Origin: Tichowtungia aerotolerans
GTDB lineage: Bacteria; Verrucomicrobiota; Kiritimatiellia; Kiritimatiellales; Tichowtungiaceae
Reading direction: 5' to 3'
Assembly: GCF_009905215.1 (NCBI RefSeq)
Contig: NZ_CP047593.1
Coordinates: 682,001 to 746,000 of the forward strand
Length of the DNA: 64,000 nucleotides
A program made the position numbers and the translations under genes. Below the pieces are notes generated by a model, which saw nothing but the letters and a program-made list of their open reading frames with translations, was not told where the DNA came from and ran no database searches. Below are positions 1 to 64,000 of the stretch, one piece after another; within the stretch, counting starts at the first letter, position 1, and each line of letters starts with the position of its first letter.

Positions 1-137
1 GAAAGCATCGTCACATGGGCAGCTGTTCCGATGCAGTCCGCCTGGATCAGGTTCACATCGAGCTCTACATCCCGCCCGGCCGTAAACGCCAGTACTTCCT
101 CATCAATTGTTCCGACTGTTGTCTTCTGCGTTTTCAT
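1..137 (-). CDS. Partial lyase-family protein (argininosuccinate lyase-like N-terminus)
   Basis: An open frame starts at an ATG ending at position 137 and runs off the left edge. About 45 residues are visible, beginning MKTQKTTVGTIDEEVLAFTAG and continuing through DVELDVNL and AHVTML. The spacing of the D..L...D....AH...L pattern resembles the N-terminus of argininosuccinate lyases and the wider fumarase/aspartase superfamily, which perform beta-elimination reactions releasing fumarate. An AAGGCGG sequence lies just upstream of the ATG. The active-site loops lie outside the window, so the substrate cannot be named. Argininosuccinate lyase (arginine biosynthesis) is the best guess; adenylosuccinate lyase or another family member is possible. 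Confidence 0.5.
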   Translation of the reverse strand, partial: MKTQKTTVGTIDEEVLAFTAGRDVELDVNLIQADCIGTAAHVTML

Positions 138-161
138 AAATCCGCCTTTTCCTTTCCAGAT

Positions 162-218
162 TTCCAAGCATTGGAAATTTTACCCCTTAAGACACGAAGA
201 TTTTTCCAACCATTGGAA
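162..218. repeat. Pair of phased TTCCAANNNTTGGAA palindromes
   Basis: Two near-perfect 15-bp palindromes start at 162 and 204, 42 bp apart (four helical turns). They lie between dtd and the partial lyase gene, the second directly beside the dtd stop codon. Each can also fold as a short hairpin in RNA. A weaker half site precedes the first copy. Confidence 0.85.
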
Positions 219-221
219 ATT

Positions 222-671
222 TTATTTCCGCCCGGTGCTTTCGAGGATCAAAGTAACCGGGCCGTCATTGACCAGACTGACCTCCATCTCTGCCTGAAAG
301 ATGCCGGTTTCAACCTGCGAAATAAAAGCCTGCAGCTGACTGACATATTCGTCGTAAAGTTCCCGCCCCCTCTCCGGGCGGGCAGCATTGATATAACTCG
401 GGCGGTTTCCTTTTTTGCAGTCGCCGTAAAGTGTAAACTGACTGACCGCCAGAACAGAGCCGCCGACATCCAGAACGGACCGGTTCATGACGCCCTCATT
501 ATCATCAAAAATCCGCAGGTTGGCGGTTTTTTTCGCAAGATGAGCAGCGTCGGAGGCGGTGTCATCGTGCGATACGCCGACGAGAACCAGAAGACCGCCC
601 CCTATTTCACCGACCGTTTTTCCTTCGACAATTACGGATGCTGATTTTACACGCTGGATGAGCAGTTTCAT
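222..671 (-). CDS. dtd: D-aminoacyl-tRNA deacylase Dtd
   Basis: This 149-residue protein has the full length of the bacterial DTD family. It hydrolyses the ester bond of D-aminoacyl-tRNA (and mischarged Gly-tRNA-Ala) in the cytoplasm, recycling tRNA and keeping D-residues out of proteins. The two family signatures are visible: SQFTLYGD near residue 77 and the Gly-cisPro motif NDGPVT near the C-terminus, which together form the catalytic pocket. The start MKLLIQRV matches the usual family N-terminus, so the in-frame ATG four codons upstream was not used. The gene is followed immediately by a palindromic repeat that could act as a weak terminator. Assignment is secure. Confidence 0.95.
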   Translation of the reverse strand: MKLLIQRVKSASVIVEGKTVGEIGGGLLVLVGVSHDDTASDAAHLAKKTANLRIFDDNEGVMNRSVLDVGGSVLAVSQFTLYGDCKKGNRPSYINAARPERGRELYDEYVSQLQAFISQVETGIFQAEMEVSLVNDGPVTLILESTGRK

Positions 672-743
672 CTGTCTTCTCACAAATGCAAAAGGCCGAA
701 AGCCCGCAGACCTTCGACCTTCTGACGTTCAGGCGTTCAATCC

Positions 744-2465
744 TTATTCGGTCGCGTGGGAAACGCGGAAGGTCGGCAGGCGATTGAGCGCTGCGGCCAG
801 TTCGTAACGACGCGGGCGGGCCAGGTCGCCGCGCAGGTCGCGGGAAATGGACCCGAGGCCTTCGGTGCTGAGGTCACGGTCGATCATGTCGAGCATTTCG
901 CGCAGCGGGTAGCCTTCCTGCATGTAACGCAGCTTTGCGTAGTAGAGAAGCAGACCGATGGTCAGCGTCTGACTCTCATCCGCAAGCTGCGACACGCTGT
1001 CCAACTCAATCACGGAGCGGCCGAACTGGACCGCCTTGAGATCCAGAGCCTGGATCAGCTGGTCAATGCGACCGACAGAAGCATCGATACTGCTGGGCAT
1101 AATCCAGCGGGAACGTGCGAGCATCGGCCCAAGGTTCACAGCCGGAGCTTCCGGCGGCGGCTCGATGGCGAGCGCTTTGGCCTCTTCCGTGATGTCTTTG
1201 ACCTGGAAGTCTTCAACTTTCAATACGGTGTCTGCAACCGGGATGTATTCAGCGACCAGATTTTCTCCACCGACCACCAAAGAAATACCCAGCTCATCAA
1301 CCATCTGGCGGGCACGCTGTGCGAGGGAGGAAAGCGGGGTTTCGCCCAGCAGGGATGCAACGCGGGTATCTGTGGTGAGGAATGCAGGGGCCGAGGTGTC
1401 TTCATCGACCAGCAGCACTCGGGCACCCACTTCGAGAGCCTCAATGATCCCGGCAGCCTGAGAAACAGAAGCGCCGGCAGAATCTGTGCTGTAAGAAGAA
1501 GGATCTGCGTCGTCGATTTCCGCAAAGAACGGGGAAATGTTGATTTCCTGAATGCTGCGACCCGGATCGGCGTCGATCTGCACCGCATCGGAAACCGTCA
1601 GAACGTGCTCACGGCCATCGCCAGGGACGTGATTGAAAACGCCGGCGGCCAGCGCATCCATAAAGCTTTTGCGTCCACCGGCATCATCACCGAGAACAAC
1701 CGTCAAACCGGCCGGAACCCCGAGGCCGCGAATGGTTCCGGCATTGGGAACCTCAACTTCTGCAAGTACATCGCCTTCCACTTCGAAAGGAGCAATGTTG
1801 TCGTAATCAGGATTGTCTGAATCTTTCTCGCGGGCCAGGAAGGAACCTTCGCCAACAAAACTGACCAACCCCATCGTGGCAAGCGCCTGACGAACGCGGT
1901 CGGAATCCTCCATGGTGTTCACGAAGTTTTCCGCCTCGGCAATGTTCAGGTTGCAGCAGAAAATACTGTTGCTGATGACCTCAGGAAGGTCTTCGAAGAA
2001 AAGCTTACGGGCCATTTCGCCATCGACCAGACGTTCGCCGGACATCATAACCTTGAAGGGAAGAGAAATGCGGATACGGGCATCTACATATTCTTTTGTG
2101 ACAGCAACACAAGTGCGTGGCAGAATTTTCTGTCCCGGCTGAGCCACCATAATATGACGGCGGGCGACGCCGCTTTCATCAAAACGGGCAATCTGGTCGA
2201 CAGCTTCAGCAAGGTTTCGGGCAAGCATGTCTTCAAGGGCCGTACGACGAACCGGAGAATCATACAAATGGCCGGGAAGCTCAGCAATCGACTGCGGAAC
2301 GCGGATATTAAAGACGGGAAAATCAGCATCTTTGTCCGTACTGATCGCCGAACATTTGATGACGTAGCGAGCAAAATCATAATCCCCTGCCAGAGATTCA
2401 TATTCGGCAAACGGTTTACCGTCAATTTCAGCGAGGGCATTGTAAAATTCTTTTCTATCTTTCAT
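744..2465 (-). CDS. ABC-ATPase-fold domain protein (PF09818-like)
   Basis: A 573-residue soluble protein resembling the large 'predicted ABC-ATPase' family, whose cellular role is unknown. The ATPase core lies around residues 250-420. The signature region SAGASVSQAAGIIEALE is followed by a clear Walker B ARVLLVDEDTSA, both typical of the family. The P-loop is unusual. Where relatives have GGGxxGKST, this protein reads GDDAGGRKS, so the lysine is replaced or shifted by one position. A strong promoter precedes the gene (2521-2550). The neighbours dtd and ispA are separate units and give no functional hint. The family call is good; whether ATP is hydrolysed is uncertain. Confidence 0.8.
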   Translation of the reverse strand: MKDRKEFYNALAEIDGKPFAEYESLAGDYDFARYVIKCSAISTDKDADFPVFNIRVPQSIAELPGHLYDSPVRRTALEDMLARNLAEAVDQIARFDESGVARRHIMVAQPGQKILPRTCVAVTKEYVDARIRISLPFKVMMSGERLVDGEMARKLFFEDLPEVISNSIFCCNLNIAEAENFVNTMEDSDRVRQALATMGLVSFVGEGSFLAREKDSDNPDYDNIAPFEVEGDVLAEVEVPNAGTIRGLGVPAGLTVVLGDDAGGRKSFMDALAAGVFNHVPGDGREHVLTVSDAVQIDADPGRSIQEINISPFFAEIDDADPSSYSTDSAGASVSQAAGIIEALEVGARVLLVDEDTSAPAFLTTDTRVASLLGETPLSSLAQRARQMVDELGISLVVGGENLVAEYIPVADTVLKVEDFQVKDITEEAKALAIEPPPEAPAVNLGPMLARSRWIMPSSIDASVGRIDQLIQALDLKAVQFGRSVIELDSVSQLADESQTLTIGLLLYYAKLRYMQEGYPLREMLDMIDRDLSTEGLGSISRDLRGDLARPRRYELAAALNRLPTFRVSHATE

Positions 2466-2520
2466 ATCAAATGATTCCCGTCTTGATGTGTTGCTCCTGC
2501 GTTTCCAAAAAAGAGTGAAG

Positions 2521-2550
2521 ATAGTAGGGTCCGACTTACCGGATTGTCAA
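2521..2550 (-). promoter_or_regulatory. Sigma70-type promoter of the ABC-ATPase gene
   Basis: On the minus strand TTGACA (2545-2550) is separated by 18 bp from TACTAT (2521-2526). Transcription would begin about 50 bp before the start codon at 2465. Confidence 0.75.
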
Positions 2551-2612
2551 AGTCATTCTATGTTAGCTGACCGTTTAAATTCTTTGGACTTGCCCGTGTT
2601 TTACACCGCATT

Positions 2613-3494
2613 ATGATCCCCACCATGACCGATCCAAAAAGCTATATTTCCTTGCACACGCAAACCGTCAACGAAACACTTGAACGCATCCTTCCACCGG
2701 AAACCGAACGCCCCGAACGGCTCCACCAGGCGACGCGTTACAGCGTTTTCGCGGGAGGGAAACGACTGCGCCCCATCCTGTGCATCGCCGCTTGCGAAGC
2801 GTGCGGAGGGACGCCGCAACAGGCGATCAAAGCCGCCTGTGCGCTCGAACTGCTCCACACCTACACCCTGATTCACGACGATCTGCCCGCCATGGACAAT
2901 GACACGCTTCGCCGCGGTCGCCCGACCTGCCACGTCGCGTTCGACGAAGCAACCGCCATTCTGGCAGGCGACGCACTCCTCACTCTCGCGTTCGAGGTGC
3001 TCGCAACGGTTCCCAACATCGGAAACACGCTAACACTCGAGCTTGCCCGCGCGGCCGGAAGCCGCGGCGTTATCGCCGGACAGGCCGAAGATCTCGCCGC
3101 CGAAGGACAAATGCCGAACGCTGAGATGGTGGAATATATTCACCGCAACAAAACAGCAGCACTGATTCGCGCGGCCTGCGTCATGGGAGGGCTCTGCGCC
3201 GGAGCAGATTCCCACTATCTGGAAAATCTGGCAACCTACAGTGAAAACATCGGCCTGGCCTTTCAACTGGTTGATGATCTGCTCGACGAAAGCTCTACGG
3301 AAGAAGAACTCGGCAAAAACATCGGCTCTGATAAGGAAAAAGGAAAGATGACCTGGCCTGCAGTTCACGGAATTGAGGCCACGCGAATAAAAGCCGATGA
3401 ATTAACCCACAAAGCCTGCAGCGCGGCAGAGAACCTTCCGCACGCCGCAATTCTCAATGCGATCGCTCAACTGATGGTTGCGCGCCGCAACTGA
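2613..3494 (+). CDS. ispA: Polyprenyl (farnesyl/geranylgeranyl) diphosphate synthase
   Basis: A 293-residue trans-isoprenyl diphosphate synthase. It condenses isopentenyl diphosphate with an allylic diphosphate in isoprenoid biosynthesis, feeding quinones and undecaprenyl carriers. Both Mg-binding aspartate-rich motifs are present: DDLPAMDND near residue 92 (first DDxxxxD motif with the bacterial insert) and DDLLD near residue 216, followed by the GSDKEKGK segment. Length and motif spacing fit the IspA/GGPPS group; chain length cannot be fixed from sequence by eye. No clear ribosome binding site precedes either ATG (2613 or 2625), so the start could be four codons later. The gene appears monocistronic. 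Confidence 0.9.
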   Translation: MIPTMTDPKSYISLHTQTVNETLERILPPETERPERLHQATRYSVFAGGKRLRPILCIAACEACGGTPQQAIKAACALELLHTYTLIHDDLPAMDNDTLRRGRPTCHVAFDEATAILAGDALLTLAFEVLATVPNIGNTLTLELARAAGSRGVIAGQAEDLAAEGQMPNAEMVEYIHRNKTAALIRAACVMGGLCAGADSHYLENLATYSENIGLAFQLVDDLLDESSTEEELGKNIGSDKEKGKMTWPAVHGIEATRIKADELTHKACSAAENLPHAAILNAIAQLMVARRN

Positions 3495-3511
3495 ATCTCA
3501 GAAACGAGAAA

Positions 3512-3868
3512 TCAGTAAAACCTCGGATCATTGCGGATCAAGTGGAACACGAAAGCCAGTACTCCGAGCGACACCGTGGTAAACAAGGCCAAGAAACCGA
3601 ACAAAAACGGCTGCTCGCGATAACAGTCTGCCAAGGCTGAGTTTTGAAGATATACAAGCGGAGCCTGAATCAATGACTCCGTCCGCTTTTGAAAATCCTT
3701 CGAAAAGAATGTTTTCAGAATCGGAACGCGCTTCACCTTCTCAACTTTGATAATTTTTGACGGTTTCAAGTGCGTGATATTGGTCAAATCAGCACCACCT
3801 ACCCGCCCCATCATCAAAACTGAGAAAACAGAAACAGCAATAATTAATATAAATCGTTTTGAATTCAT
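3512..3868 (-). CDS. Small membrane protein of unknown function
   Basis: A 118-residue protein starting MNSKRFILIIAVSVFSV. It has an N-terminal signal or anchor segment (about residues 5-25), a basic and hydrophilic middle rich in Lys/Val/Glu, and a C-terminal hydrophobic segment, about residues 90-110 (FGFLALFTTVSLGVLAFVF). I do not recognise the family. The gene is convergent with ispA and lies 61 bp from the end of the zinc-ribbon gene, on the same strand, so it could be the last gene of the histidine-kinase operon. The start was placed at the second Met because the earlier one precedes a non-hydrophobic stretch. Confidence 0.55.
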   Translation of the reverse strand: MNSKRFILIIAVSVFSVLMMGRVGGADLTNITHLKPSKIIKVEKVKRVPILKTFFSKDFQKRTESLIQAPLVYLQNSALADCYREQPFLFGFLALFTTVSLGVLAFVFHLIRNDPRFY

Positions 3869-3929
3869 AACTGCACCCCACATTCGCAAATATAAGAAGC
3901 AGTTATCGTTCCAGTCTGAAAATCAAACG

Positions 3930-4301
3930 TCAGAACAACGGGGAAGAAGGCGCATCTTTAACCGGTTTAAAATCGGCACAGCTGTCGGTAGCCTGAACCT
4001 CTTTTTTATGAAATGAGCAATACTGCATAAACGGATTCACTACATATTCCGCACAATAACGACAAAACTGCCTGTTTTCGCCGTCTTCAAACACCTCAAC
4101 CTTTTCAGAACGATCCGCGTCGGTAAACACCTGCGGCACGGCTTCCTTTTCTTTATAAGGAACCGACTCCGGAGAAGGGAAAACAAATCCACAGGCAGAA
4201 CAGCTCAGTTTTTCCCCGATCTTTTTCAGCCCTTCATAAACCGGTTCCCGGGTCAGGAACGCTTCTGTACCGCATTCACTGCAAAGAATTTCTACAGACA
4301 T
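3930..4301 (-). CDS. Zinc-ribbon protein, partner of the histidine kinase
   Basis: This 123-residue protein is cysteine-rich: CSECG at the N-terminus, CSACG near residue 34, CRYC near residue 79, and further Cys residues near 93 and 107. This is consistent with one or two zinc ribbons (rubredoxin/FYVE-like knuckles) joined by an acidic linker. No enzymatic motif is visible. Its start overlaps the end of the histidine kinase gene by 26 bp on the same strand, so the two are translationally coupled and probably work together, perhaps as sensor accessory or output adaptor. That role is inferred from context only. Confidence 0.6.
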   Translation of the reverse strand: MSVEILCSECGTEAFLTREPVYEGLKKIGEKLSCSACGFVFPSPESVPYKEKEAVPQVFTDADRSEKVEVFEDGENRQFCRYCAEYVVNPFMQYCSFHKKEVQATDSCADFKPVKDAPSSPLF

Positions 4302-5529
4302 CTTCAGTCACCTCAAACAGAACCTTTTCCTTTTTGAACGCTTCAATGCGTCGCGGATAACATACTGTAAACAGCGTGCCGCTCTCTTCGTCGGAAACAA
4401 ACGACACCTTCCCTTTCAGATATTTCTCAGCAATCAGCTTAATACTGTAAGTTCCAAGCCCTCGACCAATGCCTTTAGTGGAAAATGAACGGGTAAAAAG
4501 CTGCCGCTGAATTTCCAAGGGAATTACGTCTGAGTTGTGCACACTGAAACAAACCCGATCCTCCTTCGTAAAGCAGTTCAGCGTCACAGTTCCGCCAGGC
4601 CGGATCGCCTCCAGAGCATTCTGGGTCAGATTAATCAAAACCCGTCGAACCAGCACCGGATCCGAGACAAATTCAAAATGCTCTGCGTCCGCAGACACAA
4701 TCAGTTCCTTGCCCTCTGCACAGCCGACCGAATGAAACTGACGAATGATCCGGCACATAATCTCCAGCGAATGAATCTCCTCCACAGAAACATCCAGATC
4801 ACCGTGCTCGGCGGCCACCAGCATCTGCTGCGCACGTATCTCCTCCACCAATTGCTGTGAAGACTCGGAAAGCATACTGGCAATGTCCTTCATTTCGGTC
4901 CGGGAAAGACCTGTCTCGATCAGCAGATCCGCCAATCCCTTCAAACCACCGGCTGTATTGAGAACGTCATGGAAAAAAATCCGTTCCAACACCTTGCGGC
5001 GCTTCTCATCACTGATATCCAGCACGGAGAACACCGTGAACACCTCATCATTAACTGTAACCGGGTGGCACCACACCCGCAAATCGAGCGGCTCGCCTTC
5101 CTCCCCGCAAAGCATCCGGCACTCCTGCACATCCGGCAAATGATGCCCCTGACTGTTCAGAATCGCCCGGACAGCACCACAGGTCCTGCAGAAAACCGTC
5201 GTGCCACAACCTCCATCTGTAAGACCGGAACGAATGCATCCAGCCGCCTCGCCCGGCCGCTTTCCCAGAAACGACAGCAACGAGCAGTCGAGCACCTCTC
5301 CATGACGCGCCCCGACCATATCGTCCACCTCATCCACGACCCCGGCAAACGTCCGGAAAGCATTGTTGGCGAACACAATCTGACGCTGCCCGTTCAGCAC
5401 GATGGTCATATTCGGCACCGCATCGAGAAACTCCCGAACAAACGGCAGCCCGGCCAGCATGCGGTACTGCCGCTCAACTTCTTCCCCCGGTGCGCGTTCT
5501 GCCGGAGCAAATTCTGTTTCAATCGCCAT
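4276..5529 (-). CDS. Soluble PAS-domain sensor histidine kinase
   Basis: A 417-residue cytoplasmic kinase with no membrane segment. A PAS-type sensor domain (about residues 25-175) contains several cysteines, including CRTC, which could hold a metal or sense redox state. The phospho-acceptor region reads FFHDVLNTAGG near residue 187 (H-box). The ATPase domain follows, with N-box LTQNALEAI near residue 305 and the G/F-box region SFSTKGIGRGLGT near residue 370. It would autophosphorylate on His and pass phosphate to a response regulator that is not in this window. The start at 5529 has GGAGAAT eight bases upstream. The upstream region carries several phased palindromes. Confidence 0.88.
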   Translation of the reverse strand: MAIETEFAPAERAPGEEVERQYRMLAGLPFVREFLDAVPNMTIVLNGQRQIVFANNAFRTFAGVVDEVDDMVGARHGEVLDCSLLSFLGKRPGEAAGCIRSGLTDGGCGTTVFCRTCGAVRAILNSQGHHLPDVQECRMLCGEEGEPLDLRVWCHPVTVNDEVFTVFSVLDISDEKRRKVLERIFFHDVLNTAGGLKGLADLLIETGLSRTEMKDIASMLSESSQQLVEEIRAQQMLVAAEHGDLDVSVEEIHSLEIMCRIIRQFHSVGCAEGKELIVSADAEHFEFVSDPVLVRRVLINLTQNALEAIRPGGTVTLNCFTKEDRVCFSVHNSDVIPLEIQRQLFTRSFSTKGIGRGLGTYSIKLIAEKYLKGKVSFVSDEESGTLFTVCYPRRIEAFKKEKVLFEVTEDVCRNSLQ

Positions 5530-5581
5530 CGAAAATTCTCCAAAGATATAGAAGCTATCTGTTTTCAAAATTAACACAGGC

Positions 5582-5712
5582 TTCCAATGCCTGGAAACAT
5601 TAGCGTATGATTTTTCCAACACCCGGAAGCCATCCTAACGTAAACCGCGGCAAAGACCGCAACGGCTTCCAATGCCTGGAAAAATACAATGAGAAAGTTC
5701 CAAACCCTGGAA
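5582..5712. repeat. Cluster of four phased TTCCAANNNTTGGAA palindromes
   Basis: Copies start at 5582, 5614, 5667 and 5698, spaced 32, 53 and 31 bp (three, five and three helical turns). They fill the divergent intergenic region between the histidine kinase and the aminotransferase. The last copy lies inside the first codons of the aminotransferase, encoding FQTLE. Confidence 0.85.
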
Positions 5713-6669
5713 AATGACGAATGGCTTGCGCGGCTGACCGCCGCGCGCAGCGGCCTGTCGGACCTGCTCTACGCAATGTATTCAAGCCTGACCGGCGGAA
5801 TCACAACCGACCCTGCGCTGATGACGATCCCTGCGGACGACCACCTGGCCCACCGCGGCGACGGCGTATTTGAGTCGCTCAAATGCATCAACGGAAGCCT
5901 TTATAACGTAAAGGCCCACCTGCTGCGACTGGAACGATCCTGCAGGGGAATCGACATGGAGCTGCCCTGCCCGCACGACGAGCTGGAACAGATTATCTGC
6001 GACACTATTCTGGCAGGAAACCAGAACAACTGTCTGGTTCGGGTGCTGGTTTCGCGCGGCACCGGTAACATGGGAATTGACCCCGCACAGTGCAAAGGAC
6101 CGGAACTGTATGTGCTGGCCTACCGCTACACGGCACGAATTCAGGACGGGAAACTGAAACCGGCCCGCGCGGCGATCAGCAGCGTGCCGATCAAGCCGCC
6201 GCAGCTGGCGACCATTAAAACCTGCAACTATCTGCCGAATGCGCTGATGAAACTCGAAGCCAACCGCCGAGGGGTCGACTTTGTGATCTCCATTGACCAG
6301 AACGGAAATCTGGGTGAAGGCGCCACCGAAAATATCGGCATCTTAACACCGGACAACGAACTGCTGATGCCGCCGCCGGTCAACATCCTCACCGGCACCA
6401 CCGCCCGGCGCGCCCTGGATCTGGCACAGCAGCTGGTTGCGAGTGGCGTGCTGAAATGCGCGGAGTACCGGGACATTTCCCCGAACCAAGCCGCTCAGGC
6501 CAGGGAAATTTTCATTTTCGGCACCACCACAGACGTCACCTCCGTGATTGAGTGGGAAGGCCGGCCAGTCAATAACGGAACGCCCGGCCCTGTTGCCGGC
6601 AAACTTCTGAATCTGCTGACTAATGACATGACCCCCCAAAGCGACACCCTGACGGAGATATTTAAATGA
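5689..6669 (+). CDS. Class IV aminotransferase (branched-chain/D-amino acid type)
   Basis: A 326-residue PLP enzyme of fold-type IV, the family of branched-chain aminotransferase, D-alanine aminotransferase and aminodeoxychorismate lyase. Visible signatures are DHLAHRGDGVFESLK near residue 50, the catalytic-lysine segment IKTCNYLPN near residue 178, the G.L.EGATENIG motif near residue 210, and TGTTARRALDL near residue 235 for the PLP phosphate. The exact amino donor is not readable from sequence. The first codons contain a dispersed palindrome, so the N-terminal FQTLEND may be repeat-derived. The gene overlaps the next by ATGA, indicating translational coupling with the acetolactate-decarboxylase-like gene. 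Confidence 0.85.
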   Translation: MRKFQTLENDEWLARLTAARSGLSDLLYAMYSSLTGGITTDPALMTIPADDHLAHRGDGVFESLKCINGSLYNVKAHLLRLERSCRGIDMELPCPHDELEQIICDTILAGNQNNCLVRVLVSRGTGNMGIDPAQCKGPELYVLAYRYTARIQDGKLKPARAAISSVPIKPPQLATIKTCNYLPNALMKLEANRRGVDFVISIDQNGNLGEGATENIGILTPDNELLMPPPVNILTGTTARRALDLAQQLVASGVLKCAEYRDISPNQAAQAREIFIFGTTTDVTSVIEWEGRPVNNGTPGPVAGKLLNLLTNDMTPQSDTLTEIFK

Positions 6670-7433
6670 ACAGAATCCTGCTTCCCGCATTGGCCGTACT
6701 GCTGCTCGTTACCGGCTGCGTCACCGCACCGAAAAACACGCTGATGCAAGTCTCCACAATCGACGCCCTGCTGGCGGGTGCGTACGACGGCCAGATGACG
6801 CTTGACGAACTGAAAGAACACGGAGACCTGGGCATTGGAACGTTTGACGCACTGGAAGGCGAAATGATTGTAATCGACGGCAAGGTCTACCAGGCACGAA
6901 CCGACGGAGCAGTTTATGAAATGCCGGACCAAGCCACAACCCCGTTTGCCGATGTGGTCCATTTCGATGCCGACCATACCGAGCTGCTCTGCGGCCCGCT
7001 TTCCGCAGAAGATCTGCAGGAAAAAATAGATCAACTGAAACCGAACCGCAACCTGTTCCTGGCATTCCGGATTGACGGAACATTTTCAAGCATGAAGGTG
7101 CGATCCGTACCCAAACAGGAAAAACCATATCCCCCTCTGGCTGATGTGGTAAAACACCAGGCCGTATTTGAATATAAAGATATTCAGGGAACGGTCCTCG
7201 GCTTCCGCTCACCTGCCTTTGTAAAAGGAATCGGCGTTCCGGGCTATCATCTTCATTTTATCTCAAAAGATCGGACAACCGGAGGACACGTGCTTGGCTT
7301 ATGCCTGAACGATGCGATTCTGCAAGCCGATACCTGTAATGATTTTTTTCTAACATTGACCGATCGCGACGAATTCGGAACGCTTGACCTATCCAAAGAT
7401 CGTTCACATGAACTCGAAAAGGTGGAAAAATGA
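6666..7433 (+). CDS. Acetolactate decarboxylase-like lipoprotein
   Basis: A 255-residue protein matching the BudA/AlsD family, which converts alpha-acetolactate to acetoin using a zinc ion. The metal-site segment YHLHFISKDRTTGGHVL near residue 195 carries the three conserved histidines. GTFDALEGEMIVIDG near residue 58 is the family's N-terminal motif, and a conserved Arg and C-terminal Glu can also be placed. Unusually, the N-terminus is a lipoprotein signal with lipobox VTGC (Cys18), which would anchor the enzyme outside the cytoplasmic membrane. It overlaps its neighbours on both sides by ATGA. The link to a class IV aminotransferase suggests a branched-chain amino acid/acetolactate theme (inference). 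Confidence 0.85.
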   Translation: MNRILLPALAVLLLVTGCVTAPKNTLMQVSTIDALLAGAYDGQMTLDELKEHGDLGIGTFDALEGEMIVIDGKVYQARTDGAVYEMPDQATTPFADVVHFDADHTELLCGPLSAEDLQEKIDQLKPNRNLFLAFRIDGTFSSMKVRSVPKQEKPYPPLADVVKHQAVFEYKDIQGTVLGFRSPAFVKGIGVPGYHLHFISKDRTTGGHVLGLCLNDAILQADTCNDFFLTLTDRDEFGTLDLSKDRSHELEKVEK

Positions 7434-7831
7434 TCCCAGACCTCCAATCCAGTCTGATTTGCGACGATGTCCGACAGGAGCGTAATGGAAAGTTTATGCT
7501 GATCGGCCTGTTTGATGCCATTCACGCCGAAAGTCTGCCGATGACCTTTGCCAAGATGTGTCTAGTCACCCGATGGTGCAGCGGCGAAGGGGTTTTCACG
7601 CAGCGCTCACGCATCATCCATCCGGACCAGCAAACGGTTCTTGCGACCGGAAAAGACGTGCAGGTCAAACTGCCCTCTCCCGAAGCGGCAGCCACCAGCG
7701 TTGAAGTGTTCATGAACATCGTATTCCCAACGACCGGCACCTACTGGGTGGAAATCATGCTCGAAGACGACATGAAAATCCGTTATCCTCTACGGGTAAA
7801 TCAACTGGAGCGCCGTCCAGCAAAACAATAA
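7430..7831 (+). CDS. DUF6941-like small protein
   Basis: A 133-residue soluble protein beginning IPDLQSSLICDDVRQE. The pattern of an early CDDVRQE, a KFMLIGLFD segment and a later Pro/Gly-containing beta-rich half resembles the uncharacterised DUF6941 family, as far as I recall it. The predicted fold is mostly beta strand and no catalytic motif is evident. It is translationally coupled to the acetolactate-decarboxylase-like gene by an ATGA overlap, so it is probably part of the same operon. Function unknown. Confidence 0.6.
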   Translation: MIPDLQSSLICDDVRQERNGKFMLIGLFDAIHAESLPMTFAKMCLVTRWCSGEGVFTQRSRIIHPDQQTVLATGKDVQVKLPSPEAAATSVEVFMNIVFPTTGTYWVEIMLEDDMKIRYPLRVNQLERRPAKQ

Positions 7832-7841
7832 GCACCCCGCT

Positions 7842-8588
7842 ATGGATATTGCGGAAGAGCAGAAAGAAAAAAAGAACCAGTTTTCCCCGCTCCAGACTGG
7901 ATGCGCGTTTGTGATGCTCACAAACATGCTCATCTATCTTGCCGTGGTGGCGTTTGTGTTCAATCTGCTTGATCCATCCAAACTGGACTCCTCATACCTG
8001 ACAAAAAGAGAATTCACCGCAAAAGAAGAATCGGAAAAGGATAAAGAATACCGGGCCCTGACCAGGAAAAAGAAAAAAGAAACCCGGCAGGTTCAGGAAG
8101 AACGATTGACGACGTCCTCCCGCCCCTACAAACAAGAGTCGTCTTCTGCCTCAAAACTGTCGGAACTGAGCGACCGGAATCTCGCATCCAGCGTTCCCCG
8201 TCAGAACCCCCCCTCGGCAGCTCTGACCCACAGTCGACCGGGAGGCTATGGAAGCTCGAAAAGCATTCCAGCCCGTCGATACCTGTTTTTAATTTATCCC
8301 CGGATAAAAGTAACCCAATCACATTCCTTCCCGAAAATGCCGGGCACAAAAACCATCACTCCGGAGAATTACGATACCGTGGCCGTTGAACTGGCCCCGA
8401 AAATCGACTACCCCATTTTCCGCATTCCTTCCGCAAAAAGCCTGAACAGCCCTGTTTATTCGCCACCGAATCCGATCTCCCCGCCCTTCCGCGGGGCTCA
8501 TAAAATCAATTCACCATCCCGGGGCGCCGAAGCCATCCCGACCAATCAGGCCGGAACCGCAGAAAAAAAAGAAAAGACCACCCCCTGA
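7842..8588 (+). CDS. Membrane-anchored protein of unknown function
   Basis: A 248-residue protein with one N-terminal membrane segment (about residues 20-45, CAFVMLTNMLIYLAVVAFVF) after a short charged tail. A long low-complexity, highly charged Lys/Glu stretch (55-100) leads into a Pro/Ser-rich region likely to be disordered. No domain is recognised. It follows the DUF6941-like gene by 10 bp and is probably the last gene of that operon. It could be an assembly or scaffold protein, but nothing in the sequence proves it. Confidence 0.55.
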   Translation: MDIAEEQKEKKNQFSPLQTGCAFVMLTNMLIYLAVVAFVFNLLDPSKLDSSYLTKREFTAKEESEKDKEYRALTRKKKKETRQVQEERLTTSSRPYKQESSSASKLSELSDRNLASSVPRQNPPSAALTHSRPGGYGSSKSIPARRYLFLIYPRIKVTQSHSFPKMPGTKTITPENYDTVAVELAPKIDYPIFRIPSAKSLNSPVYSPPNPISPPFRGAHKINSPSRGAEAIPTNQAGTAEKKEKTTP

Positions 8589-8606
8589 AAAGATGCGCTA
8601 TAATAG

Positions 8607-8635
8607 TTGACACCCTTCGCCTGCTGTCCTATTTT
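8607..8635 (+). promoter_or_regulatory. Promoter of rplU-rpmA
   Basis: TTGACA (8607-8612), a 17-bp spacer and TATTTT (8630-8635) form a near-consensus sigma70 promoter ending 31 bp before the rplU start codon. A second TATAAT-like box at 8599-8604 lies just upstream. Confidence 0.7.
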
Positions 8636-8666
8636 CTCCCGTCTTTGACTTAAAGAGGAATTTCTT

Positions 8667-8984
8667 ATGGAAGCGTATGCTGTAATTGAAACAGGCGGAA
8701 AACAGTACCGTGTAGAAAAAGATACGGTCCTGAGCGTTGAGCTGTTGGGCGTCGATACGGGAGAAACCGTGGAATTCGATCAGGTTCTGGCCGTTTCCGA
8801 TGGAAACGAACTGACCGTCGGAACTCCGGTTGTTGAAAGCGCCAAAGTCACCGCAACGGTCATTGAAAACTACCGCGGCGACAAAATCGTGGCCTTTAAA
8901 AAGAAACGGCGCAAAGGATACCGTAAAAAAATCGGTCATCGCCAGGAACTCACCAAGCTGAAAATCGAAACCATCAGCGCATAA
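8667..8984 (+). CDS. rplU: 50S ribosomal protein L21
   Basis: A 105-residue protein with the L21 beginning MEAYAVIETGGKQYRVE and the conserved basic C-terminal segment KKKRRKGYRKKIGHRQ that binds 23S rRNA. It has full family length. The ribosome binding site AGAGGAA lies eight bases before the ATG. The order rplU-rpmA-obgE is conserved across bacteria and supports the call. Confidence 0.98.
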   Translation: MEAYAVIETGGKQYRVEKDTVLSVELLGVDTGETVEFDQVLAVSDGNELTVGTPVVESAKVTATVIENYRGDKIVAFKKKRRKGYRKKIGHRQELTKLKIETISA

Positions 8985-9002
8985 TTTCGAAGGAGCTGAA
9001 CA

Positions 9003-9257
9003 ATGGCACATAAAAAGGGACAAGGATCATCTCGCAACGGCCGCGACAGTAATGCTCAACGCCGCGGAGTCAAACGCTTCGGCGGACAGACCGTTACCGC
9101 AGGCAGCATCATCGTACGTCAGGTCGGCAACAAATTCGTTGCCGGACAGAACTGCGGACAGGGTAAAGACTTCACCCTCTTCGCGCTCAAAGACGGCGTC
9201 GTTGAATTCGACAAGCAGGGCCGCCGCGTAAACATCCGCGAAATGCAGACTGCATAA
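9003..9257 (+). CDS. rpmA: 50S ribosomal protein L27
   Basis: An 84-residue protein starting [17 protein letters not shown], the conserved L27 N-terminus that reaches the peptidyl-transferase centre. The [12 protein letters not shown] and NCGQGKD segments follow. It starts 18 bp after rplU with an AAGGAGC ribosome binding site. No extra N-terminal leader of the Firmicutes type (processed by Prp) is present. Confidence 0.98.
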
Positions 9258-9263
9258 ATCTTT

Positions 9264-9278
9264 TTCCAACGCTTGGAA
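9264..9278. repeat. TTCCAANNNTTGGAA palindrome
   Basis: A single perfect-arm copy directly after the rpmA stop codon and ahead of the intrinsic terminator. It adds a second small hairpin to the 3' end of the ribosomal protein transcript. Confidence 0.85.
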
Positions 9279-9288
9279 AAACAGGAAT

Positions 9289-9320
9289 CAGGCGGGCTCT
9301 TGAAGCTCGCCTGTTTTTGT
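9289..9320 (+). terminator. Intrinsic terminator after rpmA
   Basis: A ten-pair stem (CAGGCGGGCT paired with AGCTCGCCTG, one G-U) is followed by TTTTTGT. It separates rplU-rpmA from obgE. Confidence 0.85.
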
Positions 9321-9333
9321 ATCAGGACACACC

Positions 9334-10335
9334 GTGAAACCAATCTCATTCAAAGATCGTGTAAAAATCTACGCCAAGGCCGGCAACGGCGGCAACGGCG
9401 TGGTGGCATTCCACCGCGACAAACGTACTCCGCGCGGCGGGCCGGACGGCGGCGACGGCGGCCATGGGGGAAGTATTATCCTCAAAGGTGACCCGAACAC
9501 CGATTCATTGAATTACCTGCATTACCAGCCCCATCAGCGTGCTGAGCACGGAGGCAACGGCGCCGGTAACAACCGACACGGTCGTCGGGGAAAAAACACG
9601 ATCCTCAGCGTACCGCTTGGAACCGTCATTAAAGATCCTGATACCGAAGAATTCATTGACGAAATCATTGAAGAAGGCCAGGAAATAGTCATCGCCAAAG
9701 GGGGGTACGGCGGACTCGGCAACCTGCGCTTTAAATCCTCCATCAACCAGGCTCCCGATCAATGCAAAGAAGGAACCCCTGGAGAAGAACGCGCCTATCG
9801 CCTTGAACTCAAGCTGATGGCGGACGTCGGACTGGTCGGCTATCCTAACGCCGGAAAATCCACCCTGCTCACCGCACTCACCGACGCCACCCCTAAAGTA
9901 GCCTCCTATCCATTTACCACCATCAACCCGATTCTCGGCACGCTGGTGTTCGAAAACTACACCCGCATCCGCATCGCCGACATCCCCGGACTCATCGACG
10001 GAGCCGCTGAAGGCGTCGGCCTCGGTCACTACTTCCTGCGCCACATTGAGCGGTCCCGCTTCCTCATCTTCGTCATCGACATGGCTGCAGAAGACAACCG
10101 AAATCCGGCAGATGACTACCGCAACCTGCGCAAAGAACTTGAAACCTACAATCCGGAACTGGCCGACCGCCCCTTCCTTGTCCTCGCCAATAAAACAGAC
10201 GAGGACGTTGCCGAAGAAAACCTTGCCGAATTCAAAAAAGAAACCGGCCTCGATCCTCTCTGCATCTCCGCCGGTCTTGGCGAAGGCTGCGAAAAAATCA
10301 AAGAAATTCTTTACGATCACTTCTTCGGGAAGTAA
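9334..10335 (+). CDS. obgE: GTPase ObgE/CgtA
   Basis: A 333-residue Obg GTPase involved in 50S subunit assembly and stress control. The glycine-rich Obg domain occupies about residues 1-158 (GNGGNGVVAFHRDK, GGPDGGDGGHGG). The G domain follows with G1 GYPNAGKST, G3 DIPGLIDGA and G4 NKTD. The C-terminal Obg-specific extension is absent, as in many lineages. The start codon is GTG at 9334, matching the family N-terminus SFKDRVKIYAKAG. It stands alone between a terminator and tRNA-Val, only 21 bp from the tRNA. Confidence 0.97.
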   Translation: MKPISFKDRVKIYAKAGNGGNGVVAFHRDKRTPRGGPDGGDGGHGGSIILKGDPNTDSLNYLHYQPHQRAEHGGNGAGNNRHGRRGKNTILSVPLGTVIKDPDTEEFIDEIIEEGQEIVIAKGGYGGLGNLRFKSSINQAPDQCKEGTPGEERAYRLELKLMADVGLVGYPNAGKSTLLTALTDATPKVASYPFTTINPILGTLVFENYTRIRIADIPGLIDGAAEGVGLGHYFLRHIERSRFLIFVIDMAAEDNRNPADDYRNLRKELETYNPELADRPFLVLANKTDEDVAEENLAEFKKETGLDPLCISAGLGEGCEKIKEILYDHFFGK

Positions 10336-10356
10336 AAAGATCGGTCTTCGTTTTGA

Positions 10357-10433
10357 GGGCGTTTAGCTCAGTTGGTTAGAGCGCTTGCTTCACACGCAGG
10401 AGGTCACAGATTCGAGTTCTGTATCGCCCACCA
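10357..10433 (+). tRNA. tRNA-Val (anticodon CAC)
   Basis: A full cloverleaf with encoded CCA. The anticodon stem CTTGC/GCAGG encloses the loop TTCACAC, giving anticodon CAC for GTG codons. The T arm ACAGA-TTCGAGT-TCTGT is intact. The acceptor stem GGGCGTT/ATCGCCC has one T-T mismatch at pair 6-67. It is the likely attachment site of the adjacent integrase. Confidence 0.95.
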
Positions 10434-10450
10434 TCTAAAACCTTGATTAA

Positions 10451-10480
10451 CAGCACTTTGCAAAAGGTGCTGTTTTTATT
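10451..10480 (+). terminator. Intrinsic terminator after tRNA-Val
   Basis: CAGCAC pairs with GTGCTG, extended by two to three further pairs, and is followed by TTTTTATTT. It ends the obgE/tRNA region before the integrase. Confidence 0.8.
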
Positions 10481-10523
10481 TCTGCCCTGTCCGGCCCGAC
10501 TACGTCGGAAACTACGGGTTTGG

Positions 10524-10543
10524 CCGGTTGATTCGCCCTCTTT
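10524..10543 (+). repeat. Gene-boundary repeat GGTTGATTYNNCCTCTTT, copy 1
   Basis: Copy lying 45 bp before the integrase start, in the integrase's direction of transcription. Four further copies precede genes of the leftward structural module. Confidence 0.7.
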
Positions 10544-10588
10544 GTATAAGGGCGTTTCAGATGAACTCAAAATTACAGGAGGCAGAAA

Positions 10589-11941
10589 ATGGGATTGGAA
10601 ATCCAGAAAAAGAAAGATGGTTCACTGAAATCCAACTGGTGGTATGGACGGTTCGAGATGGACGGAAGAAACCACTGCATAAACCTCGGTGTGGAAATCA
10701 AGGGCCGAATTCCGAAGACGCTGCGCAAACAAGGCGATACGGCGTTTGAATGCTCCCGCACACTGGCAGGGGCAAAACTAAAAGAACTGCAGTCAGAAGC
10801 CCGCAACACAAAGACCGCAAAACATCATTTGCAGGAACTGTATGAAATCAAGGCTGGAGAGGACATTGCCCTGATCCCACTGAAAGAACTGGAAGCGCAC
10901 TGGGAAGTGATTCCGTCCAAACGGAAACGAGCAACTCAGCAGACAAAACGACAAAAAGCGAGCATCCGTCAGTTCCGAGAGTTTATCGAGGCAAATTTCC
11001 CGGCAGCGACGCTGATGTCGCAGATTACCCGCCGAATGGCGCTGGGCTGGATGAAAGACATCAACGACAAAGGAATGTCTGCCACCAGTTACAACGTGAA
11101 GCTCTCCCTGCTCCGGGGAATTTTTGAACAGCTCGGGCCAGAAGCGGGCGTAATCGCCAATCCGTTTGCGGGCATTCCGTACCGGGCTTTGAACACGGTT
11201 CATCGTCAGCCGTTCACTCAGGAGGAACTAAACCAGATCCTGAACCATTGCGACCCGATCCTGCGTCCGGTGGTGCTAACAGCTATGTGCACAGCGATGC
11301 GGCGCGGTGACTGCTGCCGGCTGAAATGGGAGTCGGTCGACATGGAAGGCGGCTTCGTAACCGTGAAAACCTCAAAAACCGGAGAAGTAGCCGAAATCCC
11401 GTTATTCCCGGCTCTCCGTTCAGAATTGGAGCACCTGCCCCGCGTCAGCGAGTTCGTTTTTCCCGAAGCCGAGGAAATGTATCGCACGAACATACATGGG
11501 TTGTCGTGGCGTTTTAAGAAGGCTCTCAAAAATGCCGGAATCACCGATACAGTAGTTGAGCGAGAAGACACCCGCATGAAAGCGAGCGTAAAAGATTTCC
11601 ACTCCCTGCGCACCACCTGGATTACAATGGCGCTCTCTGCCGGAGTCCCGATGGAATTGGTTCGGCGCGTCACCGGACATTCAACGGTTGACGTGGTATT
11701 AAAGCACTACTTCCGGCCCGGCAAGGAGGCCTTCAAAACCGCGCTCGAAACCGCCATGCCGAAGATGCTGACCGGCGGGGGCGAAGAAGCCCCGGAGACA
11801 GAAGCCGAAGATCAAAAGTCAGACGACAGCAACCAGGAGCTGCTCAAGAAAATACGCGGACTGCTCGAATTCGGTGAGGATCTGGAAAAGGACGCAATCC
11901 TCAGACGACTGGCAGAGATAGAGAAAGAATTAGCCGCATGA
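10589..11941 (+). CDS. Prophage tyrosine recombinase (integrase)
   Basis: A 450-residue integrase of the lambda/XerD type, catalysing site-specific integration and excision. The catalytic set is visible: Arg in TAMCTAMRRGD near residue 237, His and Arg in HSLRTTW near residue 337, His in TGHST near residue 363, and the nucleophile Tyr in LKHYFRPG near residue 374. The N-terminal half is the arm- and core-binding region. About 70 extra residues, acidic and probably helical, follow the catalytic Tyr. AGGAGG lies nine bases before the ATG. Its place right after tRNA-Val suggests integration into that tRNA, although no second attachment site was found. Confidence 0.92.
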   Translation: MGLEIQKKKDGSLKSNWWYGRFEMDGRNHCINLGVEIKGRIPKTLRKQGDTAFECSRTLAGAKLKELQSEARNTKTAKHHLQELYEIKAGEDIALIPLKELEAHWEVIPSKRKRATQQTKRQKASIRQFREFIEANFPAATLMSQITRRMALGWMKDINDKGMSATSYNVKLSLLRGIFEQLGPEAGVIANPFAGIPYRALNTVHRQPFTQEELNQILNHCDPILRPVVLTAMCTAMRRGDCCRLKWESVDMEGGFVTVKTSKTGEVAEIPLFPALRSELEHLPRVSEFVFPEAEEMYRTNIHGLSWRFKKALKNAGITDTVVEREDTRMKASVKDFHSLRTTWITMALSAGVPMELVRRVTGHSTVDVVLKHYFRPGKEAFKTALETAMPKMLTGGGEEAPETEAEDQKSDDSNQELLKKIRGLLEFGEDLEKDAILRRLAEIEKELAA

Positions 11942-11962
11942 TTCAAAGACAAATATTCCAAG

Positions 11963-11995
11963 CGGGGTTCCGGGCAGGAGCCCCGTTTCATTTTT
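11963..11995 (+). terminator. Intrinsic terminator after the integrase
   Basis: A nine-pair stem (CGGGGTTCC with GGAGCCCCG, one G-U) with loop GGGCA is followed by TTTCATTTTT. It separates the integrase from the convergent antitoxin gene. Confidence 0.85.
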
Positions 11996-11998
11996 CCA

Positions 11999-12319
11999 CT
12001 ACGCGTGGACTAGCTTTCTTTTCCTGCGGCCGGGTTTGTGTGTCTGAGAAATCTGAAGGGAAATATCCCCTCCAATGGCCCCGGCATATTTTACCAGTGT
12101 CGCAATGGTAATATTTTGGGGCTTCCCTTCCAGTTGCGAAACATAGGCCCTGTTGACATGCATATTTTGGGCAACCTGCTCCTGAGTCATTCCGGCGGCT
12201 TTTCGTGCCGCCCGAAGAGCCTCGCTGATTTTCAGCTGTTCAACCCGCTCTTCAACCCGTTTGGCCAATTCCGGATCTTCCCTACAAAGATCCTCTTTAT
12301 ACTGTCTCAGCGTTTTCAT
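11999..12319 (-). CDS. HigA-like XRE antitoxin
   Basis: A 106-residue DNA-binding protein with a helix-turn-helix of the Cro/C1 type (about residues 35-90: RKAAGMTQEQVAQNMHVNRAYVSQLEG). It ends in a basic tail. The N-terminal helix contains acidic residues typical of antitoxins that wrap a RelE-fold toxin. It lies 49 bp downstream of the toxin gene on the same strand, the reversed toxin-first order of higBA loci. It probably represses the pair through the inverted repeats at 12726-12784. Other XRE regulators share the fold, but the partner gene makes the antitoxin call likely. Confidence 0.85.
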   Translation of the reverse strand: MKTLRQYKEDLCREDPELAKRVEERVEQLKISEALRAARKAAGMTQEQVAQNMHVNRAYVSQLEGKPQNITIATLVKYAGAIGGDISLQISQTHKPGRRKRKLVHA

Positions 12320-12368
12320 TTGATTCCCTCGTCTATTCTCTCGTTCTCAATTCTAATCAGTCCGTCAT

Positions 12369-12716
12369 CTACCGGCGACGGTAATAATCCTTTTGCCGCT
12401 TATGCGCGGTATCAATGTCCTGCTTTGGCGGCTTCTGCGATTTCTTATGAATTCCATGAGCCGCGACAACGATCCTCGACCCGTCAAAGAAGCAAAAGAC
12501 CCGATAGATGTTCTTCTTATACCGAACCCGCACTTCCCATAGATTTCTAGTCCCCGGCATCTTGCAAAACAGATGTTTAGCAACCTGCTCGGTTTCCTCA
12601 ATGTATTCCATCGTCGCGATAATTTCCTCGCGGACATCGCTGTCCAGAGAATCAAGAAATTTTTCAACCGGCCTGTTTCCTGAGCCAGTCTCATAGAATA
12701 TAAACTCTCTTACCAT
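12369..12716 (-). CDS. HigB/RelE-family toxin (phage Gp49-like)
   Basis: A 115-residue protein of the RelE superfamily, Gp49-like branch. Family features are VREFIFYETGSGNRPVEKFLDSL at the start, LFCKMPGTRNLWEVRVRY in the middle, and IYRVFCFFDGSRIVVAAHGIHKKSQKPP with the basic residues that cut ribosome-bound mRNA. The start codon has no ribosome binding site. A TACTAT box ends only 7 bp before the ATG, so the mRNA may be leaderless. The gene is first in the pair with the XRE antitoxin. Such modules commonly stabilise prophages. Confidence 0.88.
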   Translation of the reverse strand: MVREFIFYETGSGNRPVEKFLDSLDSDVREEIIATMEYIEETEQVAKHLFCKMPGTRNLWEVRVRYKKNIYRVFCFFDGSRIVVAAHGIHKKSQKPPKQDIDTAHKRQKDYYRRR

Positions 12717-12725
12717 GGCCCAATA

Positions 12726-12784
12726 GTAAGGTAAAACTTACCCAGCCGCAAGATTACATTACGAAAACGTAAGACATGACTTAC
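12726..12784. promoter_or_regulatory. Operator/promoter region of the toxin-antitoxin pair
   Basis: Two identical inverted repeats GTAAG-N6-CTTAC (12726-12741 and 12769-12784) flank a third, TTACG-AAAA-CGTAA (12759-12772). The first overlaps the spacer of a possible promoter TTGCGG-N17-TACTAT reading toward the toxin. Autoregulation by the XRE antitoxin is the natural inference. Confidence 0.7.
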
Positions 12785-12793
12785 TGTCCAAAT

Positions 12794-13015
12794 TCAGCGA
12801 ATCCAAGACGTGATGGTTTTCAGGACACTGATGAGGCCGGTCGGATTGGTGGAAAGCAGGACGATCAGGCTGGTGAGAAACACGAGATTCCACTTTTCGA
12901 GTTTGGTGACGCGGCCATTGGTTTTGACAGCGTGGGTGTGGATATCATCGAGTTTTTCGTCGATACGATCAAAACGCTGCTGGCAGCCGTCGGGCAGTTC
13001 TTCACAGGATTTCAT
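12794..13015 (-). CDS. Holin-like small coiled-coil membrane protein
   Basis: A 73-residue protein. Residues 1-40 form a hydrophilic, coiled-coil-like segment (RFDRIDEKLDDIHTH..). A hydrophobic C-terminal segment follows (WNLVFLTSLIVLLSTNPTGLISVL). This layout resembles XhlA/holin-superfamily proteins of prophage lysis cassettes. GGAGCC lies before the ATG, and the ATG overlaps the stop of the upstream peptidase-like gene (TGATG), so the two are coupled. The holin role is inferred from position and shape rather than from a specific motif. Confidence 0.55.
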   Translation of the reverse strand: MKSCEELPDGCQQRFDRIDEKLDDIHTHAVKTNGRVTKLEKWNLVFLTSLIVLLSTNPTGLISVLKTITSWIR

Positions 13016-13539
13016 CAGGCGGCTCCTTTCGTGCACAAAATTTCATCGAGTTTAAGACGGGGCGAAAAGTTGATGATGCCGGGAGAGACACGCCACGGAG
13101 GAATGCGGTCGAGCAGTTTAAAATCAACCTGCATCAGACCGGCAAAGGCGAGGCAACTGCAAAACCATGCGTCGGGGTTGTAATCGCCGATTTTGAAGTT
13201 CTGCGGGTCGTAGACTTGCGGGTCGCGGCGGGTGACAAAGCGGGTGATGCCGCCCCAGAGGGCATAGGGTTTGCCCAGCTCACCGATAAGCCAAAGAGTG
13301 TAGTCTTCGGCCTGCATGGCCGTCAGCTCCGGCAGTGTGTAGGCTTTTACAATGGTGCCGGGGGTATGCTGCGAATGGAGTGAGCTGACAATACGTACTC
13401 CGTCTTCTTCCCGGCTCTTCCAGGCTTCGCAGACGCGGCCATCGTCAAATTCGACGGCAGTATGCGACGTGCGGTTCCATGTGAAGAACCGGACGGTCTG
13501 GCTGAGTCGGCTGATACCTTCGTATTGGAGAACTCTCAT
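13015..13539 (-). CDS. Permuted NlpC/P60-like (YiiX-type) hydrolase, probable phage lysis enzyme
   Basis: A 174-residue protein. An early histidine in TSHTAVEFDDGRVCEAW and a late cysteine in FCSCLAFAGLM fit the circularly permuted papain-like fold of YiiX/YaeF proteins, in which His precedes Cys. Such phage enzymes cleave peptide bonds in peptidoglycan. The gene sits directly upstream of the holin-like gene in a lysis position. An in-frame ATG further upstream (13605) would add a leader encoded by degenerate repeat DNA, so the start at 13539 (MRVLQYEG) was chosen, although no strong ribosome binding site precedes it. Catalysis is inferred from motif order only. Confidence 0.55.
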   Translation of the reverse strand: MRVLQYEGISRLSQTVRFFTWNRTSHTAVEFDDGRVCEAWKSREEDGVRIVSSLHSQHTPGTIVKAYTLPELTAMQAEDYTLWLIGELGKPYALWGGITRFVTRRDPQVYDPQNFKIGDYNPDAWFCSCLAFAGLMQVDFKLLDRIPPWRVSPGIINFSPRLKLDEILCTKGAA

Positions 13540-13584
13540 CGAATTTTCGTTATTGGTTATTTTTGATTGGTTATTGGGGGAGAA

Positions 13585-13602
13585 GCGGCGCGCCCGCCCT
13601 AC
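13585..13602 (-). repeat. REP-like hairpin with GTAG foot
   Basis: On the minus strand GTAG is followed by a GC-rich hairpin. The TAG of the foot forms the stop codon of the upstream DUF4376-like gene. Confidence 0.6.
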
Positions 13603-14087
13603 CATTCGGTGGCGTTGACCTCCTCAATGGTGGTGGCGGAGTCGATCTGGGCGACAAGAGCAGCTTCTTTGGCGAACTGCGCTTCAATGAAGTCATGCAC
13701 GGCGAATTCAAGCGCGATGATGGTCGGGGCATCGAGCGTGATGAATGATCCGTCTGCGGTCTTCCAATTTTCCACGAGGTATGCAGCGTTGGCCTGAGCG
13801 CGAAGCTTAGCGGCGGTCAGCAAAGAGCGTGTACGCTCGTCGGTGCGGACAAACAGGCCGCTATTCGGATCGGTGAAGCCGCCGAATTCAGCATCATAAC
13901 GGGCGGATGCGATCTCACATTTTTTGAGCATGGCCGCCTTTCCCAGCGCAGTCGGCGTAACCAGCGCGTATCCTGCGGCCTCGGCTTCAGCCCGCATCTC
14001 CGCCAATGTTTGTCCGGCAGAGGGCGCGAGTTTGTAAAACTGATTGCCCTTTTTCCACTTACCAATTCCTGTTTCAACAATTTTCAT
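13599..14087 (-). CDS. DUF4376-like tail-associated protein
   Basis: A 162-residue protein. The C-terminal two thirds (about residues 55-160) resemble DUF4376, a domain found in phage tail-fibre assembly proteins. Typical elements are the IASARYDAEFGGFTDPNSG start, a TDERTRSLLTAAKLRAQA helix and a late IDSATTIEEVNA segment. The N-terminal part may bind the tail or fibre. The ATG at 14087 has GGAGG six bases upstream; an earlier ATG at 14093 lies too close to that site. It overlaps the sulfotransferase gene by 14 bp. Confidence 0.6.
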   Translation of the reverse strand: MKIVETGIGKWKKGNQFYKLAPSAGQTLAEMRAEAEAAGYALVTPTALGKAAMLKKCEIASARYDAEFGGFTDPNSGLFVRTDERTRSLLTAAKLRAQANAAYLVENWKTADGSFITLDAPTIIALEFAVHDFIEAQFAKEAALVAQIDSATTIEEVNATEW

Positions 14088-14706
14088 AAGCATCCTCCGT
14101 GTTCACCATCGACCAGGTTAAATGTTCCGACCCGGTCTGTTCCTTCAGCATGTTTTCGCGGCGGCCTGCGCACAGGGCGCGGGCGACCTCTTCATCGGTC
14201 GGATTCATTTCCAGAACCTCACAAATTGCGCGAACCGTCGTTTCGGGATTGGCACGGGTCATGTTGTAATCGACGACGAGCTTTGCGCGCGAACAGCCGA
14301 CCTCAGTGTGGTGCTTCCATTTTTTGAAGCATTCATCGCGACTGCCACCCCACCAGCAATCGGGCAGCTCTGTTTCGGCTTTTTGGGTAGAGCGGAACAC
14401 CTCTTCAAAATCCCGTCGCAGGTAAATTTTCCAATGGGTGGGCGCAATTCGCAAATCGTGTGCCGCCCAGATGATCGGCTCTTTATGTTCCTTCCAGTTG
14501 CCTCTATTCACCGTTTGGGTAAATCCGGCCAATATATTCAGAGGATTGCCGAATGTGGCGGGGATTCCGGAGCGCAGGGAAATGATTTCTCCGAGCATCC
14601 GGCGCGTCCAATGCGAGCCGGAGCGCGGGAACGAACCGATGACGCAAAGGCGGGAAAGAAAATCTTTCTCCGCCCCCCTGTCCCTCTGGTTTAAGACAGC
14701 GCGCAT
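14074..14706 (-). CDS. Prophage-encoded sulfotransferase
   Basis: A 210-residue protein matching the PAPS-dependent sulfotransferase fold. The 5'-phosphosulfate-binding loop reads GSFPRSGSHWTRRML near residue 24, corresponding to the YPKSGTTW motif of the family. A second region WKIYLRRDFEEVFRSTQKAE near residue 93 corresponds to the RNPxDxxxS segment that binds the 3'-phosphate. The C-terminal GSEHLTWSM could close the cofactor site. It would transfer sulfate from PAPS to a sugar or protein hydroxyl. It lies inside the prophage late module between a receptor-binding-like gene and a tail-assembly-like gene, overlapping both. The substrate is unknown; the host's surface glycans are an attractive candidate. 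Confidence 0.78.
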   Translation of the reverse strand: MRAVLNQRDRGAEKDFLSRLCVIGSFPRSGSHWTRRMLGEIISLRSGIPATFGNPLNILAGFTQTVNRGNWKEHKEPIIWAAHDLRIAPTHWKIYLRRDFEEVFRSTQKAETELPDCWWGGSRDECFKKWKHHTEVGCSRAKLVVDYNMTRANPETTVRAICEVLEMNPTDEEVARALCAGRRENMLKEQTGSEHLTWSMVNTEDAYENC

Positions 14707-15230
14707 TTGTAGATCCTGATTTTGCTGTTTGCCGGCCCCGCATGAACATCCGTATAGGAAGGATGCAGGTTATGGAAAGGAATCCAGTTGGTAAGAGAGA
14801 TCAGCTTGCACGTATCGCCTGCCGTCAATTCAAGCTGAATGCGAAACTGCGAGGATCGGCCATCACCGGAAACACCGGGCCCGGGCGTTGTCGAATAATA
14901 GATAAAGGTATCGTTAATCAGTACGCCGAAACCGAAAGGATCATTCGAAACCATCACGGTTGTCACCAATTGTTTTAGATCCGCCCCCTCGACAACGAAC
15001 TCGTACACGCCGTCACTCGGAGCGTTAAATGCATCTGATGTCCAACAGTTTTCGGGGTCAGAAACCTCTGTCGGCGTGAACTGGCCGCATCCGATTTTGT
15101 TATGATGGTGCGTCCCAAAAAGAAACGGAGAGCCGCCGTTGCTTTGCAGTTTCAACTCAACAAGCAGCTCGCTTCCTCCGCCAGACGCAGAGTCAGTCTT
15201 TTGACCGTCTATAATCCAGGCATTTGTCAT
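14691..15230 (-). CDS. Beta-rich phage protein with C1q/TNF-like jelly roll, possible receptor-binding knob
   Basis: A 179-residue protein. The segments FNAPSDGVYEFVVEGADL, VLINDTFIYY and FRIQLELTAGDTCKLIS follow the C1q/TNF-type jelly-roll pattern: a Pro-x-Gly-x-Tyr strand, then a late leu-ala-gly-asp strand. Such domains cap phage fibres and bind receptors. The first 60 residues are Gly/Ser-rich. It begins four bases inside the upstream small gene (ATGA overlap) and its end overlaps the sulfotransferase start by 16 bp. The function is inferred from fold resemblance and position. Confidence 0.5.
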   Translation of the reverse strand: MTNAWIIDGQKTDSASGGGSELLVELKLQSNGGSPFLFGTHHHNKIGCGQFTPTEVSDPENCWTSDAFNAPSDGVYEFVVEGADLKQLVTTVMVSNDPFGFGVLINDTFIYYSTTPGPGVSGDGRSSQFRIQLELTAGDTCKLISLTNWIPFHNLHPSYTDVHAGPANSKIRIYKCALS

Positions 15231-15526
15231 TGGGCAGCCTTTCGGATAATTTCAACGGTGCCGTTGGTGGCAGTCGAGGTGATGGTCAGCACGTCGTTTA
15301 AATTGAACTGATAGGCCGCTTCGGGGATCCAGGTTGCGGACTGATTGCCGGACAGGTCGACTGTGGCAAGCTGAAAGCTCGTGCCGCCGGTTTCACGGGT
15401 AATGGTTACGGTTCCTGTGACCGCAGCCTCAAAGCGGAACAGAACGGCGACCGGAACCCAGGAGCTGTGCGTCTGGTTGTTGGTGATGGAGACCGTGCCG
15501 TTTTCCAATGAGTGAAGACTGTTCAT
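15227..15526 (-). CDS. Small beta-rich phage structural protein
   Basis: A 99-residue protein made of alternating Thr/Val/Ser-rich beta strands (VTGTVTITRETGG, VLTITSTATNGTVEIIR) with no catalytic motif. It is preceded by GGAGTCA and coupled to the jelly-roll protein by ATGA. It is likely a head or tail decoration or fibre component. The family is not recognised. Confidence 0.5.
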   Translation of the reverse strand: MNSLHSLENGTVSITNNQTHSSWVPVAVLFRFEAAVTGTVTITRETGGTSFQLATVDLSGNQSATWIPEAAYQFNLNDVLTITSTATNGTVEIIRKAAQ

Positions 15527-15538
15527 TGATTGACTCCA

Positions 15539-15940
15539 TTATTCGGGCAAGTCGGCAAGCGGGGCGTAGGACGGTGACGGCTGGGGCGAGATGGTAATCG
15601 GAATGGAACCCATCCAAACGGCACGCAGGAATACGTCGGCGCGAATCACGGCGGCATTTTCCGCCTCGGTGAGTGTGAGGCCGATTTCCTTTTTCAGTTC
15701 AAAGAGGATGGTGGTCTGCGCGTGACGGACGCATGATTCATGGACTGCCGGCACCGACGTATCAGGAACCGGCAATGTGTTAGCCTCCATCGCGCTGCGA
15801 TATTCAATTGCGGTCATCTCAATGATGTCCGCCAGCCGTCCGGCTTTTTCAGGGTTGTCCGTGAGCCACGCCTGATACGATGCATAAACCGTCGGGTTCA
15901 TGATCGATTCGATGTATGAGACTGTGAGTTCTTTCCACAT
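15539..15940 (-). CDS. Phage protein of unknown function (possible connector)
   Basis: A 133-residue, mainly helical protein between the major capsid gene and the fibre-like genes, the usual place for head-tail connector or completion proteins. Features are a long amphipathic helix around residues 40-60 and another around 75-110. It ends in a Pro/Ser-rich tail. No ribosome binding site is obvious, and an internal Met (MNPTVYASY) is an alternative start. The role is inferred from location only. Confidence 0.45.
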   Translation of the reverse strand: MWKELTVSYIESIMNPTVYASYQAWLTDNPEKAGRLADIIEMTAIEYRSAMEANTLPVPDTSVPAVHESCVRHAQTTILFELKKEIGLTLTEAENAAVIRADVFLRAVWMGSIPITISPQPSPSYAPLADLPE

Positions 15941-15983
15941 AAGAAGAGGTGTTAGGCGTTAGGTTTTAGGTGTTAGGGAGGCC

Positions 15984-16008
15984 GGGCAACCACAAGGACT
16001 GCCCGTAC
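15984..16008 (-). repeat. REP-like hairpin (GTAC variant)
   Basis: GGGCAACC pairs imperfectly with GGACTGCCC. The foot reads GTAC on the minus strand. It lies in the gap after the capsid gene, next to degenerate TTAGG-type repeats (15955-15980). Confidence 0.6.
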
Positions 16009-16012
16009 CCTT

Positions 16013-16954
16013 TTAGCTGGCGGAGACGTTGATGCGTTTCGCGGCGGAAGAGTTGGAGACCTGAACGTCTTCGGACCAGTCGAATTTTGCAACTTCGACG
16101 CGGCCATCGTCGCGCTGATAGGAGCCGGGAACCATGAAGCGGTTCATGAGACGGAAGGTCTTCATAAAGGACGGGTCACGGCGAGTCGGCTGGGCTTTGC
16201 GGGCAAAGACGAGTACGGCGGAATCGAGCAGAAATTTGACATCCTCGTCGACGCCTTCGGGCGCATCGTCGAACACCATGTAGCTGGTGCGCACTTCGGG
16301 CGAACCAATGAACAGTTCCCCGGCGTTGGACTGGGTCGGCACGGCAAGACCGACACCGCTGCGGGCACCGGAGCCGACAACAAAACGTCCGCGGACCTTG
16401 GCCTGGTTTTTGAACACGTTCCATGCGGAAGCACCGAACAGAACACCAATGTTCATGAGCGAGCCGTATTTGCAGGCCTTGATGACATCGAGGATGGAAT
16501 CATCAATGTCAGCAACCGGGTCGGCAGCATCGTTCCAAGTGGCATCGGTACCGGGGCCGACGGAGTCAACCGCGAGATCGATCACCGTTTTTTCGTGAGC
16601 GAGCGCGGCGACTTCGGCCACGGCGACCGCCCCTTCACGGAGCATGTTTTCCAATCCTTCTGCTTCGAGCTGCTCAAGATTATCCACCGGATAATCGAGG
16701 GCGTGCGGTTCGCAGTTGAAGGTTTGGTCGGACACTTCAAAACGCAGTTCGGACGCGCGGCCTCCCAGCGTCCGAAGGGTCTTCGGAATGTGGAAGCGGT
16801 GTTTTTCGGTGTACTTTTTAAAGCGACCGGTCGAGGTCGGAACTTCGATGGTCGGGGCGATGAAATCCGCCACGGGCATGATGGCGCTCTGGGCGGCACC
16901 CTGCGCGAATTGGCGGAGCATCGGGCTGGAGCTGATGGTAGAGAGACGGGACAT
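16013..16954 (-). CDS. Major capsid protein
   Basis: A 313-residue protein. Its position directly after protease/scaffold and decoration genes, its length, and its content (N-terminal helix, then an extended KKYTEKHRFHIPKTLRTLGG loop, a long helix DNLEQLEAEGLENMLREGAVAVAEVAALAHEKTVIDLA) fit an HK97-fold major capsid subunit. Similar proteins accompany DUF935 portals in Mu-like heads. The ribosome binding site AAGGAG is well placed. Degenerate TTAGG-type repeats flank the gene on both sides. The call rests on context and general shape. Confidence 0.7.
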   Translation of the reverse strand: MSRLSTISSSPMLRQFAQGAAQSAIMPVADFIAPTIEVPTSTGRFKKYTEKHRFHIPKTLRTLGGRASELRFEVSDQTFNCEPHALDYPVDNLEQLEAEGLENMLREGAVAVAEVAALAHEKTVIDLAVDSVGPGTDATWNDAADPVADIDDSILDVIKACKYGSLMNIGVLFGASAWNVFKNQAKVRGRFVVGSGARSGVGLAVPTQSNAGELFIGSPEVRTSYMVFDDAPEGVDEDVKFLLDSAVLVFARKAQPTRRDPSFMKTFRLMNRFMVPGSYQRDDGRVEVAKFDWSEDVQVSNSSAAKRINVSAS

Positions 16955-17011
16955 TTTTAATTCTCCTTTCAGTCGAATTCAGGCATTAGGCACTAGGCGT
17001 TAGGTTTATGG

Positions 17012-17434
17012 TTAGGTGACAGTGATGGTTCCGAGGTTGGCGGGACGAGCGAGCACGAGCTGGGTGTCGATACCCGCTTCTTCAGCGATGGCAACGGCGC
17101 GATAAGTTCCAGCATCTTCCGGCAGAACGATCACTTTGCCGGGCTGCCCTTCGACTGCCGGATCAGCCAGCACGAGCGTGTCGCCCGGGTTGCAGGTTCC
17201 GATGAGCGGGAGCCGGACATTGGCGGCAGCAGTCACCGGGAGGAAGTAGCCGGCTTCACCGGCGGCGGCTCCTTCGAGCACGAGATAGAGCGTCAGCGCG
17301 GTCAGGGAATCCGGCAGAGTCATCTGCGGGGTTCCAGTATCGTGGCTGAGAACCGCCAGGTGGTCATTGGCGGCAGTGAGGTCTTCGCCGCAGTTGAACG
17401 GGACGGGACCGAATTTTACATTTGATTGACTCAT
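17012..17434 (-). CDS. Capsid decoration protein (DUF2190-like)
   Basis: A 140-residue protein, rich in Ala/Gly/Val/Leu beta strands. DUF2190-type capsid cement proteins show the same pattern of short strands with GTCNPGDTLVLAD and a final YRAVAIAEEAG segment. It lies between protease/scaffold and major capsid genes, the standard place. The start at 17434 is supported by GGAGAAA; longer in-frame extension would run through repeat DNA without a ribosome binding site. Confidence 0.6.
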   Translation of the reverse strand: MSQSNVKFGPVPFNCGEDLTAANDHLAVLSHDTGTPQMTLPDSLTALTLYLVLEGAAAGEAGYFLPVTAAANVRLPLIGTCNPGDTLVLADPAVEGQPGKVIVLPEDAGTYRAVAIAEEAGIDTQLVLARPANLGTITVT

Positions 17435-17465
17435 TTTATTTCTCCGTTGGTTGATTTGAAATTTG

Positions 17466-17490
17466 GGGCAGCCATGAAGGCAGCCCTTAC
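17466..17490 (-). repeat. REP-like hairpin (GTAA variant)
   Basis: GGGCAGCC and GGCAGCCC pair around a short loop, with foot GTAA on the minus strand. It overlaps the last codons of the protease/scaffold gene: the TAA of the foot is its stop. Confidence 0.55.
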
Positions 17491-17993
17491 TCAGCGAGCT
17501 CCTGTTCGGCGCGGCGGAAGGCTTCGGTGTAAGCAACGCTTTCCGTCTTCATGATTTCGGCAGCGCGATTGCGGATTTTTACGGCGTTGGATTCGTTGGC
17601 GGCGGCATCACGGTTACGGGTTGCCGCGACCTTCGAATCGCGGTTATGCAAAGGTTTGGGGTTGGGAGTTTGAGGTTTAGGGTCGGGAGTTACCGGGGTT
17701 TTTAGGTTTTTGAATACCGCCTCGGTTAGTTCGCGGTTTTCAATAAACTGGGCGCGTACTTCATCGCGGTTTTCGATCAGCTCGGCGTTGGCTTCGCAGA
17801 AAGCATCGGCGTCCGCTTCGAGTTGGGCGGTCTGAAGGTCGGCGAGCGAGCTTTCGGCGGTTTCCGCCCGGTTGGTCAGCGCGGCGGCTTCGTCTGCCGT
17901 TGCCATGTTTTCAATGGCCGCGATCAGATCCGCCTCGGCTGTATCGGCCGGCAGATTCAGTTTGTTGAGCAAAGCATCAATGACAGGTTGCAT
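17487..17993 (-). CDS. Nested scaffold protein from an internal start in the protease gene
   Basis: An in-frame ATG at 17993 (MQPVIDALLNKLNLPAD) is preceded by AAGGAG at ideal distance, stronger than the signal of the full-length gene. It would yield a 168-residue scaffold identical to the protease C-terminus, as in Mu I/Z and lambda C/Nu3. Upstream of it lie a boundary repeat (18042-18062) and a REP-like hairpin (18016-18040). Confidence 0.65.
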   Translation of the reverse strand: MQPVIDALLNKLNLPADTAEADLIAAIENMATADEAAALTNRAETAESSLADLQTAQLEADADAFCEANAELIENRDEVRAQFIENRELTEAVFKNLKTPVTPDPKPQTPNPKPLHNRDSKVAATRNRDAAANESNAVKIRNRAAEIMKTESVAYTEAFRRAEQELAE

Positions 17994-18578
17994 GGTTTTC
18001 TCCTTTTGGTTGGGAGGGCATCCACGAGGATTGCCCCTACCTAAAGAGGCTGAATCAACCGGAGGTGCCGGATTTCGATTTGAAAGGGGCAAAATCCCCT
18101 TTAAATTGGGATCATTGGTGACTGCGGCATTCAACAGGCGAACCGGGCGCAGGCGGTCGTTTCCAAGGTTTTCGCAGTCAGATTTCGCCCAGACCGGTGA
18201 CAGAAAACGGTAGCGGCCACCGACCACGGCTGCCTCCCCAACATCAGACCACCTGATGTTTGCGTAGAGGCCGCCGTACATTTCCGATTGACGATTTTCG
18301 ATTGCCGATTGGGGAACGAACTTGAGATCGGTGATCCAGCCTGCGGCTTCGGAATGCTTGGCGGCATCAAGAGAGAAATGATCGAAGTCGATCAATAGAC
18401 CGGGAAAATTCTCAGAAGCGTTTTTGATGGTTTCAAACGCGGTGACCATGCGGTTGCAAGCCGCCTCATCAATGATCTGGGTGACCCCGGCAGCGGCATG
18501 GGGAAACTCGCCCAGCGGGGCGAGCTGATACCATCCGTCCTCAGGAAGTTCAAAATTACGATTTAGGATAAGGTTCAT
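17487..18578 (-). CDS. Phage head maturation protease/scaffold (Mu I-like)
   Basis: A 363-residue protein of the Mu gpI type. The N-terminal part (about residues 1-170) resembles the protease domain, with LLIDFDHFSLDA near residue 45 and a GWITDLKF...GGLYANIRWSDVGEAAV..GGRYRFLSPVW block. The C-terminal part is a helical, charged scaffold (after about residue 195). Residues near 185-195 are encoded by a REP-like element and the boundary repeat (PPVDSASLGRGNPRG). The start at 18578 follows the portal gene closely. An internal start (17993) can make the scaffold alone. A degenerate repeat encodes SAIENRQSEM near residue 95. Confidence 0.75.
   Translation of the reverse strand: MNLILNRNFELPEDGWYQLAPLGEFPHAAAGVTQIIDEAACNRMVTAFETIKNASENFPGLLIDFDHFSLDAAKHSEAAGWITDLKFVPQSAIENRQSEMYGGLYANIRWSDVGEAAVVGGRYRFLSPVWAKSDCENLGNDRLRPVRLLNAAVTNDPNLKGILPLSNRNPAPPVDSASLGRGNPRGCPPNQKEKTMQPVIDALLNKLNLPADTAEADLIAAIENMATADEAAALTNRAETAESSLADLQTAQLEADADAFCEANAELIENRDEVRAQFIENRELTEAVFKNLKTPVTPDPKPQTPNPKPLHNRDSKVAATRNRDAAANESNAVKIRNRAAEIMKTESVAYTEAFRRAEQELAE
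18016..18040 (-). repeat. REP-like hairpin with GTAG foot
   Basis: GGGCATCC pairs with GGATTGCCC (one mismatch), with GTAG foot on the minus strand. It lies in frame inside the protease gene, exactly between a boundary repeat and the nested scaffold start. Confidence 0.65.
18042..18062 (-). repeat. Gene-boundary repeat, copy 2
   Basis: GGTTGATTCAGCCTCTTTA on the minus strand, 48 bp upstream of the nested scaffold start. Identical over 19 bases to copy 3. Confidence 0.75.
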
Positions 18579-18581
18579 ATA

Positions 18582-18602
18582 TAAAGAGGCTGAATCAACC
18601 GG
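18582..18602 (-). repeat. Gene-boundary repeat, copy 3
   Basis: GGTTGATTCAGCCTCTTTA on the minus strand, overlapping the portal stop codon (TGA within GGTTGATT) and ending 4 bp before the protease start. Confidence 0.75.
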
Positions 18603-19743
18603 ATTGTTTTTCAGTGAGTGTGTAGCCGGTCTTTTCGGAGAGTTCGGCGGGGTCGATCTGCATACCGGCGGTCTTGAGATCAATGGCATCCTGCACCACC
18701 TGACTGGTGGCATGGTTGAGGCCGGGTGAAAATTCAAAGTAAGCAAGCGGCGGCTGACCGGGAAAAAATTCGGTGAGCAACGGGACATCAATCGCATTCT
18801 GCAAGACCCCCGCCAGGGTGACGGCGTCCGACTTGGCAATCTGGAGAAAGCTGTCCTGATGCGCACTGCCGGCGAGCGTTCCGCTGCCGGGCTGGGCAAG
18901 CATGGTCAGCAGTCCGCCGGTGGCGGCAATGGTGATTTGCTCGTCGAGATATTTGATCTGTTCCTGAAACGGCGGCTTCTCTCCCCCGCCGGTCACAAAC
19001 TTAATATCGCTGTCGTGCGGAAGGAAACCGCGTCCGTTGGAAAGGATCTGCTCGGCAACCGCCTGATATTCTTTCTGCTTGGCTTCGTCGGCGTTGGGCG
19101 GGCCGACCAGAAAGATGGACGGAATGCCATAGACCGAGAGGAAGGAATCCCAATCCGTCTGGGATAGGTTTTTGCGCAGATAGAGAATACTAAGAATGCG
19201 GTCGAGCGCCGGAGCCTCAAGGAGAACAAAGTTTTCAGGTTTGATGGATTCGCCGCGCCGATGGCCTGAAACAGCTCCAGCATTGTATTCCCAATCGCCG
19301 AATAATCCGTCGCGCACCCAGAACCATTGTTCAACCGGCTCTAAGCGTTCGATCAGTCCGCCGGAGCTCCAATGCTTTTCAAGGTGAGCGAAGCCCCGGA
19401 AGAATCCGGTGAACAGAAATGAGACGGCTTCTCGAAAGTTGTCGATGTTGTCGTAGACCATACGCAGGAAATCAGCCTGCTCGTTTGCCAGCGGATTATC
19501 CTGTTCCTGTGAAACGACGCGCACATCCCAGTCAAGGGAAAGAAGCGCAGCCCGTCGCCGCTGGATAACAGAGTGGATCATGGCATCAGAGCGTTCCATG
19601 TAGTAATAGAACCACTGGAGATCGGCAAACTCCCCGCGCTCGCCGGACTCCTGCAGGGCAACCAGCCGCTGCATATTCAGCCCGCGCAGCGGGTTGGTGG
19701 AGTCTCGGTAACCGTGGTCTTTGGTTGAGCAAATGTAGCGCAT
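18595..19743 (-). CDS. Portal protein (DUF935/Mu gp29-like)
   Basis: A 382-residue portal protein forming the dodecameric vertex through which DNA enters the head. Family features are the early NPLRGLNMQRLVALQESGERGEFADLQWFYYYME, the IQRRRAALLSLDWDV segment near residue 60, a central EPVEQWFWVRDG, and a late IDLKTAGMQIDPAELSEKTGY typical of DUF935 portals. It is shorter than Mu gp29 and lacks the far C-terminus. The start at 19743 has GAGGAAT upstream. Its stop codon lies inside a boundary repeat. It follows the terminase large subunit, the usual order. Confidence 0.85.
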   Translation of the reverse strand: MRYICSTKDHGYRDSTNPLRGLNMQRLVALQESGERGEFADLQWFYYYMERSDAMIHSVIQRRRAALLSLDWDVRVVSQEQDNPLANEQADFLRMVYDNIDNFREAVSFLFTGFFRGFAHLEKHWSSGGLIERLEPVEQWFWVRDGLFGDWEYNAGAVSGHRRGESIKPENFVLLEAPALDRILSILYLRKNLSQTDWDSFLSVYGIPSIFLVGPPNADEAKQKEYQAVAEQILSNGRGFLPHDSDIKFVTGGGEKPPFQEQIKYLDEQITIAATGGLLTMLAQPGSGTLAGSAHQDSFLQIAKSDAVTLAGVLQNAIDVPLLTEFFPGQPPLAYFEFSPGLNHATSQVVQDAIDLKTAGMQIDPAELSEKTGYTLTEKQSG

Positions 19744-19759
19744 TGAAAAATTCCTCACT

Positions 19760-19780
19760 TAAAGAGGCAAAATCAACCGG
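19760..19780 (-). repeat. Gene-boundary repeat, copy 4
   Basis: GGTTGATTTTGCCTCTTTA on the minus strand, overlapping the terminase stop codon and lying 17 bp before the portal start. Confidence 0.75.
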
Positions 19781-21044
19781 GCAGAATGCGGGGACGTTTC
19801 GCAAAGGGAGAGAAGCGCCCTTTCGGCAAGAGCGGCAGCATCGGCCCGACGGATTCGGTTTCCCAACGGCGGTGGTTGGCGAGTGCGAGGGCCATGACAC
19901 AGTCATCGTGGAATCCTGCCGGGGCGTTGTAGCTGAGGCGACCGCGGGCGGAAATCTCGTATTCATAGCGCTGCATCTCGTTGGTGAGCACCTGCCATTC
20001 TTCCGGCCAGCTCACCCGCTGTTGTTCGACGGCGACGATGAGCCGCTGGACCAGCTCCACTTTGGACTGGGCGGTAAATTTGAACGGTTCGATGTTGGAA
20101 TATCGCCGCGCCAGATCGTCATAGATCGGATCGCCGGCGCCGGTGGCGTCCAGAATGATGCGCCCGCGCCACTTGCGGGCGAACTCAAGGATGCGGTCTT
20201 TCTGGATCGGCCAGTCGAGCTGATTGAAGCGTTCCATATCAAAACAGCGACCCGTCCGCTGGTTCATGGCAACGAGCACGGTAAAGTCGGTGTGCTTGGC
20301 CACATCGCATCCGATCACCACCGCCCCCGCGCGGTCTTCGCGGGCTAAAGACCTCTGAGGAAACAAACAGGACGAGACGTTGCGGAAGACCCCGGCACTA
20401 TCTTCGAGGAACTGCGCATCGTATTCCTGCTGGAAAACATCGGCGGGCAGTGTCCGTTTGGCATCCTCCCATTCCGAGACAGGAAAAAACGGATTGTCGA
20501 TACTGGGGAACCGGAAGGATTCATAATCCGGCTCATGCGGATCTTCGCCGCGTGTGAACAAATCGTAGAACCAGTTGCGGCCTTTCGGGGTTGAAATGAA
20601 CACAGCCCAGCCAAGCGTCTGGGCAATGGTCGGTCGCAAAATGTATGTCCAAACATCGGGCGGGATCACCGCCGCTTCATCGACAACAATGCCCTTGAAG
20701 CCGTAACCGCGAATATTTTCAGGGTTGTCGGCGGATAGAAACCAAACCCGGCTGGTTCCGTTCGGACTGGTGAATTCCAGCCGCGACGGAGTCCGTCCAC
20801 TGAATCGGAGAAACTCCGGATCAAAGGCTTCCTGAAATGCCTCGCGTCCCCGATCAGCCACGTTGTAGGTCGGCGCAATCCATCCGTAGTCTCCGGGCTC
20901 TAAGACTCCGCGCTCGGCAACTTCTCGGGCAAGGCAGAGGGTTTTTCCGAATCGCCGTCCGGTACAGACAACTCGGAAGCGTGCTTTTGAGCTATGTATT
21001 CGGGACTGTCCTCGATGGGGGCAGTATCGGATAGGAGTTTCCAT
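19773..21044 (-). CDS. Terminase large subunit
   Basis: A 423-residue packaging motor and nuclease. ATPase motifs: Walker A TGRRFGKT near residue 30, Walker B GIVVDEAAV near residue 120, coupling motif STPKGRNWF near residue 150. The RNase-H-like nuclease follows with three acidic positions: GCDVAKHTDFT near residue 250, ILDATGAGDPI near residue 298, and FHDDCVMALALA near residue 395. The gene overlaps the small-subunit-like gene by 145 bp in a different frame, unusually long; the N-terminus MRYCPHRGQ-like segment before Walker A makes a much later start unlikely. Confidence 0.92.
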   Translation of the reverse strand: METPIRYCPHRGQSRIHSSKARFRVVCTGRRFGKTLCLAREVAERGVLEPGDYGWIAPTYNVADRGREAFQEAFDPEFLRFSGRTPSRLEFTSPNGTSRVWFLSADNPENIRGYGFKGIVVDEAAVIPPDVWTYILRPTIAQTLGWAVFISTPKGRNWFYDLFTRGEDPHEPDYESFRFPSIDNPFFPVSEWEDAKRTLPADVFQQEYDAQFLEDSAGVFRNVSSCLFPQRSLAREDRAGAVVIGCDVAKHTDFTVLVAMNQRTGRCFDMERFNQLDWPIQKDRILEFARKWRGRIILDATGAGDPIYDDLARRYSNIEPFKFTAQSKVELVQRLIVAVEQQRVSWPEEWQVLTNEMQRYEYEISARGRLSYNAPAGFHDDCVMALALANHRRWETESVGPMLPLLPKGRFSPFAKRPRILPG

Positions 21045-21286
21045 TTGAACTCTCCGTTGTTTTCAAGTGAGAGCGTTGCCTCTTTGGGAAGCAGCGGCAT
21101 GATGATGCGGCGGAAGAACCAAACGGGGTCGCGCTCAAGCGCTTTCTGAAGTCCGTCTCGAAGCGTTTCCATTACGCCCGCGTCTTTGAGCATGGAGTCA
21201 AGCTCTGCGAGAGCGAGCATGCGACCGCTGCGCGGTCCTTTTTTCCCGCCTGCGGGATTTCCTGATTGTCCGGGTTTGAAAGGCAT
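20900..21286 (-). CDS. DUF5681-type protein, likely terminase small subunit
   Basis: A 128-residue protein starting MPFKPGQSGNPAGGKKGPRS. The KPGQSGNPxGG signature marks DUF5681, found just upstream of terminase large subunits and thought to act as the DNA-recognising small subunit. AAGGAG lies eight bases before the ATG. The C-terminal third overlaps the terminase large gene. It is the first structural gene after the gene-free stretch that holds the palindrome array, which is a plausible packaging or recognition site. Confidence 0.75.
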   Translation of the reverse strand: MPFKPGQSGNPAGGKKGPRSGRMLALAELDSMLKDAGVMETLRDGLQKALERDPVWFFRRIIMPLLPKEATLSLENNGEFKWKLLSDTAPIEDSPEYIAQKHASELSVPDGDSEKPSALPEKLPSAES

Positions 21287-21300
21287 AAAATCTCCTTATC

Positions 21301-21321
21301 TAAAGAGGACAAATCAACCGG
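21301..21321 (-). repeat. Gene-boundary repeat, copy 5
   Basis: GGTTGATTTGTCCTCTTTA on the minus strand, ending 15 bp before the start of the small-subunit-like gene. Confidence 0.75.
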
Positions 21322-21580
21322 GCGGGCATTGTGTTTCAGAACGTTTCAGAACATTGCTAAGGGCAATAATTTGCAGGGGCGCGGAGCGCACGCGACGCGC
21401 CTGGAAGGGGGGACCCTCCGGGGGGGGGGAAACCAGAATCAGGGATCAGGTTTCAGGCAATAGGCATCAGTGCTTGAAACATTCTGAAACGGAAATGACT
21501 CCAGCGTTCCAGTCAATCGATCCATCTTCGATGACACCCCGCAGCGCGTGGCCCCTCCCCGGCCAGCAGGCGCGGGCGGA

Positions 21581-21836
21581 TTCCGAGGGCTGGAATTTTT
21601 TCATCCGAAGGTTGGAAGCAGGCTGAGCCTGCACCCAACAATTTTCCGAGCGTTGGAAAAAACGGCACCTCGTTTTCCGGGCTCTGGAAAAATTCGAAGA
21701 CTTTTTTCCGAGGTCTGGAAGAAATGGGAGTCCGCTTTTCCGAGGACTGGAATTTTTGCGGCTGCTTTTTCCGAGCATTGGAAAAATTGCAGGCCGTTTT
21801 TCCAGACCTTGGAAGGATTTTTTCCAAGGTTTGGAA
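21581..21836. repeat. Array of nine helically phased TTCCRANNNYTGGAA palindromes
   Basis: Copies begin at 21581, 21603, 21644, 21675, 21706, 21738, 21769, 21800 and 21822. The spacings are 22, 41, 31, 31, 32, 31, 31 and 22 bp, all close to whole multiples of 10.5 bp. The consensus is TTTTCCGAG-NN-TGGAAAA; arms are conserved while the ~16 bp between copies are unrelated. This is an iteron- or operator-like array, not a CRISPR, because the unit is a short palindrome and the spacers are shorter than the repeat. It lies between the small-subunit-like gene and the structured RNA region. Confidence 0.85.
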
Positions 21837-21839
21837 AGC

Positions 21840-23285
21840 CGTGCGGAGCGCGGTTGCGCCGGGGCTTGCGCGTGTGTGGGCTTGCGGTTTCTGCCCGGCG
21901 CTTTTCGCGGTGAGGTGTTCTGGGTTTTCTAATGGACAACACCTTGCTCCCGGCAGGGAAGCCGGGCGAGCCCGCGAGCCAAGAGGCGTGCCGCGTAGCG
22001 GCGAGTTTCCGGCGGCGGCGACAATGGGCGGGCATCTTCGGGTGGGATGTTGCCCGCCGACGGATTCCCCGGGGTGAACGGAAGCGGGGGCCGGCCGCCA
22101 TAGTGTTGCCTGCAGGTCGCCGGATCGCTTCGCGCTGCCGAACGGACAGGTTGTGCTCCGCCTTGCGTTGGGCAGAACCGGAATGCAGGCTCCGCTGGGC
22201 GGCTGGCCCTCGCTGGAGTGAGCCCCTCCCACCCACTTGACTTGACTAACCAAGGGGCTGGCAGGTTTTGTGCAGCGACGAAGGAGCCAGCACAAAGCAT
22301 GACAGCTTTGGGTGGAAGGGGGTGAGGCCGAAGGCCGAGGGGGAAGGCACGGGGCCGGAGGCGGGAAATTTGAGACGGATTGTGCAACAGCGTGTCCCCT
22401 GCCCTTGGGTGGTGTTTTGCAGGATCGACTCGCCGGGCTTCTGCCTGGAGACTCCAATTTGCCGACTCCGTGAGCTGGGGGCCTGCCCCCTTTGAGTGAC
22501 TGCGCAGAGGGAAGGCACGTGTGAGGAACGAGCCGTGCCGGGTTGGAGCGAGGAAAGCGGTGTTTGATCCACCGCCACCAAACAAACATAAGTGGTTTTT
22601 ATGCGATGTTTCGGCCTCTAGGCGAGGTACGAGCTGGCCGACACGTGCGGTATTCCGCGGACGCATAAAAACAACTTATGTGGGTCTGGGGCTTTCCGAG
22701 CGTCCCCGGCGCCTGTTCCGCCGGCCGACAAAATGAGCGGAGCGATCCGAGGGAGGCCAACCGGGAACAATCTGAACCGAAAGGAGGCACGACAGAAGGT
22801 TCAGTTTGTGGACGGTTTTGAAGGCCGACTGAGGGGGAAGTCCGTGAAGCGATGGCCCGGACTGTCAGACCAGGAGTCCCCTGCCCCGGTGTCTGCGAAA
22901 TGAGGTACGAATGAGCAGGCTGAGGGTCTGGGGACGGTGGGCTGCAGAACGGGACAGCGCTTGACGGACTTCAAGGTGGCGCTTGTTCCGCCACCCGACA
23001 ATCTGAGCGGACGCGATCCGAGGGAGGGCCAACCGGAAGGCAGTCTGAAAGAAAGAATGGGGGTTCCGAACAGGAACCGGAACCATTCTTTGTTTCAGTC
23101 TGCCGAACGGTTCCAAAGGCCCGACTGAGGCGGAGACCAACGAAGCGAACTTTGACAACGGCTCTTTCACTCTGGATGGAATGAGGTACGAATGGAATCC
23201 AGGTGGAAGGCCGAGGGCAAAGGGCGCTTGGTTGGTCTCCGTACAGCAGAAAGCATGACAGTGTATTCACTGGCAGGATTTCTGC
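21840..23285. ncRNA. Candidate giant structured RNA in the prophage
   Basis: No credible gene lies in this GC-rich stretch; its open frames are antisense or low-complexity artefacts. It holds many long helices: 22027-22034/22051-22058; 22357-22370/22456-22469 (12 of 14 pairs); 22587-22605/22662-22680 (18 of 19); 22837-22851/22958-22972 (14 of 15); 23041-23060/23083-23102 (18 of 20); 23131-23147/23225-23241 (16 of 17). Two tandem domains (about 22706-22972 and 22975-23241) share loops and mismatches while their stems differ with compensating changes. Hairpins with a GAGGWACGA loop occur four times. Purine-rich loops favour the plus strand, but the minus strand (co-directional with phage genes) cannot be excluded. 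The ends are approximate; the best-supported core is 22250-23245. Confidence 0.75.
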
Positions 23286-23286
23286 C

Positions 23287-23724
23287 CTAGCGGTGAGGAC
23301 GACGAACCTTCTGACGGGCAACTTTATACGGAAACAACGATTTCAATACCGGCCAATCCCTCATGGCAAGGCGATGACGCTTCTCTACACACGAAACCGT
23401 AACACCCTGACGCTCGGCAATCTCCTTGTACTGCAAACCCTGGTAACGCAAAGAAATCACATCGCGCTGCTCAGGAGGAAGGGAAAGAAAGCCCTGCACA
23501 AACTGGGCGAGTGTTGCCGCCGGCAACATCGGGTTATCAGTTAACTGTTCGGAGTTACCCAAAGCAGGCGCGGCAGCTTCCGGAAGGTGCTCGTCATCGT
23601 AGGGAACCGAGTAGAATGTATTCTCACGGAGCTTACAGGTAGAACAAGGCAACGCATCCCAAGGGGTGGAATCATAATCACCGCGCAGGATGGCTTCGGA
23701 ATGGGGACAGGAATGACAGTTCAT
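23287..23724 (-). CDS. Sigma-region-4-like transcription regulator
   Basis: A 145-residue protein. The N-terminal part has cysteine pairs (CHSCPHSEAI, CSTCK) that could bind zinc. The C-terminal part (about residues 85-135) is a sigma70 region-4-like helix-turn-helix: LPPEQRDVISLRYQGLQYKEIAERQGVTVSCVEKRHRLAM. It lacks sigma regions 2 and 3, so it would act as an activator or late-gene regulator rather than a full sigma factor. It is the last gene of the replication block and sits immediately upstream of the gene-free stretch and late genes, a natural place for a late switch. It is coupled by ATGA to the preceding small gene. Confidence 0.75.
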   Translation of the reverse strand: MNCHSCPHSEAILRGDYDSTPWDALPCSTCKLRENTFYSVPYDDEHLPEAAAPALGNSEQLTDNPMLPAATLAQFVQGFLSLPPEQRDVISLRYQGLQYKEIAERQGVTVSCVEKRHRLAMRDWPVLKSLFPYKVARQKVRRPHR

Positions 23725-23960
23725 AAACAGACTCCGGCGTAGAGGGTGACAAGTGACAAAACGGCAAAAACCAACGACACCGAGAAAGCGCCCTGCAGGA
23801 AGGGGAAATGTCGTAATGACATATTATGACATCTATATATAAATAATATAGATATAGGAAAAAGCGCCCGCCGTGCAGGGTGTGAGAGTCTGAGGAAAGC
23901 TTCACAGGCTTTTTTCAACGTGATGTCATACGTCAGAATGTCAAAAAGGGGCGTGTTCAT
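23721..23960 (-). CDS. Small membrane protein in the prophage
   Basis: A 79-residue protein starting MNTPLFDILTYDITLKKACE with a good GAAGGAG ribosome binding site. A hydrophobic C-terminal segment (FPFLQGAFSVSLVFAVLSLVTLYAGVCL) suggests one membrane helix. It overlaps the end of the primase/helicase gene by 20 bp and the start of the sigma-4-like gene by 4 bp. An A/T-rich block (23820-23860) inside it could hold a promoter for the downstream gene. Function unknown. Confidence 0.55.
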   Translation of the reverse strand: MNTPLFDILTYDITLKKACEAFLRLSHPARRALFPISILFIYRCHNMSLRHFPFLQGAFSVSLVFAVLSLVTLYAGVCL

Positions 23961-26103
23961 TGGTGTCTCCTTCAGACAGTTTTTTGATATTGATGATCCA
24001 AGAACGCTTAGTGCCGGTACGCGTCTGCTCAAGGGGGTAGCCTTGGGATGCGAGCTTAGACAATTCGCGACCGACCTGACGTGTTGTGTACTTGGCCGCG
24101 ATACCGGCAAGACCGTCCTGATCGTTAAGCATGGCGGAAAGCAGCTCGGTGGCGGATCCCGTCCAGACATCGGAAACCTGCCCCTCGAAAAACTTCAGCA
24201 AAACCTCAAGGAATGAATAGGCACTGGATGAATGACGTGCCGCCTCGAACAGGGAAGCCTCACAGTACGTTTGAACACCGTACCGGGAATCACCCAGGAC
24301 GTGATCAGGCGGTGACCAGTCGAGAAGCCAGCGCAGGAAAAACGGCAACTCCGCATGAATGATTTCCGCAACATCGTTGGGAAAGGTAAAGGTATCCCGC
24401 TCCGCCACACGGAAGAGATTGATTTTGTCGCGGTTCGACAAATCCACGTCGGGCAGAATACGAATCGACTCCGGGTCGGTGTTGCAGGTCACCACCACTC
24501 TGCCATTCCATTCGATCAACTTGTCCACGCGATATTTCTCGCGGACCGAGAAAGTACGGTTGGCCGCCATCTTTTTGATCAGGGCGGAAAATTTCATATG
24601 GGATTTGTTATCGGTCAATGGAACGACATCGTCGACCGCCCAGACTGCGGACTGGAATAGGTGGGAGTTAAAACCGTCCTCACCGGACAAAAACGACGAA
24701 GCATCAATATGGCCTCCGAAAATACGGGAGAGAATTACTGAGGACAGAAGTGTTTTTCCAGAGTTCGGAACACCGGCAAAGAACGACGCCTGACCGGGAA
24801 GCATTTTCCCGTCGAGAGCCGAAGAGTACCACCGGCGCAACCAGGCAAGGAAGTATTCCAACTGTTCGGCGGGGTCGAAAAGCGTTGAGAAATAAGACGC
24901 AAGCCAAAGAAACCCCGGACAGGTGTCAGGAGTCAGGGGACAGGGATCGGAAGACTGTGCGGATGCAGATGAGCAGACAGGAGTGTCTGCTCCACCTTCT
25001 GCAGGCTGCATGACAGAAGCGGTCGAGGTGTTCAAAACACGCAGACCGTTGACGTGAACGATACCTTTCGGACGATGTACCAAGGGGGCCGCACAGGCGA
25101 TGTACTGCTGTTTTTGTATCCGGTGAATCGCCTGATCCACTGCACTGAATGCCGCACCACGGGGAACCGTAGAGGTCAAACCGCGCTCGACCTTCAGGTG
25201 CAAAGCGATGTCTGATTTGTTGTATGCCTGCCACTGGTCGTTGGAGAGTTTTGTCCAATAATCGCGCCCGTCGAAGAATACTTCGGACACGGCCCCGCCG
25301 ATACGATCAGATTCAAACTGCCGGACAAACTGATGACCCAGAATCGCCGCCCAGGGGATAAACGCCTGCCCGCCGGTAAAACACTGCATGCCGGACTCGC
25401 GCACCACCGCCGCTGTTGCATTGTCGGCAGACGAATCCCAGAAGCGGACACCACGCACACCAATTTCAAATTCACCCTGCCAGACACCGGGATATTGTTT
25501 TTGCACTTCGTCCGCGATCAGCTCGATGGGGATCACCGGACCGATTTTTTTCCATGCGTAGTTATGGGTTGATTCAATCGCCCACTGCATCATCAGAGGT
25601 GCCGGGATCACATCATCAGATAAATGCTGCCACTGCGTACCCGCCTCGTAATATTTACAGGGATCAGAAAAGGCTTCCGCATCGAGACCGACCAGGATTT
25701 TTGAGAGCTTGAGTTTTTTCTTAACGTGCTTGAGCAGCTTCGCCGTCAGATCATTTTTATGCAGCGGGAAAGGTTGTTCCAGTTTCCACAACAGTCGCGC
25801 TCCCCCGGAAAAGGTACGGCAGATGTACTGGGGTTTGAAATCCCCACACCGTTCCAAAACCGTATCGCGCATGTTTTGATTTATGTCGCCGTCATAATCG
25901 GCAACCAGCCAGTGCAGAAAGACCGCCGGATTGTTTTTGGAATCAATGCGGGATGCGGCAATCAGACCTTCGAGACCGGAGTAAAAACAGTGCTCCACAT
26001 CGGGTTTGTTCCATTGGGTTTTCTGAAGCGCATGGGTAGAGATATTCCACGGCTCGCACTCGGTTGCATGACAACACGAGAGATTTTTGATGGATAAAAA
26101 CAT
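23941..26103 (-). CDS. Primase-polymerase/SF3 helicase (phage replication protein)
   Basis: A 720-residue fusion. The N-terminal part (about residues 1-190) resembles AEP primase-polymerases, with LVADYDGD (DxD metal site) near residue 69 and RTFSGGARLLWKLE near residue 95. The C-terminal part (about 400-650) is a superfamily 3/D5-like helicase: Walker A GVPNSGKT, Walker B AVWAVDDVV, sensor VVVTCNTD. A linker around residues 365-395 is encoded by a REP-like element and degenerate repeats (GADTPVCSSAS...DPCPLTPDTCPG) and is probably disordered. AAGGAGA precedes the start. It initiates phage DNA replication together with the family A polymerase encoded just upstream. Confidence 0.85.
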   Translation of the reverse strand: MFLSIKNLSCCHATECEPWNISTHALQKTQWNKPDVEHCFYSGLEGLIAASRIDSKNNPAVFLHWLVADYDGDINQNMRDTVLERCGDFKPQYICRTFSGGARLLWKLEQPFPLHKNDLTAKLLKHVKKKLKLSKILVGLDAEAFSDPCKYYEAGTQWQHLSDDVIPAPLMMQWAIESTHNYAWKKIGPVIPIELIADEVQKQYPGVWQGEFEIGVRGVRFWDSSADNATAAVVRESGMQCFTGGQAFIPWAAILGHQFVRQFESDRIGGAVSEVFFDGRDYWTKLSNDQWQAYNKSDIALHLKVERGLTSTVPRGAAFSAVDQAIHRIQKQQYIACAAPLVHRPKGIVHVNGLRVLNTSTASVMQPAEGGADTPVCSSASAQSSDPCPLTPDTCPGFLWLASYFSTLFDPAEQLEYFLAWLRRWYSSALDGKMLPGQASFFAGVPNSGKTLLSSVILSRIFGGHIDASSFLSGEDGFNSHLFQSAVWAVDDVVPLTDNKSHMKFSALIKKMAANRTFSVREKYRVDKLIEWNGRVVVTCNTDPESIRILPDVDLSNRDKINLFRVAERDTFTFPNDVAEIIHAELPFFLRWLLDWSPPDHVLGDSRYGVQTYCEASLFEAARHSSSAYSFLEVLLKFFEGQVSDVWTGSATELLSAMLNDQDGLAGIAAKYTTRQVGRELSKLASQGYPLEQTRTGTKRSWIINIKKLSEGDTNEHAPF
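24973..24995 (-). repeat. REP-like hairpin inside the primase/helicase gene
   Basis: GCAGACAG pairs with a GTGTCTGC arm; the foot is GTGG on the minus strand. It is read in frame as part of ADTPVC. Confidence 0.6.
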
Positions 26104-26113
26104 GATGGTCTCC

Positions 26114-28102
26114 TTATTTGGTGTAGTGGGTAAAAATTCCGGCTTCGGCATCGACGGGACATCCGGAGAGCCAGTCCGGTGTGGTGCGCATGATTTCGAG
26201 GATTTGTTGTTTTGCTTCCTCTGCCTGCGCTTTGGGAACTTCGACGATCACTTCGTCGTGAACGTGAAAAACAATTCGTCCAATGTCTGAACGGTGTATC
26301 TGCAAAAGGTGTTGTGCGAACAGATCCCGGGCGGTGGCCTGGACAAGATTTTCGCAGAGCAGTCCGCCGTAGAGACTGCGATCCCGTCCGCCTCGTACTG
26401 TTTTGGCGGCGAAGTATCCACGGGGAGTTTTCCGAACATCGAAATATTGAAGGTGTCGTCCAGACGGCAGCTCGATTGCGTAGTCCCCGCCGGCACTGCG
26501 TTTGAAGTCGCGATCCAACCGTTTCCAGAGTCGGGAAATTTTCGGATTCTTGGATCGGAAGTCGGCAACGGTTTGTTTGGCATCGGCGAAGGAGAGTTCA
26601 ATACCACCCAGATTTTTGGCGACTGTAACAAATTTTTTCGGGCCGCATCCGTATCCCAATCCCAGCACTCGCGCCTTTGCCAGTGATCGCATGGCAGGAT
26701 CTTTTTCTTTCAGAGGCTCGGGATCACTGTATCCCATCGTTGCCCGCGCATGGGCTTCGTAAATATCCACACCGTTCCGAACGAGAGACAAGAAATCATG
26801 GTCATCAATCAGCCATGCCAAAATCCTGGGTTCGATCTGAGACAGGTCGGCAATGACAAACACACATCCATCCGAGGGTTGGAAACACTTCCGTAAATTG
26901 GCACCGAACATTTCACCTCTCGGCATGTTCTGCACATTGAATCCGGCATCACCGGACCAACGACCCGGTACCGCACCGAAGTATTTGAGGGAATACGGGA
27001 AGACCATTGGCTTTAGGCTTTGGGCTTTAGGAGACGGTGCGGGTTGCTCTGCGGGGATAGACAGGCTGGAAGCCTGTCCTACGTTCGGTGTGTCTGCAGG
27101 TTGCAAGCGGGACGCTTGCGCTACTTTAATGCGGTTGCGAATGGTGTAAAACCGGGAGAGCAGCATATTGGTCCGGCGGAAAATGCGCATCGCATTCACC
27201 CAGGGATACTCAGCGCCGTATTTGTTTTCCCACTGTTCACAAAGCGGGGAATCCATTGCCAATGATGCAGGCGCCGGAATGTTTGCTTTTCGACATTCGA
27301 GCGCAAGCTGGCGACGGGAAAGCGGTGTATCTTCTGTGAAATCTTCCACCCACGGCAAAAGCTGAACCGCATCGAACCGCTGTTTCTCCAAGGTCTGGAT
27401 ACTTTTTTCCAGAGTCTGGAAATCGACAGTGATGCCCGCCTGTCCCCATTCAAAAGTTAGCGTCGATAATTCCTGCTCCTCCTCCGGCCAAAGGTGATTG
27501 TATTTTTCCCATAGCAGATAACAAAGCCGCGCATCTTCGAGTGCGTAATCTAACATTGCATTGTCTTCGAACAGATCCCCGGTGGTCTGACCGCACGCGT
27601 TGCTTCGCTGGGTTTTATCCACCTCGATTCCCAAAAGCTGTTTGCACGCGCCTTTCAGGTTTCGGGGTGCCTGAAGGTAAACCGCCATCGAGGCGGTGCA
27701 TCGCCACCCGGCAGGTTGAAGCGGCGGAATGATCTTCTGTTCCTGAAGTCGTTTGAAAACCAGAGAGTCGAAGGCTGCGTTGTGAGCAAGCAGCAACGCA
27801 CCGTTTAGTTTTTCCCAGGATTGGAAATCTTTGGGGTGGCCAACCCAGCGGAACAGAGTTCCGGGTGCAGGAGTGTCAGGTGTCGGGTGGCAGGTGTCAG
27901 AAGGCGGACGGCTCGGAGATCCGTCCCTACCATCAACAACCCCATAAACGGACATGAGATAGGCGTCAAATTTCGGATGGTGAACATAGCTCCACGCATC
28001 CATTTTTTTCAGGGAGTAGTCCTTGTCGTAGTAGGTTTCGAAGTCCACGGCCAAAGTGGCCGGGACAGTTATTTGTGATTGGTTATTGGTTATTTGGTTC
28101 AT
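26114..28102 (-). CDS. Phage family A DNA polymerase with 3'-5' exonuclease
   Basis: A 662-residue polymerase I-like enzyme. The exonuclease begins VDFETYYD near residue 20 (DxE site). The polymerase motifs are A DLSQIEPRILAWL near residue 430, B RSLAKARVLGLGYGCG near residue 475, and C FHVHDEVIVEV near residue 610. It lacks a 5' nuclease domain, as typical phage enzymes do. Two segments look like repeat insertions tolerated in frame: residues about 54-77 (DGRDGSPSRPPSDTCHPTPD) and 325-365 (two REP-like hairpins, QASRLQPADTPNVGQASSLS). The first codons (NQITNNQSQIT) come from a degenerate repeat. It ends 11 bp before the primase/helicase start. Confidence 0.92.
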   Translation of the reverse strand: MNQITNNQSQITVPATLAVDFETYYDKDYSLKKMDAWSYVHHPKFDAYLMSVYGVVDGRDGSPSRPPSDTCHPTPDTPAPGTLFRWVGHPKDFQSWEKLNGALLLAHNAAFDSLVFKRLQEQKIIPPLQPAGWRCTASMAVYLQAPRNLKGACKQLLGIEVDKTQRSNACGQTTGDLFEDNAMLDYALEDARLCYLLWEKYNHLWPEEEQELSTLTFEWGQAGITVDFQTLEKSIQTLEKQRFDAVQLLPWVEDFTEDTPLSRRQLALECRKANIPAPASLAMDSPLCEQWENKYGAEYPWVNAMRIFRRTNMLLSRFYTIRNRIKVAQASRLQPADTPNVGQASSLSIPAEQPAPSPKAQSLKPMVFPYSLKYFGAVPGRWSGDAGFNVQNMPRGEMFGANLRKCFQPSDGCVFVIADLSQIEPRILAWLIDDHDFLSLVRNGVDIYEAHARATMGYSDPEPLKEKDPAMRSLAKARVLGLGYGCGPKKFVTVAKNLGGIELSFADAKQTVADFRSKNPKISRLWKRLDRDFKRSAGGDYAIELPSGRHLQYFDVRKTPRGYFAAKTVRGGRDRSLYGGLLCENLVQATARDLFAQHLLQIHRSDIGRIVFHVHDEVIVEVPKAQAEEAKQQILEIMRTTPDWLSGCPVDAEAGIFTHYTK
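27060..27124 (-). repeat. Two tandem REP-like hairpins inside the DNA polymerase gene
   Basis: 27060-27082 (GACAGGCTGGAAGCCTGTC plus foot GTAG) and 27103-27124 (GCAAGCGGGACGCTTGC plus foot GTAG on the minus strand). Different stems, same layout, both read through in frame. Confidence 0.7.
27386..27421. repeat. Two phased palindromes inside the DNA polymerase gene
   Basis: Copies start at 27386 and 27407, 21 bp apart (two helical turns), encoding the repeated QTLEK of the polymerase linker. A single further copy lies at 27812-27826. Confidence 0.75.
27905..27930 (-). repeat. REP-like hairpin inside the DNA polymerase gene
   Basis: GGACGGCT pairs imperfectly with ATCCGTCC; GTAG foot on the minus strand, in frame as DGRDGSPS. 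Confidence 0.6.
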
Positions 28103-28160
28103 AAAGCCGGTTTTCACAGAAGGGAACTAAGGAAAGAAAGAGCCCCCGAAGCGCTGGAAC

Positions 28161-28182
28161 GCGACAGGGGCGTCGCGTCTAC
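28161..28182 (-). repeat. REP-like hairpin with GTAG foot
   Basis: GCGACAGGGGCGTCGC stem and GTAG foot on the minus strand, lying in the gap before the polymerase gene. Confidence 0.55.
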
Positions 28183-28184
28183 AA

Positions 28185-29078
28185 TCAGAGAAGCGTCGTG
28201 ATGAATTCGATGAACTCATCGACATGCTTTCCGTGCTGACGCAGACGCGGGACATAAACCAGGTTGGTGCCGAGTTTTTCCCGGCGCACCTGAAGCGTCC
28301 ATTTGCCTTTATGCAGCTCGGGCAGTCCGGTTTCTTTGTTGCGCAGTGCGAACCGGGCGGCGGTGTTGATCGCCTTCCCTGCCCGGCTGTAGGCCGAACC
28401 TTTCATGGTCCAAAGAGCCAGTTCGTAGGCTTTACCGTCCGGTCCCTGAATCGAGAACTCTTCGGCCAATTCAGCCGACGGTGCTTCGACCAGCACCAGC
28501 GCGGTGAGCATCGGGCGCCACGGCGGTTTCTCGTCGTTACGCCAATCGATCCAGCCCCCGCGCTCATGAACTTCATCGAGCGTGTCCACTGTTTCCGGGG
28601 TTTCGTCTGAATCATACGGCAGATTTTCCGAGAACTGCTTTTTGGCGTTCAGCACTGTGACATTGAGCGGCTCGCCCCAGGTCTTCGGATCGGTCGATGC
28701 CGCCAGAACAATGATGTCTTTGTTCAGCACAACCGCACCGGGATCGAAATCCTCGGAGAGCGGGCCAACGCTCTGGACGATGTTGATACGAGGAAGGCGG
28801 AAATCCGATTCCTCGTAATCGCCGGCAATGCCACCAATTCCGGGAAGATCTCCAGCCGCCTTCGCAGGAAGCTCCGGCGAGCCAACGGAGGTCGGAGGAC
28901 AGAGGTCAGAGGTCGGAGACCCACCCCGCCCTTCGGGCACCCCTCCGCCGGAGGGGATCTTTGCGGGGACAGACAGGCTGGAAGCCTGTCCTACTTTCTC
29001 TGCGGGTTCGGACGAGGCAGGCGAGACGCCTGCGGTACTTTTTTCTTCTTTTTTGAACGATGTTGTTTTTGTGGTCAT
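28185..29078 (-). CDS. Phage replication-module protein of unknown function
   Basis: A 297-residue soluble protein in the replication/recombination block, next to nuclease and polymerase genes, where single-strand-binding or recombination accessory proteins are usual. Its conserved-looking core starts near residue 90 (LPRINIVQSVGPLSEDFDPGAVVLNKD) and runs to the end without a catalytic motif. Residues about 10-65 look foreign: two REP-like hairpins and degenerate repeats encode AGVSPASS, VGQASSLSVPAK and GVPEGRGGSPTSD. GGAGAAAG lies before the ATG at 29078. A DNA-binding role is a guess from context. Confidence 0.5.
   Translation of the reverse strand: MTTKTTSFKKEEKSTAGVSPASSEPAEKVGQASSLSVPAKIPSGGGVPEGRGGSPTSDLCPPTSVGSPELPAKAAGDLPGIGGIAGDYEESDFRLPRINIVQSVGPLSEDFDPGAVVLNKDIIVLAASTDPKTWGEPLNVTVLNAKKQFSENLPYDSDETPETVDTLDEVHERGGWIDWRNDEKPPWRPMLTALVLVEAPSAELAEEFSIQGPDGKAYELALWTMKGSAYSRAGKAINTAARFALRNKETGLPELHKGKWTLQVRREKLGTNLVYVPRLRQHGKHVDEFIEFITTLL
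28972..29038 (-). repeat. Two REP-like hairpins inside the 297-residue gene
   Basis: 28972-28994 (same stem as 27060-27082, foot GTAG) and 29016-29038 (GGCAGGCGAGACGCCTGC, foot GTAC on the minus strand). Confidence 0.7.
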
Positions 29079-29098
29079 TTTTCTTTCTCCTTTAATTA

Positions 29099-29124
29099 GG
29101 GCGACCACGGGGGATCGCCCGTAC
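29099..29124 (-). repeat. REP-like hairpin (GTAC variant) between phage genes
   Basis: GGGCGACC pairs with GGATCGCCC (one mismatch); foot GTAC on the minus strand. It occupies almost the whole gap between the nuclease and the 297-residue gene. Confidence 0.65.
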
Positions 29125-29126
29125 TG

Positions 29127-30197
29127 TTATCTTTCTTTTGCTAGATAGGTGATGTCGGGGTCGGTCATGCAGAGTCCCTCTGCTGTCAGAAGCTGGTTGA
29201 GCTTCCGAATCGCTTTAGCCCCCTGCCCTCGTTCCTGAATGGATTTGACCGCTTTTTCCAGTGAAGTGACCGAGATCGAACAGGCGGGAAGGAACTGCTC
29301 CAGCGGCAACGGAAATTCCGTGCTAACTATTTCCCATACAGCGGCAAGATCCTTCAGTACACGCCGTCCGCTGCGGTGTTTGAGTTCGTAGCCGGGAATT
29401 TCCTGCCCGCTGCGCACCATTTCCAAGGCATGGGCTTTGACGGCATCGGCCCACTCGATCAGGACGGGTGCCAGGCGAAGAGCCAGCGCCATCTGGTCAG
29501 GCTCGGCGATCTGGAGCGGATCCATTACCGCCGGGAGTTCCAGCCGGTTCGGCAGCTTTTCGGCTACCATCATTGCCTTGGCTGTCAATGCCGGACAGGT
29601 GGCTTTGGCTCCGCAGTACTGGCAGTTGTCAGGATGCGGGCTGTACGGACTGTTCGGGTCTTCCGCCTTTTCGATCACGGTAGCGACGCGATCACGCATC
29701 CGGTCATAGTCAGCAGAGCGGGTGAAGGTGTGTTCTGTGCGCAGATCGCAACGCGGCTGCAGAAACACCACCTTGACCGAATCGACACCAAACAGGTCGA
29801 ATACGCCAAGGGCGTATGCCCAGCCCTGAAGGTTGACCTCCGCATCATCGACCGGGACACGCCCCATTTTGTAATCAATGACGGTTGCGGTGTTCGTGCC
29901 GATGATAACGACATCGGCAGTGCCGAAAGTCAGCCCGCAGATATCGACCTGCAATTCGGTGTAGCGAATTGCTCCGGGGATTTCCGATTGCAGCTCGTCG
30001 ACCGCATCCAGGCACTCACGCACCTGGGCGATTTGCTCAGGGTTGAGTCCATCGAGACGACCGGTTTCGGCCGCCCCGTGCATCATCGTTCCCTCATCAG
30101 CGGCCTCGGATGAACCGGGGCGATTTTGCCAATGGGCGCACAGCTCTTTGTTTTTCAGCGAGCTGGGGCCATGCTTTGCGTGGAGTTGATTTGTCAT
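29127..30197 (-). CDS. RecB/Cas4-like nuclease (DUF2800)
   Basis: A 356-residue protein of the DUF2800 family of phage PD-(D/E)XK nucleases. The catalytic centre is visible: FGTADVVIIGTNTATVIDYKMGR near residue 120-145, giving the D...DYK signature. A cysteine group NCQYCGAKATCPAL near residue 218 could hold an iron-sulfur cluster with one further Cys, as in Cas4/AddB. It would process DNA ends for recombination. GAGGAG precedes the ATG at 30197; a longer frame upstream has no such signal and reads through the next gene's region. Confidence 0.82.
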   Translation of the reverse strand: MTNQLHAKHGPSSLKNKELCAHWQNRPGSSEAADEGTMMHGAAETGRLDGLNPEQIAQVRECLDAVDELQSEIPGAIRYTELQVDICGLTFGTADVVIIGTNTATVIDYKMGRVPVDDAEVNLQGWAYALGVFDLFGVDSVKVVFLQPRCDLRTEHTFTRSADYDRMRDRVATVIEKAEDPNSPYSPHPDNCQYCGAKATCPALTAKAMMVAEKLPNRLELPAVMDPLQIAEPDQMALALRLAPVLIEWADAVKAHALEMVRSGQEIPGYELKHRSGRRVLKDLAAVWEIVSTEFPLPLEQFLPACSISVTSLEKAVKSIQERGQGAKAIRKLNQLLTAEGLCMTDPDITYLAKER

Positions 30198-30207
30198 AAA
30201 AAACTCC

Positions 30208-30471
30208 TCAATCGCCTTTGAACATAAAGATGAACCAAGCCTGAGCACCCCGGAAGTAACAGGCACAGAAACAGGCAAAGAGCCCATCTCCAATCGATGT
30301 GTCCTGCACGACTGCAGCTGTGACCACAGCCCAAAGAAGTAGCTCAAAAATGATGATTGCCAACGCCAGCAAAATGCGGCGGGTGATCAGTTTTCCCGAA
30401 GAACGGGTGAGTTCCTCGCGGACCTCGTCGGTGATCTCTTTTTTCAGTTCGTTTTTGTCAATGGTTTCCAT
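30208..30471 (-). CDS. Small two-helix membrane protein in the prophage
   Basis: An 87-residue protein starting METIDKNELKKEITDEVREEL. The first 30 residues are charged. Two hydrophobic segments follow, ALAIIIFELLLWAVVTAAVV and DGLFACFCACYF. It lies 10 bp upstream of the DUF2800 nuclease gene. Such small proteins in early regions can be superinfection-exclusion or regulatory peptides, but the family is not recognised. Confidence 0.5.
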   Translation of the reverse strand: METIDKNELKKEITDEVREELTRSSGKLITRRILLALAIIIFELLLWAVVTAAVVQDTSIGDGLFACFCACYFRGAQAWFIFMFKGD

Positions 30472-30517
30472 AGTTGAATCTTTCGTTATTGGTTATTTGG
30501 AATTGGTTATTGGGAGA

Positions 30518-30541
30518 GACAGGCTGGAAGCACTGTCCTAC
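30518..30541 (-). repeat. REP-like hairpin with GTAG foot
   Basis: GACAGGCTGGAAGCACTGTC, a variant of the 27060 element with an inserted base, in the gap next to a degenerate GGTTATT repeat (30482-30514). Confidence 0.65.
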
Positions 30542-30572
30542 GTTGGTGGGCCGCGGGCTGGATGAGCTTTAT

Positions 30573-31031
30573 TCATGATTCGCCCTCTTGCGCTTTAAGA
30601 TCTTCGGAGCGGCGTTTGAGAAGCCGGTGGATGTCCCGGGCTGCGCCAAGCGCATCGCCGGAGAAAATGGCGTGAACATCGAAGTTGTATTCTAGCTCGC
30701 TGAGCTGGTGAAAAATGAAGGTAGCGCCGACCCGACCACGGGTAAAAATAGAATAATCGAAGAGCTCGATGTCCTCGCGGCAGGCTTCGACGACGTAGAA
30801 TAGACGCGGGAATCCGACGGCATGGACGCGGCGGATTTTTTTCAGCTCACGAATCCAATTCTTCTGGATGGCCAGCGACTGAATCAGATCGGGCAGCGAT
30901 TTGCGCTCGACGGCGAAAAAGTCCTGGTCGCCTTCGATGGCATAGTCGAACGTGCCGATGGTTCCGCGCACGGTGGCACAGTGTTCGAACGCCAACGGAG
31001 TCTGCTCTCTTGTATCGATTCGAATCAGCAT
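30573..31031 (-). CDS. ERCC4-type nuclease
   Basis: A 152-residue protein consisting of a single ERCC4 nuclease domain. IRIDTREQTPLAF at the start and DYAIEGDQDFFAVERKSLPDL near residue 30-50 give the GDx(n)ERKx(3)D-type catalytic pattern, here GDQDFFAVERKSLPDL. Archaeal and phage versions cut branched or flap DNA. There is no helix-hairpin-helix tail, so it may need a partner for DNA binding. It overlaps the preceding 84-94 residue gene by 7 bp and lies in the recombination/replication block. Confidence 0.85.
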   Translation of the reverse strand: MLIRIDTREQTPLAFEHCATVRGTIGTFDYAIEGDQDFFAVERKSLPDLIQSLAIQKNWIRELKKIRRVHAVGFPRLFYVVEACREDIELFDYSIFTRGRVGATFIFHQLSELEYNFDVHAIFSGDALGAARDIHRLLKRRSEDLKAQEGES

Positions 31032-31279
31032 GATGCACCGCCTGTGACAGGAGAGTTTTTAACCGCGAAAGAACGTGAATGGGCGCGAATTGAAGACGGT
31101 ACGGATGAAGGATCACAGACAGGAGTGTCTGCGCCACAAGGAGACGGTGCGGATTCAAAGTTTTTGGACGGGTCGCCGGAATAGAAATCGAATTGAAATT
31201 CGTGCCAAAGATCAGCGATGGCGGCGGAGTCGCCTTCACGGGCTTTTTCGAGAAGCTGGATAAAACGGGGATCAACCAC
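31025..31279 (-). CDS. Small phage protein with a repeat-derived tail
   Basis: An 84-residue protein if the GTG at 31279 is used, which overlaps the stop of the upstream DNA-binding gene (GTGGTTGA) and suggests coupling; an ATG at 31309 is the alternative. The first half (VVDPRFIQLLEKAREGDSAAIADLWHEF) is a helical, acidic domain. The second half contains a REP-like hairpin (31116-31137) read as GADTPVCDPSS, and a degenerate repeat. The tail is therefore probably not functional sequence. Family unknown. Confidence 0.45.
   Translation of the reverse strand: MVDPRFIQLLEKAREGDSAAIADLWHEFQFDFYSGDPSKNFESAPSPCGADTPVCDPSSVPSSIRAHSRSFAVKNSPVTGGASC
31116..31137 (-). repeat. REP-like hairpin inside a small phage gene
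   Basis: CAGACAGGAGTGTCTG, the same stem family as 24973-24995, with foot GTGG on the minus strand, again read as ADTPVC. Confidence 0.65.
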
Positions 31280-31562
31280 GGGACACCGCCTTCCCTCTGG
31301 CGAGATCAAGCACGTCAGTGCGACGTAACCGGAAGGCGTTGGGGTAAATTTCGATCTTGGTCAAGCGACCGGCTTTGATAATGCGCCAGAGCGTCGCTCT
31401 TGAGCACGGGATCAGCTCGCACGCCTCCCCCATTGTCAGGAACAAGGGCTCGTTGCTATCTGCGGGGAGTTCTTCTCCGCGAAGAATTTGTAAGGCCCGT
31501 TCTTTGGCTTCGTCGGTGGCAGCGAAGACCGCCTGAATGATTTGTTCGTCTGTCACTGTCAT
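31272..31562 (-). CDS. MerR/excisionase-type helix-turn-helix protein
   Basis: A 96-residue protein with an HTH_17-type winged helix (about residues 42-92): LTMGEACELIPCSRATLWRIIKAGRLTKIEIYPNAFRLRRTDVLDLA. Such proteins are excisionases or small phage regulators. GGAGG lies ahead of the ATG at 31562. It is the only candidate excisionase in the prophage and lies far from the integrase, at the early end of the leftward block. It may control early transcription or excision. Confidence 0.7.
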   Translation of the reverse strand: MTVTDEQIIQAVFAATDEAKERALQILRGEELPADSNEPLFLTMGEACELIPCSRATLWRIIKAGRLTKIEIYPNAFRLRRTDVLDLARGKAVSRG

Positions 31563-31657
31563 CTGATTTCCTCCAGTTGATGGAGAAAGCGTGACAGCAA
31601 ATGAAAAAGCCCGCATGGAAGCGGGCTATGGAAAGGAAATGGAAAACGGGTGGAAAC

Positions 31658-32617
31658 TTATAAAAGCCAGCTATATTTTCCCATTGCAGCATCAATGGTT
31701 TCAAATATTCGGTCGAAATCGCCAGGCGGAGCTCCCCTAAAAAGGTCTTCTTTAAACCGGTCACTGCTCCATGGCTTTTTTGGATACTGTCGGTTGTATG
31801 CGTCCCGTATTACTTCGACATCAAATTGGCGCTTGCCAGACCGGCGAACATGCTCCTGGATAAAACGGACTACCGCACGGCGTTTATGGGCCTTGGCTAA
31901 GTTAATTTCATACCCGTCGTCAAAAATGATTCGTTTGAAATCCAGAGTAATCTGGACATCTGGACTGGGAACGTAAATAGAGTCTTCAGCTCCATATAGA
32001 AATTCTGAAAACAGCTTTTTTCCGGGCACGGATGCCTTTAGGTGAAGGGGGTTGATTTCAGCAATGCGGAACAATGAAAGCAATGCACATTTTTTCTTTT
32101 TGAACAGCGGGAACAATTCCGGAAGATCCGAACTGGAGAACAGAACGAATGGGGATTCTTCTTCGATCAACAGTTTTTTTGCAGCCTGTTCGCAGGAAAA
32201 GGAGCTGCCGAAAAGCAGATACACGGGATATTGCAGGGTTGCTCCGGCGAGCCAACCGATACGGCATGGGAAACGGGAAATATCCAGATGTGATTCCGGA
32301 GTGATTTCAAGCTGCTGACAAAGCTGTTCAGCAAACCGATACACATCAAACCGGAGGAGGCAGGCATCATCGAATGAAAGAGCCTGCTTTTCGCAGTAGG
32401 AATCGGCTGGCGGAATAGAAACGATGTCCTGATCGGAATGCCAATGAATGCGGTGAGTCCCGTTGCATTTTTGACAGGGATGTGATTTGGGGCGTGACCC
32501 GGTCGGCTGCAACCAATGCTGCCGAAGCCGGTCGAACGACTCCGTGCCCAGAGTATCACGCAAGATGAAAGCGGGCGCAGACAGGGACGGGAAGGCTTCA
32601 AGCAGGGTTTTCAGCAT
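31658..32617 (-). CDS. Second gene of an unassigned two-gene phage module
   Basis: A 319-residue protein. The N-terminal part holds a zinc-knuckle-like CQKCNGTHRIHWHSD near residue 48. The middle (about 100-230) is a mixed alpha/beta region without recognisable motif. The C-terminal 80 residues are basic and helical (LAKAHKRRAVVRFIQEHVRR..) and look like a winged-helix DNA-binding region. It overlaps the end of the 395-residue gene by 20 bp, so the two are coupled. Position at the early end of the prophage suits a replication initiator accessory, repressor or defence gene. I do not recognise the family. Confidence 0.5.
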   Translation of the reverse strand: MLKTLLEAFPSLSAPAFILRDTLGTESFDRLRQHWLQPTGSRPKSHPCQKCNGTHRIHWHSDQDIVSIPPADSYCEKQALSFDDACLLRFDVYRFAEQLCQQLEITPESHLDISRFPCRIGWLAGATLQYPVYLLFGSSFSCEQAAKKLLIEEESPFVLFSSSDLPELFPLFKKKKCALLSLFRIAEINPLHLKASVPGKKLFSEFLYGAEDSIYVPSPDVQITLDFKRIIFDDGYEINLAKAHKRRAVVRFIQEHVRRSGKRQFDVEVIRDAYNRQYPKKPWSSDRFKEDLFRGAPPGDFDRIFETIDAAMGKYSWLL

Positions 32618-33785
32618 CCTCAGCCTCCGGCTTATCCAGCACGTAGCCGTTCTGTTTCAAAAACCGTTCAATTAAAGGTGCGGCTCCATCGCGTTTAAAA
32701 AGGACACGTCCGGGCGGGCAAATACGAACAGAACGCTCTCCAATCTGAACACCGTCCACTTCGGCAAATTCCAGTTTAATGGTGGCCTGCCTGAGCTGTT
32801 GGATGGAATTCCAGAGAACACCGGATGATGCCAGAGCCTTTTCCCGCTCATCAAATGAGAGTAGCAGGTCATCCGACTTATGGGCAACCGTTTCGTTTTG
32901 GCTGTTGCCGACCGGATATTCAATGCGGAACAACCGGGCACCGTTAAGGCCGGGAATACCGCCGCAGTTTAAGGCCCCAGATTTCTTTTTGAGCAACGGC
33001 TTAAGGGTGTAAACATCGCCCGGCTGGAAGAAATCGAGGTCGCCAAATAGCGCTTCGCCAAATGCCAGCGCATACTGACGTTTGACTTTGGTTCCGTCCG
33101 CATGCACCTGAAGATCGTTGATTTCGGAATCGTAGATGACAATATCGTGCAGCTCTTTGTATCCGAATGAAGCGACACTTTCGCCGGTATCCTGATTGAT
33201 CTGGGCTTCGCGTTTAAACGCATCGCCGCGCCGCACAACAAACCAGATTGCTCCGGCGCGTTTAAAATAGGTAATTTCCGCCCTCTTCCCCCGACGGTTC
33301 GCGTCAAACCAGAGACCCATGAGGGTTGTGAGTTTGGAGATCTGTTTTTTGGTGACCGTTTTGCGGGTTTCACCGAGCGGCCCGCGGAACACATCGGTTG
33401 CCTGAATATTTTCAACGCTGGTTTCAGCCAATACCCGTTTTACAAGGTCAGAATCTTTAAGCCATGCTTTAATTGAGCAGCCGATCGGACAGACGTGGGC
33501 TTCCTGCAAAGTAAAATCCGGATGCACCTTTTCAAATTCAGTCTGGAGCTGATCGGCACCGTCATTGGTTGCCATTGCATCAATGTAATAGAGTGCGTTG
33601 GCCAAATTACGGGGCAAGTCCTCGGGCAAACGAAACTGTTCAACAAGCTTTCGGCAATTGATGTCGCCATTTTTCAGGCGCGGGATTTTATATGCCGGAT
33701 CGCTGGATAGCAGCGTCTCCAAGTCAGATTGCGAACCATCGCTGAGCGCGACCTCATTTGTAATATTCAAAAGCCTGAATGCCAT
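32598..33785 (-). CDS. First gene of an unassigned two-gene phage module
   Basis: A 395-residue protein with a strong AAGGAG ribosome binding site. No catalytic motif is recognised. Visible features are an early helical part with CPIGCSIKAWLKDSD near residue 105, a central KKQISKLTTLMGLWFDANRRGKRAEITYF, and a beta-rich second half with ICPPGRVLFKRDGAAPLIERFLKQNGY near the C-terminus. It is the most upstream gene of the leftward prophage block, 40 bp after rhaM, so its promoter would lie in or beyond the host gene. Either it reads through from the host operon or the true prophage end is missing. Confidence 0.5.
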   Translation of the reverse strand: MAFRLLNITNEVALSDGSQSDLETLLSSDPAYKIPRLKNGDINCRKLVEQFRLPEDLPRNLANALYYIDAMATNDGADQLQTEFEKVHPDFTLQEAHVCPIGCSIKAWLKDSDLVKRVLAETSVENIQATDVFRGPLGETRKTVTKKQISKLTTLMGLWFDANRRGKRAEITYFKRAGAIWFVVRRGDAFKREAQINQDTGESVASFGYKELHDIVIYDSEINDLQVHADGTKVKRQYALAFGEALFGDLDFFQPGDVYTLKPLLKKKSGALNCGGIPGLNGARLFRIEYPVGNSQNETVAHKSDDLLLSFDEREKALASSGVLWNSIQQLRQATIKLEFAEVDGVQIGERSVRICPPGRVLFKRDGAAPLIERFLKQNGYVLDKPEAEDAENPA

Positions 33786-33825
33786 CCCGTCTCCTTCTCA
33801 AATTTGTTTTGAGCCCCGCTCCATA

Positions 33826-34140
33826 TTACGCCATGTGAAAAACTTCGGAAAGCGGCTGGAAGATCGGCATGTTGCTGGGATAGGTTTCCATGAGGTCAGC
33901 CATGTGATCCCACCATTTCTGAACGATCTCCAAATTTTTCAAATCATCCACCGTGTTATTATCGCTCAGTATCTGAATGGCGAACAGCGTGAGTGTCTCC
34001 TCATCAAAATAGATGGAGTAGTACAAAATTCCGGCATCGGAATGGGCTTTGACGAGTTCAGGCCAGACTTCACCGTGGCGCCTTTTATATTCATCCGCGC
34101 AGCCTGGCTTCAGCTTGAGTTTGAATGCATTGTGCTTCAT
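33826..34140 (-). CDS. rhaM: L-rhamnose mutarotase
   Basis: A 104-residue protein of the RhaM/YiiL family, interconverting alpha and beta anomers of L-rhamnose before isomerisation. Family features are the N-terminal KLKPGCADEYKRRHGEVWPEL with the catalytic His near residue 22, ILYYSIYFDEETLTLFAIQ, and KWWDHMADLM near residue 75 with the paired tryptophans. It is the last gene of the sulfatase/transporter operon and supports rhamnose as a released sugar. No rhamnose isomerase or kinase is present in the window. Confidence 0.93.
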   Translation of the reverse strand: MKHNAFKLKLKPGCADEYKRRHGEVWPELVKAHSDAGILYYSIYFDEETLTLFAIQILSDNNTVDDLKNLEIVQKWWDHMADLMETYPSNMPIFQPLSEVFHMA

Positions 34141-34188
34141 TTATCTTCTTTCTGTTGGCTTACCCTCGCAAATAATCGGGGCACACCA

Positions 34189-35670
34189 TCACGCAACTTG
34201 ATCCGCAGAGATCTTTTTTTGAATGTTCAGTTGTTTCTGAATGTCGTGGATGCGTTCACGGGTAAGCGGGTAGAACTTGAAAATGACGGCCGCAAGAGCG
34301 AGACAGCTCATCGGAAAGAAGACCAGGATGTAGCGCAACCGTGTAATGGTTTCCGGCGTCATGGTTTCCGCGCCGGCGATATACCCTGCCTTTTTGAGCA
34401 GAACACCGAGTGCCACACCGATCACCGTAAAGGCCAGCTTAACGACAAAACCAAACGCCGCAGAAAACATACCTTCCCGGCGATAACCGAAAGCCAGCTC
34501 ATCTTCGTCGCAGACATCGGCAATAAATGCGCCGTTGAGCAGCCAGCAACAGTTGAGTCCAAACCCGAGCATGGCGGCGGAGATTAACTGAAGGTATGGA
34601 TAATCCGGATTCACCAGAATGAGATTCAACAAGTTGGCTGCAGCGGCTGTTAAAAGCCCGATAAGCAACACTTTCTTTTTGTCCAGCAACTGAGCCAGAA
34701 CCGGCACAATGAACGAACTGATAAACATAGTGACAGCCAGCGTGCTGCCAAACAGCCCAAACAGAGTTGCTCCGGCTACCTTGTCACCGCCATGCACATA
34801 GAAAATATTCAGATATTGCATCAAGGGATTCACAAAAAAGTTTCCGGTAATCACCAACAGAATCATCCCGAGCAACAATGCAAAAGATTTGTTTTTTGAG
34901 ACCAACTTCACCGAAGACCACAATCCGATTTTTTCCTGACTTGCGGATTTCACCCGCTCTTTCACAAAAAAGGAGACAGGCATAATAGCAATCAAAATAA
35001 ACAGCGCACAGGCCCAGGCCACATAGCGGGAACCGAGCACCTCAGCCTTGACCGAACCATCCGCGGCCATTTTGGAAAAGATCATAAGCGGTTTTTGAAA
35101 CCACGCCACATGCTGCTGCTCCAGCAGTCCACGGGAGTAGTTTCCGACCACAAGACAGAGACTAAAAATCCACGGAAGTGCAAATGCCGACAACGAGTTA
35201 AAAATACAGCGGTACTTCTGGATATAGGCCCTTTCATCATAATCATCGGTCAGCTCCAGGCCGAGCGCGGTATAGGGAACAGAATAAACAGTGTAGGCCA
35301 GATAAAAAAGGATACAGGCAACTGTTGCGTAGGCAAACATCGACCGCTGCCCCATATGGGGTGACGCCATATAGGTCAGCCCGAAAATCAGCGCCATCAG
35401 AATGCCGCCCCACAGAATGAACGGCCGCCGGCGTCCGAAACGGCTGCGGCAGTTGTCGGACATGTTTCCAACCACCGGGTCAGAAATCATGTCAAAAAAG
35501 CGGGGAATTGTCATCGCCCAGCCAATCAACACCGAATCGAGACCGAGGCCTATATTGTACACCGGCATGAACATGCCGTTGAGCCCGTTGACTGCAATCT
35601 GTTCGCTGAACCCGCCAAGCCCCCACGAGAGCTTTTCCTTCATCGGGACTTTCTTACTGACTGTTTCCAT
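34189..35670 (-). CDS. GPH-family sugar:cation symporter (MFS)
   Basis: A 493-residue transporter of the glycoside-pentoside-hexuronide family (MelB/YicJ-like), with about twelve membrane helices. Typical elements are KLSWGLGGFSEQ at the start, GLDSVLIGWAMTIPRFFDMISDPVVGNMSDN (the family D-P-x-x-G loop), RSRFGRRRPFILWGG, and YTALGLELTDDYDERA. It would import the oligosaccharide or monosaccharide released by the secreted enzymes. GAGG lies ahead of the ATG at 35670. It stands between the sulfatase-esterase fusion and rhaM in the same operon. Confidence 0.92.
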   Translation of the reverse strand: METVSKKVPMKEKLSWGLGGFSEQIAVNGLNGMFMPVYNIGLGLDSVLIGWAMTIPRFFDMISDPVVGNMSDNCRSRFGRRRPFILWGGILMALIFGLTYMASPHMGQRSMFAYATVACILFYLAYTVYSVPYTALGLELTDDYDERAYIQKYRCIFNSLSAFALPWIFSLCLVVGNYSRGLLEQQHVAWFQKPLMIFSKMAADGSVKAEVLGSRYVAWACALFILIAIMPVSFFVKERVKSASQEKIGLWSSVKLVSKNKSFALLLGMILLVITGNFFVNPLMQYLNIFYVHGGDKVAGATLFGLFGSTLAVTMFISSFIVPVLAQLLDKKKVLLIGLLTAAAANLLNLILVNPDYPYLQLISAAMLGFGLNCCWLLNGAFIADVCDEDELAFGYRREGMFSAAFGFVVKLAFTVIGVALGVLLKKAGYIAGAETMTPETITRLRYILVFFPMSCLALAAVIFKFYPLTRERIHDIQKQLNIQKKISADQVA

Positions 35671-35690
35671 TCTGAACCTCGGGATTCCTT

Positions 35691-38600
35691 TCAATTCACA
35701 GGTTGCTCAAAGGGAAAAGCAGGAAGCCCGGCCCCATTGACCAGCGGGCAATCGGGATAGTTTGCGTAGGCGTAGCGCAGGTGCGTGACAGCCTGCCCGG
35801 CCAGATCAATCGCCACCGTATCAGCTCCCGTGATTCTCCCGGACAGCGCGATGGAGGTTCCGTCTTCAAGCAGACCGCTAAAACCGCCGAAGTCGCCGTT
35901 CAATTTCAGACCGTCCCCGCAGTTGAAAAACGTAACCGCGACTTTTGCCCCCTTCTTTTTGAGCACCTTGACGCGCGGCCCCTCGCAGATGACATCGGTT
36001 TTGCCGTAGGTTTTATTCAGCGCACACAGCGCGAGCCGCCGTCCGACCTCCTGCTTGTTTTTCGGATGAATATTTTCCTTCATGCCGATATCCATAGCCG
36101 TTGCCATTGCCGTATGAGGGAATTGAAGGATTTCTTCCTGAGCAAGACGGAAGCGCGCCCATACCTCTGGAGGGACATTTGTCGGCTTAGGTTTCAACTG
36201 GTTTTCAAAGCCAGCCAACTGGACATGATAGAACGGCATATCAGGGTTCTTGAATTTTGTCCGCATCATGTTCATATAATCGCGGTACCAAGTGACGTAT
36301 TCATCCGGAGTTCCAACGTTCGCTTCGCCCTGATACCATATTGTTCCACGAACAGAATACGGAGCTACCGGCGCGACCATCGCATTATAGCAACGGGAGG
36401 AAATCCCCTGCTCACGCAGTTTTTTCGCATTCAGGAACGTTTGATCTTTTTGATAAATCAACTCATTTGCCGGTGTGTGCCTGACTGTTTCCGCATCCAT
36501 AAATGTGGCGATCACCGCACCGCCGTAGGAAATATCAACCAGCCCGATCGGCACATTCAGATCCTGATGAAGCTTGCGCCCGAAAAAATAGCCGGTGGCA
36601 GTACTATTCCCCACGGATTGCGGCGAACAGACCGTCCAGTTGGCATCGACATCCTCCTGCGGTTCCTCATGGCCGATAGCCGGCGTTGTAAAAAAGCGGA
36701 TGCCGGGAAAATCCGCGTTGCTCATTTCCTTTCCGGCATTGGTCACACCGCGAACCGTCATGCGCATATTCGACTGCCCCGCGCAGAGCCAGACTTCTCC
36801 AACGAGTACGTTGGAGAAGTTTAGAGTTTCGAGTTCAGAGTTTCGAGTTGAGGAAACCGTCATTCTCCGAGGGTTGGAAGAAACAGACATCGGATCGAGC
36901 GTTACCTGCCACGTGCCCTCGTCATTCGTTTTCGCGGTTTTCTTTTGCCCGGCGAACTCAACGGTTATCGCATCGCCCGGCTCCGCCCGGCCCCAGACCT
37001 GAACCGGTGCATCGGCCTGCAACACCATGCCGTCGGAGAAGATTCCAGGCAGCCGCACCCCGGCAGCAGCCTCGGCGGGTGCCGCCGTTACGGCCCAACC
37101 ATCCGTCAAAAACTGCGTGAGTCCGGTCACCTTATTCAAATCGACCAACCGCAGGCGCAGGCCGATCGTCTTGCCGACATCGTCCGGCTGCGTCGTGTAG
37201 CTGAAGCGGTAGTCCTTCAGCTGTTTTTGAGGCAGTTCGCCAAAATTGAATGCAGGTGTCACCATCGAAGCCGGCCTCTTCCCGCCAATCAAAAAACCGG
37301 AAAACTCCTTAATGATCTCAAGATCCCGGGCGGAAGCCGGCTTGCCGTAGCGCCACCCGAATTTTCCGGAAAAGGTATAGGTTACGCCGGCGTCCGTCAC
37401 GGTCCCCAGCGATACGTCCATGCCGCCGAACTGCTTCGCTTTGCCATTCGTTTCCTTACGCTTCAAGTTCAGCGCGGCAAACCCGTCCCCTTCAACCCCG
37501 GCGAGCGAGCCATCAGTAACAATGCCCGGAGTGGTGACACCGAACTGCGGGCCGAACGAACCCTTGGCATACGGGTTCGAGAAATCCGAATTGAACCCTT
37601 CAGACCAGACTGCATTGTCAGGAGCTGACACGACTTCGGTTTCATTCGGAGAAACATCAACACTCCAGCTCACAGTTTGCTGGATTTTCGGCCGAAGTTC
37701 GGAGGAAGTTGCTAAAGGTCCAATGACCAGCTCACACGGCGGAATGGTTGCCAGGTTGATTTCATGGGGAATCTCGCCGCCCTTCCAGCCAAAGAGCACC
37801 CTAACGGTCTCGTCGTTAGGAATCACATCCCACTGCACCAGCACACTGCCGTCCGGATTATTTTCAACGTGCACCCATTCTCCGCCATCCACAACGAGCG
37901 CATGAGTTTTGCGCGGCTGATTGTCCTGATCGAGCAGCTGCAGGCAACGACTGCCCGCCTTTTCCGTTTTGATTACCGCCTCAGGAAGACGCAGATTTTG
38001 CGGACGATCAGGTGCATTTTTTACAGCCTGACGGGTACGGTTGAGTTGAGGATCTCCTGAATAGTTTTCATTGCGGACCGGAACGAGCGCATCGGTTTCT
38101 TTCAGGAACGAATCGATCAGTCGGTCGAGCTCTTTCACCCTTTCGGGGAAATAAGCCGCCAGATTGATTGCTTCGGACGGATCTCTTTTCAGGTCGAAGA
38201 GTTCGTACGCATGGGATGCCGCATTATCACCGGCATAATAATAGCGAATCAGTTTATAATCCCCGGCTCGCACACTGGTTGAGGGCGCACAGAGAACCCC
38301 CATGTAATGCGGAAAATGAGTAAAAATCGGCTGATGCGCCATCATCTGACCTTTCAGTAGCGGCACAATACTCTGGCCGTCCAGAAGAACGTCTTTCGAA
38401 GGTTTGGTGCCAACCATTTCCAGCACGGTCGGATAAATGTCGATCGACTGAACCGACGTACTGCAAACCGAACCAGGCCGAGTGACACCGGGCCAACGCA
38501 CAATCCATGGCTCCCGAACCCCGCCTTCATAGGTATTGGCTTTACCGCCGCGCAGCGGACGATTCGAAGTCCACGGATTGCCGTTTACATCGTTGTGGAT

Positions 38601-39539
38601 CACGCCTCCGTTGTCAGAGGTCACAATGACGACTGTGTTCTCTTTCAGTGTACGGTTTTCCGGTTTGTCGAGCCAGTCGAGCAGCATGCCGATACTGTTA
38701 TCCATACTGTCGAGCATGGTCGCCATTTCCGGACAGCGTTGGGGGTTCTCCGGATCACGCCGCTCATTATATTTCGGAAGCAGATCCTTCTTGGCAATCA
38801 CCGGTCCATGCACCGCATAGTGCCAGAAATTCAGATAGAACGGTTTCCCGGAACCTTTCACCGAGTCCATCCATTTGATGGACTCTTCCGCCAGCCGCTC
38901 ATTGAGGTATTCGCCTTCCGGTCCCGGTTTCAGATTTCTGATCCCACCCTGCCGACTTTTTTTATTTCCGGTATAAGGCGAATAATAATCGGGCGGCCCC
39001 GGAAGATGCCCGCCCCCGATGACATAATCAAAACCCTGATTTTCAGCGTTATAGGTTGAGTCACCACCGTTCCAGCCCGGGTTTGATGACGTCAAATGCC
39101 ATTTCCCGATATGCGCCGTGTTGTAGCCCTCTTCCTTAAGCGCCTCCGCCAATGTAAAGACCTCAAGCGGCATATGGTTTTTGTTCTGCACCAGTCCGCA
39201 ATATTCATTCCCTTTGGGAGGCAGGGCCTGCGGTTCCGGCACATCCTTGGGCGTAATCGCCTGAGTCATCCGCAGTCGGGCCGGATACTGACCGGACATG
39301 ATGCTTGCCCGTGTTGGAGAACACAAAGGAGCCGCCGCATACGCATCCGTAAACAACATTCCTTCTTTTGCAAGTCGGGTCAGGTTCGGCGTCTGGTAAA
39401 ATTCTGACCCATAGGTTGAACTGTCCGCCCAGCCCATATCATCGATCAGAATCATAATAATATTCGGAGCGGCAGCGGTTGATTCGGCAAAGAGCCAACC
39501 GAGCACCGCCAACAGTAAAACAGTTTTGATTTGTCTCAC
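35691..39539 (-). CDS. Secreted sulfatase-acetylesterase fusion
   Basis: A 1282-residue secreted protein with a GTG start (GGAGG eight bases before). After a signal peptide (1-24), an S1 sulfatase spans about 25-500, with formylglycine Cys73 in CSPTR and the DDMGW metal site. A linker leads to a beta module at about 640-820 (EGFNSDFSNPY..GVTYTFSGKFGWRYG) that also opens the 1039-residue protein encoded at 53916. A SASA-type acetylesterase follows at about 830-1130, with the serine in LCAGQSNM near residue 921. The combination suggests removal of sulfate and acetyl groups from one glycan. A degenerate repeat encodes SSTRNSELETLN inside the esterase. Confidence 0.88.
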   Translation of the reverse strand: MRQIKTVLLLAVLGWLFAESTAAAPNIIMILIDDMGWADSSTYGSEFYQTPNLTRLAKEGMLFTDAYAAAPLCSPTRASIMSGQYPARLRMTQAITPKDVPEPQALPPKGNEYCGLVQNKNHMPLEVFTLAEALKEEGYNTAHIGKWHLTSSNPGWNGGDSTYNAENQGFDYVIGGGHLPGPPDYYSPYTGNKKSRQGGIRNLKPGPEGEYLNERLAEESIKWMDSVKGSGKPFYLNFWHYAVHGPVIAKKDLLPKYNERRDPENPQRCPEMATMLDSMDNSIGMLLDWLDKPENRTLKENTVVIVTSDNGGVIHNDVNGNPWTSNRPLRGGKANTYEGGVREPWIVRWPGVTRPGSVCSTSVQSIDIYPTVLEMVGTKPSKDVLLDGQSIVPLLKGQMMAHQPIFTHFPHYMGVLCAPSTSVRAGDYKLIRYYYAGDNAASHAYELFDLKRDPSEAINLAAYFPERVKELDRLIDSFLKETDALVPVRNENYSGDPQLNRTRQAVKNAPDRPQNLRLPEAVIKTEKAGSRCLQLLDQDNQPRKTHALVVDGGEWVHVENNPDGSVLVQWDVIPNDETVRVLFGWKGGEIPHEINLATIPPCELVIGPLATSSELRPKIQQTVSWSVDVSPNETEVVSAPDNAVWSEGFNSDFSNPYAKGSFGPQFGVTTPGIVTDGSLAGVEGDGFAALNLKRKETNGKAKQFGGMDVSLGTVTDAGVTYTFSGKFGWRYGKPASARDLEIIKEFSGFLIGGKRPASMVTPAFNFGELPQKQLKDYRFSYTTQPDDVGKTIGLRLRLVDLNKVTGLTQFLTDGWAVTAAPAEAAAGVRLPGIFSDGMVLQADAPVQVWGRAEPGDAITVEFAGQKKTAKTNDEGTWQVTLDPMSVSSNPRRMTVSSTRNSELETLNFSNVLVGEVWLCAGQSNMRMTVRGVTNAGKEMSNADFPGIRFFTTPAIGHEEPQEDVDANWTVCSPQSVGNSTATGYFFGRKLHQDLNVPIGLVDISYGGAVIATFMDAETVRHTPANELIYQKDQTFLNAKKLREQGISSRCYNAMVAPVAPYSVRGTIWYQGEANVGTPDEYVTWYRDYMNMMRTKFKNPDMPFYHVQLAGFENQLKPKPTNVPPEVWARFRLAQEEILQFPHTAMATAMDIGMKENIHPKNKQEVGRRLALCALNKTYGKTDVICEGPRVKVLKKKGAKVAVTFFNCGDGLKLNGDFGGFSGLLEDGTSIALSGRITGADTVAIDLAGQAVTHLRYAYANYPDCPLVNGAGLPAFPFEQPVN

Positions 39540-39564
39540 AGAAACCTCCTTTAAGTGTATATGA

Positions 39565-41736
39565 TCATTCCGCAATCAACAGCATAGCGCGAATACCTCC
39601 TATCGGAAGTGCGACAGGGAGTGTTTCAGTTCGAATTTCCCCTGTTGAAGGATCCAACACCTGCACGGATTCTGCCCCACCATTCACGTTGACTGAAATT
39701 GCTTCCTGTTTGCGGTTGACGAGCAGATAAACGAGCCTGCCATCCTTATGAAAACGCCCAACGGTTAATTGTTCCGTACCGGGACTGAACGTCAGATCAA
39801 ACTCTGACGAGTACGATGCGGTAATGGTTGAAGCGAGTTCGCCTACCGGCGACACCCGTTTATTCTTTAACGTAGCCTGTAGCGCTAAATCATTCTCGGC
39901 GTGTTCGGCACCACGGGGAATCTGGTCGACCCAGATTACTTTCCCTCCCGACAGTTCAAACCGTTTGAGCTGTTCACCAACAGCAAGAGGAAGAAACTCA
40001 AGTTGCGGCATAACCAGAGTGTGATAAGAACCGGATCCGATGATTATTCGTCCATCCGCGATGTCCGCCGCTGCCACTCCTTCCGGATGGACAATCATAT
40101 ATTCCATGTCGCCGTCCAGCAGCGCTTTTTCGGTTTGGTCCCAGGCATGCTGTCTCACGGTGTATTGATCACGAATCTGCGGCCAGAATTTGTCGGAGGC
40201 GAGCAGATCTGCCTGAAACATGGCAATCGGATAATAGAGCCCCACCCCGGCCTCACGCCGTGCACCGCGCAGCACCTGAGTTATGCGCCCGGTGTATTCA
40301 TTGAGAAAGCGATACTCCGCTTTTGTGTAGCCTTTGGCGCTGGTATCCCGGCCTTTTGCATCCTTTTTCTTTTTCGGATCGAGCGGCAGATAAGAGGTAA
40401 ACATGTTCACACCGTGAAATGCGGCCATATTCACCGAATTGATCAGCAGCGGAAGATCCGGAGAAAGTCGCTTCAATCCATATCCGCCGATGATCGGATC
40501 GAGCAGCATGAGAGTCATGTCTCTCTCCTTCCAGGCGGCGACAGAACTGAAAAAGCGGCTCTGCTGATATTCGAATGTTTCGAACTGATCGGGATTTGGA
40601 ATGGGTATATCAAGTGCGGGCACATCAAATTCGGAAACAAACTTCATCATATCACCATAACCCTGCACATGCATGGAGAGATATTCATTGAGCAGGAAAT
40701 GACCGCTCGACTTGATTCCCCTCGCATTGCACCACTGCCGAATCTGCTTCGAAAAACTGTCCGTCAGCAGCGCGGCAACCGCCTGGCGAAAATGAATGCG
40801 CGCCCGGCGGGCATTGTCATCGCCGCCCTCAAACAGATGCGGCAGAACCGAATAGAGATCATACCCGTGCATCTCCTTAAACCGCGCCGGCAGTTTATCG
40901 GTCCACGGCACACAGGCATACGGCGCATCATAGGCGCGCGTCCAATGGGTCTGCATCAGGTTGGGTTCATTGCAGTAGAAACCTTCTACCTTTTGGGACG
41001 GGTCCGTAATTTGAGCCAAAATCGGCTCGTGCATATGGGCGATAAAGCGCGCTATCGCCTCGCGGTTCATCAGGTCGGGATAGCGGCCCGTGTGCCCGAA
41101 CTGCGGCATCGTCGACTGCGCCTGAACATCTTTGTCACGCACATACCGGGCAAAGATCCGGACCTGCCAGTCGCCCGCAATCCCCTCAAAAGAAAACTGT
41201 CTCTGCTCAACGGTGATTTTTCGTGCTTCCGTCAGGACCGGTTGACCATCTTCGACCGGAACAATGCAGGCATAAGCGATGTCATAAAGATCCGCAGGCA
41301 GGGTGTACTCTGTTCGAGCGGTGCCGGCACCCGACAGCTCAAGCATCGTCAACCCTTTCACTTCATACTCCGGATTTTCGGCAACCACCTTCCCCCCGGC
41401 CATCCCGCTGGGATACCCCCAGTCATCAGCCAGCCACACCGGGCAACCGGATGCATGGGCTGCATCCACCAAGGGCCCGATTTTTGCCGGCCCCGTCGGT
41501 CCCTGCCGATACAGCTCGTTGTAGAAAAAAGCCATGCAGCCACCGATTCCATATTGCGGGTATTTTTTCAGCGTCTGGTTGTTGAGCTGATATTGCGTAA
41601 CCCGATATTCATTGGGTGGATTCTTAAAGTCCTCGGATGTCACCACGTCCGCTGCCGCCAAGGTGCTGTTCAGCAGGACAGCAGACAGCGCCGAAAAGGC
41701 CGGACCCAAGTGTTTGATTACATTTCTCTGTTTCAT
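39565..41736 (-). CDS. Secreted glycoside hydrolase, GH106-like (possible alpha-L-rhamnosidase)
   Basis: A 723-residue secreted hydrolase with signal peptide (1-30). Motifs recalling GH106 and related barrel enzymes are GIGGCMAFFYNELYRQGP near residue 65, VWLADDWGYPSGMAGGKVV near residue 98, EGFYCNEPNLMQTHW near residue 255, SSGHFLLNEYLSMHVQGYGD near residue 340, and a C-terminal beta region ending in IGGIRAMLLIAE. Several Glu/Asp in these motifs could be catalytic. In context with rhaM and sulfatases, cleavage of rhamnosyl linkages is plausible. AGGAGATG lies before the start. A sequence-profile comparison would be needed to fix the family. Confidence 0.6.
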   Translation of the reverse strand: MKQRNVIKHLGPAFSALSAVLLNSTLAAADVVTSEDFKNPPNEYRVTQYQLNNQTLKKYPQYGIGGCMAFFYNELYRQGPTGPAKIGPLVDAAHASGCPVWLADDWGYPSGMAGGKVVAENPEYEVKGLTMLELSGAGTARTEYTLPADLYDIAYACIVPVEDGQPVLTEARKITVEQRQFSFEGIAGDWQVRIFARYVRDKDVQAQSTMPQFGHTGRYPDLMNREAIARFIAHMHEPILAQITDPSQKVEGFYCNEPNLMQTHWTRAYDAPYACVPWTDKLPARFKEMHGYDLYSVLPHLFEGGDDNARRARIHFRQAVAALLTDSFSKQIRQWCNARGIKSSGHFLLNEYLSMHVQGYGDMMKFVSEFDVPALDIPIPNPDQFETFEYQQSRFFSSVAAWKERDMTLMLLDPIIGGYGLKRLSPDLPLLINSVNMAAFHGVNMFTSYLPLDPKKKKDAKGRDTSAKGYTKAEYRFLNEYTGRITQVLRGARREAGVGLYYPIAMFQADLLASDKFWPQIRDQYTVRQHAWDQTEKALLDGDMEYMIVHPEGVAAADIADGRIIIGSGSYHTLVMPQLEFLPLAVGEQLKRFELSGGKVIWVDQIPRGAEHAENDLALQATLKNKRVSPVGELASTITASYSSEFDLTFSPGTEQLTVGRFHKDGRLVYLLVNRKQEAISVNVNGGAESVQVLDPSTGEIRTETLPVALPIGGIRAMLLIAE

Positions 41737-41795
41737 GCCCACATCTCCTTTATCTGCATGACGCACGTCATTAAATTTTAATCAATGGAACCGGT

Positions 41796-43718
41796 TTAAA
41801 ATGAAAGCGTTCCGTCCGGATAGATTTTATCCAGACGAAAACGATGACTCCCCTCGCCCGGCGGAACGATAACGCGCATCCAGATCAGGTTCTGTCCCTT
41901 TTCCAGCGGCGGGTTAAAACGGTTGAAAAAACGGTACGAAAATCCTTCGCGGCCTTCGGCTTCTGCATACTCGACCGTTTCAAAATATTTGCGTCCTTTG
42001 AAAAACCCGGCGATGGCGGGGGCCAGACGGTTTTCCTCCAGTTCCATACCCGGAAGATAACTCCAGATTTGGAAACAGGGGTCTTCGTCTGAAAGACGCG
42101 TTACCGGCAGTGCGATGTAGGCAAACAGCGGCCCACCCACAGATTGAGGAATGGAGATCCAGTTGTCCGCCTGATGAACGTCGCTCCATGCATAACGCTT
42201 CCCCGCCACCGTCAGAGGCTCCAGCGAAAAGACATCTTTTTTCAGAGCCGGGAACACCTGAGCATCCTCTTTTTCGGTAAAACAACCGAGAAACCAATAG
42301 TCCTTCAGCGGCTCAATCACGCGCGGAGTCCAGCCGTGCTCTTTCTTCAGCCGCTTCATGCGCTTTTCGAGATCGGCCAGCACGCTGGTGCGGGAGGGAT
42401 CATCAATGAGGTTGACGAGCTCGTGAGGATCCATGACCAGATCATACAGCTCGCGCGAAGCCTCTTTGCGTTCATATTCAATCAGCTTGTATGTCGATGT
42501 CCGGACGGCGTGCATGGCGGGAAGTCGCTGTTCACCCATGTAGTGATAGAAGTCATAGAAAAATTCATCGCGGAATCCTTCGGTCAGAGGGTCCGCGTTC
42601 CGGAACAGCCGGTCCCAGCTTCTGCCGTCCATCACACGCGGAACCTTCACCCCGCACCAGTCGAGCACTGTCGGAGCGATGTCAATCGCCAGAACCATAT
42701 CCTTCTTTTCAGCCCCGGGAGTAACGCGACCGGGATATTTCACGATCATGGGAATGCGCATGACATGCTCGTAGGCATAATGTTTTTCACACAGACTGAA
42801 CTCACCGAGCGAATAGCCGTGGTCACTTGTGTAAATCACCAGCGTGTCGTCCGCGGTGCCCGACTCATCCAGAGCCTCCAGGATTTTTCCGACAGACACA
42901 TCTATGCTGGTTGCACTTTTGGCATACGCCTCCACCCACGGCGAAAACCCGCCATACTTCTGCTCCGCATAAGGAAAGGTTCGACAGTCAATTAGTGTGC
43001 CGCGAATGCCCTCCGGCATCTGCCCGTAACTTTCCGGCGGCTCAATCGGTCCCTGCACAGCCTTTTCGAGTTCCGGCGGGTATTCATAGGGGATATGGGG
43101 AGCTTTCAATCCCACCATCAGGAAAAACGGCTGATCCTGTGCGCCCCACTCCCGGATTGTTTCCGCTGAAAAATCCGCGATGTGATAGTCCGTAAACCCT
43201 TTCTTTTCCACCTTTCTGCCATTCACCCAGAGCGGCTCATCAAAGAATCCGCCTACAAACGGGAAGCTGGCCCAAAGGTCAAATCCCTCCTTCGGCTCCG
43301 TCTCGCGCCCCAAATGGAACTTGCCGACATACCCCGTGCGATAACCGGCCTGCTGAAGATATGTCGGAAACATCGTCTGGTTTTCAAGAAACGAGTCATT
43401 GTTCAGCAGAATGCTGAAACACGATGCCCGCTGGGAATATTTCCCCGTAAGCAGAGCCGCCCGTGAAGGTGAACAAATGCCGTTGCCGACAAACGCATTA
43501 TCAAACGAACATCCCTCGGCGGCCAAACGGTCCAAATTCGGCGTCTTCATATATGGACAGCCTTTGTGCCCCATCAAATCGTAGCGGTGATCGTCCGATA
43601 CAATAACCACCACATTCGGCCGGCTCTGCCCGGCAAACGAGGGCAGCTCCGCAGATAACAATACGATAATTGCTGCGAATCCGGCCTTCATCTGATTTTT
43701 TCTATATCCAATATTCAT
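41796..43718 (-). CDS. S1 sulfatase with C-terminal beta extension
   Basis: A 640-residue secreted sulfatase, signal peptide about 1-30. Metal and active-site elements are SDDHRYDLMG near residue 41, Cys82 in CSPSR, KFHLG near residue 137, and YTSDHGYSLGEF near residue 300. A further ~120-residue C-terminal beta domain (about 515-640) follows the catalytic region; similar ends can bind the glycan. Start choice: an in-frame GTG at 43733 is possible, but ATG 43718 follows AGAAGAT and gives a normal signal peptide. It starts 12 bp after the upstream sulfatase gene's stop. Confidence 0.9.
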   Translation of the reverse strand: MNIGYRKNQMKAGFAAIIVLLSAELPSFAGQSRPNVVVIVSDDHRYDLMGHKGCPYMKTPNLDRLAAEGCSFDNAFVGNGICSPSRAALLTGKYSQRASCFSILLNNDSFLENQTMFPTYLQQAGYRTGYVGKFHLGRETEPKEGFDLWASFPFVGGFFDEPLWVNGRKVEKKGFTDYHIADFSAETIREWGAQDQPFFLMVGLKAPHIPYEYPPELEKAVQGPIEPPESYGQMPEGIRGTLIDCRTFPYAEQKYGGFSPWVEAYAKSATSIDVSVGKILEALDESGTADDTLVIYTSDHGYSLGEFSLCEKHYAYEHVMRIPMIVKYPGRVTPGAEKKDMVLAIDIAPTVLDWCGVKVPRVMDGRSWDRLFRNADPLTEGFRDEFFYDFYHYMGEQRLPAMHAVRTSTYKLIEYERKEASRELYDLVMDPHELVNLIDDPSRTSVLADLEKRMKRLKKEHGWTPRVIEPLKDYWFLGCFTEKEDAQVFPALKKDVFSLEPLTVAGKRYAWSDVHQADNWISIPQSVGGPLFAYIALPVTRLSDEDPCFQIWSYLPGMELEENRLAPAIAGFFKGRKYFETVEYAEAEGREGFSYRFFNRFNPPLEKGQNLIWMRVIVPPGEGSHRFRLDKIYPDGTLSF

Positions 43719-43729
43719 ATCTTCTTTCT

Positions 43730-45265
43730 TCACCGGCCAATGCTGCTAAACGGATTCATGCTTTCATCCACCCCATCGGGTAGAGGCACATTAAAATAAT
43801 GCTGATACCAGAAGATGCCCTGTAGCGGCCAGTCGCCCGTCAGAGGAGCATTAGAAACGAGCTCCTTCGTCCAAACATCAGCTCTGTGTTGCAGATCAGT
43901 CACCACTTCCGGGAAGGCTCCGGACAGATCCTTCGTTTCTTCTTTATCCGAAGAGAGGTTGAACAAAAACGGCGAATGGCCCTTCGTCCGGAGCAGTTTC
44001 CAATCCCCTTTCCGCACAGCGATCTGCTCCCAAAAACGCCAATACAGAGTTCGTTCCGGAAGTTTCTTTCCCTCGGCAAGCATCGGCAGCAGGTTTTCAC
44101 CATCAAACTCCGCAGGCTTTTGCAGCCCAGCCACGGCGCAGGCCGTTGCAGCAACATCCAGCGTGATGACGGGTGTATCCATCACCTGCCCGCCGGGAAT
44201 AGTGCCCTTCCAGCGCACAAGAAACGGCACCCGGATGCCGCCTTCGGAAAGCATGCCCTTTTCTCCTCGCAGCGGCGTGTTTTTTGAACCGTCCCAGGCA
44301 CCGCCGCGATACTCAAGGGTGATGTCGCGCATATTGAGCTTAAGCGGAGCGCCGTTGTCGCTGATGAAAAAGATCAGCGTGTTTTCATCAATGCCATAGC
44401 GTTCCAGCCGCTCCATGATCCGTCCCACACCGTCATCAATCGCTGAAATCATCGCCAGTGCCATGCGGCGGCGTTCGGACATATCGCCCGGAAAACGATC
44501 CAGATATTTTTTGGAAGACTCCAGCGGAACATGCGGCGCGTAATAGGCCAGATAAAGGAAGAAGGGCTTGTCGTGATGATAGTCGATAAACCGGACGGCA
44601 GCATCAGACTGCCGATCAATACGGTCGCCTTCGGTTTGAATTTTCTTCGGCTCACTGAAGCGGTTTCCCGGCAGGTCATAAGTCACCCAATAGTCATGCT
44701 CATAACCGAAAAAGGTTTCCTGAAATCCGCGTGAAAACGGGTAGTAAGGTTTAAAGATTTCCTCATCAATCGTATTGTAACGATCCCGCAGCGATCCCTC
44801 ACCCGGTGCATTCTTATTGATAAAGGCGGCATCGTTTGCAATCGGCTCCAAATGCCATTTACCCACCTGACCGGTCTTGTATCCGGCCGCACCCAGCCGA
44901 TCCGCCAGCGTCTTCTGTTCTAGGGGTAAGGGTCCCATACCGTTATGATTATAACCGAAGCGTTGTTGATAACGTCCGGTCAACAACCCGGCACGAGAAG
45001 GTCCGCATTGCGGTGCGGTCACATAACCATCAGTAAAGCGGACGCCCTCTCCGGCAAAACGATCCAGATTCGGCGTTTTCACATCCGTCTCCAGCCCCAT
45101 GCACGACAGATCAGCATAGCCGTGATCATCCGTAAAAATCACAACAATGTTCGGAGAAGTCCGAGCCGGACCGGCAACAAACGCTCCACCCTCAGAGGGC
45201 TTTGCTGCCGCAACCGCACAGCCTGCGAGCATCAACCCATCCAAAATCAGTTTTGTCATTTTCAT
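43730..45265 (-). CDS. S1 sulfatase, probable lipoprotein
   Basis: A 511-residue sulfatase with a lipobox (LAGC, Cys16) instead of a plain signal peptide, so it is likely anchored to the outer face of a membrane while its relatives here are soluble. Active-site elements: TDDHGYADLSCMG, Cys87 in CGPSR, VGKWHLEP, and SDNGAP near residue 300. AAGGATC precedes the ATG. It belongs to the four-gene sulfatase series of the operon. Confidence 0.9.
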   Translation of the reverse strand: MKMTKLILDGLMLAGCAVAAAKPSEGGAFVAGPARTSPNIVVIFTDDHGYADLSCMGLETDVKTPNLDRFAGEGVRFTDGYVTAPQCGPSRAGLLTGRYQQRFGYNHNGMGPLPLEQKTLADRLGAAGYKTGQVGKWHLEPIANDAAFINKNAPGEGSLRDRYNTIDEEIFKPYYPFSRGFQETFFGYEHDYWVTYDLPGNRFSEPKKIQTEGDRIDRQSDAAVRFIDYHHDKPFFLYLAYYAPHVPLESSKKYLDRFPGDMSERRRMALAMISAIDDGVGRIMERLERYGIDENTLIFFISDNGAPLKLNMRDITLEYRGGAWDGSKNTPLRGEKGMLSEGGIRVPFLVRWKGTIPGGQVMDTPVITLDVAATACAVAGLQKPAEFDGENLLPMLAEGKKLPERTLYWRFWEQIAVRKGDWKLLRTKGHSPFLFNLSSDKEETKDLSGAFPEVVTDLQHRADVWTKELVSNAPLTGDWPLQGIFWYQHYFNVPLPDGVDESMNPFSSIGR

Positions 45266-45301
45266 AATTCCGATCCTTTCCACAGCATTCAACGCAGCGG
45301 G

Positions 45302-46672
45302 TTATCGTTTGCCGTCACTCTCTTTTTCGAGATACGGCGGCACATACGGATCCACAAACTTTTTATTGTCGAGCCATTGCTTTTTCCACTGCGGCGCCAG
45401 TTCCGGATCGTTGTAATCCGGTGCGGGCAGTTTCTCTAAAATCCGCTCGAGATTTTTCCGCACGGCGATCACGCGCTCATCCGTTGATTCGGTCACATCC
45501 TGATACGCTCCGGGTACCCATTCATTGCGGTTATCGCCACAGTCATACAAGCGGCCCCGGCCGTCAATCAGCCACTTTTGGGTTCGCAGCCAGCGGCAGC
45601 CGAACCACTGTGAAAAAATCCATTCACGCCCCTCGAACGGCTTTCCGAGAATCAGAGGGGCAAAGCTGTGACCATCGAACACATCGTCTTCCGGCAGCGC
45701 GCCGCCGGCCAGCTCGACGCAGGTGGGAATCACATCGGTAAAGTCAACCAGCTCGTCACAGGCTCCGGTCGGCTTTAACGTGCCCGGCGCATAGACCACG
45801 AACGGAACATGCACGCCTTTTTCCAGATCGGGATTCGATTTCCCATAAAGGTTCGCACCATTGTCGCCCGCGTACATAATCACGGTATTCTCAAGCTGGC
45901 CGGTCTCTTTCAGATGCTCAACAAATCCACCGATTTTATAATCAATGTAACGGATGCATGCCTCAAAATCGTTCTGAACCAGCTTGCCGGTTTTCTGGCC
46001 GTTTTCATCCAGCTCCGGAACCCAGGGCGGCCCCCACTTGTCCGGGTTGTCGGGGTTGCGCACCCAGTGCGGAAGATTGAGCGGCATATAGACAAACCAG
46101 GGATCTTCTGATTGTTCTGCCGTAAACTCATGAAGGTAATCGAACAGAGAGTCTGTGCTGTGAACATCGTCCTGAACCACTTGCGCACCATCCACATCAT
46201 TGTCCGAATGCCGCATATCAAAGATATATTTTCCTTCGGCATGATTCACCAGACACCAGCGTTGAAACCCATAGCTTTGCACGGTACCGGTCTGAATCTT
46301 GCCGACCATGGCGGTACGGTACCCGCTGGCCGTCATCAGCGAGCCAAGGGTATTTTCAAACCGTTCACCGAGCGGTTTAATGTAATGATCGGCACCCCGC
46401 GGATAAACCTGGTTTTCAAACACCTTCGTACGAACGGCATACTTGCCGGTCAGCAACACCGCCCGGGTCGGCATGCAGCGCGGCGTGGCCCAGGCGGTTT
46501 TGAAATACAGCCCGTCCTCCGCCATTTTTTCCAAAACCGGCGACGCTGTTTTTCCGCCATACAGCGCATAATCTTTCGGCGAAATATCATCGCTGAGAAT
46601 GAAAATAATATTCGGTTTGGCTGCATTCACAGCCAGACAAACCCCGAATATCAAAAATAGTAGTGTTTTCAT
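45302..46672 (-). CDS. S1 sulfatase (N-acetylgalactosamine-6-sulfatase-like subgroup)
   Basis: A 456-residue secreted sulfatase, signal peptide 1-18. The active-site Cys66 lies in CMPTR, and the metal site begins LSDDISPKDYALYGG, a pattern different from the neighbouring DDxGY types. YAGDNGANLYG near residue 260 completes the site. VGKIQTGTVQ replaces the usual GKWHLG, which suggests a distinct substrate position. The start overlaps the stop of the upstream EF-hand sulfatase by 4 bp and has GGAGAC upstream. Confidence 0.9.
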   Translation of the reverse strand: MKTLLFLIFGVCLAVNAAKPNIIFILSDDISPKDYALYGGKTASPVLEKMAEDGLYFKTAWATPRCMPTRAVLLTGKYAVRTKVFENQVYPRGADHYIKPLGERFENTLGSLMTASGYRTAMVGKIQTGTVQSYGFQRWCLVNHAEGKYIFDMRHSDNDVDGAQVVQDDVHSTDSLFDYLHEFTAEQSEDPWFVYMPLNLPHWVRNPDNPDKWGPPWVPELDENGQKTGKLVQNDFEACIRYIDYKIGGFVEHLKETGQLENTVIMYAGDNGANLYGKSNPDLEKGVHVPFVVYAPGTLKPTGACDELVDFTDVIPTCVELAGGALPEDDVFDGHSFAPLILGKPFEGREWIFSQWFGCRWLRTQKWLIDGRGRLYDCGDNRNEWVPGAYQDVTESTDERVIAVRKNLERILEKLPAPDYNDPELAPQWKKQWLDNKKFVDPYVPPYLEKESDGKR

Positions 46673-48321
46673 TTTAGATGTCTCCTCTGCTCTGCGGGTT
46701 GCAACTGCCCGTCGCCATCCTTGTCCCACTTCTTAAACTGCTCGGTGAGAATCGCCGTTTTATCCACTCTGCCCGCGATAAATTCTTCCAGCGTTACGAT
46801 CCCGTCACCATCCTTATCCCGTGCCGAAACGCTTCTTTGCCTGCCATTTTTAGCCGATTCTTTTTTCGGGGCTGAGTCGGGCGTTTTTGTCTTTTTCTCA
46901 GAACCGACTTTGGTTTTCCACGGGATCTCGCCCGGAAGCCGACCGGTGTAGCCCGGTGCCGAATACGGCGTCATCCCCACTTCGCCGTACACTTTTCTCA
47001 GCTGTGCTTTCCGATCTTCAGAGATCCAGCCGGGTGCCGTCAGCGTTTGATTCCACTCCAGCATCTGCTTTTCCATTTTCTGCAATACCTCTGGATAGGA
47101 CTGTGCCAGATTTTTCTGCTCCGCGATATCGGCATCCATGTCGTACAGCTCCAGCGTACCGGAATCATAGGGAGGCGGGGCGGTTTTTCTGGATGCGATC
47201 GGATACACCAGCTTCCACCGCCCCTGCCGCATTCCAAGCCAACCATCCCAACGAAAAAACATCGGACGTTCTGCGAGCGGAGCTTCCCCCTTAAAAAACG
47301 GCAGCAGATTCACACCGTCCACCTCCGCCGCAATCAAATCGGTACGCCCCGCCGCCGCAAGGCTGGTCGGAAGAATGTCCAGCGTAATCACCGGATCATC
47401 GAGTACCTGCCCGCCGGGAATCGTTCCTTTCCATTGCACGAGCCAAGGAACACGAACGCCGCCTTCGTAAAGATTTCCTTTCTGGCCGCGCAGCACCCCG
47501 TTGCTGGTTTTGGCCGGCGGATACTTTTGTTCCGGCGCGCCGTTATCGCTGGCGTAGAAAATCAGCGTGTCCTCCTCCAGCCCGTTTTCGCGCAACGTCG
47601 AAAGAATCCGCCCCACGCCATCGTCCAGTTCAGAAATCATCCCCGCGAGAATCCGTCGATCCTTGTCTTGCACGTCCCGATTCTGATCCAGCCATTTCGG
47701 AACCGATTTGTAGGGCGAATGCGGAACGTGATACGCCACATACATGAAAAACGGCTTATCCTTGTTCTTCTCGATAAAATCGCACGCACCAATCGTAATA
47801 ATGTCCGTTTGATGCGTAGACGTTTTCGTGAAACGACGGCCATCGTATTCTTTTCCATTCAGCACAAAAGGGGTTTCAGGCGTGCACCAGACAAAATCAA
47901 ACCCGCGGTTTTCGGGAAAATATTCTTTCAGCTTTCCTCCGATATGCCACTTACCCAGCGCCGCAGTGGTATAGCCGGCCTCTTTCATGTATTGAGGAAA
48001 CAGTTTGATGTTCGTCGGAAGCCCGAAGCTCGTAAAGGTCCCCGCATTTTGTTCCATCGCAAACTTCTGCTGATACTGCCCCGTCAAAATCCCCGCCCGC
48101 GACGGGCCGCATTGCGGAGCCGACGAATACCCGTTGGTAAAACGAATTCCATTTCGTGCAATGGAATCTATGTTCGGGGTTTTCATCTCCTTGCTGCCCT
48201 GACAGCTCAGATCCGCATACCCCTGATCGTCTGTAAAAATAATGACAACGTTCGGCGTTCTCGCCACCGCGACAAGCGAGGCCGCCATAATAGTCCCTGC
48301 AACTAATGCTGTTTTTACCAT
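46669..48321 (-). CDS. S1 sulfatase with C-terminal EF-hand pair
   Basis: A 550-residue secreted sulfatase, signal peptide 1-20. Cys71 lies in CGPSR, with TDDQGYADLSCQG, LGKWHIGG and SDNGAP elements. After the catalytic core a Lys/Ser-rich linker (about 465-495) leads to two EF-hand loops, DKDGDGIVTLEEF and DKDGDGQLQPAE, near residues 500 and 535. They would bind calcium outside the cell and may stabilise or dock the enzyme. This is the first gene of the long operon and is preceded by the putative AraC-type operator at 48431-48457. Confidence 0.9.
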   Translation of the reverse strand: MVKTALVAGTIMAASLVAVARTPNVVIIFTDDQGYADLSCQGSKEMKTPNIDSIARNGIRFTNGYSSAPQCGPSRAGILTGQYQQKFAMEQNAGTFTSFGLPTNIKLFPQYMKEAGYTTAALGKWHIGGKLKEYFPENRGFDFVWCTPETPFVLNGKEYDGRRFTKTSTHQTDIITIGACDFIEKNKDKPFFMYVAYHVPHSPYKSVPKWLDQNRDVQDKDRRILAGMISELDDGVGRILSTLRENGLEEDTLIFYASDNGAPEQKYPPAKTSNGVLRGQKGNLYEGGVRVPWLVQWKGTIPGGQVLDDPVITLDILPTSLAAAGRTDLIAAEVDGVNLLPFFKGEAPLAERPMFFRWDGWLGMRQGRWKLVYPIASRKTAPPPYDSGTLELYDMDADIAEQKNLAQSYPEVLQKMEKQMLEWNQTLTAPGWISEDRKAQLRKVYGEVGMTPYSAPGYTGRLPGEIPWKTKVGSEKKTKTPDSAPKKESAKNGRQRSVSARDKDGDGIVTLEEFIAGRVDKTAILTEQFKKWDKDGDGQLQPAEQRRHLK

Positions 48322-48419
48322 CTTCTGATTCCTTCTTAAGCATTTACGGTTCAAGGATGCCGCCCAGTCGCGCCGCCTATCCTTCATCCATGCAAGGTAT
48401 AAAGTCAGCCGTTTTAATA

Positions 48420-48457
48420 ATAGTATTTTTCCGCCAACAAATGGAATTTAACCGCCA
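48420..48457 (-). promoter_or_regulatory. Putative AraC-type operator and promoter of the main sulfatase operon
   Basis: CCGCCA direct repeats at 48431-48436 and 48452-48457 (21 bp apart) lie 5 bp upstream of a TACTAT -10 box (48420-48425, minus strand). The same arrangement recurs at 62799-62836. Confidence 0.7.
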
Positions 48458-48459
48458 TG

Positions 48460-48531
48460 CTACATGATCGCCCAGACTCCTTCTCCGAGCAACACCGACA
48501 CCAAGGCAAAATATTTTAATCGATTTTTCAT
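48460..48531 (-). other. Orphan 23-codon signal-peptide-like frame
   Basis: MKNRLKYFALVSVLLGEGVW followed by AIM and a stop. It resembles a secretion signal with no protein attached and lies just upstream of the operator. It may be the remnant of a lost secreted gene or a leader peptide. The gap 48532-48633 holds only one dispersed palindrome (48611-48625). Confidence 0.3.
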
Positions 48532-48633
48532 GCTGACAGGCTACCCGTTCTCCGGCTCAGTCAATAGTAGAATTCTGCCAATGATCAGTATTCCCATGCC
48601 GCTCTCGAATTTCCAAACATTGGAAAATCTCAT

Positions 48634-48731
48634 GTAGTTCCGCTTCACCGGCGCAGCCGGAAAGCGGACAACCGTCGTGCGGTGCGGATTAAAACGCTTT
48701 CCCTCCCTCCGGTCGGGTGAAGCGTTGCTAC
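48634..48731. repeat. BIME-like pair of inverted REP elements
   Basis: Two hairpins face each other, each bounded by GTAG: one begins GTAG at 48634 (stem TCCGCTT/AAGCGGA with inner CCGGC/GCCGG), the other ends with CTAC at 48731. The pair lies just beyond the 1700-residue gene and could also stop transcription. Confidence 0.65.
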
Positions 48732-48737
48732 ATTTGC

Positions 48738-51700
48738 TCACGGATAGGCAACTTCCACACGATAGAAACCGGAAGTGGGTGAGGCGGGCAAGGAAAGTTC
48801 GATAAGCTGATCCGAGGACAGTACACCGATATTGGTAGCGACAGTCCAGTCTGCCGGCATCAACTGCGGCGTCTGCCAGACGGTGTAGCTGCGCCCGGCT
48901 TTTCCATTCCACTGAAGGCCGCCGGCAGCGGTCGGCACGAGCGTAAACAGAGACTCGGCCATCGCAGCATCGGTTCCGGCAATCACCTCCTGCGCATCGG
49001 TGAAAGCATCCCCGTCCAGATTACCGGACGAAGCACAAATGTAGTCGATTTCAAAATCCGACAAAATATTTACGGGATTGACCCGCAACTGGGTAATCGT
49101 CTGCCCGTCCCATTCAGGATCACCGGCAAGTGGAATCAAAAGGGTCTCGATCCGGTTACTGTTATAGGTGGAATAGAACAGACGGGAAGAAGCAAACAGG
49201 TTTTCGTTTGTATGCGCCCAGTAAAACCTGAAAGCCGCCCCTTCTGCAGAACGCATGCGCACAAGAATGTACGGGACGTCATCGCCATCAAAATGCAACG
49301 CACTGTGAACGATTTTGCCCTCGCCCGGTGCCATGCCGACCAACAGGCCATTGGTTGTTGACGGGTCGGTAACGGAGATCGTTCTCCAGCCCTCGAAATC
49401 CCCTTCGGAATGGAAGCGGAACTCGCCGGGTTTATTGAATTCAAATGCCAGATCGCCCGCGTCGGTCGGGTTCCGTCCGACCGCCAACTCATCACTGTCG
49501 GACATGCCGTCGCCATCGGAATCGACCGGGGCTCCGGGTGAAACAATGGCTGATGGATAGGCCTGCAGCGGGGAGAGATAACGTGCATCCACCGGAGTTC
49601 CTTCCGGAGCGCCATTGATGTAAACCATGTCACCGCCGGCATCGCCCATGAAGGCCCTTCCGTCCGGCGGAAGCGTCGCCTGCCACGCCATCAGGTCGAC
49701 TTCGAGCTCCGCCTGTTTTTCCAAACATTGGAAAACCAGATTGGTTTGCTCGTTCGGGTCGACGGCCAGATTAAACAGATAATCACCGGCGCCCGACCTC
49801 CGCATTTTCCAGTCGCCCTTACGGATCGCCAGTTCGCCTTCACCATCGTCGCCGTAGTCCCAGAAGAGCGGTTCAACCCGTTCTACCGATCCGGTCATTC
49901 CACTGAGACGAGGCAGCAGATCCACCCCATCATATTCAGGCGGAATGGAGCCGCTGGCAAGCTTCAACGCGGTAGCCGCAAAGTCGAGCGTAATGACCGG
50001 ATCATCCACCACCTGCCCGCCGGGAATGGTTCCTTTCCAGTAGACCCACATCGGCACATTGATGCCGCCTTCCCAAAGGCTGCCCTTTTCGCCGCGGCGC
50101 GGAATATTTTCTGAGCCGGTCCACGAATCGAGGGTTTCCGTCCCCGGAACCGTTTCCCAAAACTTGGGGTTGGAACCGTTGTCACTGGCAAAAAGAACCA
50201 GGGTGTCTTCTTCAATGCCGAGGTCGCGCAGTTTCTGCATCACGCCGTCAACCGCGTCATCAATCGCCTTGATCATCGCCAGCCCCTGCCGGCGCACATC
50301 ATCAAGGTCGGAACTATAGTTTGGATAGTCCAGCTCCGGGAATGCGGTATAATAAACATCGTTGGTGTCGATCCGAGGGATGTGCGGTCCAAACAAAGCC
50401 AGATGCAGACAGAACGGCTCGTCCGCATGCCGACCGATAAATGCCTCGGCGGCTTCGCCCTGCACCGTGATCCGGTTGCGGGCATCGGCGACCACCTGAT
50501 TCGACACCGAGGTTCCTGCGAGGTCATAATTCACGGTGTACGGAGAACGCTTGCCGGTCCAGTAGTCTGTGAATCCGCGCTGCGACGGTTCATAGGCCGA
50601 ATCGGGACGAGGATATTCCACATCCGACAGGCCGACGTGCCACTTGCCGACGAAGCCGGTAGCATAGCCGCTATCGCGAAGCCGTTCGGCATTCAGCGTT
50701 GCATCCAGCGTCAGCGGCATATCGTTGTTCGTACGGAATCCAAAGCGATTCTGGTACTGCCCGGTCAGCAGGCCTGCACGCGAGGGGGCGCATTGGGGCG
50801 CGGAGGCATAGCCTGAAGTCATCAGCGCGCCGTTGGCCACCAGCGTATCCATGGCGGGGGTATCCACATTCGCATCGATTCCATGAACCCCCAAATCGGT
50901 GTAGCCGTGGTCATCGGTCAAAATAACAATCACATTGGGCACACGGGTCAGTTGTTCTCTGACATCAAACTCAATCCGATCGATGGCCACAAATGCGGAT
51001 GCCCCGGCATTGAGCGTACCAAAGGTGCTCTCGCCCCCGCCGCCCAGCGAGCTGACAACCGCGCCGGAATCGTCCACTGTATAAAGGTCGTTGGAGCCGA
51101 CTACCGTGATATCCACCGCATTACTGCTGAAATTTCCCTGATAAACCTTCGCGTCGGGACCATAAACAAAACCATCATCGCGCAGTACATAATAGCCGTC
51201 GCCCGATTCGCTGCTGATCGCCGCCGCTCCGCCGTTGTTGCTGAAATTACCGTACGTATTATCCTGATCGCGAGTCCACGCATAGGGACCGCCGTTGTTG
51301 TAGAGCCCGCGGAAAGCAACGGATGACTGCGCAGCAAAATCCACAAACCCGCTGCCGGAAAGCGTGATCTCCGGAGTGGAGCTGAAGTTTTTATAAACCC
51401 GTCCGGCATCATCCACCGCATAGACCGCTCCGCCCTTAACATCCAGCCCGGTCAATGTTCCGACTACGCCACTGAATGAACCAATCGTCTGCACGTTCGG
51501 AAAATATCCGCCGAGCAGATCCGCCCGCACCACGGCATTATTGTCGAGCAGGCCGTATAAAAAGTGATCATCAGCCGCTGCGGAGACCACGACATTGGTG
51601 CCGGCTGTTAAATCGAATGCAAAGACCGGATCAAAGGAGGTCGTTAAAGAACGGTAGACCGCGCCGTCTTCCCGCACAAAGACAAGCGCGGTTTCCGTCG

Positions 51701-53840
51701 GCGGTTCATAGGCATTTACGGCAGCACCCACTTCGTCGAGGCGGCGGGTATCCGGCAGATCGTAGATCCCGTTGGTGTTCATGAGAGGACAAAGAAATCC
51801 CCCCTCGGAATGTTCGTTCCAGGAATACATGGAAAAGGTGTTGGCTTCACACTCCACCGGATTTTCAACAATGTAGTCCATTACCCGGTTCATCAAAGCC
51901 GTCAGGTCTCCCGGCACCGGCTCATCGTAATTATAGAGCCCATGAGGATCACGCGGCAACGAATTGGCACCGCAGGGTGCTGCCGGAATCAGCCCGGCAG
52001 AAAGGTTGTCGCGGGTCAGGTCCCAGTAGGGTTCAATGTTGTCGCCCATGTTCGCGAATGTCGTGCCCGGGTCCGGTGAACCGCCATACGCTCCGCGATA
52101 ATCATTACCCGCATCGAATCCGGCGCCATCGATCCAATTGCCGGCGTTGAACGAATGCGCAGGCACCGCTGTGGCCACCAGATAGGGTTCGGGCAGGCCT
52201 GCCACGGAAAATGCGTCGCGCATCATCTGCGCCGCCGCCGCCAGATTAGTAACGGTCGATCCATCCGCCGGATCACCGAGCGTAACGGAGAGGTCTTTAT
52301 AGTGGATCAGGTAGATGATTGGTCGGTCACCCATCACCGTCTGGTAGTTCGGCTGCTTCGCGTGCCAGACCAGCTCGTCGACCGCCAGGTCGAACTCGGC
52401 CCAATCATCAACGGAGTCGAGCCGGAACATCATCGCATAGTTGATTTCCAGCCGCCGCTCACTTTCGAGGAAGGCATCCAGATTCCAGGTCAACCCCCAG
52501 CCGTTTCCGCCCGCCGAAGCCGGGGCAGTTCCGAAAATCCAGTAGTCGAGTTTTGCGCCTGTCGTTCCAGCAAAGGCAATCTCCTGTTCGGTCGCCTCCT
52601 GTGTCATCGAAAACTCCTGTTCGGAATTAAACCAGAGCGGCCCGATCGCACCGTTGGCGGCGTGGTCGATCCATGGAACATCGTTGGTGTAGCGGCAGAA
52701 AAACGGCGCGCGCCAGTTCCATTTTTCCGGAGCCAGAAACCCGGAGTCGCCCGGCAAATACCCCAGCTCCTGACCCTGCGTGGCGGCCATGCCGGAATAC
52801 ATGTCCCACCGGATCACGCCGAGGGTCGGGCGGTTGACTCCGGGGTTATCGGTGCGGAAACTCCAGATGTCGCCCCGGTTCGTGGCGGAGCCGGTCACTT
52901 CATCCACCCGCCAGTAATAAACGGTATTGGCAAAAAGCACCGGGGTGTCAAAAACAGTTTCAGTCTGGTTGACGACAAAGGCGGTGTTGCTGTGGATGAT
53001 TTCGCTGGCGTTCGTACTGAAGTAGAGATTGTGACTGACGGCTCCCGTTCCCGCCGTCCAGCTCAACTGCGTGGAGCTGCCGGAATCGATCTGCGTTGTC
53101 AGGTCGGACGGGCTCGGCAATTGGGCCAGCTCAGTCAATTGTTTGGCGGTCAGCACCAGATCTGTTCCGACACTTCCGAAAACAATCCGCCCTGCACCGC
53201 CGTAGGCCGTGATCTTTCCCTGATCGATCAGCAGCCGCACCGCCATGCGGGCAGAAGAGTCGGTAATCGTCAGCTGCCCATTCCCCATATCCAGCGTCCC
53301 TTGATCACCGACCTTCAGCACAGAACAAACCGCCTCGCCGCCGTAAAGATAAGCTGCACCCACCGTGTTGCTGTCCGTTGCAATTTTCAGCGCATTGCAG
53401 AAGAGAGTTCCGCCGGTCATCGTAAAATCCCCGCCGACCATGGACTGCCCGACGACCAGATTCCCCGACAGTTCTGTCGAGCCGCCTCGCACCAGCAGGT
53501 TGCCCGTGTGCGCTGTACTGGAAGAACCGCAATAAATATACGCAGCATTCAGCGAACCGCCATCAATCGTCAGCGTAGCCGATCCGGCATTCTGCCATCC
53601 CGCCGGAAGATAGACGTTTTTGCAGACATTGCTTCCCGCTGTGATTTCAGGATCGTTCGGCGTCAGGTAGACGTAGGCATGATCCCCGGATCCGGGCACA
53701 CTGCCTCCCTGCCAGTTACCGCCGTTCGACCAGTCGCGATTTTGCGTACCCAGCCAGTTCGCGGCCACTGCAGGGAAAACTGCCGCAAAAACAACTCCGG
53801 CCAAAACCCTCATTTTCCACTCATTGGAAAAACCTGTCAT
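48738..53840 (-). CDS. Giant secreted glycosidase-like/sulfatase fusion
   Basis: A 1700-residue secreted protein. In order: signal peptide (about 1-27); a beta-helix-like region (28-245); an FN3-like module (250-335); a barrel domain related to WbsX/GH99-type proteins (about 340-735, with SWNEHSEGGFLCP); a propeller-like repeat region (740-965); an S1 sulfatase (about 970-1400, DDHGYTDLGVHG, Cys near 1017 in CAPSR, SDNGSN); a thrombospondin-type-3-like calcium loop (DSDGDGMSDSDEL); and C-terminal beta domains. It would combine backbone cleavage and desulfation, although the barrel's activity is unproven. A palindrome encodes FQCLEK inside the sulfatase. A terminator-like hairpin separates it from the 1039-residue gene upstream. 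Confidence 0.82.
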   Translation of the reverse strand: MTGFSNEWKMRVLAGVVFAAVFPAVAANWLGTQNRDWSNGGNWQGGSVPGSGDHAYVYLTPNDPEITAGSNVCKNVYLPAGWQNAGSATLTIDGGSLNAAYIYCGSSSTAHTGNLLVRGGSTELSGNLVVGQSMVGGDFTMTGGTLFCNALKIATDSNTVGAAYLYGGEAVCSVLKVGDQGTLDMGNGQLTITDSSARMAVRLLIDQGKITAYGGAGRIVFGSVGTDLVLTAKQLTELAQLPSPSDLTTQIDSGSSTQLSWTAGTGAVSHNLYFSTNASEIIHSNTAFVVNQTETVFDTPVLFANTVYYWRVDEVTGSATNRGDIWSFRTDNPGVNRPTLGVIRWDMYSGMAATQGQELGYLPGDSGFLAPEKWNWRAPFFCRYTNDVPWIDHAANGAIGPLWFNSEQEFSMTQEATEQEIAFAGTTGAKLDYWIFGTAPASAGGNGWGLTWNLDAFLESERRLEINYAMMFRLDSVDDWAEFDLAVDELVWHAKQPNYQTVMGDRPIIYLIHYKDLSVTLGDPADGSTVTNLAAAAQMMRDAFSVAGLPEPYLVATAVPAHSFNAGNWIDGAGFDAGNDYRGAYGGSPDPGTTFANMGDNIEPYWDLTRDNLSAGLIPAAPCGANSLPRDPHGLYNYDEPVPGDLTALMNRVMDYIVENPVECEANTFSMYSWNEHSEGGFLCPLMNTNGIYDLPDTRRLDEVGAAVNAYEPPTETALVFVREDGAVYRSLTTSFDPVFAFDLTAGTNVVVSAAADDHFLYGLLDNNAVVRADLLGGYFPNVQTIGSFSGVVGTLTGLDVKGGAVYAVDDAGRVYKNFSSTPEITLSGSGFVDFAAQSSVAFRGLYNNGGPYAWTRDQDNTYGNFSNNGGAAAISSESGDGYYVLRDDGFVYGPDAKVYQGNFSSNAVDITVVGSNDLYTVDDSGAVVSSLGGGGESTFGTLNAGASAFVAIDRIEFDVREQLTRVPNVIVILTDDHGYTDLGVHGIDANVDTPAMDTLVANGALMTSGYASAPQCAPSRAGLLTGQYQNRFGFRTNNDMPLTLDATLNAERLRDSGYATGFVGKWHVGLSDVEYPRPDSAYEPSQRGFTDYWTGKRSPYTVNYDLAGTSVSNQVVADARNRITVQGEAAEAFIGRHADEPFCLHLALFGPHIPRIDTNDVYYTAFPELDYPNYSSDLDDVRRQGLAMIKAIDDAVDGVMQKLRDLGIEEDTLVLFASDNGSNPKFWETVPGTETLDSWTGSENIPRRGEKGSLWEGGINVPMWVYWKGTIPGGQVVDDPVITLDFAATALKLASGSIPPEYDGVDLLPRLSGMTGSVERVEPLFWDYGDDGEGELAIRKGDWKMRRSGAGDYLFNLAVDPNEQTNLVFQCLEKQAELEVDLMAWQATLPPDGRAFMGDAGGDMVYINGAPEGTPVDARYLSPLQAYPSAIVSPGAPVDSDGDGMSDSDELAVGRNPTDAGDLAFEFNKPGEFRFHSEGDFEGWRTISVTDPSTTNGLLVGMAPGEGKIVHSALHFDGDDVPYILVRMRSAEGAAFRFYWAHTNENLFASSRLFYSTYNSNRIETLLIPLAGDPEWDGQTITQLRVNPVNILSDFEIDYICASSGNLDGDAFTDAQEVIAGTDAAMAESLFTLVPTAAGGLQWNGKAGRSYTVWQTPQLMPADWTVATNIGVLSSDQLIELSLPASPTSGFYRVEVAYP
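49719..49733. repeat. TTCCAANNNTTGGAA palindrome inside a sulfatase domain
   Basis: Perfect 6-bp arms, in frame as FQCLE. Confidence 0.75.
53815..53829. repeat. Dispersed palindrome at the start of the 1700-residue gene
   Basis: TTCCACTCATTGGAA lies between two possible start codons (53840 and 53813) of the fusion gene, encoding FSNEW. Confidence 0.6.
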
Positions 53841-53866
53841 ATCGTCCCTTCAGAAATCAGTTAGAC

Positions 53867-53893
53867 AACAAAAGCCCCGGGTTGTGCCGAGGC
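53867..53893 (-). terminator. Intrinsic terminator after the 1039-residue gene
   Basis: GCCTCGG pairs with CCGGGGC (one G-U) around a six-base loop, followed by TTTTGTTG on the minus strand. It would partly or fully stop transcription before the 1700-residue gene. Confidence 0.7.
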
Positions 53894-53915
53894 CTTTGTG
53901 TTTACCGGTTAGCGG

Positions 53916-56900
53916 TTACGGCTCGACGCGCTTCACATTGCTGATGTGGTCGATCCACGGCTTGCCGCTGGCGTTGGAAAACTCGAGGGTGAGTGTTCCG
54001 CTTTCCGTGGCGACCCAGGTGTTGGTATAGGCTTGCCAGGTGTCGTACGCAAGCAGAGTCGTGTCGGCCTGCACCGTATTAGAAGAGCCGCCAACTTTAA
54101 GGGTACAGTTAATCACTCCGCCGGCATTCGTGTTTTTGCTCTCCAGGGCACGTCCGCCGTAGAAAACAACAGTCAGAGTGTCGCCTGCATTCACAGCATC
54201 CAGATCCTGATGAATGGTTCCCAGATTACTCATCAGTCCACACCATGTGCCATCGATAGCGGCCGTCATGTGCCCGGAACCTCCATACAGTTCATACACC
54301 GCCGTTCCAGTGTCGTTCCAGCTGGCCATACAGGCCGACCAGCCCGATCCGTCCAGCTCAAAACTGCCGTCGGCCACGGAGAGGTAAGAGATCGGCGAGG
54401 TGCCTTCAATCAGGCGGAAGAAGCGTGCCGAGCCGTCGGTCAGCACACCGGTGAGGGTGTTTGTACCGGTTGCAGAACCCGCAATTGCGCTGTATGTAGT
54501 CACGCCATCGTTGTAAACCGCCCAGTTCGTCAGGATAAGCGATGTGCATGACTCGATGGTATATTCCTTGGAGTCGCTGCCTTCCCACTCAAAGGCCATC
54601 GTGTCCGAACCGGTCATCACCATCAGCAGTTCCGGTGCCGGAAGAAGTGAGTCGATCGCCGCTACATCGTCAGCATTAAAGGTGCCGTCGCCATCAAGAT
54701 CGAAACCGGTCAGATTGAGATATTCCAGCGCCTCCGCAGATGTCATGCCCTGGGCAATCAGGTCGGCAATGCGCGTTGCGGCATCATCGCCGCCGTCAAC
54801 CGAGCCGTCCAGATAGCTGTTGGCCAGATCCACATCGTCCTGGTTGACAACACCGTCTTTGTTGACATCGCCTGCTCCGGCAGTCAGCAGTTCGGCCAGC
54901 GTTACAGAATAAACTTTGATCTGAGAAACCAGAGTTGCATTTGAAACATCGGTCGGAGCAATACTGTCCGGATAACCGGGAATATCATTGGTATTTACCT
55001 GATCAAAAACCACATTGACCTGACCAGCGGCCAGCAGGTCCGCCCCGCTGATATCCAGCACCTGAACGCCATCCCATCCGGTTAAAATGCCTGTCATCGA
55101 ACCACCGGTAATCGGTGTGTTGGAACCATCGGTCAACGAGGCAGTAAAGGTTCCTGAATCCAGGTCCAGAGCACCCCCCGTTGCGATCGCATCAACACTG
55201 AAGCGATAGGTTTTTCCGGAATCAATAGTTACGCCGTTCAGGGCGTTCGACTGAACCAACCCGTTGCTGTAATCCATGATAGAGTTCAGCGTAATGAGAC
55301 CGTCATCCGTGTCAATCAGCGTGTCCAGATAGAACGTTCCGTCCAGAGCCGGCACGCCGCCGTCATCGGCATGGGGCGTTCCGACAAGGGCGGTCAGTCC
55401 GTTGGGATCATCATAGGCGGGAGTCCAGCCCGTTACTTCGGCGGTATCGCCCCAAAAGGCCGAGTAGTCGCCGAATGTGCCGTCAATATTGTACTGCAGG
55501 GATGCGTGAGGCGCCGGACCGTTGGTCGTAACCTGATCGAATTCACCGTTGGGAATCAGGTTGGAACCGACCGGATCGGCGATGGCCGGGAACGCAGGAA
55601 CCACGTATGAAACCTGCACGACGGCAAGGTCGACCGCATTGGCCATAATGGTCTGCTGAACCATATTGGCCGCCCAGTCCCAGCCATTTAAATACAGATA
55701 CCCCGATTTATGCACGCCGTAAACACCTTCAGTGGAGGCGGCAAGTCCGCGAAGCGGTATGCCGCTGCTGGGAGCACCCCCAACCCAGGTCGAGATTCCC
55801 TCATAGGTGTATCCCTGCGCTCGGCAGTGATACCAGGTTGCACTGTCCGACTGACCGGCAACCCAAGTCGTTCCGTCGACCGCTCCAGCCTGATCAACCA
55901 GCACGGTGACCATTCCGCCGTCAACCTCCAGCACCTTGGAAGTTCCATCCGCTGCGGTGGCCCCTGCCAACAGCTTCGTTTCACTCAGGGTCAGCGAGTC
56001 ATAGGTCGCAACCACATTGGTTCCCAAATCAAACACCGCATTGGTGGAGCTGTTTTGGAACACTTTTCCATCGTCGGCCAGGAACCAGAAATCGGTTCCG
56101 TCATAAACGAAGTCCACCAGCGTGGCCGTCGTGGAGTTGGTGAGAATATTGCGGGTCGCCGTGGTTCCGATCCCGTTTCCGGTTGCGGTCTGATCGACGC
56201 CGGAAAAATCGATGGCGTTCACGCGGTACTCCCCGACAGAAGCGCCATTTGTCACGAGGCCGAAGGTGTAGGCCATGGTTTCGTAGGCACAAAGACCAAT
56301 GGTTTCTCCGCCGTCGGTAATTACACCGTCGTTGCAGACATAGCCTGCCGCCTCATTGGCCGGGTTGTAGTAATAGATAAGTCCGTTGATGCGCACATCA
56401 ATCACCAGCGGCTCTGTGCGGATCGGGGTTTCGCGGGTGACCACCCAGTTGTCGGCCAGCAGCTGCGTAAGGTTGTCCACGTTATCTTCATCTGCCAGTC
56501 GAATCCGCACGCGGATCGCTTTGCCAACATCGGCGGCAGTGGTCGTATAGCTGAACGAATGCGTTGCCCAGTTGGTTTCAGGCATATCAAAGAAGAAGTC
56601 TGCATCTGTTGTGCTGGCGGCACCCATATCGACCACAAAGCCACTCTGACCGGAATGTAAAAACAACTCGGCAGCACTGGCCGCAGTTCCAAACTGCCAG
56701 CTGAAGTTTCCGGAAAAGGTATAGGTGACGCCTTCGGCGGGCACGGTGCCCAGTTCGACATCCATGGCGCCGATAATTGTGGTGGCACCATCAACCGCCC
56801 GGTCATTATTGAGCAAGGCCATCGCGTCGCCTTCCGTCCCGGCGATTGTATTCGTGTTAATTCCCGGAGCAGTTATACCGAAACGAGAGCCCCACGACTG

Positions 56901-57035
56901 CCCATCCGTCGTATAAGGGTCACTGAATCCCGAATTAAAACCTTCGGTGAAGATATTGGTCACCTGAGTAACCGCTAACGCCGACCCGGCAACCAGCGCC
57001 AGCAGAACAGTTGTTGCGAACAGTAAACGTCTCAT
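53916..57035 (-). CDS. Secreted multidomain non-catalytic protein with dockerin-like loop pair
   Basis: A 1039-residue secreted protein, signal peptide about 1-22. It opens with the beta module shared with the sulfatase-esterase fusion (about 30-200, EGFNSGFSDPY..GVTYTFSGNFSWQFG). A propeller-like repeat region follows (200-520), then a beta domain (530-710). A dockerin-like pair of calcium loops is at about 722-792 (DVNKDGVVNQDDVD, DLDGDGTFNADDVA). The C-terminal part is a jelly-roll, CBM-like domain. No catalytic domain is recognised, so a glycan-binding or surface scaffold role is likely. Start 57035 was chosen because GAGAGG lies at a normal distance. Confidence 0.7.
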   Translation of the reverse strand: MRRLLFATTVLLALVAGSALAVTQVTNIFTEGFNSGFSDPYTTDGQSWGSRFGITAPGINTNTIAGTEGDAMALLNNDRAVDGATTIIGAMDVELGTVPAEGVTYTFSGNFSWQFGTAASAAELFLHSGQSGFVVDMGAASTTDADFFFDMPETNWATHSFSYTTTAADVGKAIRVRIRLADEDNVDNLTQLLADNWVVTRETPIRTEPLVIDVRINGLIYYYNPANEAAGYVCNDGVITDGGETIGLCAYETMAYTFGLVTNGASVGEYRVNAIDFSGVDQTATGNGIGTTATRNILTNSTTATLVDFVYDGTDFWFLADDGKVFQNSSTNAVFDLGTNVVATYDSLTLSETKLLAGATAADGTSKVLEVDGGMVTVLVDQAGAVDGTTWVAGQSDSATWYHCRAQGYTYEGISTWVGGAPSSGIPLRGLAASTEGVYGVHKSGYLYLNGWDWAANMVQQTIMANAVDLAVVQVSYVVPAFPAIADPVGSNLIPNGEFDQVTTNGPAPHASLQYNIDGTFGDYSAFWGDTAEVTGWTPAYDDPNGLTALVGTPHADDGGVPALDGTFYLDTLIDTDDGLITLNSIMDYSNGLVQSNALNGVTIDSGKTYRFSVDAIATGGALDLDSGTFTASLTDGSNTPITGGSMTGILTGWDGVQVLDISGADLLAAGQVNVVFDQVNTNDIPGYPDSIAPTDVSNATLVSQIKVYSVTLAELLTAGAGDVNKDGVVNQDDVDLANSYLDGSVDGGDDAATRIADLIAQGMTSAEALEYLNLTGFDLDGDGTFNADDVAAIDSLLPAPELLMVMTGSDTMAFEWEGSDSKEYTIESCTSLILTNWAVYNDGVTTYSAIAGSATGTNTLTGVLTDGSARFFRLIEGTSPISYLSVADGSFELDGSGWSACMASWNDTGTAVYELYGGSGHMTAAIDGTWCGLMSNLGTIHQDLDAVNAGDTLTVVFYGGRALESKNTNAGGVINCTLKVGGSSNTVQADTTLLAYDTWQAYTNTWVATESGTLTLEFSNASGKPWIDHISNVKRVEP

Positions 57036-57136
57036 CTTTCCCATCCTCTCTTCTTTTTTTGTTTCAAAACGACTGAGCCTTTTGCATACGGCTTCGCCTC
57101 GATGGTGACGAATAAACCAAACATTGAGAATTCATT

Positions 57137-57174
57137 CCGGTAATTCTCTGCCATTTACTAAAACATTCCTGCCA
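57137..57174 (-). promoter_or_regulatory. Putative AraC-type operator upstream of the 1039-residue gene
   Basis: CTGCCA direct repeats at 57148-57153 and 57169-57174, 21 bp apart, about 115 bp upstream of the start. The adjacent CAGAGAATTACCGG segment resembles the region beside the 59.9 kb site. Confidence 0.6.
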
Positions 57175-57183
57175 TCTACGCCA

Positions 57184-58647
57184 TTACGGCGTCGTCCGTT
57201 CTCCGCAAAGATACCGAGCATTCCACAAACCGGTCACAAGCGGATCATTAAGCTCCGAGAATACCTCATAGACTTTTCTGCGATACGTGCGGCACAGTTC
57301 GGAATCGTCATCCTGCGCAGCAAGGTTGTTCATCTCAAAAGGATCGGTCTCCAGATCGTAGAGTTCATCCACATCGGTTGCATTCCAGACATACTTATAT
57401 TTCCGGTCACGAATCATGCGCTGACAGTAGAGACCGAACTGCTGCCCGTTATACGTTGAAAACGCAAACTCGCGCGGAGCCGGATTCGGCGCACCGTTGA
57501 GTATCGAAAGCAGAGACTGTCCCTGATAACAGTCCGGCATAGGGAGATTCAGCAACTCCAGCAGTGTAACCGGCAGGTCGAGAAAATGGCTGACAAAATC
57601 ATCGCACACAGTGCCCGGTTTGATCACCCCGTCCCAGCGCACAAACAGCGGCACATGCGTTTCTTCCTCATACATCACATAATGTTTGTCCATCATGCGA
57701 TGACTGCCGGCAGCATCGCCGTGATCGGTGGTAAAGATAATCAATGTATCCTTCATTAGATCTTTCTTTTCCAACCATTGGAAAAGCTGCCCGAGGGAAT
57801 CATCGAGCTGCGAAATAATGCCGTAGTAGCCGGACAGATAAATCGACCATTCATCCCACGTCCAGTTTTCCAGACACCAGTTGCGAACCTGCTGCCGCTG
57901 GATATAGGGCTTCCCCTCAAAACCCTCCTCAAAATTTCCCCAGGGCGGAATGGTTTCCGGCGGATACATCGAGGCAAAGGGTTCCGCCGGAATACAGGGA
58001 AGATGCGGCTCAAAATAATCGAGACGAATATGCCATGGCTCATCACCGGCTTCAAATTCACGAATCTTTTCAATGCATCTTTCTGCGAGCAGATGGGTGT
58101 GGCATTCCTCTACGGGTTGTGTTTCGCAGTAGCCGACCGGAAATTCTGGCCATGGATTGTCCACCCGATATTTGACTGCTTTATAAGGCGTATGAAACGG
58201 ATCGTTCGGCACATCATCGTAGGTTTCAAATCCGTAATGAGTGGCATCGAGTTCCGGATGCACATGCCATTTGCCGATATAGGCCGTGCGATATCCGGCA
58301 TCGCGCAGCTGCCGCACCCAGACCGATGCATTCGTGGAGAGTCCCGGAATCGGCAACGATCCGTCGCCACTGCCGAAATTCCAAAGCCCTTTATGCTGCT
58401 CGGGCATAACCCCTGAAAGCAGTGTCTGTCGCGCAGGACAGCAGCTCGGCAATGGTGTATACGCGCTGGAAAAAGACATGCCGTTTTCTGCAACGGCATC
58501 AATATTCGGCGTTTTTACAATCTTATTGCCGGTCGTTCCGAGCGAGTCATACCGCAACTGATCCACATTAATAAACAAAATATTCGGTTTCACAGAACCT
58601 CCCAGAACCGAGCAGGTGAACAGTAATGATAGAACCAATATTCTCAT
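57184..58647 (-). CDS. S1 sulfatase
   Basis: A 487-residue secreted sulfatase, signal peptide about 1-17. Cys69 lies in CCPAR, an Ala variant of the motif that also carries a second Cys. Other elements: NVDQLRYDSLGTTGN, IGKWHVHPE near residue 118, HIRLDYFEPHLP, FTTDHGDAAGSH near residue 325. These resemble the arylsulfatase/choline-sulfatase-like group with an H-x-P-H pattern. A palindrome (57769) encodes FQWLEKK. It starts 11 bp after the WbsX-like gene and has only a weak ribosome binding site, so translation may be coupled. Confidence 0.9.
   Translation of the reverse strand: MRILVLSLLFTCSVLGGSVKPNILFINVDQLRYDSLGTTGNKIVKTPNIDAVAENGMSFSSAYTPLPSCCPARQTLLSGVMPEQHKGLWNFGSGDGSLPIPGLSTNASVWVRQLRDAGYRTAYIGKWHVHPELDATHYGFETYDDVPNDPFHTPYKAVKYRVDNPWPEFPVGYCETQPVEECHTHLLAERCIEKIREFEAGDEPWHIRLDYFEPHLPCIPAEPFASMYPPETIPPWGNFEEGFEGKPYIQRQQVRNWCLENWTWDEWSIYLSGYYGIISQLDDSLGQLFQWLEKKDLMKDTLIIFTTDHGDAAGSHRMMDKHYVMYEEETHVPLFVRWDGVIKPGTVCDDFVSHFLDLPVTLLELLNLPMPDCYQGQSLLSILNGAPNPAPREFAFSTYNGQQFGLYCQRMIRDRKYKYVWNATDVDELYDLETDPFEMNNLAAQDDDSELCRTYRRKVYEVFSELNDPLVTGLWNARYLCGERTTP
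57769..57783. repeat. TTCCAANNNTTGGAA palindrome inside a sulfatase gene
   Basis: Perfect arms, read in frame as FQWLE at a helix before the DTLIIFTTDHGD strand. Confidence 0.75.
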
Positions 58648-58657
58648 GAGCTTACGT

Positions 58658-59845
58658 CTAAGCCTGTATCTTTTGTTCCGCAGAATTTTGTTTTTCATCC
58701 ATGTCCAGAGATTCCCCGAACACGTCCCGAATGGCTTTCAGATATCCCATCCCGTGGATCTGATCCGGCTCCAGATAGCTGCCCTCGGTCCACTCATTCC
58801 AGGCATTGATCGTCAGGAACGGATTCGGAACCGGACTTTTCTCCAATCGGTCTTTTACCATTTCCAATGCATTCCTGAAGTTTTCCGGCGTGTTATTCGC
58901 AATCGTATACATGAACGGATAGCCCCGATTTTCATACGAATCAGACTGCACCGTTCGCGGTGAAGAATCCCACCCCATGGTCACGTTCGGATAATAGGGC
59001 TGATCATACTTTCTGACGGCTTCATCCCAGTACGCAAAGTAGGCATCCCGGATATCGTTGTACTCAACACACGGAAAGTCGTCCGGCCCGTAATGGTGAA
59101 TCCAGACATAGGAGGTCACGCTGTCGAAGCCCAGCGCATCGGCAAGCTGCTTGGAATCCGTCGGCGCAGTTTCCCCGGGCAGAATCGGGTTGTTCCAGAA
59201 AACCGCATTGAGGTGCAGATCCTCAAAGCCGGCAGCTTTCACCTTGCTGCGGAAGCGGTCGAACAGTTCCCGTGTTTTTTCGACACTGCCGAAACCGGCA
59301 ATCAGCTTAGTCATTTCATAAACCGAAAAATAGGGGCAGCCATCCAGCAGCCAATAGGAAGAATGTGAGAAATATTTTTGGATGCAGTGATCCATGATCG
59401 TCTCGAACGTCTCCGGCGTAACAGCGCCCGGATAAAGCAACGTGGCGTTCTCCAGGGCATTGTCGCATGCTTTCATCGGGTGAATATCCAGCCAGTCATG
59501 ATTGGCCCACATCAGCGCAAACTTCAGGCGGTCATTGTTGGGCGCATTAAGAAAGCCCTCATCGAGTCCACGCTGAAGAAACGGCCCGTCGTTGTACCAG
59601 TACCAGTCAAAAATAAAGGTATCGATGCCATGCTCGGCCGCCGCATGGATCTTTTTAGCCATCACCTGCGGGTTCGCCTCATCAGTCTCTCCCCATGCCG
59701 GAAGTCGCGGCTGCACATGCCCTTCGAAGCGCGGCTCAGCCCGACGCACCAGCTCCCACTCGGTCCAATGCGCTCCATGCTGCCTTCGATTTCGTGCATC
59801 CGAATGATAATTCGGAAAATAATAAACGGCCACATCCGGCTTCAT
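58658..59845 (-). CDS. WbsX/GH99-like glycan-active protein
   Basis: A 395-residue protein of the Glyco_tran_WbsX group, which has a GH99-like barrel. Motifs: VAVYYFPNYHSD at the start, HWTEWELVRRAEPRF near residue 25, FIFDWYWYNDGPFL near residue 80, WANHDW near residue 110, and the signature INAWNEWTEGSYLEPD near residue 350. There is no signal peptide, so it acts in the cytoplasm, perhaps on imported oligosaccharides. GAGAGG lies ahead of the ATG. It is the first gene of a two-gene unit with a sulfatase and is divergent from the AraC regulator. Confidence 0.85.
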   Translation of the reverse strand: MKPDVAVYYFPNYHSDARNRRQHGAHWTEWELVRRAEPRFEGHVQPRLPAWGETDEANPQVMAKKIHAAAEHGIDTFIFDWYWYNDGPFLQRGLDEGFLNAPNNDRLKFALMWANHDWLDIHPMKACDNALENATLLYPGAVTPETFETIMDHCIQKYFSHSSYWLLDGCPYFSVYEMTKLIAGFGSVEKTRELFDRFRSKVKAAGFEDLHLNAVFWNNPILPGETAPTDSKQLADALGFDSVTSYVWIHHYGPDDFPCVEYNDIRDAYFAYWDEAVRKYDQPYYPNVTMGWDSSPRTVQSDSYENRGYPFMYTIANNTPENFRNALEMVKDRLEKSPVPNPFLTINAWNEWTEGSYLEPDQIHGMGYLKAIRDVFGESLDMDEKQNSAEQKIQA

Positions 59846-59913
59846 AAGCAAATCCTCTCTTCATTTCACTGTAATCAGTGTGGCTTATTTTGCAGCGAAT
59901 AACCGGGAATCCT

Positions 59914-59983
59914 CTGTCACATTTTATAATAATCCTGCCAAAATAAGCATCAAACCGACCGCTGAATCATAAAAATCCTGCCA
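59914..59983. promoter_or_regulatory. Putative AraC-type operators in the divergent promoter region
   Basis: CTGTCA (59914-59919) and CTGCCA (59935-59940) are 21 bp apart; a further CTGCCA (59978-59983) lies 43 bp on, close to the AraC start. The region would control both the WbsX-like/sulfatase unit and the regulator gene itself. Confidence 0.6.
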
Positions 59984-60026
59984 ACTAACTGTAGCGAAAA
60001 ACCCATGGCTCATATATGCTACAAAA

Positions 60027-60908
60027 ATGCGATATAAAACGTACAGCATCCAAACCGGCAATCTGCGCAGCGATAAATATCTCCATGATTTTTTTATCTC
60101 CGTGCAGGATGTTCCCGAACACCCGGATTACCCCGAACACACCCACGAATTCACCGAACTGGTTGTCGTGTATGAAGGCAATGGCATAAACTGTGTCGGC
60201 AGTTTTGAATATCCGATTGCCGCAGGGGATGTTTTTGTACTCCACAGCGGACAAAAACATGCCTATAAGCAAACCTCCCACCTTCATTTATGCAATGTGC
60301 TGTTCGACAGCAACATGCTTGGCCTTCAAAGCCTCGACATGAAGCACCTGCCTGGGTTTCATGCCCTGTTTGTTCTGGAGCCTCAACTGCGTAAAGCGAA
60401 CTTTAACAGTCGGCTCCATCTTGAAGGCCCGGATTTGATCAAGGCCCGGAACCTTATTGAAGAAATAGAACAGGAGGTTGATGAACAGAACCCGGGTTTC
60501 CGGCTTATTTCCCAAAGCCTGCTTTTGCTGCTGATCGGCAAACTCTCCCGGTGGTATGCGCAGGCCACAAAGGAAGACTCCGCCAAGCTGATGCTGATCG
60601 CGAAATCCCTCGCACACATGGAACAAAAACTGTACGAACCCCTCTCGATTGAACAGCTTGCCAAAATGGCAAATATGTCAGAACGCAATTTTTACCGAAC
60701 GTTCCAGAAAGCCACAGGGGTATCTCCCAACCAGCACCTGACCAACCTGCGGATCTCCCAGGCCACCGAACTGCTCAAACACTCTGACGCCTCCATTACA
60801 GAAATAGCCTTTGAGTGCGGATTCCAGGACAGCAGCTATATGACCAAGCAGTTCAAAAAACATATGGGGCTCACCCCCAGCATGTTCCGCAAAATCAATC
60901 ATTCCTAA
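60027..60908 (+). CDS. AraC-family transcription regulator
   Basis: A 293-residue regulator. An N-terminal cupin (about 20-120, EHPDYPEHTHEFTELVVVYEGNG, AAGDVFVLHSGQKHAY) would bind a sugar. The C-terminal pair of helix-turn-helix motifs (about 195-290) reads LSIEQLAKMANMSERNFYRTFQKATGVSPNQHLTNLRI and ITEIAFECGFQDSSYMTKQFKKHMGLTP. The layout matches RhaS/RhaR and other carbohydrate-utilisation regulators. It is transcribed away from the WbsX-like/sulfatase unit. The recurring CYGYCA-N15-CYGCCA direct repeats have the 21-bp spacing such proteins prefer. No clear ribosome binding site precedes the start. Confidence 0.92.
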   Translation: MRYKTYSIQTGNLRSDKYLHDFFISVQDVPEHPDYPEHTHEFTELVVVYEGNGINCVGSFEYPIAAGDVFVLHSGQKHAYKQTSHLHLCNVLFDSNMLGLQSLDMKHLPGFHALFVLEPQLRKANFNSRLHLEGPDLIKARNLIEEIEQEVDEQNPGFRLISQSLLLLLIGKLSRWYAQATKEDSAKLMLIAKSLAHMEQKLYEPLSIEQLAKMANMSERNFYRTFQKATGVSPNQHLTNLRISQATELLKHSDASITEIAFECGFQDSSYMTKQFKKHMGLTPSMFRKINHS

Positions 60909-61191
60909 AAACAGCATCGTCGCGTCCTTGTGCCGATGGCCGTACTGTTCGGCGACAGCCGTGGGGCCGACTTTCCAAGCTTTGGAAAATTGACTGCTAC
61001 GAAAAACACAAGAAATCAAAAAAATTCCGAACATTGGAAGCCGCAAAATCGCACGCGCCCTCAAGCGGCTCCGCCGCCATCATTTTAACCTAAATGATTT
61101 TGCCAAATTTGATCTGCACCGATCTGAGTTGATCCTGTAAATCCTGTCAAAAAAACTGTTCCGCACTGCGCCCGGCAGGCGAGCCCTGTCT
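60909..61191. other. Convergent intergenic region with repeats
   Basis: No gene is supported here. It contains two dispersed palindromes at 60973 and 61025 (52 bp apart, five helical turns) and a degenerate GATCTG/GATCCTG/ATCCTG repeat around 61110-61147. Confidence 0.6.
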
Positions 61192-62766
61192 CTAGTGAGC
61201 CTCCCGAAAACCCCATCGTTTTTTGATGAAGTCGACGAGGCTGTCGTGATAGCCGCCTTCATAATTCGGAACCGGCAGTTCGTTTTTCCAACGCTTAAGT
61301 TCCTTGCGCAGCTCGACCGCTTTTTCAGGCATTTCGTTGACGAGATTGCGGGTCTCATGGAATTCCTTGTCGGCATTGTGCGCGCCCGGCTGTTCGAGCG
61401 ACACATCGAACAGCAGTTCCTCGCCATTCTCGTGCATCATGAATTTATACTTACCACTGATCAACGCAGCCGTATTCATATAGCGCTGATAGATATAACG
61501 ATGCGGTTCACCCTTGGCTTTCCCCGTCAGAAACGGCATCAGATCCACACCGTCGAGCATTGGGTCTTTCGCAGGGTCGCTGCCCGCCAGCGCCACGGCA
61601 GTTGCCCCCGCGTCGAGTGTGTTGACCGGCTGTTCGAATACCTGCGGTTCGATGACACCCTTCCAATAGACAAAATAAGGCACCCGCGCGCCGCCCTCGA
61701 AGATAATCCCTTTTGAGCCATGCCACGGATCGTTCATCGATCCATCCCACGACTTCGTCCCCGACGGCGCGCCGTTATCGCCCATGAAAAAGAGTATGGT
61801 ATTTTCCAGCTCACCTGATTTTTCCAAACATTGGAAAATCTCGCCGACGCCGTTGTCGATGCCTTTCAGCAACGCCAGCCCCTGCTGACGAACTTCGACC
61901 TCCGTATAAGGCCGCGCAAAATTGATCCGGTTTTTGTACGGCTTTTTGGTGTTGTCGTATCCTTTTGCCACCAGCTCTTCCACCGACAGCACCTGATCGG
62001 TCAGTGCAGCCGGAGCATCCAGTGGTGAATGCGGACCATAATACCCAAGATACAGAAAAAACGGATCGGCCCCATCCGCATGTCGTTCGATAAAATTAAG
62101 CGCCAGCTCGGTCTGAAGCTGAAGGCGGAATTTATCCGCGTGGGATCTTTTCTCATAGGTCTTGTAGTTGATTTCCTGCGGTTCGACCGTTTTTCCGTTC
62201 ACATCAAAATTCGACCAATATTTGGTACCGGTTCCCTGCGCATACTCATCGTAACCGAAGCCCTGCGGCCGGTGCGCATTAACAGCCTCGACGGGCGCGT
62301 CTGCCATACCGGTGCAACCGACCTGCTCGAACCATTTTTTGGTCGCGCGGTCCGGCGCCAAATGCCACTTGCCCACATGCCCGGTTTTATAGCCCAGCTT
62401 CTTCAAGCGCGAAGCGATGGACGTCTCACTCTTTGGCAAAGGGCCTTCGCCATTGCGCTCCATGCTGAACTTCTGTTGGTAACGCCCTGTCACGATGCCC
62501 GCCCTCGACGGCACACACTGCGGAGCCGTGCAGTACGCCTGCGTCATTAACGCACCGCCGCTCGTCAGCTTGTGGATATTCGGCATGTCAACCTCATCGC
62601 GCATATCCGTCGCTTCGAGATCATTAAAGCCGTGGTCATCTGTAACGATGAAAATAATGTTTGGGGAACGGGAGCGTGACGCTCCACCCACCTTGGGCGC
62701 TGCGAGAGCGCCATTCACGAACAGCAGGAACACAATAGAATATAGAATCAGCAGGGCCTTTTTCAT
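61192..62766 (-). CDS. S1 sulfatase
   Basis: A 524-residue secreted sulfatase, signal peptide about 1-23. VTDDHGFNDLEATDM gives the metal site, Cys84 lies in CVPSR, and VGKWHLAPD near residue 132 and MGDNGAPSG near residue 330 complete the active site. It resembles the 511-residue lipoprotein sulfatase in layout, but has an insert near residue 150-200. A palindrome (61822) encodes FQCLEK. The start at 62766 has no clear ribosome binding site. Its upstream region is nearly identical in layout to that of the EF-hand sulfatase (operator and TACTAT box at 62799-62836). Confidence 0.9.
   Translation of the reverse strand: MKKALLILYSIVFLLFVNGALAAPKVGGASRSRSPNIIFIVTDDHGFNDLEATDMRDEVDMPNIHKLTSGGALMTQAYCTAPQCVPSRAGIVTGRYQQKFSMERNGEGPLPKSETSIASRLKKLGYKTGHVGKWHLAPDRATKKWFEQVGCTGMADAPVEAVNAHRPQGFGYDEYAQGTGTKYWSNFDVNGKTVEPQEINYKTYEKRSHADKFRLQLQTELALNFIERHADGADPFFLYLGYYGPHSPLDAPAALTDQVLSVEELVAKGYDNTKKPYKNRINFARPYTEVEVRQQGLALLKGIDNGVGEIFQCLEKSGELENTILFFMGDNGAPSGTKSWDGSMNDPWHGSKGIIFEGGARVPYFVYWKGVIEPQVFEQPVNTLDAGATAVALAGSDPAKDPMLDGVDLMPFLTGKAKGEPHRYIYQRYMNTAALISGKYKFMMHENGEELLFDVSLEQPGAHNADKEFHETRNLVNEMPEKAVELRKELKRWKNELPVPNYEGGYHDSLVDFIKKRWGFREAH
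61822..61836. repeat. TTCCAANNNTTGGAA palindrome inside a sulfatase gene
   Basis: Perfect arms, in frame as FQCLE, at the same protein position as the copies at 49719 and 57769. Confidence 0.75.
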
Positions 62767-62798
62767 CCATACAACGTACGAAACCAATCGGATATCGA

Positions 62799-62836
62799 AT
62801 AGTATTTTCCCGCCAACAAATAAAACTCCACCGCCA
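62799..62836 (-). promoter_or_regulatory. Putative AraC-type operator and promoter
   Basis: TACTAT (62799-62804) is followed at 5 bp by CCGCCA direct repeats at 62810-62815 and 62831-62836. Spacing and flanking bases match the 48.4 kb site. The start codon lies 33 bp from the -10 box. Confidence 0.7.
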
Positions 62837-62908
62837 GATATCAGATTTTGACCGCTAAGGCGCGAAGACGCAAAGCGATGCTCCGCCGGAGGCATTGCCC
62901 TAGCCAAT

Positions 62909-62945
62909 TTCCAATCATTGGAAGCATTTATTCCAAACCTTGGAA
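62909..62945. repeat. Two phased palindromes between sulfatase genes
   Basis: Copies start at 62909 and 62931, 22 bp apart. The rest of the 62837-63026 gap holds short GC-rich repeats and no gene. Confidence 0.75.
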
Positions 62946-63026
62946 ACCACCAAGCCGGGCCCACGCTGAATACAGCTGAGTCCCGGCTCTACTTTTGCGA
63001 TTACTGCGCTCTTTTGCGGCTATGCC

Positions 63027-64000
63027 TTACTTGCCCCGGCCGGTTGCGGTGCTGCCGGGAGGCAGCGGCGGGAAATAGTCCGGCGGATCTTCGATGGGCA
63101 ACACGCCGCCGACGTGGCCGGGCTGATATTTGTCGCTGACGGTGTCGCCGTCGTCGAACGGATCGCTGGTGCGTTCGAGCCAGCCGTGCAGCTTTTTATG
63201 CAGCTCCTGCTGGAGCGAAACCACTTCCGGGTTATCCCTGTTCGCCCAGGTGATCAGGTTGTTTTTCTGGAGCGGGTCGGCCTTGTCGTCGTAAAGCAGC
63301 CACGGCCCGTCGGGCGTTTCGGCATAGGTATGCGTACGGGTCACCACGCCGCGGAACGGCGGAGACGGAATGCAGTGCACATCGACTGCAAAGTTGATGA
63401 AGACTGAATCCGGCGCAGCGGATTCATCGCCCAGGATCAGTTTTGAAAGGTCATCGCCCTGCATCGCTTCCGGGATGTCGGTTCCCGTCATGGATATCAG
63501 CGACGAGGTCAATTCGATCAGGCTGAGCGGCGCATCGGTCACGCGCCCTTCGGGGATCTGCCCCGGCCAGCGCATCAGCAGCGGAATACCGACCGACTCG
63601 CGCCACGGCTGGCTTTTGTAATACTGCTCATGGTTCCCCAGCATATCGCCGTGATCGGCAGTGAATACGACAATCGTATCGTCGTAGATGCCCTGCTCTT
63701 TCAGGGTCTGCTCCAGCCGGCCGACCTGATCGTCGAGCGCCATAATGTGCGCATAGTAACCGGCCAGAATTTCCTTCTTGGCCTGCATAATTTCACCGGG
63801 CACATAAATGCTGTTGGTTTCCATCAACTCAACATCGTCGACCGGATAGCGCTCCAGCATCTCTTTCGGCATTTCGCAGTACGGATCATGCGGCGTTCCG
63901 ATGGAAAGCACGAGGAAGAAGGGATCATCGGCTTTAGCCTTTTCCTTGATGTAACGGATCGCCAGGTCGGTCTGATGAATCGGCTCGTAGCCGTCAATGA
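63027..64000 (-). CDS. Partial S1 sulfatase (C-terminal part)
   Basis: The frame is open to the right edge; about 323 residues are visible. FFLVLSIGTPHDPY, ETNSIYVPGEIMQAKKEILAGYYAHIMALDDQVG and VVFTADHGDMLGNHEQYYKSQPWRESVGIPLLMRWPG are typical of the arylsulfatase group with an ADHGDMLG metal loop. The formylglycine site and signal peptide lie outside the window. The C-terminus ends in a short Pro/Gly-rich tail. Any shared operator upstream is also outside. Confidence 0.9.
   Translation of the reverse strand, partial: IDGYEPIHQTDLAIRYIKEKAKADDPFFLVLSIGTPHDPYCEMPKEMLERYPVDDVELMETNSIYVPGEIMQAKKEILAGYYAHIMALDDQVGRLEQTLKEQGIYDDTIVVFTADHGDMLGNHEQYYKSQPWRESVGIPLLMRWPGQIPEGRVTDAPLSLIELTSSLISMTGTDIPEAMQGDDLSKLILGDESAAPDSVFINFAVDVHCIPSPPFRGVVTRTHTYAETPDGPWLLYDDKADPLQKNNLITWANRDNPEVVSLQQELHKKLHGWLERTSDPFDDGDTVSDKYQPGHVGGVLPIEDPPDYFPPLPPGSTATGRGK

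Follow-up and report, generated by a model that had tools for sequence, protein, structure and literature searches.

Does the gene-free stretch between the sigma-like regulator gene and the terminase genes of this prophage encode a giant structured RNA, or is it something else? The stretch extends from 21287 to 23286 of the window (the whole 64-kb piece of DNA analysed here) and is flanked by a TerS-like gene and by the gene for a 145-residue sigma-70-region-4 protein, both on the (-) strand. An initial annotation, made from the sequence alone, had noted a gene-free stretch (21840-23285) between a sigma-4-like regulator and the terminase genes, regarded its open frames as artefacts and proposed a giant structured prophage RNA that it could not match to GOLLD or ROOL. 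The gene-free interval and its neighbours were confirmed, and the RNA proposal is supported by fold z-scores of about -10 to -14, by covariation and by the absence of coding, without any transcription data. The analysis shows, by computation, that the stretch is non-coding, conserved in a phage family and strongly folded, with helices that covary. In the absence of expression data, it is likely that the stretch specifies a new family of giant ornate phage RNA, about 1.35 kb in length and read from the (+) strand (Table 1).

Table 1. Features of the RNA locus in the window
Feature	Position	Strand	Basis
Giant structured RNA	21940..23286	(+)	Homologs at same locus; fold z -10; covariation; non-coding test
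Core hairpin GCUGGCRNG...CRUGACAGC with conserved GGGGGUGAGGC tail	22250..22340	(+)	Models R1, R3; covariation in 20-29 instances
Long helix 22587-22605/22662-22680	22587..22680	(+)	Helix of the initial annotation; other phages have a short local hairpin, GCATAATT..AATTATGC, in its place
Apical loop GAGGUACGA, copy 1	22624..22632	(+)	GAGGYACGA pattern
Apical loop GAGGCACGA, copy 2	22784..22792	(+)	GAGGYACGA pattern
21-bp helix 22840-22866/22944-22969	22840..22969	(+)	5 pairs with compensatory changes; encloses GAGGUACGA hairpin
Apical loop GAGGUACGA, copy 3	22902..22910	(+)	GAGGYACGA pattern
19-bp helix 23039-23060/23083-23104	23039..23104	(+)	7 pairs with compensatory changes, 6 homologs
3' module: long helix 23130-23161/23211-23242 bearing GAGGUACGA hairpin	23130..23242	(+)	Model R2
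Apical loop GAGGUACGA, copy 4	23183..23191	(+)	GAGGYACGA pattern
3'-terminal hairpin, core internal-loop motif permuted (GCAUGACAGUG...CACUGGCAGG)	23246..23285	(+)	Repeat families D13/D16; permuted descriptor
Sigma-like protein gene	23287..23724	(-)	N-terminal CxxC/CxxC and sigma-70 region 4; PF08281 E 4e-10; protein alignment
Terminase small subunit-like (TerS)	20900..21286	(-)	Position and DUF5681-like N-terminus
Terminase large subunit (TerL)	19773..21044	(-)	phrog_2 E 3e-47
Control-like region 5' of TerS	21287..21490	not assigned	TGTTTCA(R)NNNGTTTCA direct repeat at 21332-21349; 9-phage alignment

A non-coding locus conserved among related phages

The ends of the RNA were inferred from cross-phage conservation and have not been mapped. 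Conservation begins near 21935-21940, which refines the start at 21840 given by the annotation; the sequence at 21640-21837 belongs to a palindrome array (see below). Homologs range from 1.24 to 1.85 kb. The window genome (3.88 Mb, one contig) contains three further copies, hence four in total, each located between the sigma-like gene and the TerS gene of its own prophage, and all within the same phage family. Additional copies were found in four genomes of the same genus (G032, G029, G394 and G395) and in four IMG/VR phages retrieved through their sigma-like protein and TerL; in G029 and the IMG/VR phages the RNA likewise lies at the junction of the sigma-like gene and TerS. A partial copy is found beside the sigma-like gene on a MAG contig (L070), and in G226, from another family, RNA copies adjoin the same primase. 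Complete copies always adjoin TerS. The comparison set consisted of ten complete or near-complete copies (one, L042, without its TerS end), which fall into two clades and are 49-84% identical. At the nucleotide level the RNA is about as well conserved as TerL (87% vs 88.6%).

Mismatches between related copies show no codon phase in any of five pairs (p 0.32-0.83), and of the 112 indels only 19 have a length divisible by three. The TerL genes of the same phages, used as a coding control, gave p values of 1e-21 to 1e-33 and in-frame indels only. Since mismatches without codon phase are accompanied by few indels in threes, unlike the situation in TerL, the open frames are artefacts, as the annotation had held, and the stretch is non-coding. 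A protein frame conserved in the homologs, which would have refuted the RNA proposal, was looked for and none was found.

The sigma-like gene itself diverges faster than its neighbours, with 62% nucleotide identity between the window and L022 (RNA, 87%; TerL, 89%). A related phage (L054, 3021-5672) carries a gene-free segment of 2.6 kb at the corresponding position; its fold excess is weaker (z -2.5 to -5.2) and a search of it with the core-hairpin model gave no match. A different or diverged RNA is one possibility here. Four other candidate relatives were not retained: a 17-mer match (L075) proved to be a chance match in an unrelated phage, a two-part pattern match (L109) a chance match inside a protein gene, and two weak core matches (L107, L108), which lie within long open frames, are probably false.

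Folding strength and strand

The region was folded on both strands. On the (+) strand, positions 21940-23286 reach an MFE of -690.7, compared with -570.3 +/- 12.1 in dinucleotide-shuffled sequences (z -10.0), and three homologs give z values of -9.9 to -14.3. As controls, two length-matched coding stretches from the same prophage score between -0.2 and +0.6. With 15 shuffles per strand, these z-scores are rough. The (-) strand also folds better than its shuffles; however, the (+) strand has the lower energy in 10 of 10 homologs and, in the four tested, gains more over its own shuffles (100-136 vs 71-98 kcal/mol). The core motif led to seven other loci, and in these the strand that bears it folds to the lower MFE; measured against shuffles, this strand gains clearly more at some of them, and the two strands gain about equally in the first half of L052, in L097, in L101 and in part of L100.

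Further indications of strand come from the pairs themselves. In the core, one conserved position pairs as G-U in 18 of 20 instances, the other two having A-U; on the opposite strand the G-U would become C.A, which points to the (+) strand. Among pairs predicted on both strands, the two clades have G.U to A.C ratios of 27:25 and 16:8, weakly favouring (+). A second scan of strand-neutral pairs was uninformative, and the MFE structures of the (-) strand come close to those of the (+) strand in their gain of compensatory changes. Altogether, the (+) strand, opposite to the flanking genes in the window, is probably the relevant one, on moderate evidence that falls short of proof and includes no expression data. 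In this orientation the RNA is convergent with the sigma-like gene. The arrangement is not fixed: unlike the window, L052 and L053 carry the motif on the strand that encodes TerS and TerL, suggesting that the RNA is an independent unit.

Covariation

Analysis of each clade with RNAalifold yielded long helices with compensatory changes, 8 pairs being so affected in the 23130-23161/23211-23242 helix. In the 3' module, whose alignment was made by sequence only, 12 of 20 pairs show double changes, amounting to 36 cells where shuffling gives 12.8 +/- 2.9 and sliding the partners gives at most 7. The core hairpin, aligned in 29 instances by fitting to a model, shows 72 double-change cells vs 18.1 +/- 3.4 in shuffled data. 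Alignments A6 and A8 were fitted to a model, and three A8 rows are reverse-strand matches. A purpose-written test (G-test with APC, null alignments simulated on a tree) found 8 of 19, 7 of 20 and 9 of 20 pairs significant in cleaned sets at p<0.01, with 0.2 expected; these cleaner subsets still pass, with fewer significant pairs. Applied to the whole RNA, with a structure taken from a single sequence, the same test gave 23 of 334 pairs vs 3.3 expected. At the all-pairs level, significant pairs occur only inside the structure, and in single-sequence MFE structures compensatory changes are about double those in a re-pairing control. Thus the outcome that would have counted against the RNA, helices without covariation, was not borne out for the 3' module and the core. 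The global fold remains unresolved in this ten-copy, two-clade alignment, and pseudoknots were outside the analysis.

Both helices cited as examples by the annotation exist as described: 18 of 19 positions pair between 22587-22605 and 22662-22680 (CATAAGTGGTTTTTATGCG / CGCATAAAAACAACTTATG), and 12 of 14 between 22357-22370 and 22456-22469 (GGAGGCGGGAAATT / AATTTGCCGACTCC). The value of the longer one as evidence is weakened. It is invariant where present and confined to the window sub-lineage, so it is not itself evidence for a structured RNA; no covariation was detected in it, and in one relative a pair is even lost. It is other helices that covary.

Modules re-used within the RNA

Three kinds of module are used repeatedly in the RNA: the 3' module, the GAGGYACGA loops and the UGGCGNG/CRUGACA hairpin. 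The best-conserved domain is the core hairpin, whose helix pairs 22256-22279 with 22283-22307. The hairpin UGGCGNG-N5-UGC...GCA-N5-CRUGACA forms the core and recurs, permuted, at the 3' terminus of window-type copies; one to six copies are found per RNA or locus, six being reached in G204. The 3'-terminal hairpin (16 bp, 98% paired in clade 1) abuts the end of the sigma-like gene. It is present in window-related copies, with permuted-descriptor matches in L022, L023, L024 and L044, and is absent from L043-type copies. The 3' module is duplicated in copy L023. The nine-base loop GAGGYACGA occurs four times in the 64-kb window when both strands are searched, always inside the RNA and on the (+) strand, and is also found in the more distant phage L053.

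The core hairpin also occurs in integron attC sites

A model of the UGGCGNG...CRUGACA hairpin (R3), whose specificity outside the phylum was not measured, matched 40 of 346 genomes of the class, in 26 of 121 genera. Several of the loci are gene-free and strongly folded. Some are phage-like, lying near TerS (L097) or near an integrase and a primase (L102), and others lie beside ordinary genes encoding an ABC transporter, RimK or MutY. Stretches of several hundred bases are common to some of these loci (L100-L102, 573 nt at 69% identity).

Family f46, which belongs to the same phylum, has copies of the hairpin spaced a few hundred bases apart, all on one strand. These copies form the end portion of the attC sites of integrons (GCCGAAC...TGAGCCA...hairpin...TGGCTC...GTTCGGC), which are about 100 nt long and located between short cassette genes in five arrays (L152, L153, L154, L155 and L156), all of which contain the attC box pairs. 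An integron integrase was identified at the end of the L152 array (TIGR02249, E 2.8e-114). In its terminal hairpin the attC site shares the motif UGGCGCG/CGUGACA with the phage RNA; the cassette genes are encoded on one strand and the motif lies on the other, which is the strand that folds in attC sites. The hairpin is thus common to two kinds of element, phage RNA and integron attC, and whether descent, exchange or a common binding factor accounts for this is undecided. Because the hairpin marks attC sites in f46, its tally across the phylum is not a tally of giant RNAs. For the same reason, a caveat must be added to the original proposal: a single-stranded DNA role is not excluded for the phage element.

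The two settings differ in several respects. Attempts to find an attC R/L box pair around the window core or the L043 core were unsuccessful, the attC-like pattern scored 0 in the non-integron relatives L097-L106, there is no cassette array at the phage locus, and GAGGYACGA loops are absent from the motif strand of the integron arrays.

Several other regions are of note. Gene-free and mostly strongly folded stretches in L100 (7391-9098), L102 (6341-7376), L101 (7992-8089) and L105 (7081-7172) contain one to six hairpins beside an ABC transporter, RimK, a DUF5906 helicase or integrases. They probably represent giant RNAs of a broader family within the class; the folding tests did not include L105. 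In L157, two identical copies of the hairpin (4160-4235 and 16982-17057) lie beside RHS-type genes in a tandem duplication of about 12.8 kb.

Comparison with known RNA families

A cmscan of the window and ten relatives against Rfam returned only tRNAs above threshold and neither GOLLD nor ROOL, as the annotation had suspected. With E relaxed to 10, the interval 21200-23800 still gave no GOLLD, ROOL, OLE or HEARO. A group II intron or ribozyme was discarded as a candidate, its sole support being a chance-level match to group-II-D1D4-3 (14 bits, E 9.8). Distant blastn against phage records produced only short chance matches (best E 0.05), and a literature search, with most subscription papers outside its scope, did not turn up any description of an RNA like this one from the group.

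A giant ornate RNA is recognised as a long non-coding region with many covarying helices, a criterion that the window RNA meets. Like GOLLD, a giant ornate non-coding RNA of phages and prophages (PMC12286853), it exceeds 800 nt and has a conserved and a variable part; unlike GOLLD, it is 1.24-1.85 kb in length, has other motifs and no Rfam match, and is located where the sigma-like and terminase genes meet, not beside a tRNA island. GOLLD and ROOL are often found near tRNA islands in phages and prophages, and the GOLLD transcript is reported to be stable, abundant and raised during lysis. The only tRNA of the 64-kb window is at 10357, 11-12 kb from the RNA. ROOL, about 660 nt (PMC12286853), resembles the window RNA in being large, ornate and borne by phages and prophages, with extensive covarying helices and no known protein partner; it differs in length (the window RNA has about 1,350 nt), in locus and in lacking the duplicated modules, and its Rfam model does not match. 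Both GOLLD and ROOL form RNA-only cages (PMC12286853).

Very few giant phage RNAs are known (GOLLD, ROOL), and none has a known function. An independent family, twice the length of ROOL or thereabouts, would offer natural variants in plenty, with ten near-complete copies (four from a single genome) and a core hairpin present in roughly a tenth of the genomes sampled from the class. Such variants supply the covariation needed to solve the structure, while the re-used modules indicate which parts to test.

Interpretation and rival explanations

A folded RNA product seems likely, being favoured over single-stranded DNA, although this is not proven and there are no transcription data. The RNA would be made as an independent unit, probably together with the late genes. 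In other phages, late regulators such as RinA/ArpU occupy the place of the sigma-region-4 gene; late expression under control of the sigma-region-4 protein is inferred from this position, and we lean, without firm commitment, towards it. The RNA is predicted to fold mostly on its own, with its repeated loops and internal loops providing multivalent tertiary or intermolecular contacts. These contacts may hold together a compact, possibly homo-oligomeric RNA particle. The proposal rests on the repeated modules and on the analogy with GOLLD and ROOL; as there are no data on oligomerisation or function, RNA-only assembly as the working principle is an inference that we consider more apt to prove wrong than right.

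The main rival, which we regard as unlikely, is that the (+) strand folds as single-stranded DNA during replication, packaging or integrase recombination, in the manner of an attC site, an origin or a pac site, with no RNA needed. In its favour, the same hairpin forms the terminal part of attC sites in f46, on the folding strand, and the locus lies beside primase and terminase genes. Against it stand the missing R/L boxes and cassette array, the lack of the attC-like pattern in the non-integron relatives tested and of GAGGYACGA loops on the motif strand of integron arrays. An attC site, moreover, is a single-stranded DNA element of about 100 nt, with R'/R'' and L'/L'' boxes, set between cassettes; its likeness to the phage locus lies in the hairpin TGGCGNG-N5-TGC-loop-GCA-N5-CRTGACA, found in the f46 arrays and in the phage RNA. 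An elaborate modular structure of 1.2-1.85 kb is larger than known attC, origin or pac sites, and the conserved G-U pair and the larger (+) gain over shuffles (calculated with RNA parameters) point to RNA. A very long structured UTR, or an RNA internal to the operon, transcribed from the minus strand along with the sigma-like gene, TerS and TerL and acting as a control on late gene expression, is very unlikely. All flanking genes are indeed on the (-) strand, which itself folds better than shuffles into an MFE structure with compensatory changes; this reading is opposed by the energy differences in favour of (+), by the C.A that the core G-U pair would become, and by the position of the motif on the TerS/TerL strand in L052 and L053.

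A packaging RNA working with the adjoining terminase, as the pRNA of phi29 does, is also very unlikely. The constant association of complete copies with TerS and a nucleotide conservation matching that of TerL speak for it, and both RNAs are non-coding phage RNAs near packaging genes. However, pRNA has about 120-174 nt and is smaller by an order of magnitude, no sequence or model links the two, the terminase is of the ordinary TerL type with its own TerS-like partner, and related structured regions are found away from terminase, by ABC-transporter, RimK and MutY genes. Finally, the stretch might be a degenerate gene, an intron or a repeat island whose hairpins are incidental. It is repeat-rich, and dispersed palindromes abut its 5' side; yet the absence of a codon signal and of an intron match, and the conservation between phages with compensatory changes, contradict this explanation and all but exclude it.

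Returning to the giant RNA, a bolder reading can be entertained as a possibility: a new giant phage RNA class, among the longest structured phage RNAs, which would assemble from repeated hairpin modules, one of them being the attC tip unit. If so, integrons and phage RNAs would exchange structured modules, possibly with a shared factor that recognises the two. The hairpin shared with attC sites is unexpected and directly testable.

Sequences 5' of the RNA

No convincing sigma-70-type promoter or clear terminator was found for the RNA; the phage may use other signals. The region between the TerS gene and 21490 is a possible divergent promoter/operator region, a function that is inferred. A TGTTTCARNNNGTTTCA repeat before TerS (21332-21349 and 21475-21490) is kept in most of the nine aligned phages, several of which have an inverted copy, TGAAACATTCTGAAAC, nearby; it might be an operator of the late genes, again by inference. 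Further along, just 5' of the RNA, the array at 21640-21837 consists of related copies of a palindrome, TTTTCCANNNNTTGGAAAA, that is dispersed genome-wide: with one mismatch allowed, whole genome G000 has 520 and 516 matches on the two strands and 0 matches to the reversed pattern used as a control. Copies similar to this palindrome are also present in relatives of the genus.

Follow-up and report, generated by a model that had tools for sequence, protein, structure and literature searches.

How can a prophage replication module carry palindromic DNA within its genes and keep their reading frames intact? This question was raised by a 64,000-nucleotide stretch of the Tichowtungia aerotolerans genome (hereafter, the window), in which the reading frame is unbroken in the genes for a primase/helicase, a DNA polymerase and a 297/307-aa protein, and in a 94-aa ORF, despite the elements that they contain (Table 1). 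Purifying selection still acts on these element-bearing genes: dN/dS is about 0.1 where dS is about 1, with values of 0.065–0.148 at dS 0.78–1.25 in three comparisons for each of the four genes. A scan of viral contigs with the polymerase as a single protein gave no match; the alignment-based scans gave four contigs each.

Table 1. Genes, elements and insertion sites of the replication module, with positions in the window
Feature	Position	Strand	Remarks
Primase/helicase gene	23941..26151	(-)	DUF5906; PHROG DNA primase
Family A DNA polymerase gene (PF00476)	26114..28117	(-)	
297-aa protein gene	28185..29078	(-)	ATG start; 307 aa from GTG at 29108
94-aa ORF	31025..31309	(-)	N-terminal half conserved
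REP, GTGG tag, 9-bp stem, 4-nt loop	24971..24995	(-)	Read GADTPVCS in primase/helicase; missing from 6/11 homologous primases
Entire foreign primase segment AEGGADTPVCSSASAQSSDPCPLTPDTCPGFL, REP + heptanucleotide-type array	24907..25002	(-)	From protein alignments; coordinates by hand from residue numbers
REP GTAGGACAGGCTTCCAGCCTGTC	27060..27082	(-)	Read VGQASSLS, DNA polymerase site 3
REP GTAGCGCAAGCGTCCCGCTTGC	27103..27124	(-)	Read VAQASRL, DNA polymerase site 3; same orientation as neighbouring REP GTAGGACAGGCTTCCAGCCTGTC
Polymerase insertion site 3, about 43 residues, two REPs + TAAAGCC heptamers	27002..27130	(-)	Coordinates by hand
REP GTAGGGACGGATCTCCGAGCCGTCC, imperfect stem	27906..27930	(-)	Read GRDGSPSRP, DNA polymerase site 1
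Polymerase insertion site 1, 29 residues, REP + TGACACC heptamers	27854..27940	(-)	Coordinates by hand
REP GTAGGACAGGCTTCCAGCCTGTC, second copy	28972..28994	(-)	Read VGQASSLS in 297/307-aa protein
REP GTACCGCAGGCGTCTCGCCTGC	29017..29038	(-)	Read TAGVSPA in 297/307-aa protein; family in 31/43 genomes of the order
Untagged GC-rich hairpin CCCCTCCG/CGGAGGGG	28940..28956	(.)	Read IPSGGGVPE; within variable N-terminal region of 297/307-aa protein
REP GTGGCGCAGACACTCCTGTCTG	31116..31137	(-)	Read GADTPVC near C-terminus, 94-aa ORF
Intergenic decayed copy of GTAGGACAGGCT REP	30518..30541	(-)	Same orientation as in-gene elements; coordinates by hand

Six stem-loops tagged with GTAG, GTAC or GTGG, together with one more whose stem is imperfect, are translated in frame across the four genes, and all seven carry the tag on the coding strand; this translation is read from the DNA, no protein having been observed. 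The elements of the window measure 22–25 nt overall, with stems of 6–9 bp, loops of 3–4 nt and the tetranucleotide GTAG, GTAC, GTAT or GTGG at the foot. An earlier note on this DNA had reported REP-like elements translated in these genes. Those read as ADTPVC, GQASSLS and VAQASRL are present and in frame, as is a further one, TAGVSPA, which the note leaves unspelled, and the recurrence of one stem with the same reading in two genes was confirmed for both the ADTPVC and the GQASSLS pairs. The hairpins that it described are real, but they are not the full extent of the inserts: several are composite, with heptanucleotide arrays of the TGACACC, TGACCTC and TAAAGCC types beside the hairpins, and the foreign protein segments are therefore longer than the hairpins.

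Comparison with homologous proteins revealed both empty and filled sites. At the primase site, a 13-residue linker was present in 6 of the 11 homologues, compared with 29–55 residues in the other five; polymerase site 1 held 2–6 residues in 5/12 homologues and 21–32 in 7/12, and polymerase site 3 held eight residues in V42271 and 23–47 in the other ten homologues. Element-free homologues thus lack the protein segment and have a linker of 2–13 residues in its place. The proposal that in-frame palindromic insertion created new protein segments is borne out by these empty sites; the case that would have refuted it, a homologue with the protein segment but without the DNA element, was sought and not found among the compared homologues. 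From phage to phage a given loop can carry a different element, and a given element recurs in more than one gene. The GTAGGACAGGCT element is present in the window polymerase and in p307, and GTAGGGACGG with its TGACACC tail occupies polymerase site 1 in the window and site 3 in V37044. At site 3, the V28581 polymerase carries the same peptide as that encoded by the GTAGGGACGGATCTCCGAGCCGTCC element of the window, while GTAGCCGAGGGC was detected at polymerase site 1 of G029 and, judged by the peptide VAEGRDLG, at site 3 of V42261. A non-REP element, read ..KRSDPTG.., is shared by the G000b polymerase and the V42271 primase.

The possibility was considered that the segments are ordinary variable linkers, their palindromes being effects of chance or codon bias in low-complexity coding sequence. 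In the structure model, which for the polymerase is weak (mean pLDDT 59; below 50 over residues 329–401), the segments fall in low-confidence, probably disordered regions, as such linkers would, and in 400 kb drawn evenly from the same genome the number of tagged hairpins (12) is at the level of chance (11 under a Markov null). The scan for tagged hairpins with a stem of at least 7, which misses the imperfect-stem REP GTAGGGACGGATCTCCGAGCCGTCC, nevertheless detected five in the 7.7-kb module and none in the other 53.4 kb scanned of the window. This enrichment over the genome sample (Poisson P = 4.6e-6) rules out chance palindromes. Moreover, identical 23-nt elements lie in two unrelated genes and have dozens of copies in relatives, including host intergenic DNA, and one element is shared by different proteins of different phages. 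We therefore consider ordinary linkers most improbable.

The GTAG REP superfamily is defined by an unpaired GTAG-like tetranucleotide at one foot of a hairpin with a stem of 5–13 bp and a loop of 2–20 nt. The present elements satisfy this definition in tag and in stem and loop size, and the superfamily's multicopy dispersal (in relatives) and RAYT flanking (for some families) were also found. According to Di Nocera et al. 2013 (PMC3733652), GTAC and GTAT are GTAG variants and GTGG is reported for Opitutus terrae, the verrucomicrobium with the most intragenic GTAG repeats; GTAG REPs lie in frame within ORFs, many of them DNA replication or repair genes, and paired intragenic REPs encode 20–30 residues. 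Tagged stem-loops in frame within replication genes are common to both cases, but the genes described in the passages considered are cellular, the sole mention of phage concerning CRISPR; in the present case, phage genes are involved, and the same loops were struck repeatedly in one orientation. The resemblance to Rickettsia palindromic elements suggested in the earlier note holds for behaviour, namely in-frame palindromic insertion that adds a protein segment. It does not hold for tag and size, by which membership is ruled out: in the same source, RPE-4 and RPE-6 of R. conorii count as intragenic CGTC-type repeats and RPE-1 as a longer palindromic insertion, whereas our elements are 22–25 nt, of GTAG type and linked to RAYTs nearby in relatives. 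REPIN identity is likewise excluded, as two inverted REPs are required. Chromosomes of relatives carry the same REPs in multiple copies, many as inverted pairs, while no inverted pair was found in the phage genes, where REPs stand alone or follow one another in the same orientation; plain REPIN insertion is thus no explanation of the phage arrangement.

The host chromosome barely holds these elements and lacks the relevant transposase subclass, while its relatives have both. In the host's own genome, three families have 11 exact copies in total, 7 of them within the three related prophage modules; the three counting patterns were taken from the window, which supplies one module copy each by construction, and without these the count is 4/8. 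No match to the relevant RAYT subclass was detected there at 1e-12. Among congeners, the GTAGGACAGGCTTCCAGCCTGTC REP occurs within one mismatch in 29 copies in G029 and 24 in G032, and the GTNNCGCAGGC family was found in 31 of 43 genomes of the order. The phage setting proposed earlier is valid for the four module genes but is not exclusive: host genes of relatives carry the same REPs in frame and also the REP transposase (RAYT/TnpAREP), REP-bounded and in frame within ordinary genes.

A RAYT lies between two domains of the helicase PriA in 16 of the 34 genomes with detected PriA, with catalytic motifs kept and under purifying selection. Pontiella sulfatireligans is one species whose PriA contains a RAYT, and this PriA would have about 1000 residues if the RAYT is not removed; around its prophage module, seven tagged hairpins lie on the coding strand. 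The HUH motif was present in all 27 examined in-frame RAYT ORFs and the Tyr in 26, the exception having His (L194). RAYTs are flanked by GTAGGACAGGCT REPs in G029 xseA and by GTATCGCAGGC/GTACCGCAGGC in G032 hypF and in P. sulfatireligans; the flanking families are GTAGGACAGGCT, GTA(C/T)CGCAGGC, GTATCGCAAGC and GTAGACGCGACG. No RAYT flanked by the GCAGACACTCC family was found, nor one that matches the GTGG (ADTPVC) family. The model of PriA–RAYT was weak (mean pLDDT 59.5, pTM 0.32), and a Foldseek search with it recovered PriA, the 50 best matches including no RAYT; phmmer with the RAYT part against PDB sequences gave weak transposase matches and nothing else. With REPtrons (PMC6006769, PMC8266576), these loci share a REP-flanked RAYT with HUH and Y motifs, those here (NHVH, WQ, YI..NP) being nearest to subclass 2.7. 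For subclass 2.4, the same literature describes REPs in frame within the tnpAREP gene; unlike REPtrons, the present RAYTs lie in frame within unrelated host genes (PriA, XseA, HypF and others). RAYT mobilization of heptanucleotide arrays is not known. In the literature searched, nothing was found on REPs of this kind in phage genes, on their single orientation or on transposases in frame within host genes, and these three features appear new; intragenic REPs have been known since 2013.

Across several modules, 25 of 27 tagged hairpins in or adjoining module genes had the tag on the coding strand. These are not 25 events, since some modules share a site by descent; both antisense hairpins, retained in the count, belong to B12227a, and one of them, within a conserved coding stretch, looks accidental. 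Among unpaired REPs of relatives, the tag strand was the C-rich strand in 49/65 cases, which is opposite to the initial expectation of a tag strand on the lagging-strand template. This bias was carried by one genome (G050, 18/18; G195, 16/23; others, 15/24), and the coding-strand skew varied among modules (negative in 8/11); hence, no rule of replication direction was drawn. In the host, prophages a and c run in the direction of the forks as inferred from skew, and b lies near the terminus.

Orientation bears on two further alternatives. It may have been set not by the insertion mechanism but by selection acting on the encoded product, peptide or RNA: the sense frames V.QAS.L or AGV.PA are small and polar, and the phase 2 reading (YRRRPAC) was found in no phage coding sequence. 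The antisense frame AGGTPAV is, however, just as bland and occurs in ORFs of relatives, in which 26 of 48 tagged hairpins were sense and 22 antisense (one REP family; not all ORFs are proven genes), against 23:2 in phages, a lower count than 25:2 (Fisher P = 0.0013). Such selection is possible, but we consider it doubtful. Alternatively, recombination or template switching with REP-bearing DNA may have copied the elements in without any transposase, the loops being merely tolerant. This would agree with the single or direct arrangement in phages, as opposed to the inverted pairs at many host loci, with the insertion of non-REP heptamer arrays and the ..KRSDPTG.. element at the same loops or genes, and with the TAAAGCC tail, almost identical in the window and G000c though dS is about 1 elsewhere. 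The strict one-strand orientation, in contrast, fits a strand-specific single-stranded DNA transposase and not general recombination, and whole RAYT–REP units lie in frame in host genes too; a transposase-free origin thus appears unlikely, although it cannot be set aside.

Taken together, we interpret the segments, with a probability of roughly 0.78, as GTAG-superfamily REPs that, with heptanucleotide repeat DNA, were inserted into prophage replication genes and survived as translated flexible linkers; movement by RAYT and acquisition elsewhere are inferred. REPs and repeat DNA would have entered the module genes, and only insertions that kept the frame in a permissive loop would have survived, which is why the elements would now be translated as flexible linkers. 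A RAYT (TnpAREP) HUH transposase may have moved the REPs as single-stranded DNA, an inference that rests on RAYT genes of relatives flanked by REP families also present in the phage, although no transposition was observed and REP cleavage is itself inferred. According to PMC8266576, TnpAREP is strand-specific and acts on one strand only, which could account for the single orientation of the phage elements. The phage of the window may have taken up its elements in another host, an inference drawn because copies are scarce in the present host and that RAYT subclass is missing from it. As a tentative extension, RAYT in this Kiritimatiellota branch may have settled as an in-frame domain within host proteins, PriA foremost, where purifying selection would keep it; tethered to the replication-restart machinery, it would place REP ends in coding strands that forks expose, with phage replication genes as a preferred target and loop REPs as a record of earlier hosts.

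These insertions show a gene-dense phage tolerating mobile DNA in the form of translatable elements in loops of essential enzymes, and they amount to natural, repeated insertion experiments on DNA polymerase and primase. Phage-borne REPs may also serve as a marker of past hosts. In-frame RAYTs, which a published survey sets aside as fusions or errors, are under strong purifying selection inside PriA, and therefore the long-standing question of the role of RAYTs in their hosts becomes testable.

The window comes from a single-contig genome of 3.88 Mb. Its prophage is summarized in the table together with the REP elements (short GTAG-type tagged stem-loops). From its same-order relatives, among them Pontiella sulfatireligans F21(T) and Pontiellaceae bacterium B12227, we take this genome to belong to Kiritimatiellota. 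A scan for tagged hairpins gave 5 matches in 7.7 kb of the replication module versus 12 in a 400-kb host sample, the latter being the level of the Markov null (11); the module was thus the denser (Poisson P 4.6e-6). In P. sulfatireligans, a 400-kb sample held 13 tagged hairpins (null 7), and the 20 kb around the module held 8, of which seven carried the tag on the module's coding strand.

Prophage features, REP elements and other repeats (window positions)
Feature	Location	Strand	Reading or remark
Integrase gene	10589-11938		
Tail, major head, head protease, portal and terminase genes	between 13.6 and 21 kb		
Replication module	23.9-33.8 kb	minus	
REP GTGGAGCAGACACTCCTGTCTGCTC	primase gene	coding	ADTPVC
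REP GTAGCGCAAGCGTCCCGCTTGC	polymerase gene	coding	VAQASRL
REP GTAGGACAGGCTTCCAGCCTGTC	polymerase gene	coding	VGQASSLS
REP GTAGGACAGGCTTCCAGCCTGTC	297-aa protein gene	coding	VGQASSLS
REP GTACCGCAGGCGTCTCGCCTGC	297-aa protein gene	coding	TAGVSPA
REP GTGGCGCAGACACTCCTGTCTG	94-aa ORF	coding	GADTPVC
REP GTAGGGACGGATCTCCGAGCCGTCC	window	coding	stem imperfect
21-nt motif CCGGTTGATTnnGCCTCTTTA	18028, 18568, 19746, 21287	minus	late region
TTTCC..GGAA palindromes	21643-21836		seven, spacing mostly 31 bp
39-nt repeat, rich in heptamer TTGGTTATT	13545-13583; 30481-30519		90% identical

Three other repeats were observed in the window. The 21-nt motif, which may be a promoter or regulatory site of the phage, lies near a start codon in three of four occurrences; the TTTCC..GGAA motif occurs 21 times, in some cases beyond the phage; and both copies of the 39-nt repeat are in the phage, the one at 30481 bordering a decayed REP.

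The earlier note had proposed that REP-like elements, translated in frame within phage replication proteins, create new protein segments by insertion. Alignment of homologues from up to 12 modules bore this out, with short (empty) and long (filled) sites at the same positions. Polymerase site 1 measured 2-6 residues in 5/12 homologues and 21-32 in 7/12; site 3 measured 8 residues in the viral contig V42271 and 23-47 in the remaining 10 of 11; site 4 measured 3 residues in seven of nine, and 33 and 46 in the other two. The primase site was 13 residues long in 6/11 and 29-55 in 5/11. Rows with unmatched anchors were excluded from these counts, namely, the G003 module (polymerase sites 3 and 4), V42271 and V42261 (polymerase site 4) and the four MAG modules (primase). 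The repeats at a given site differ from phage to phage, and a given element recurs at other sites or in other genes. In the heptanucleotide arrays, interruptions fall where an in-frame TGA would arise, as in the polymerase stretch TCT GAC ACC TGC CAC CCG ACA CCT GAC (read by eye). A non-REP element, read DL.Y.ESAF..DKRSDPTG.RQ, is likewise inserted in frame, in the polymerase of one phage (L051, module G000b) and the primase of another (V42271, L083).

For four phage module genes, with three comparisons each, dN/dS was 0.065-0.148 at dS 0.78-1.25; by these values the genes appear to be functional and the perfect elements probably of recent origin. The G003 polymerase homologue (L057) is interrupted by a TAA inside the match, and this prophage therefore looks degenerate.

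The tag lay on the coding strand in 25 of 27 tagged hairpins in or beside homologous module genes (16 modules). Both antisense exceptions belong to B12227a, a relative's module, one of them within conserved coding sequence. Among the sense hairpins a few lie in intergenic gaps, and some sites are common by descent. For comparison, a single REP family was examined in relatives; of its 96 copies, 48 fall within ORFs of 200 aa or more (not all verified genes), 26 sense and 22 antisense. Fisher tests of phage versus host orientation, run on phage counts of 23:2, 23:0 and a conservative 16:0 rather than on 25:2, gave P values of 0.0013, 2.5e-5 and 5e-4, respectively. Separately, in the relative G050 (L174-L189, L126) the tag was on the C-rich strand in 18/18 unpaired REPs with clear skew, a bias weaker or absent in other genomes.

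The window's own genome has two further related modules outside the window, G000b and G000c, and 11 exact copies of three REP families: three of GTAGGACAGGCT, five of GTNNCGCAGGC and three of GCRGACACTCC. The three modules of this genome, 0.56% of its length, hold seven of the 11 (Poisson P 6e-13), or 4/8 without the three seed copies. Any copy of the GTAGGACAGGCT family was detected in 5/194 phylum genomes, and the congeners G029 and G032 hold 29 and 24 copies within one mismatch, with frequent inverted pairs. Of the 43 genomes of the order, 31 carry the GTNNCGCAGGC family; P. sulfatireligans has 34 copies, four of them in its phage module.

In G029, a RAYT (REP transposase, TnpAREP) flanked by the GTAGGACAGGCT REP sits within a 647-aa ORF, the rest of which is exonuclease VII large subunit; the flanking REPs are read VGQASSLS (left) and DRLEACPT (right). 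This RAYT subclass occurs in 114/387 phylum genomes; among 150 RAYT matches listed, the open frame reached 450 aa or more in 54 and was shorter than 300 aa in 87. We examined 27 Y1_Tnp matches, picked because their open frame is long, and all 27 shared the frame with a second protein family: PriA (12), B12-binding radical SAM protein (7), CCA/poly(A) polymerase (2), and XseA, HypF, TatD, CmoB-type methyltransferase, diphosphomevalonate decarboxylase and Fic protein (1 each). The ORF included REPs to either side of the RAYT in 26/27, the TatD case having its right-hand REPs beyond the stop; HUH and Tyr motifs were found in 27/27 and 26/27, respectively. Four more long-frame cases comprised one PriA (G127, same genus) and three from outside the order, in Eco57I-type methylases (2) and adenosine deaminase (1). 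Another Y1 transposase type (L198, G000:C1:2060000-2066000, and L199) has REPs in frame within its own gene, read ATCMSPVR and similar.

A PriA 3'-binding domain was detected in 34 genomes of the order. In 16 of them PriA and RAYT share a frame (13 confirmed by Pfam, 3 by coordinates), namely, G029, G032, P. sulfatireligans and 13 others (loci L191, L194 and L229 among them); one more genome, G195, shows a long frame only, and PriA is of normal length in 14 and cut short in 3. Where aligned, the RAYT occupies the linker between 'KKQL.VSL' and '.PKQ', and the linkers are REP-encoded. The PriA of the window's host is of normal length, with the linker KKQLTVSLVNSNAKEAGNLICEDLTDKQ at the RAYT position of the others. 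The RAYT inside PriA is under purifying selection, with dN/dS of 0.06-0.16 (three of five pairs with estimable dS), similar to that of PriA itself (0.08-0.15, five pairs).

Published work already describes REPs inside genes, many of these with roles in replication and repair (PMC3733652), and REPs in frame within tnpAREP (PMC6006769); our search of open-access papers turned up neither REPs in phage proteins nor an in-frame RAYT within PriA. According to PMC8266576, TnpAREP is strand-specific with GTAG as guide, and altered tags change its cleavage site. Demonstrated here are the in-frame reading of the elements, homologous sites without them, selection on the genes, the bias in orientation and, in relatives, RAYTs with matching REP borders. 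We infer from them that a RAYT may act on single-stranded coding DNA, leaving a REP. This proposal does not explain why the phage is without inverted REP pairs. Under the proposed mechanism, only in-frame copies in loops would persist, and the window's phage would have encountered its RAYT in another host.
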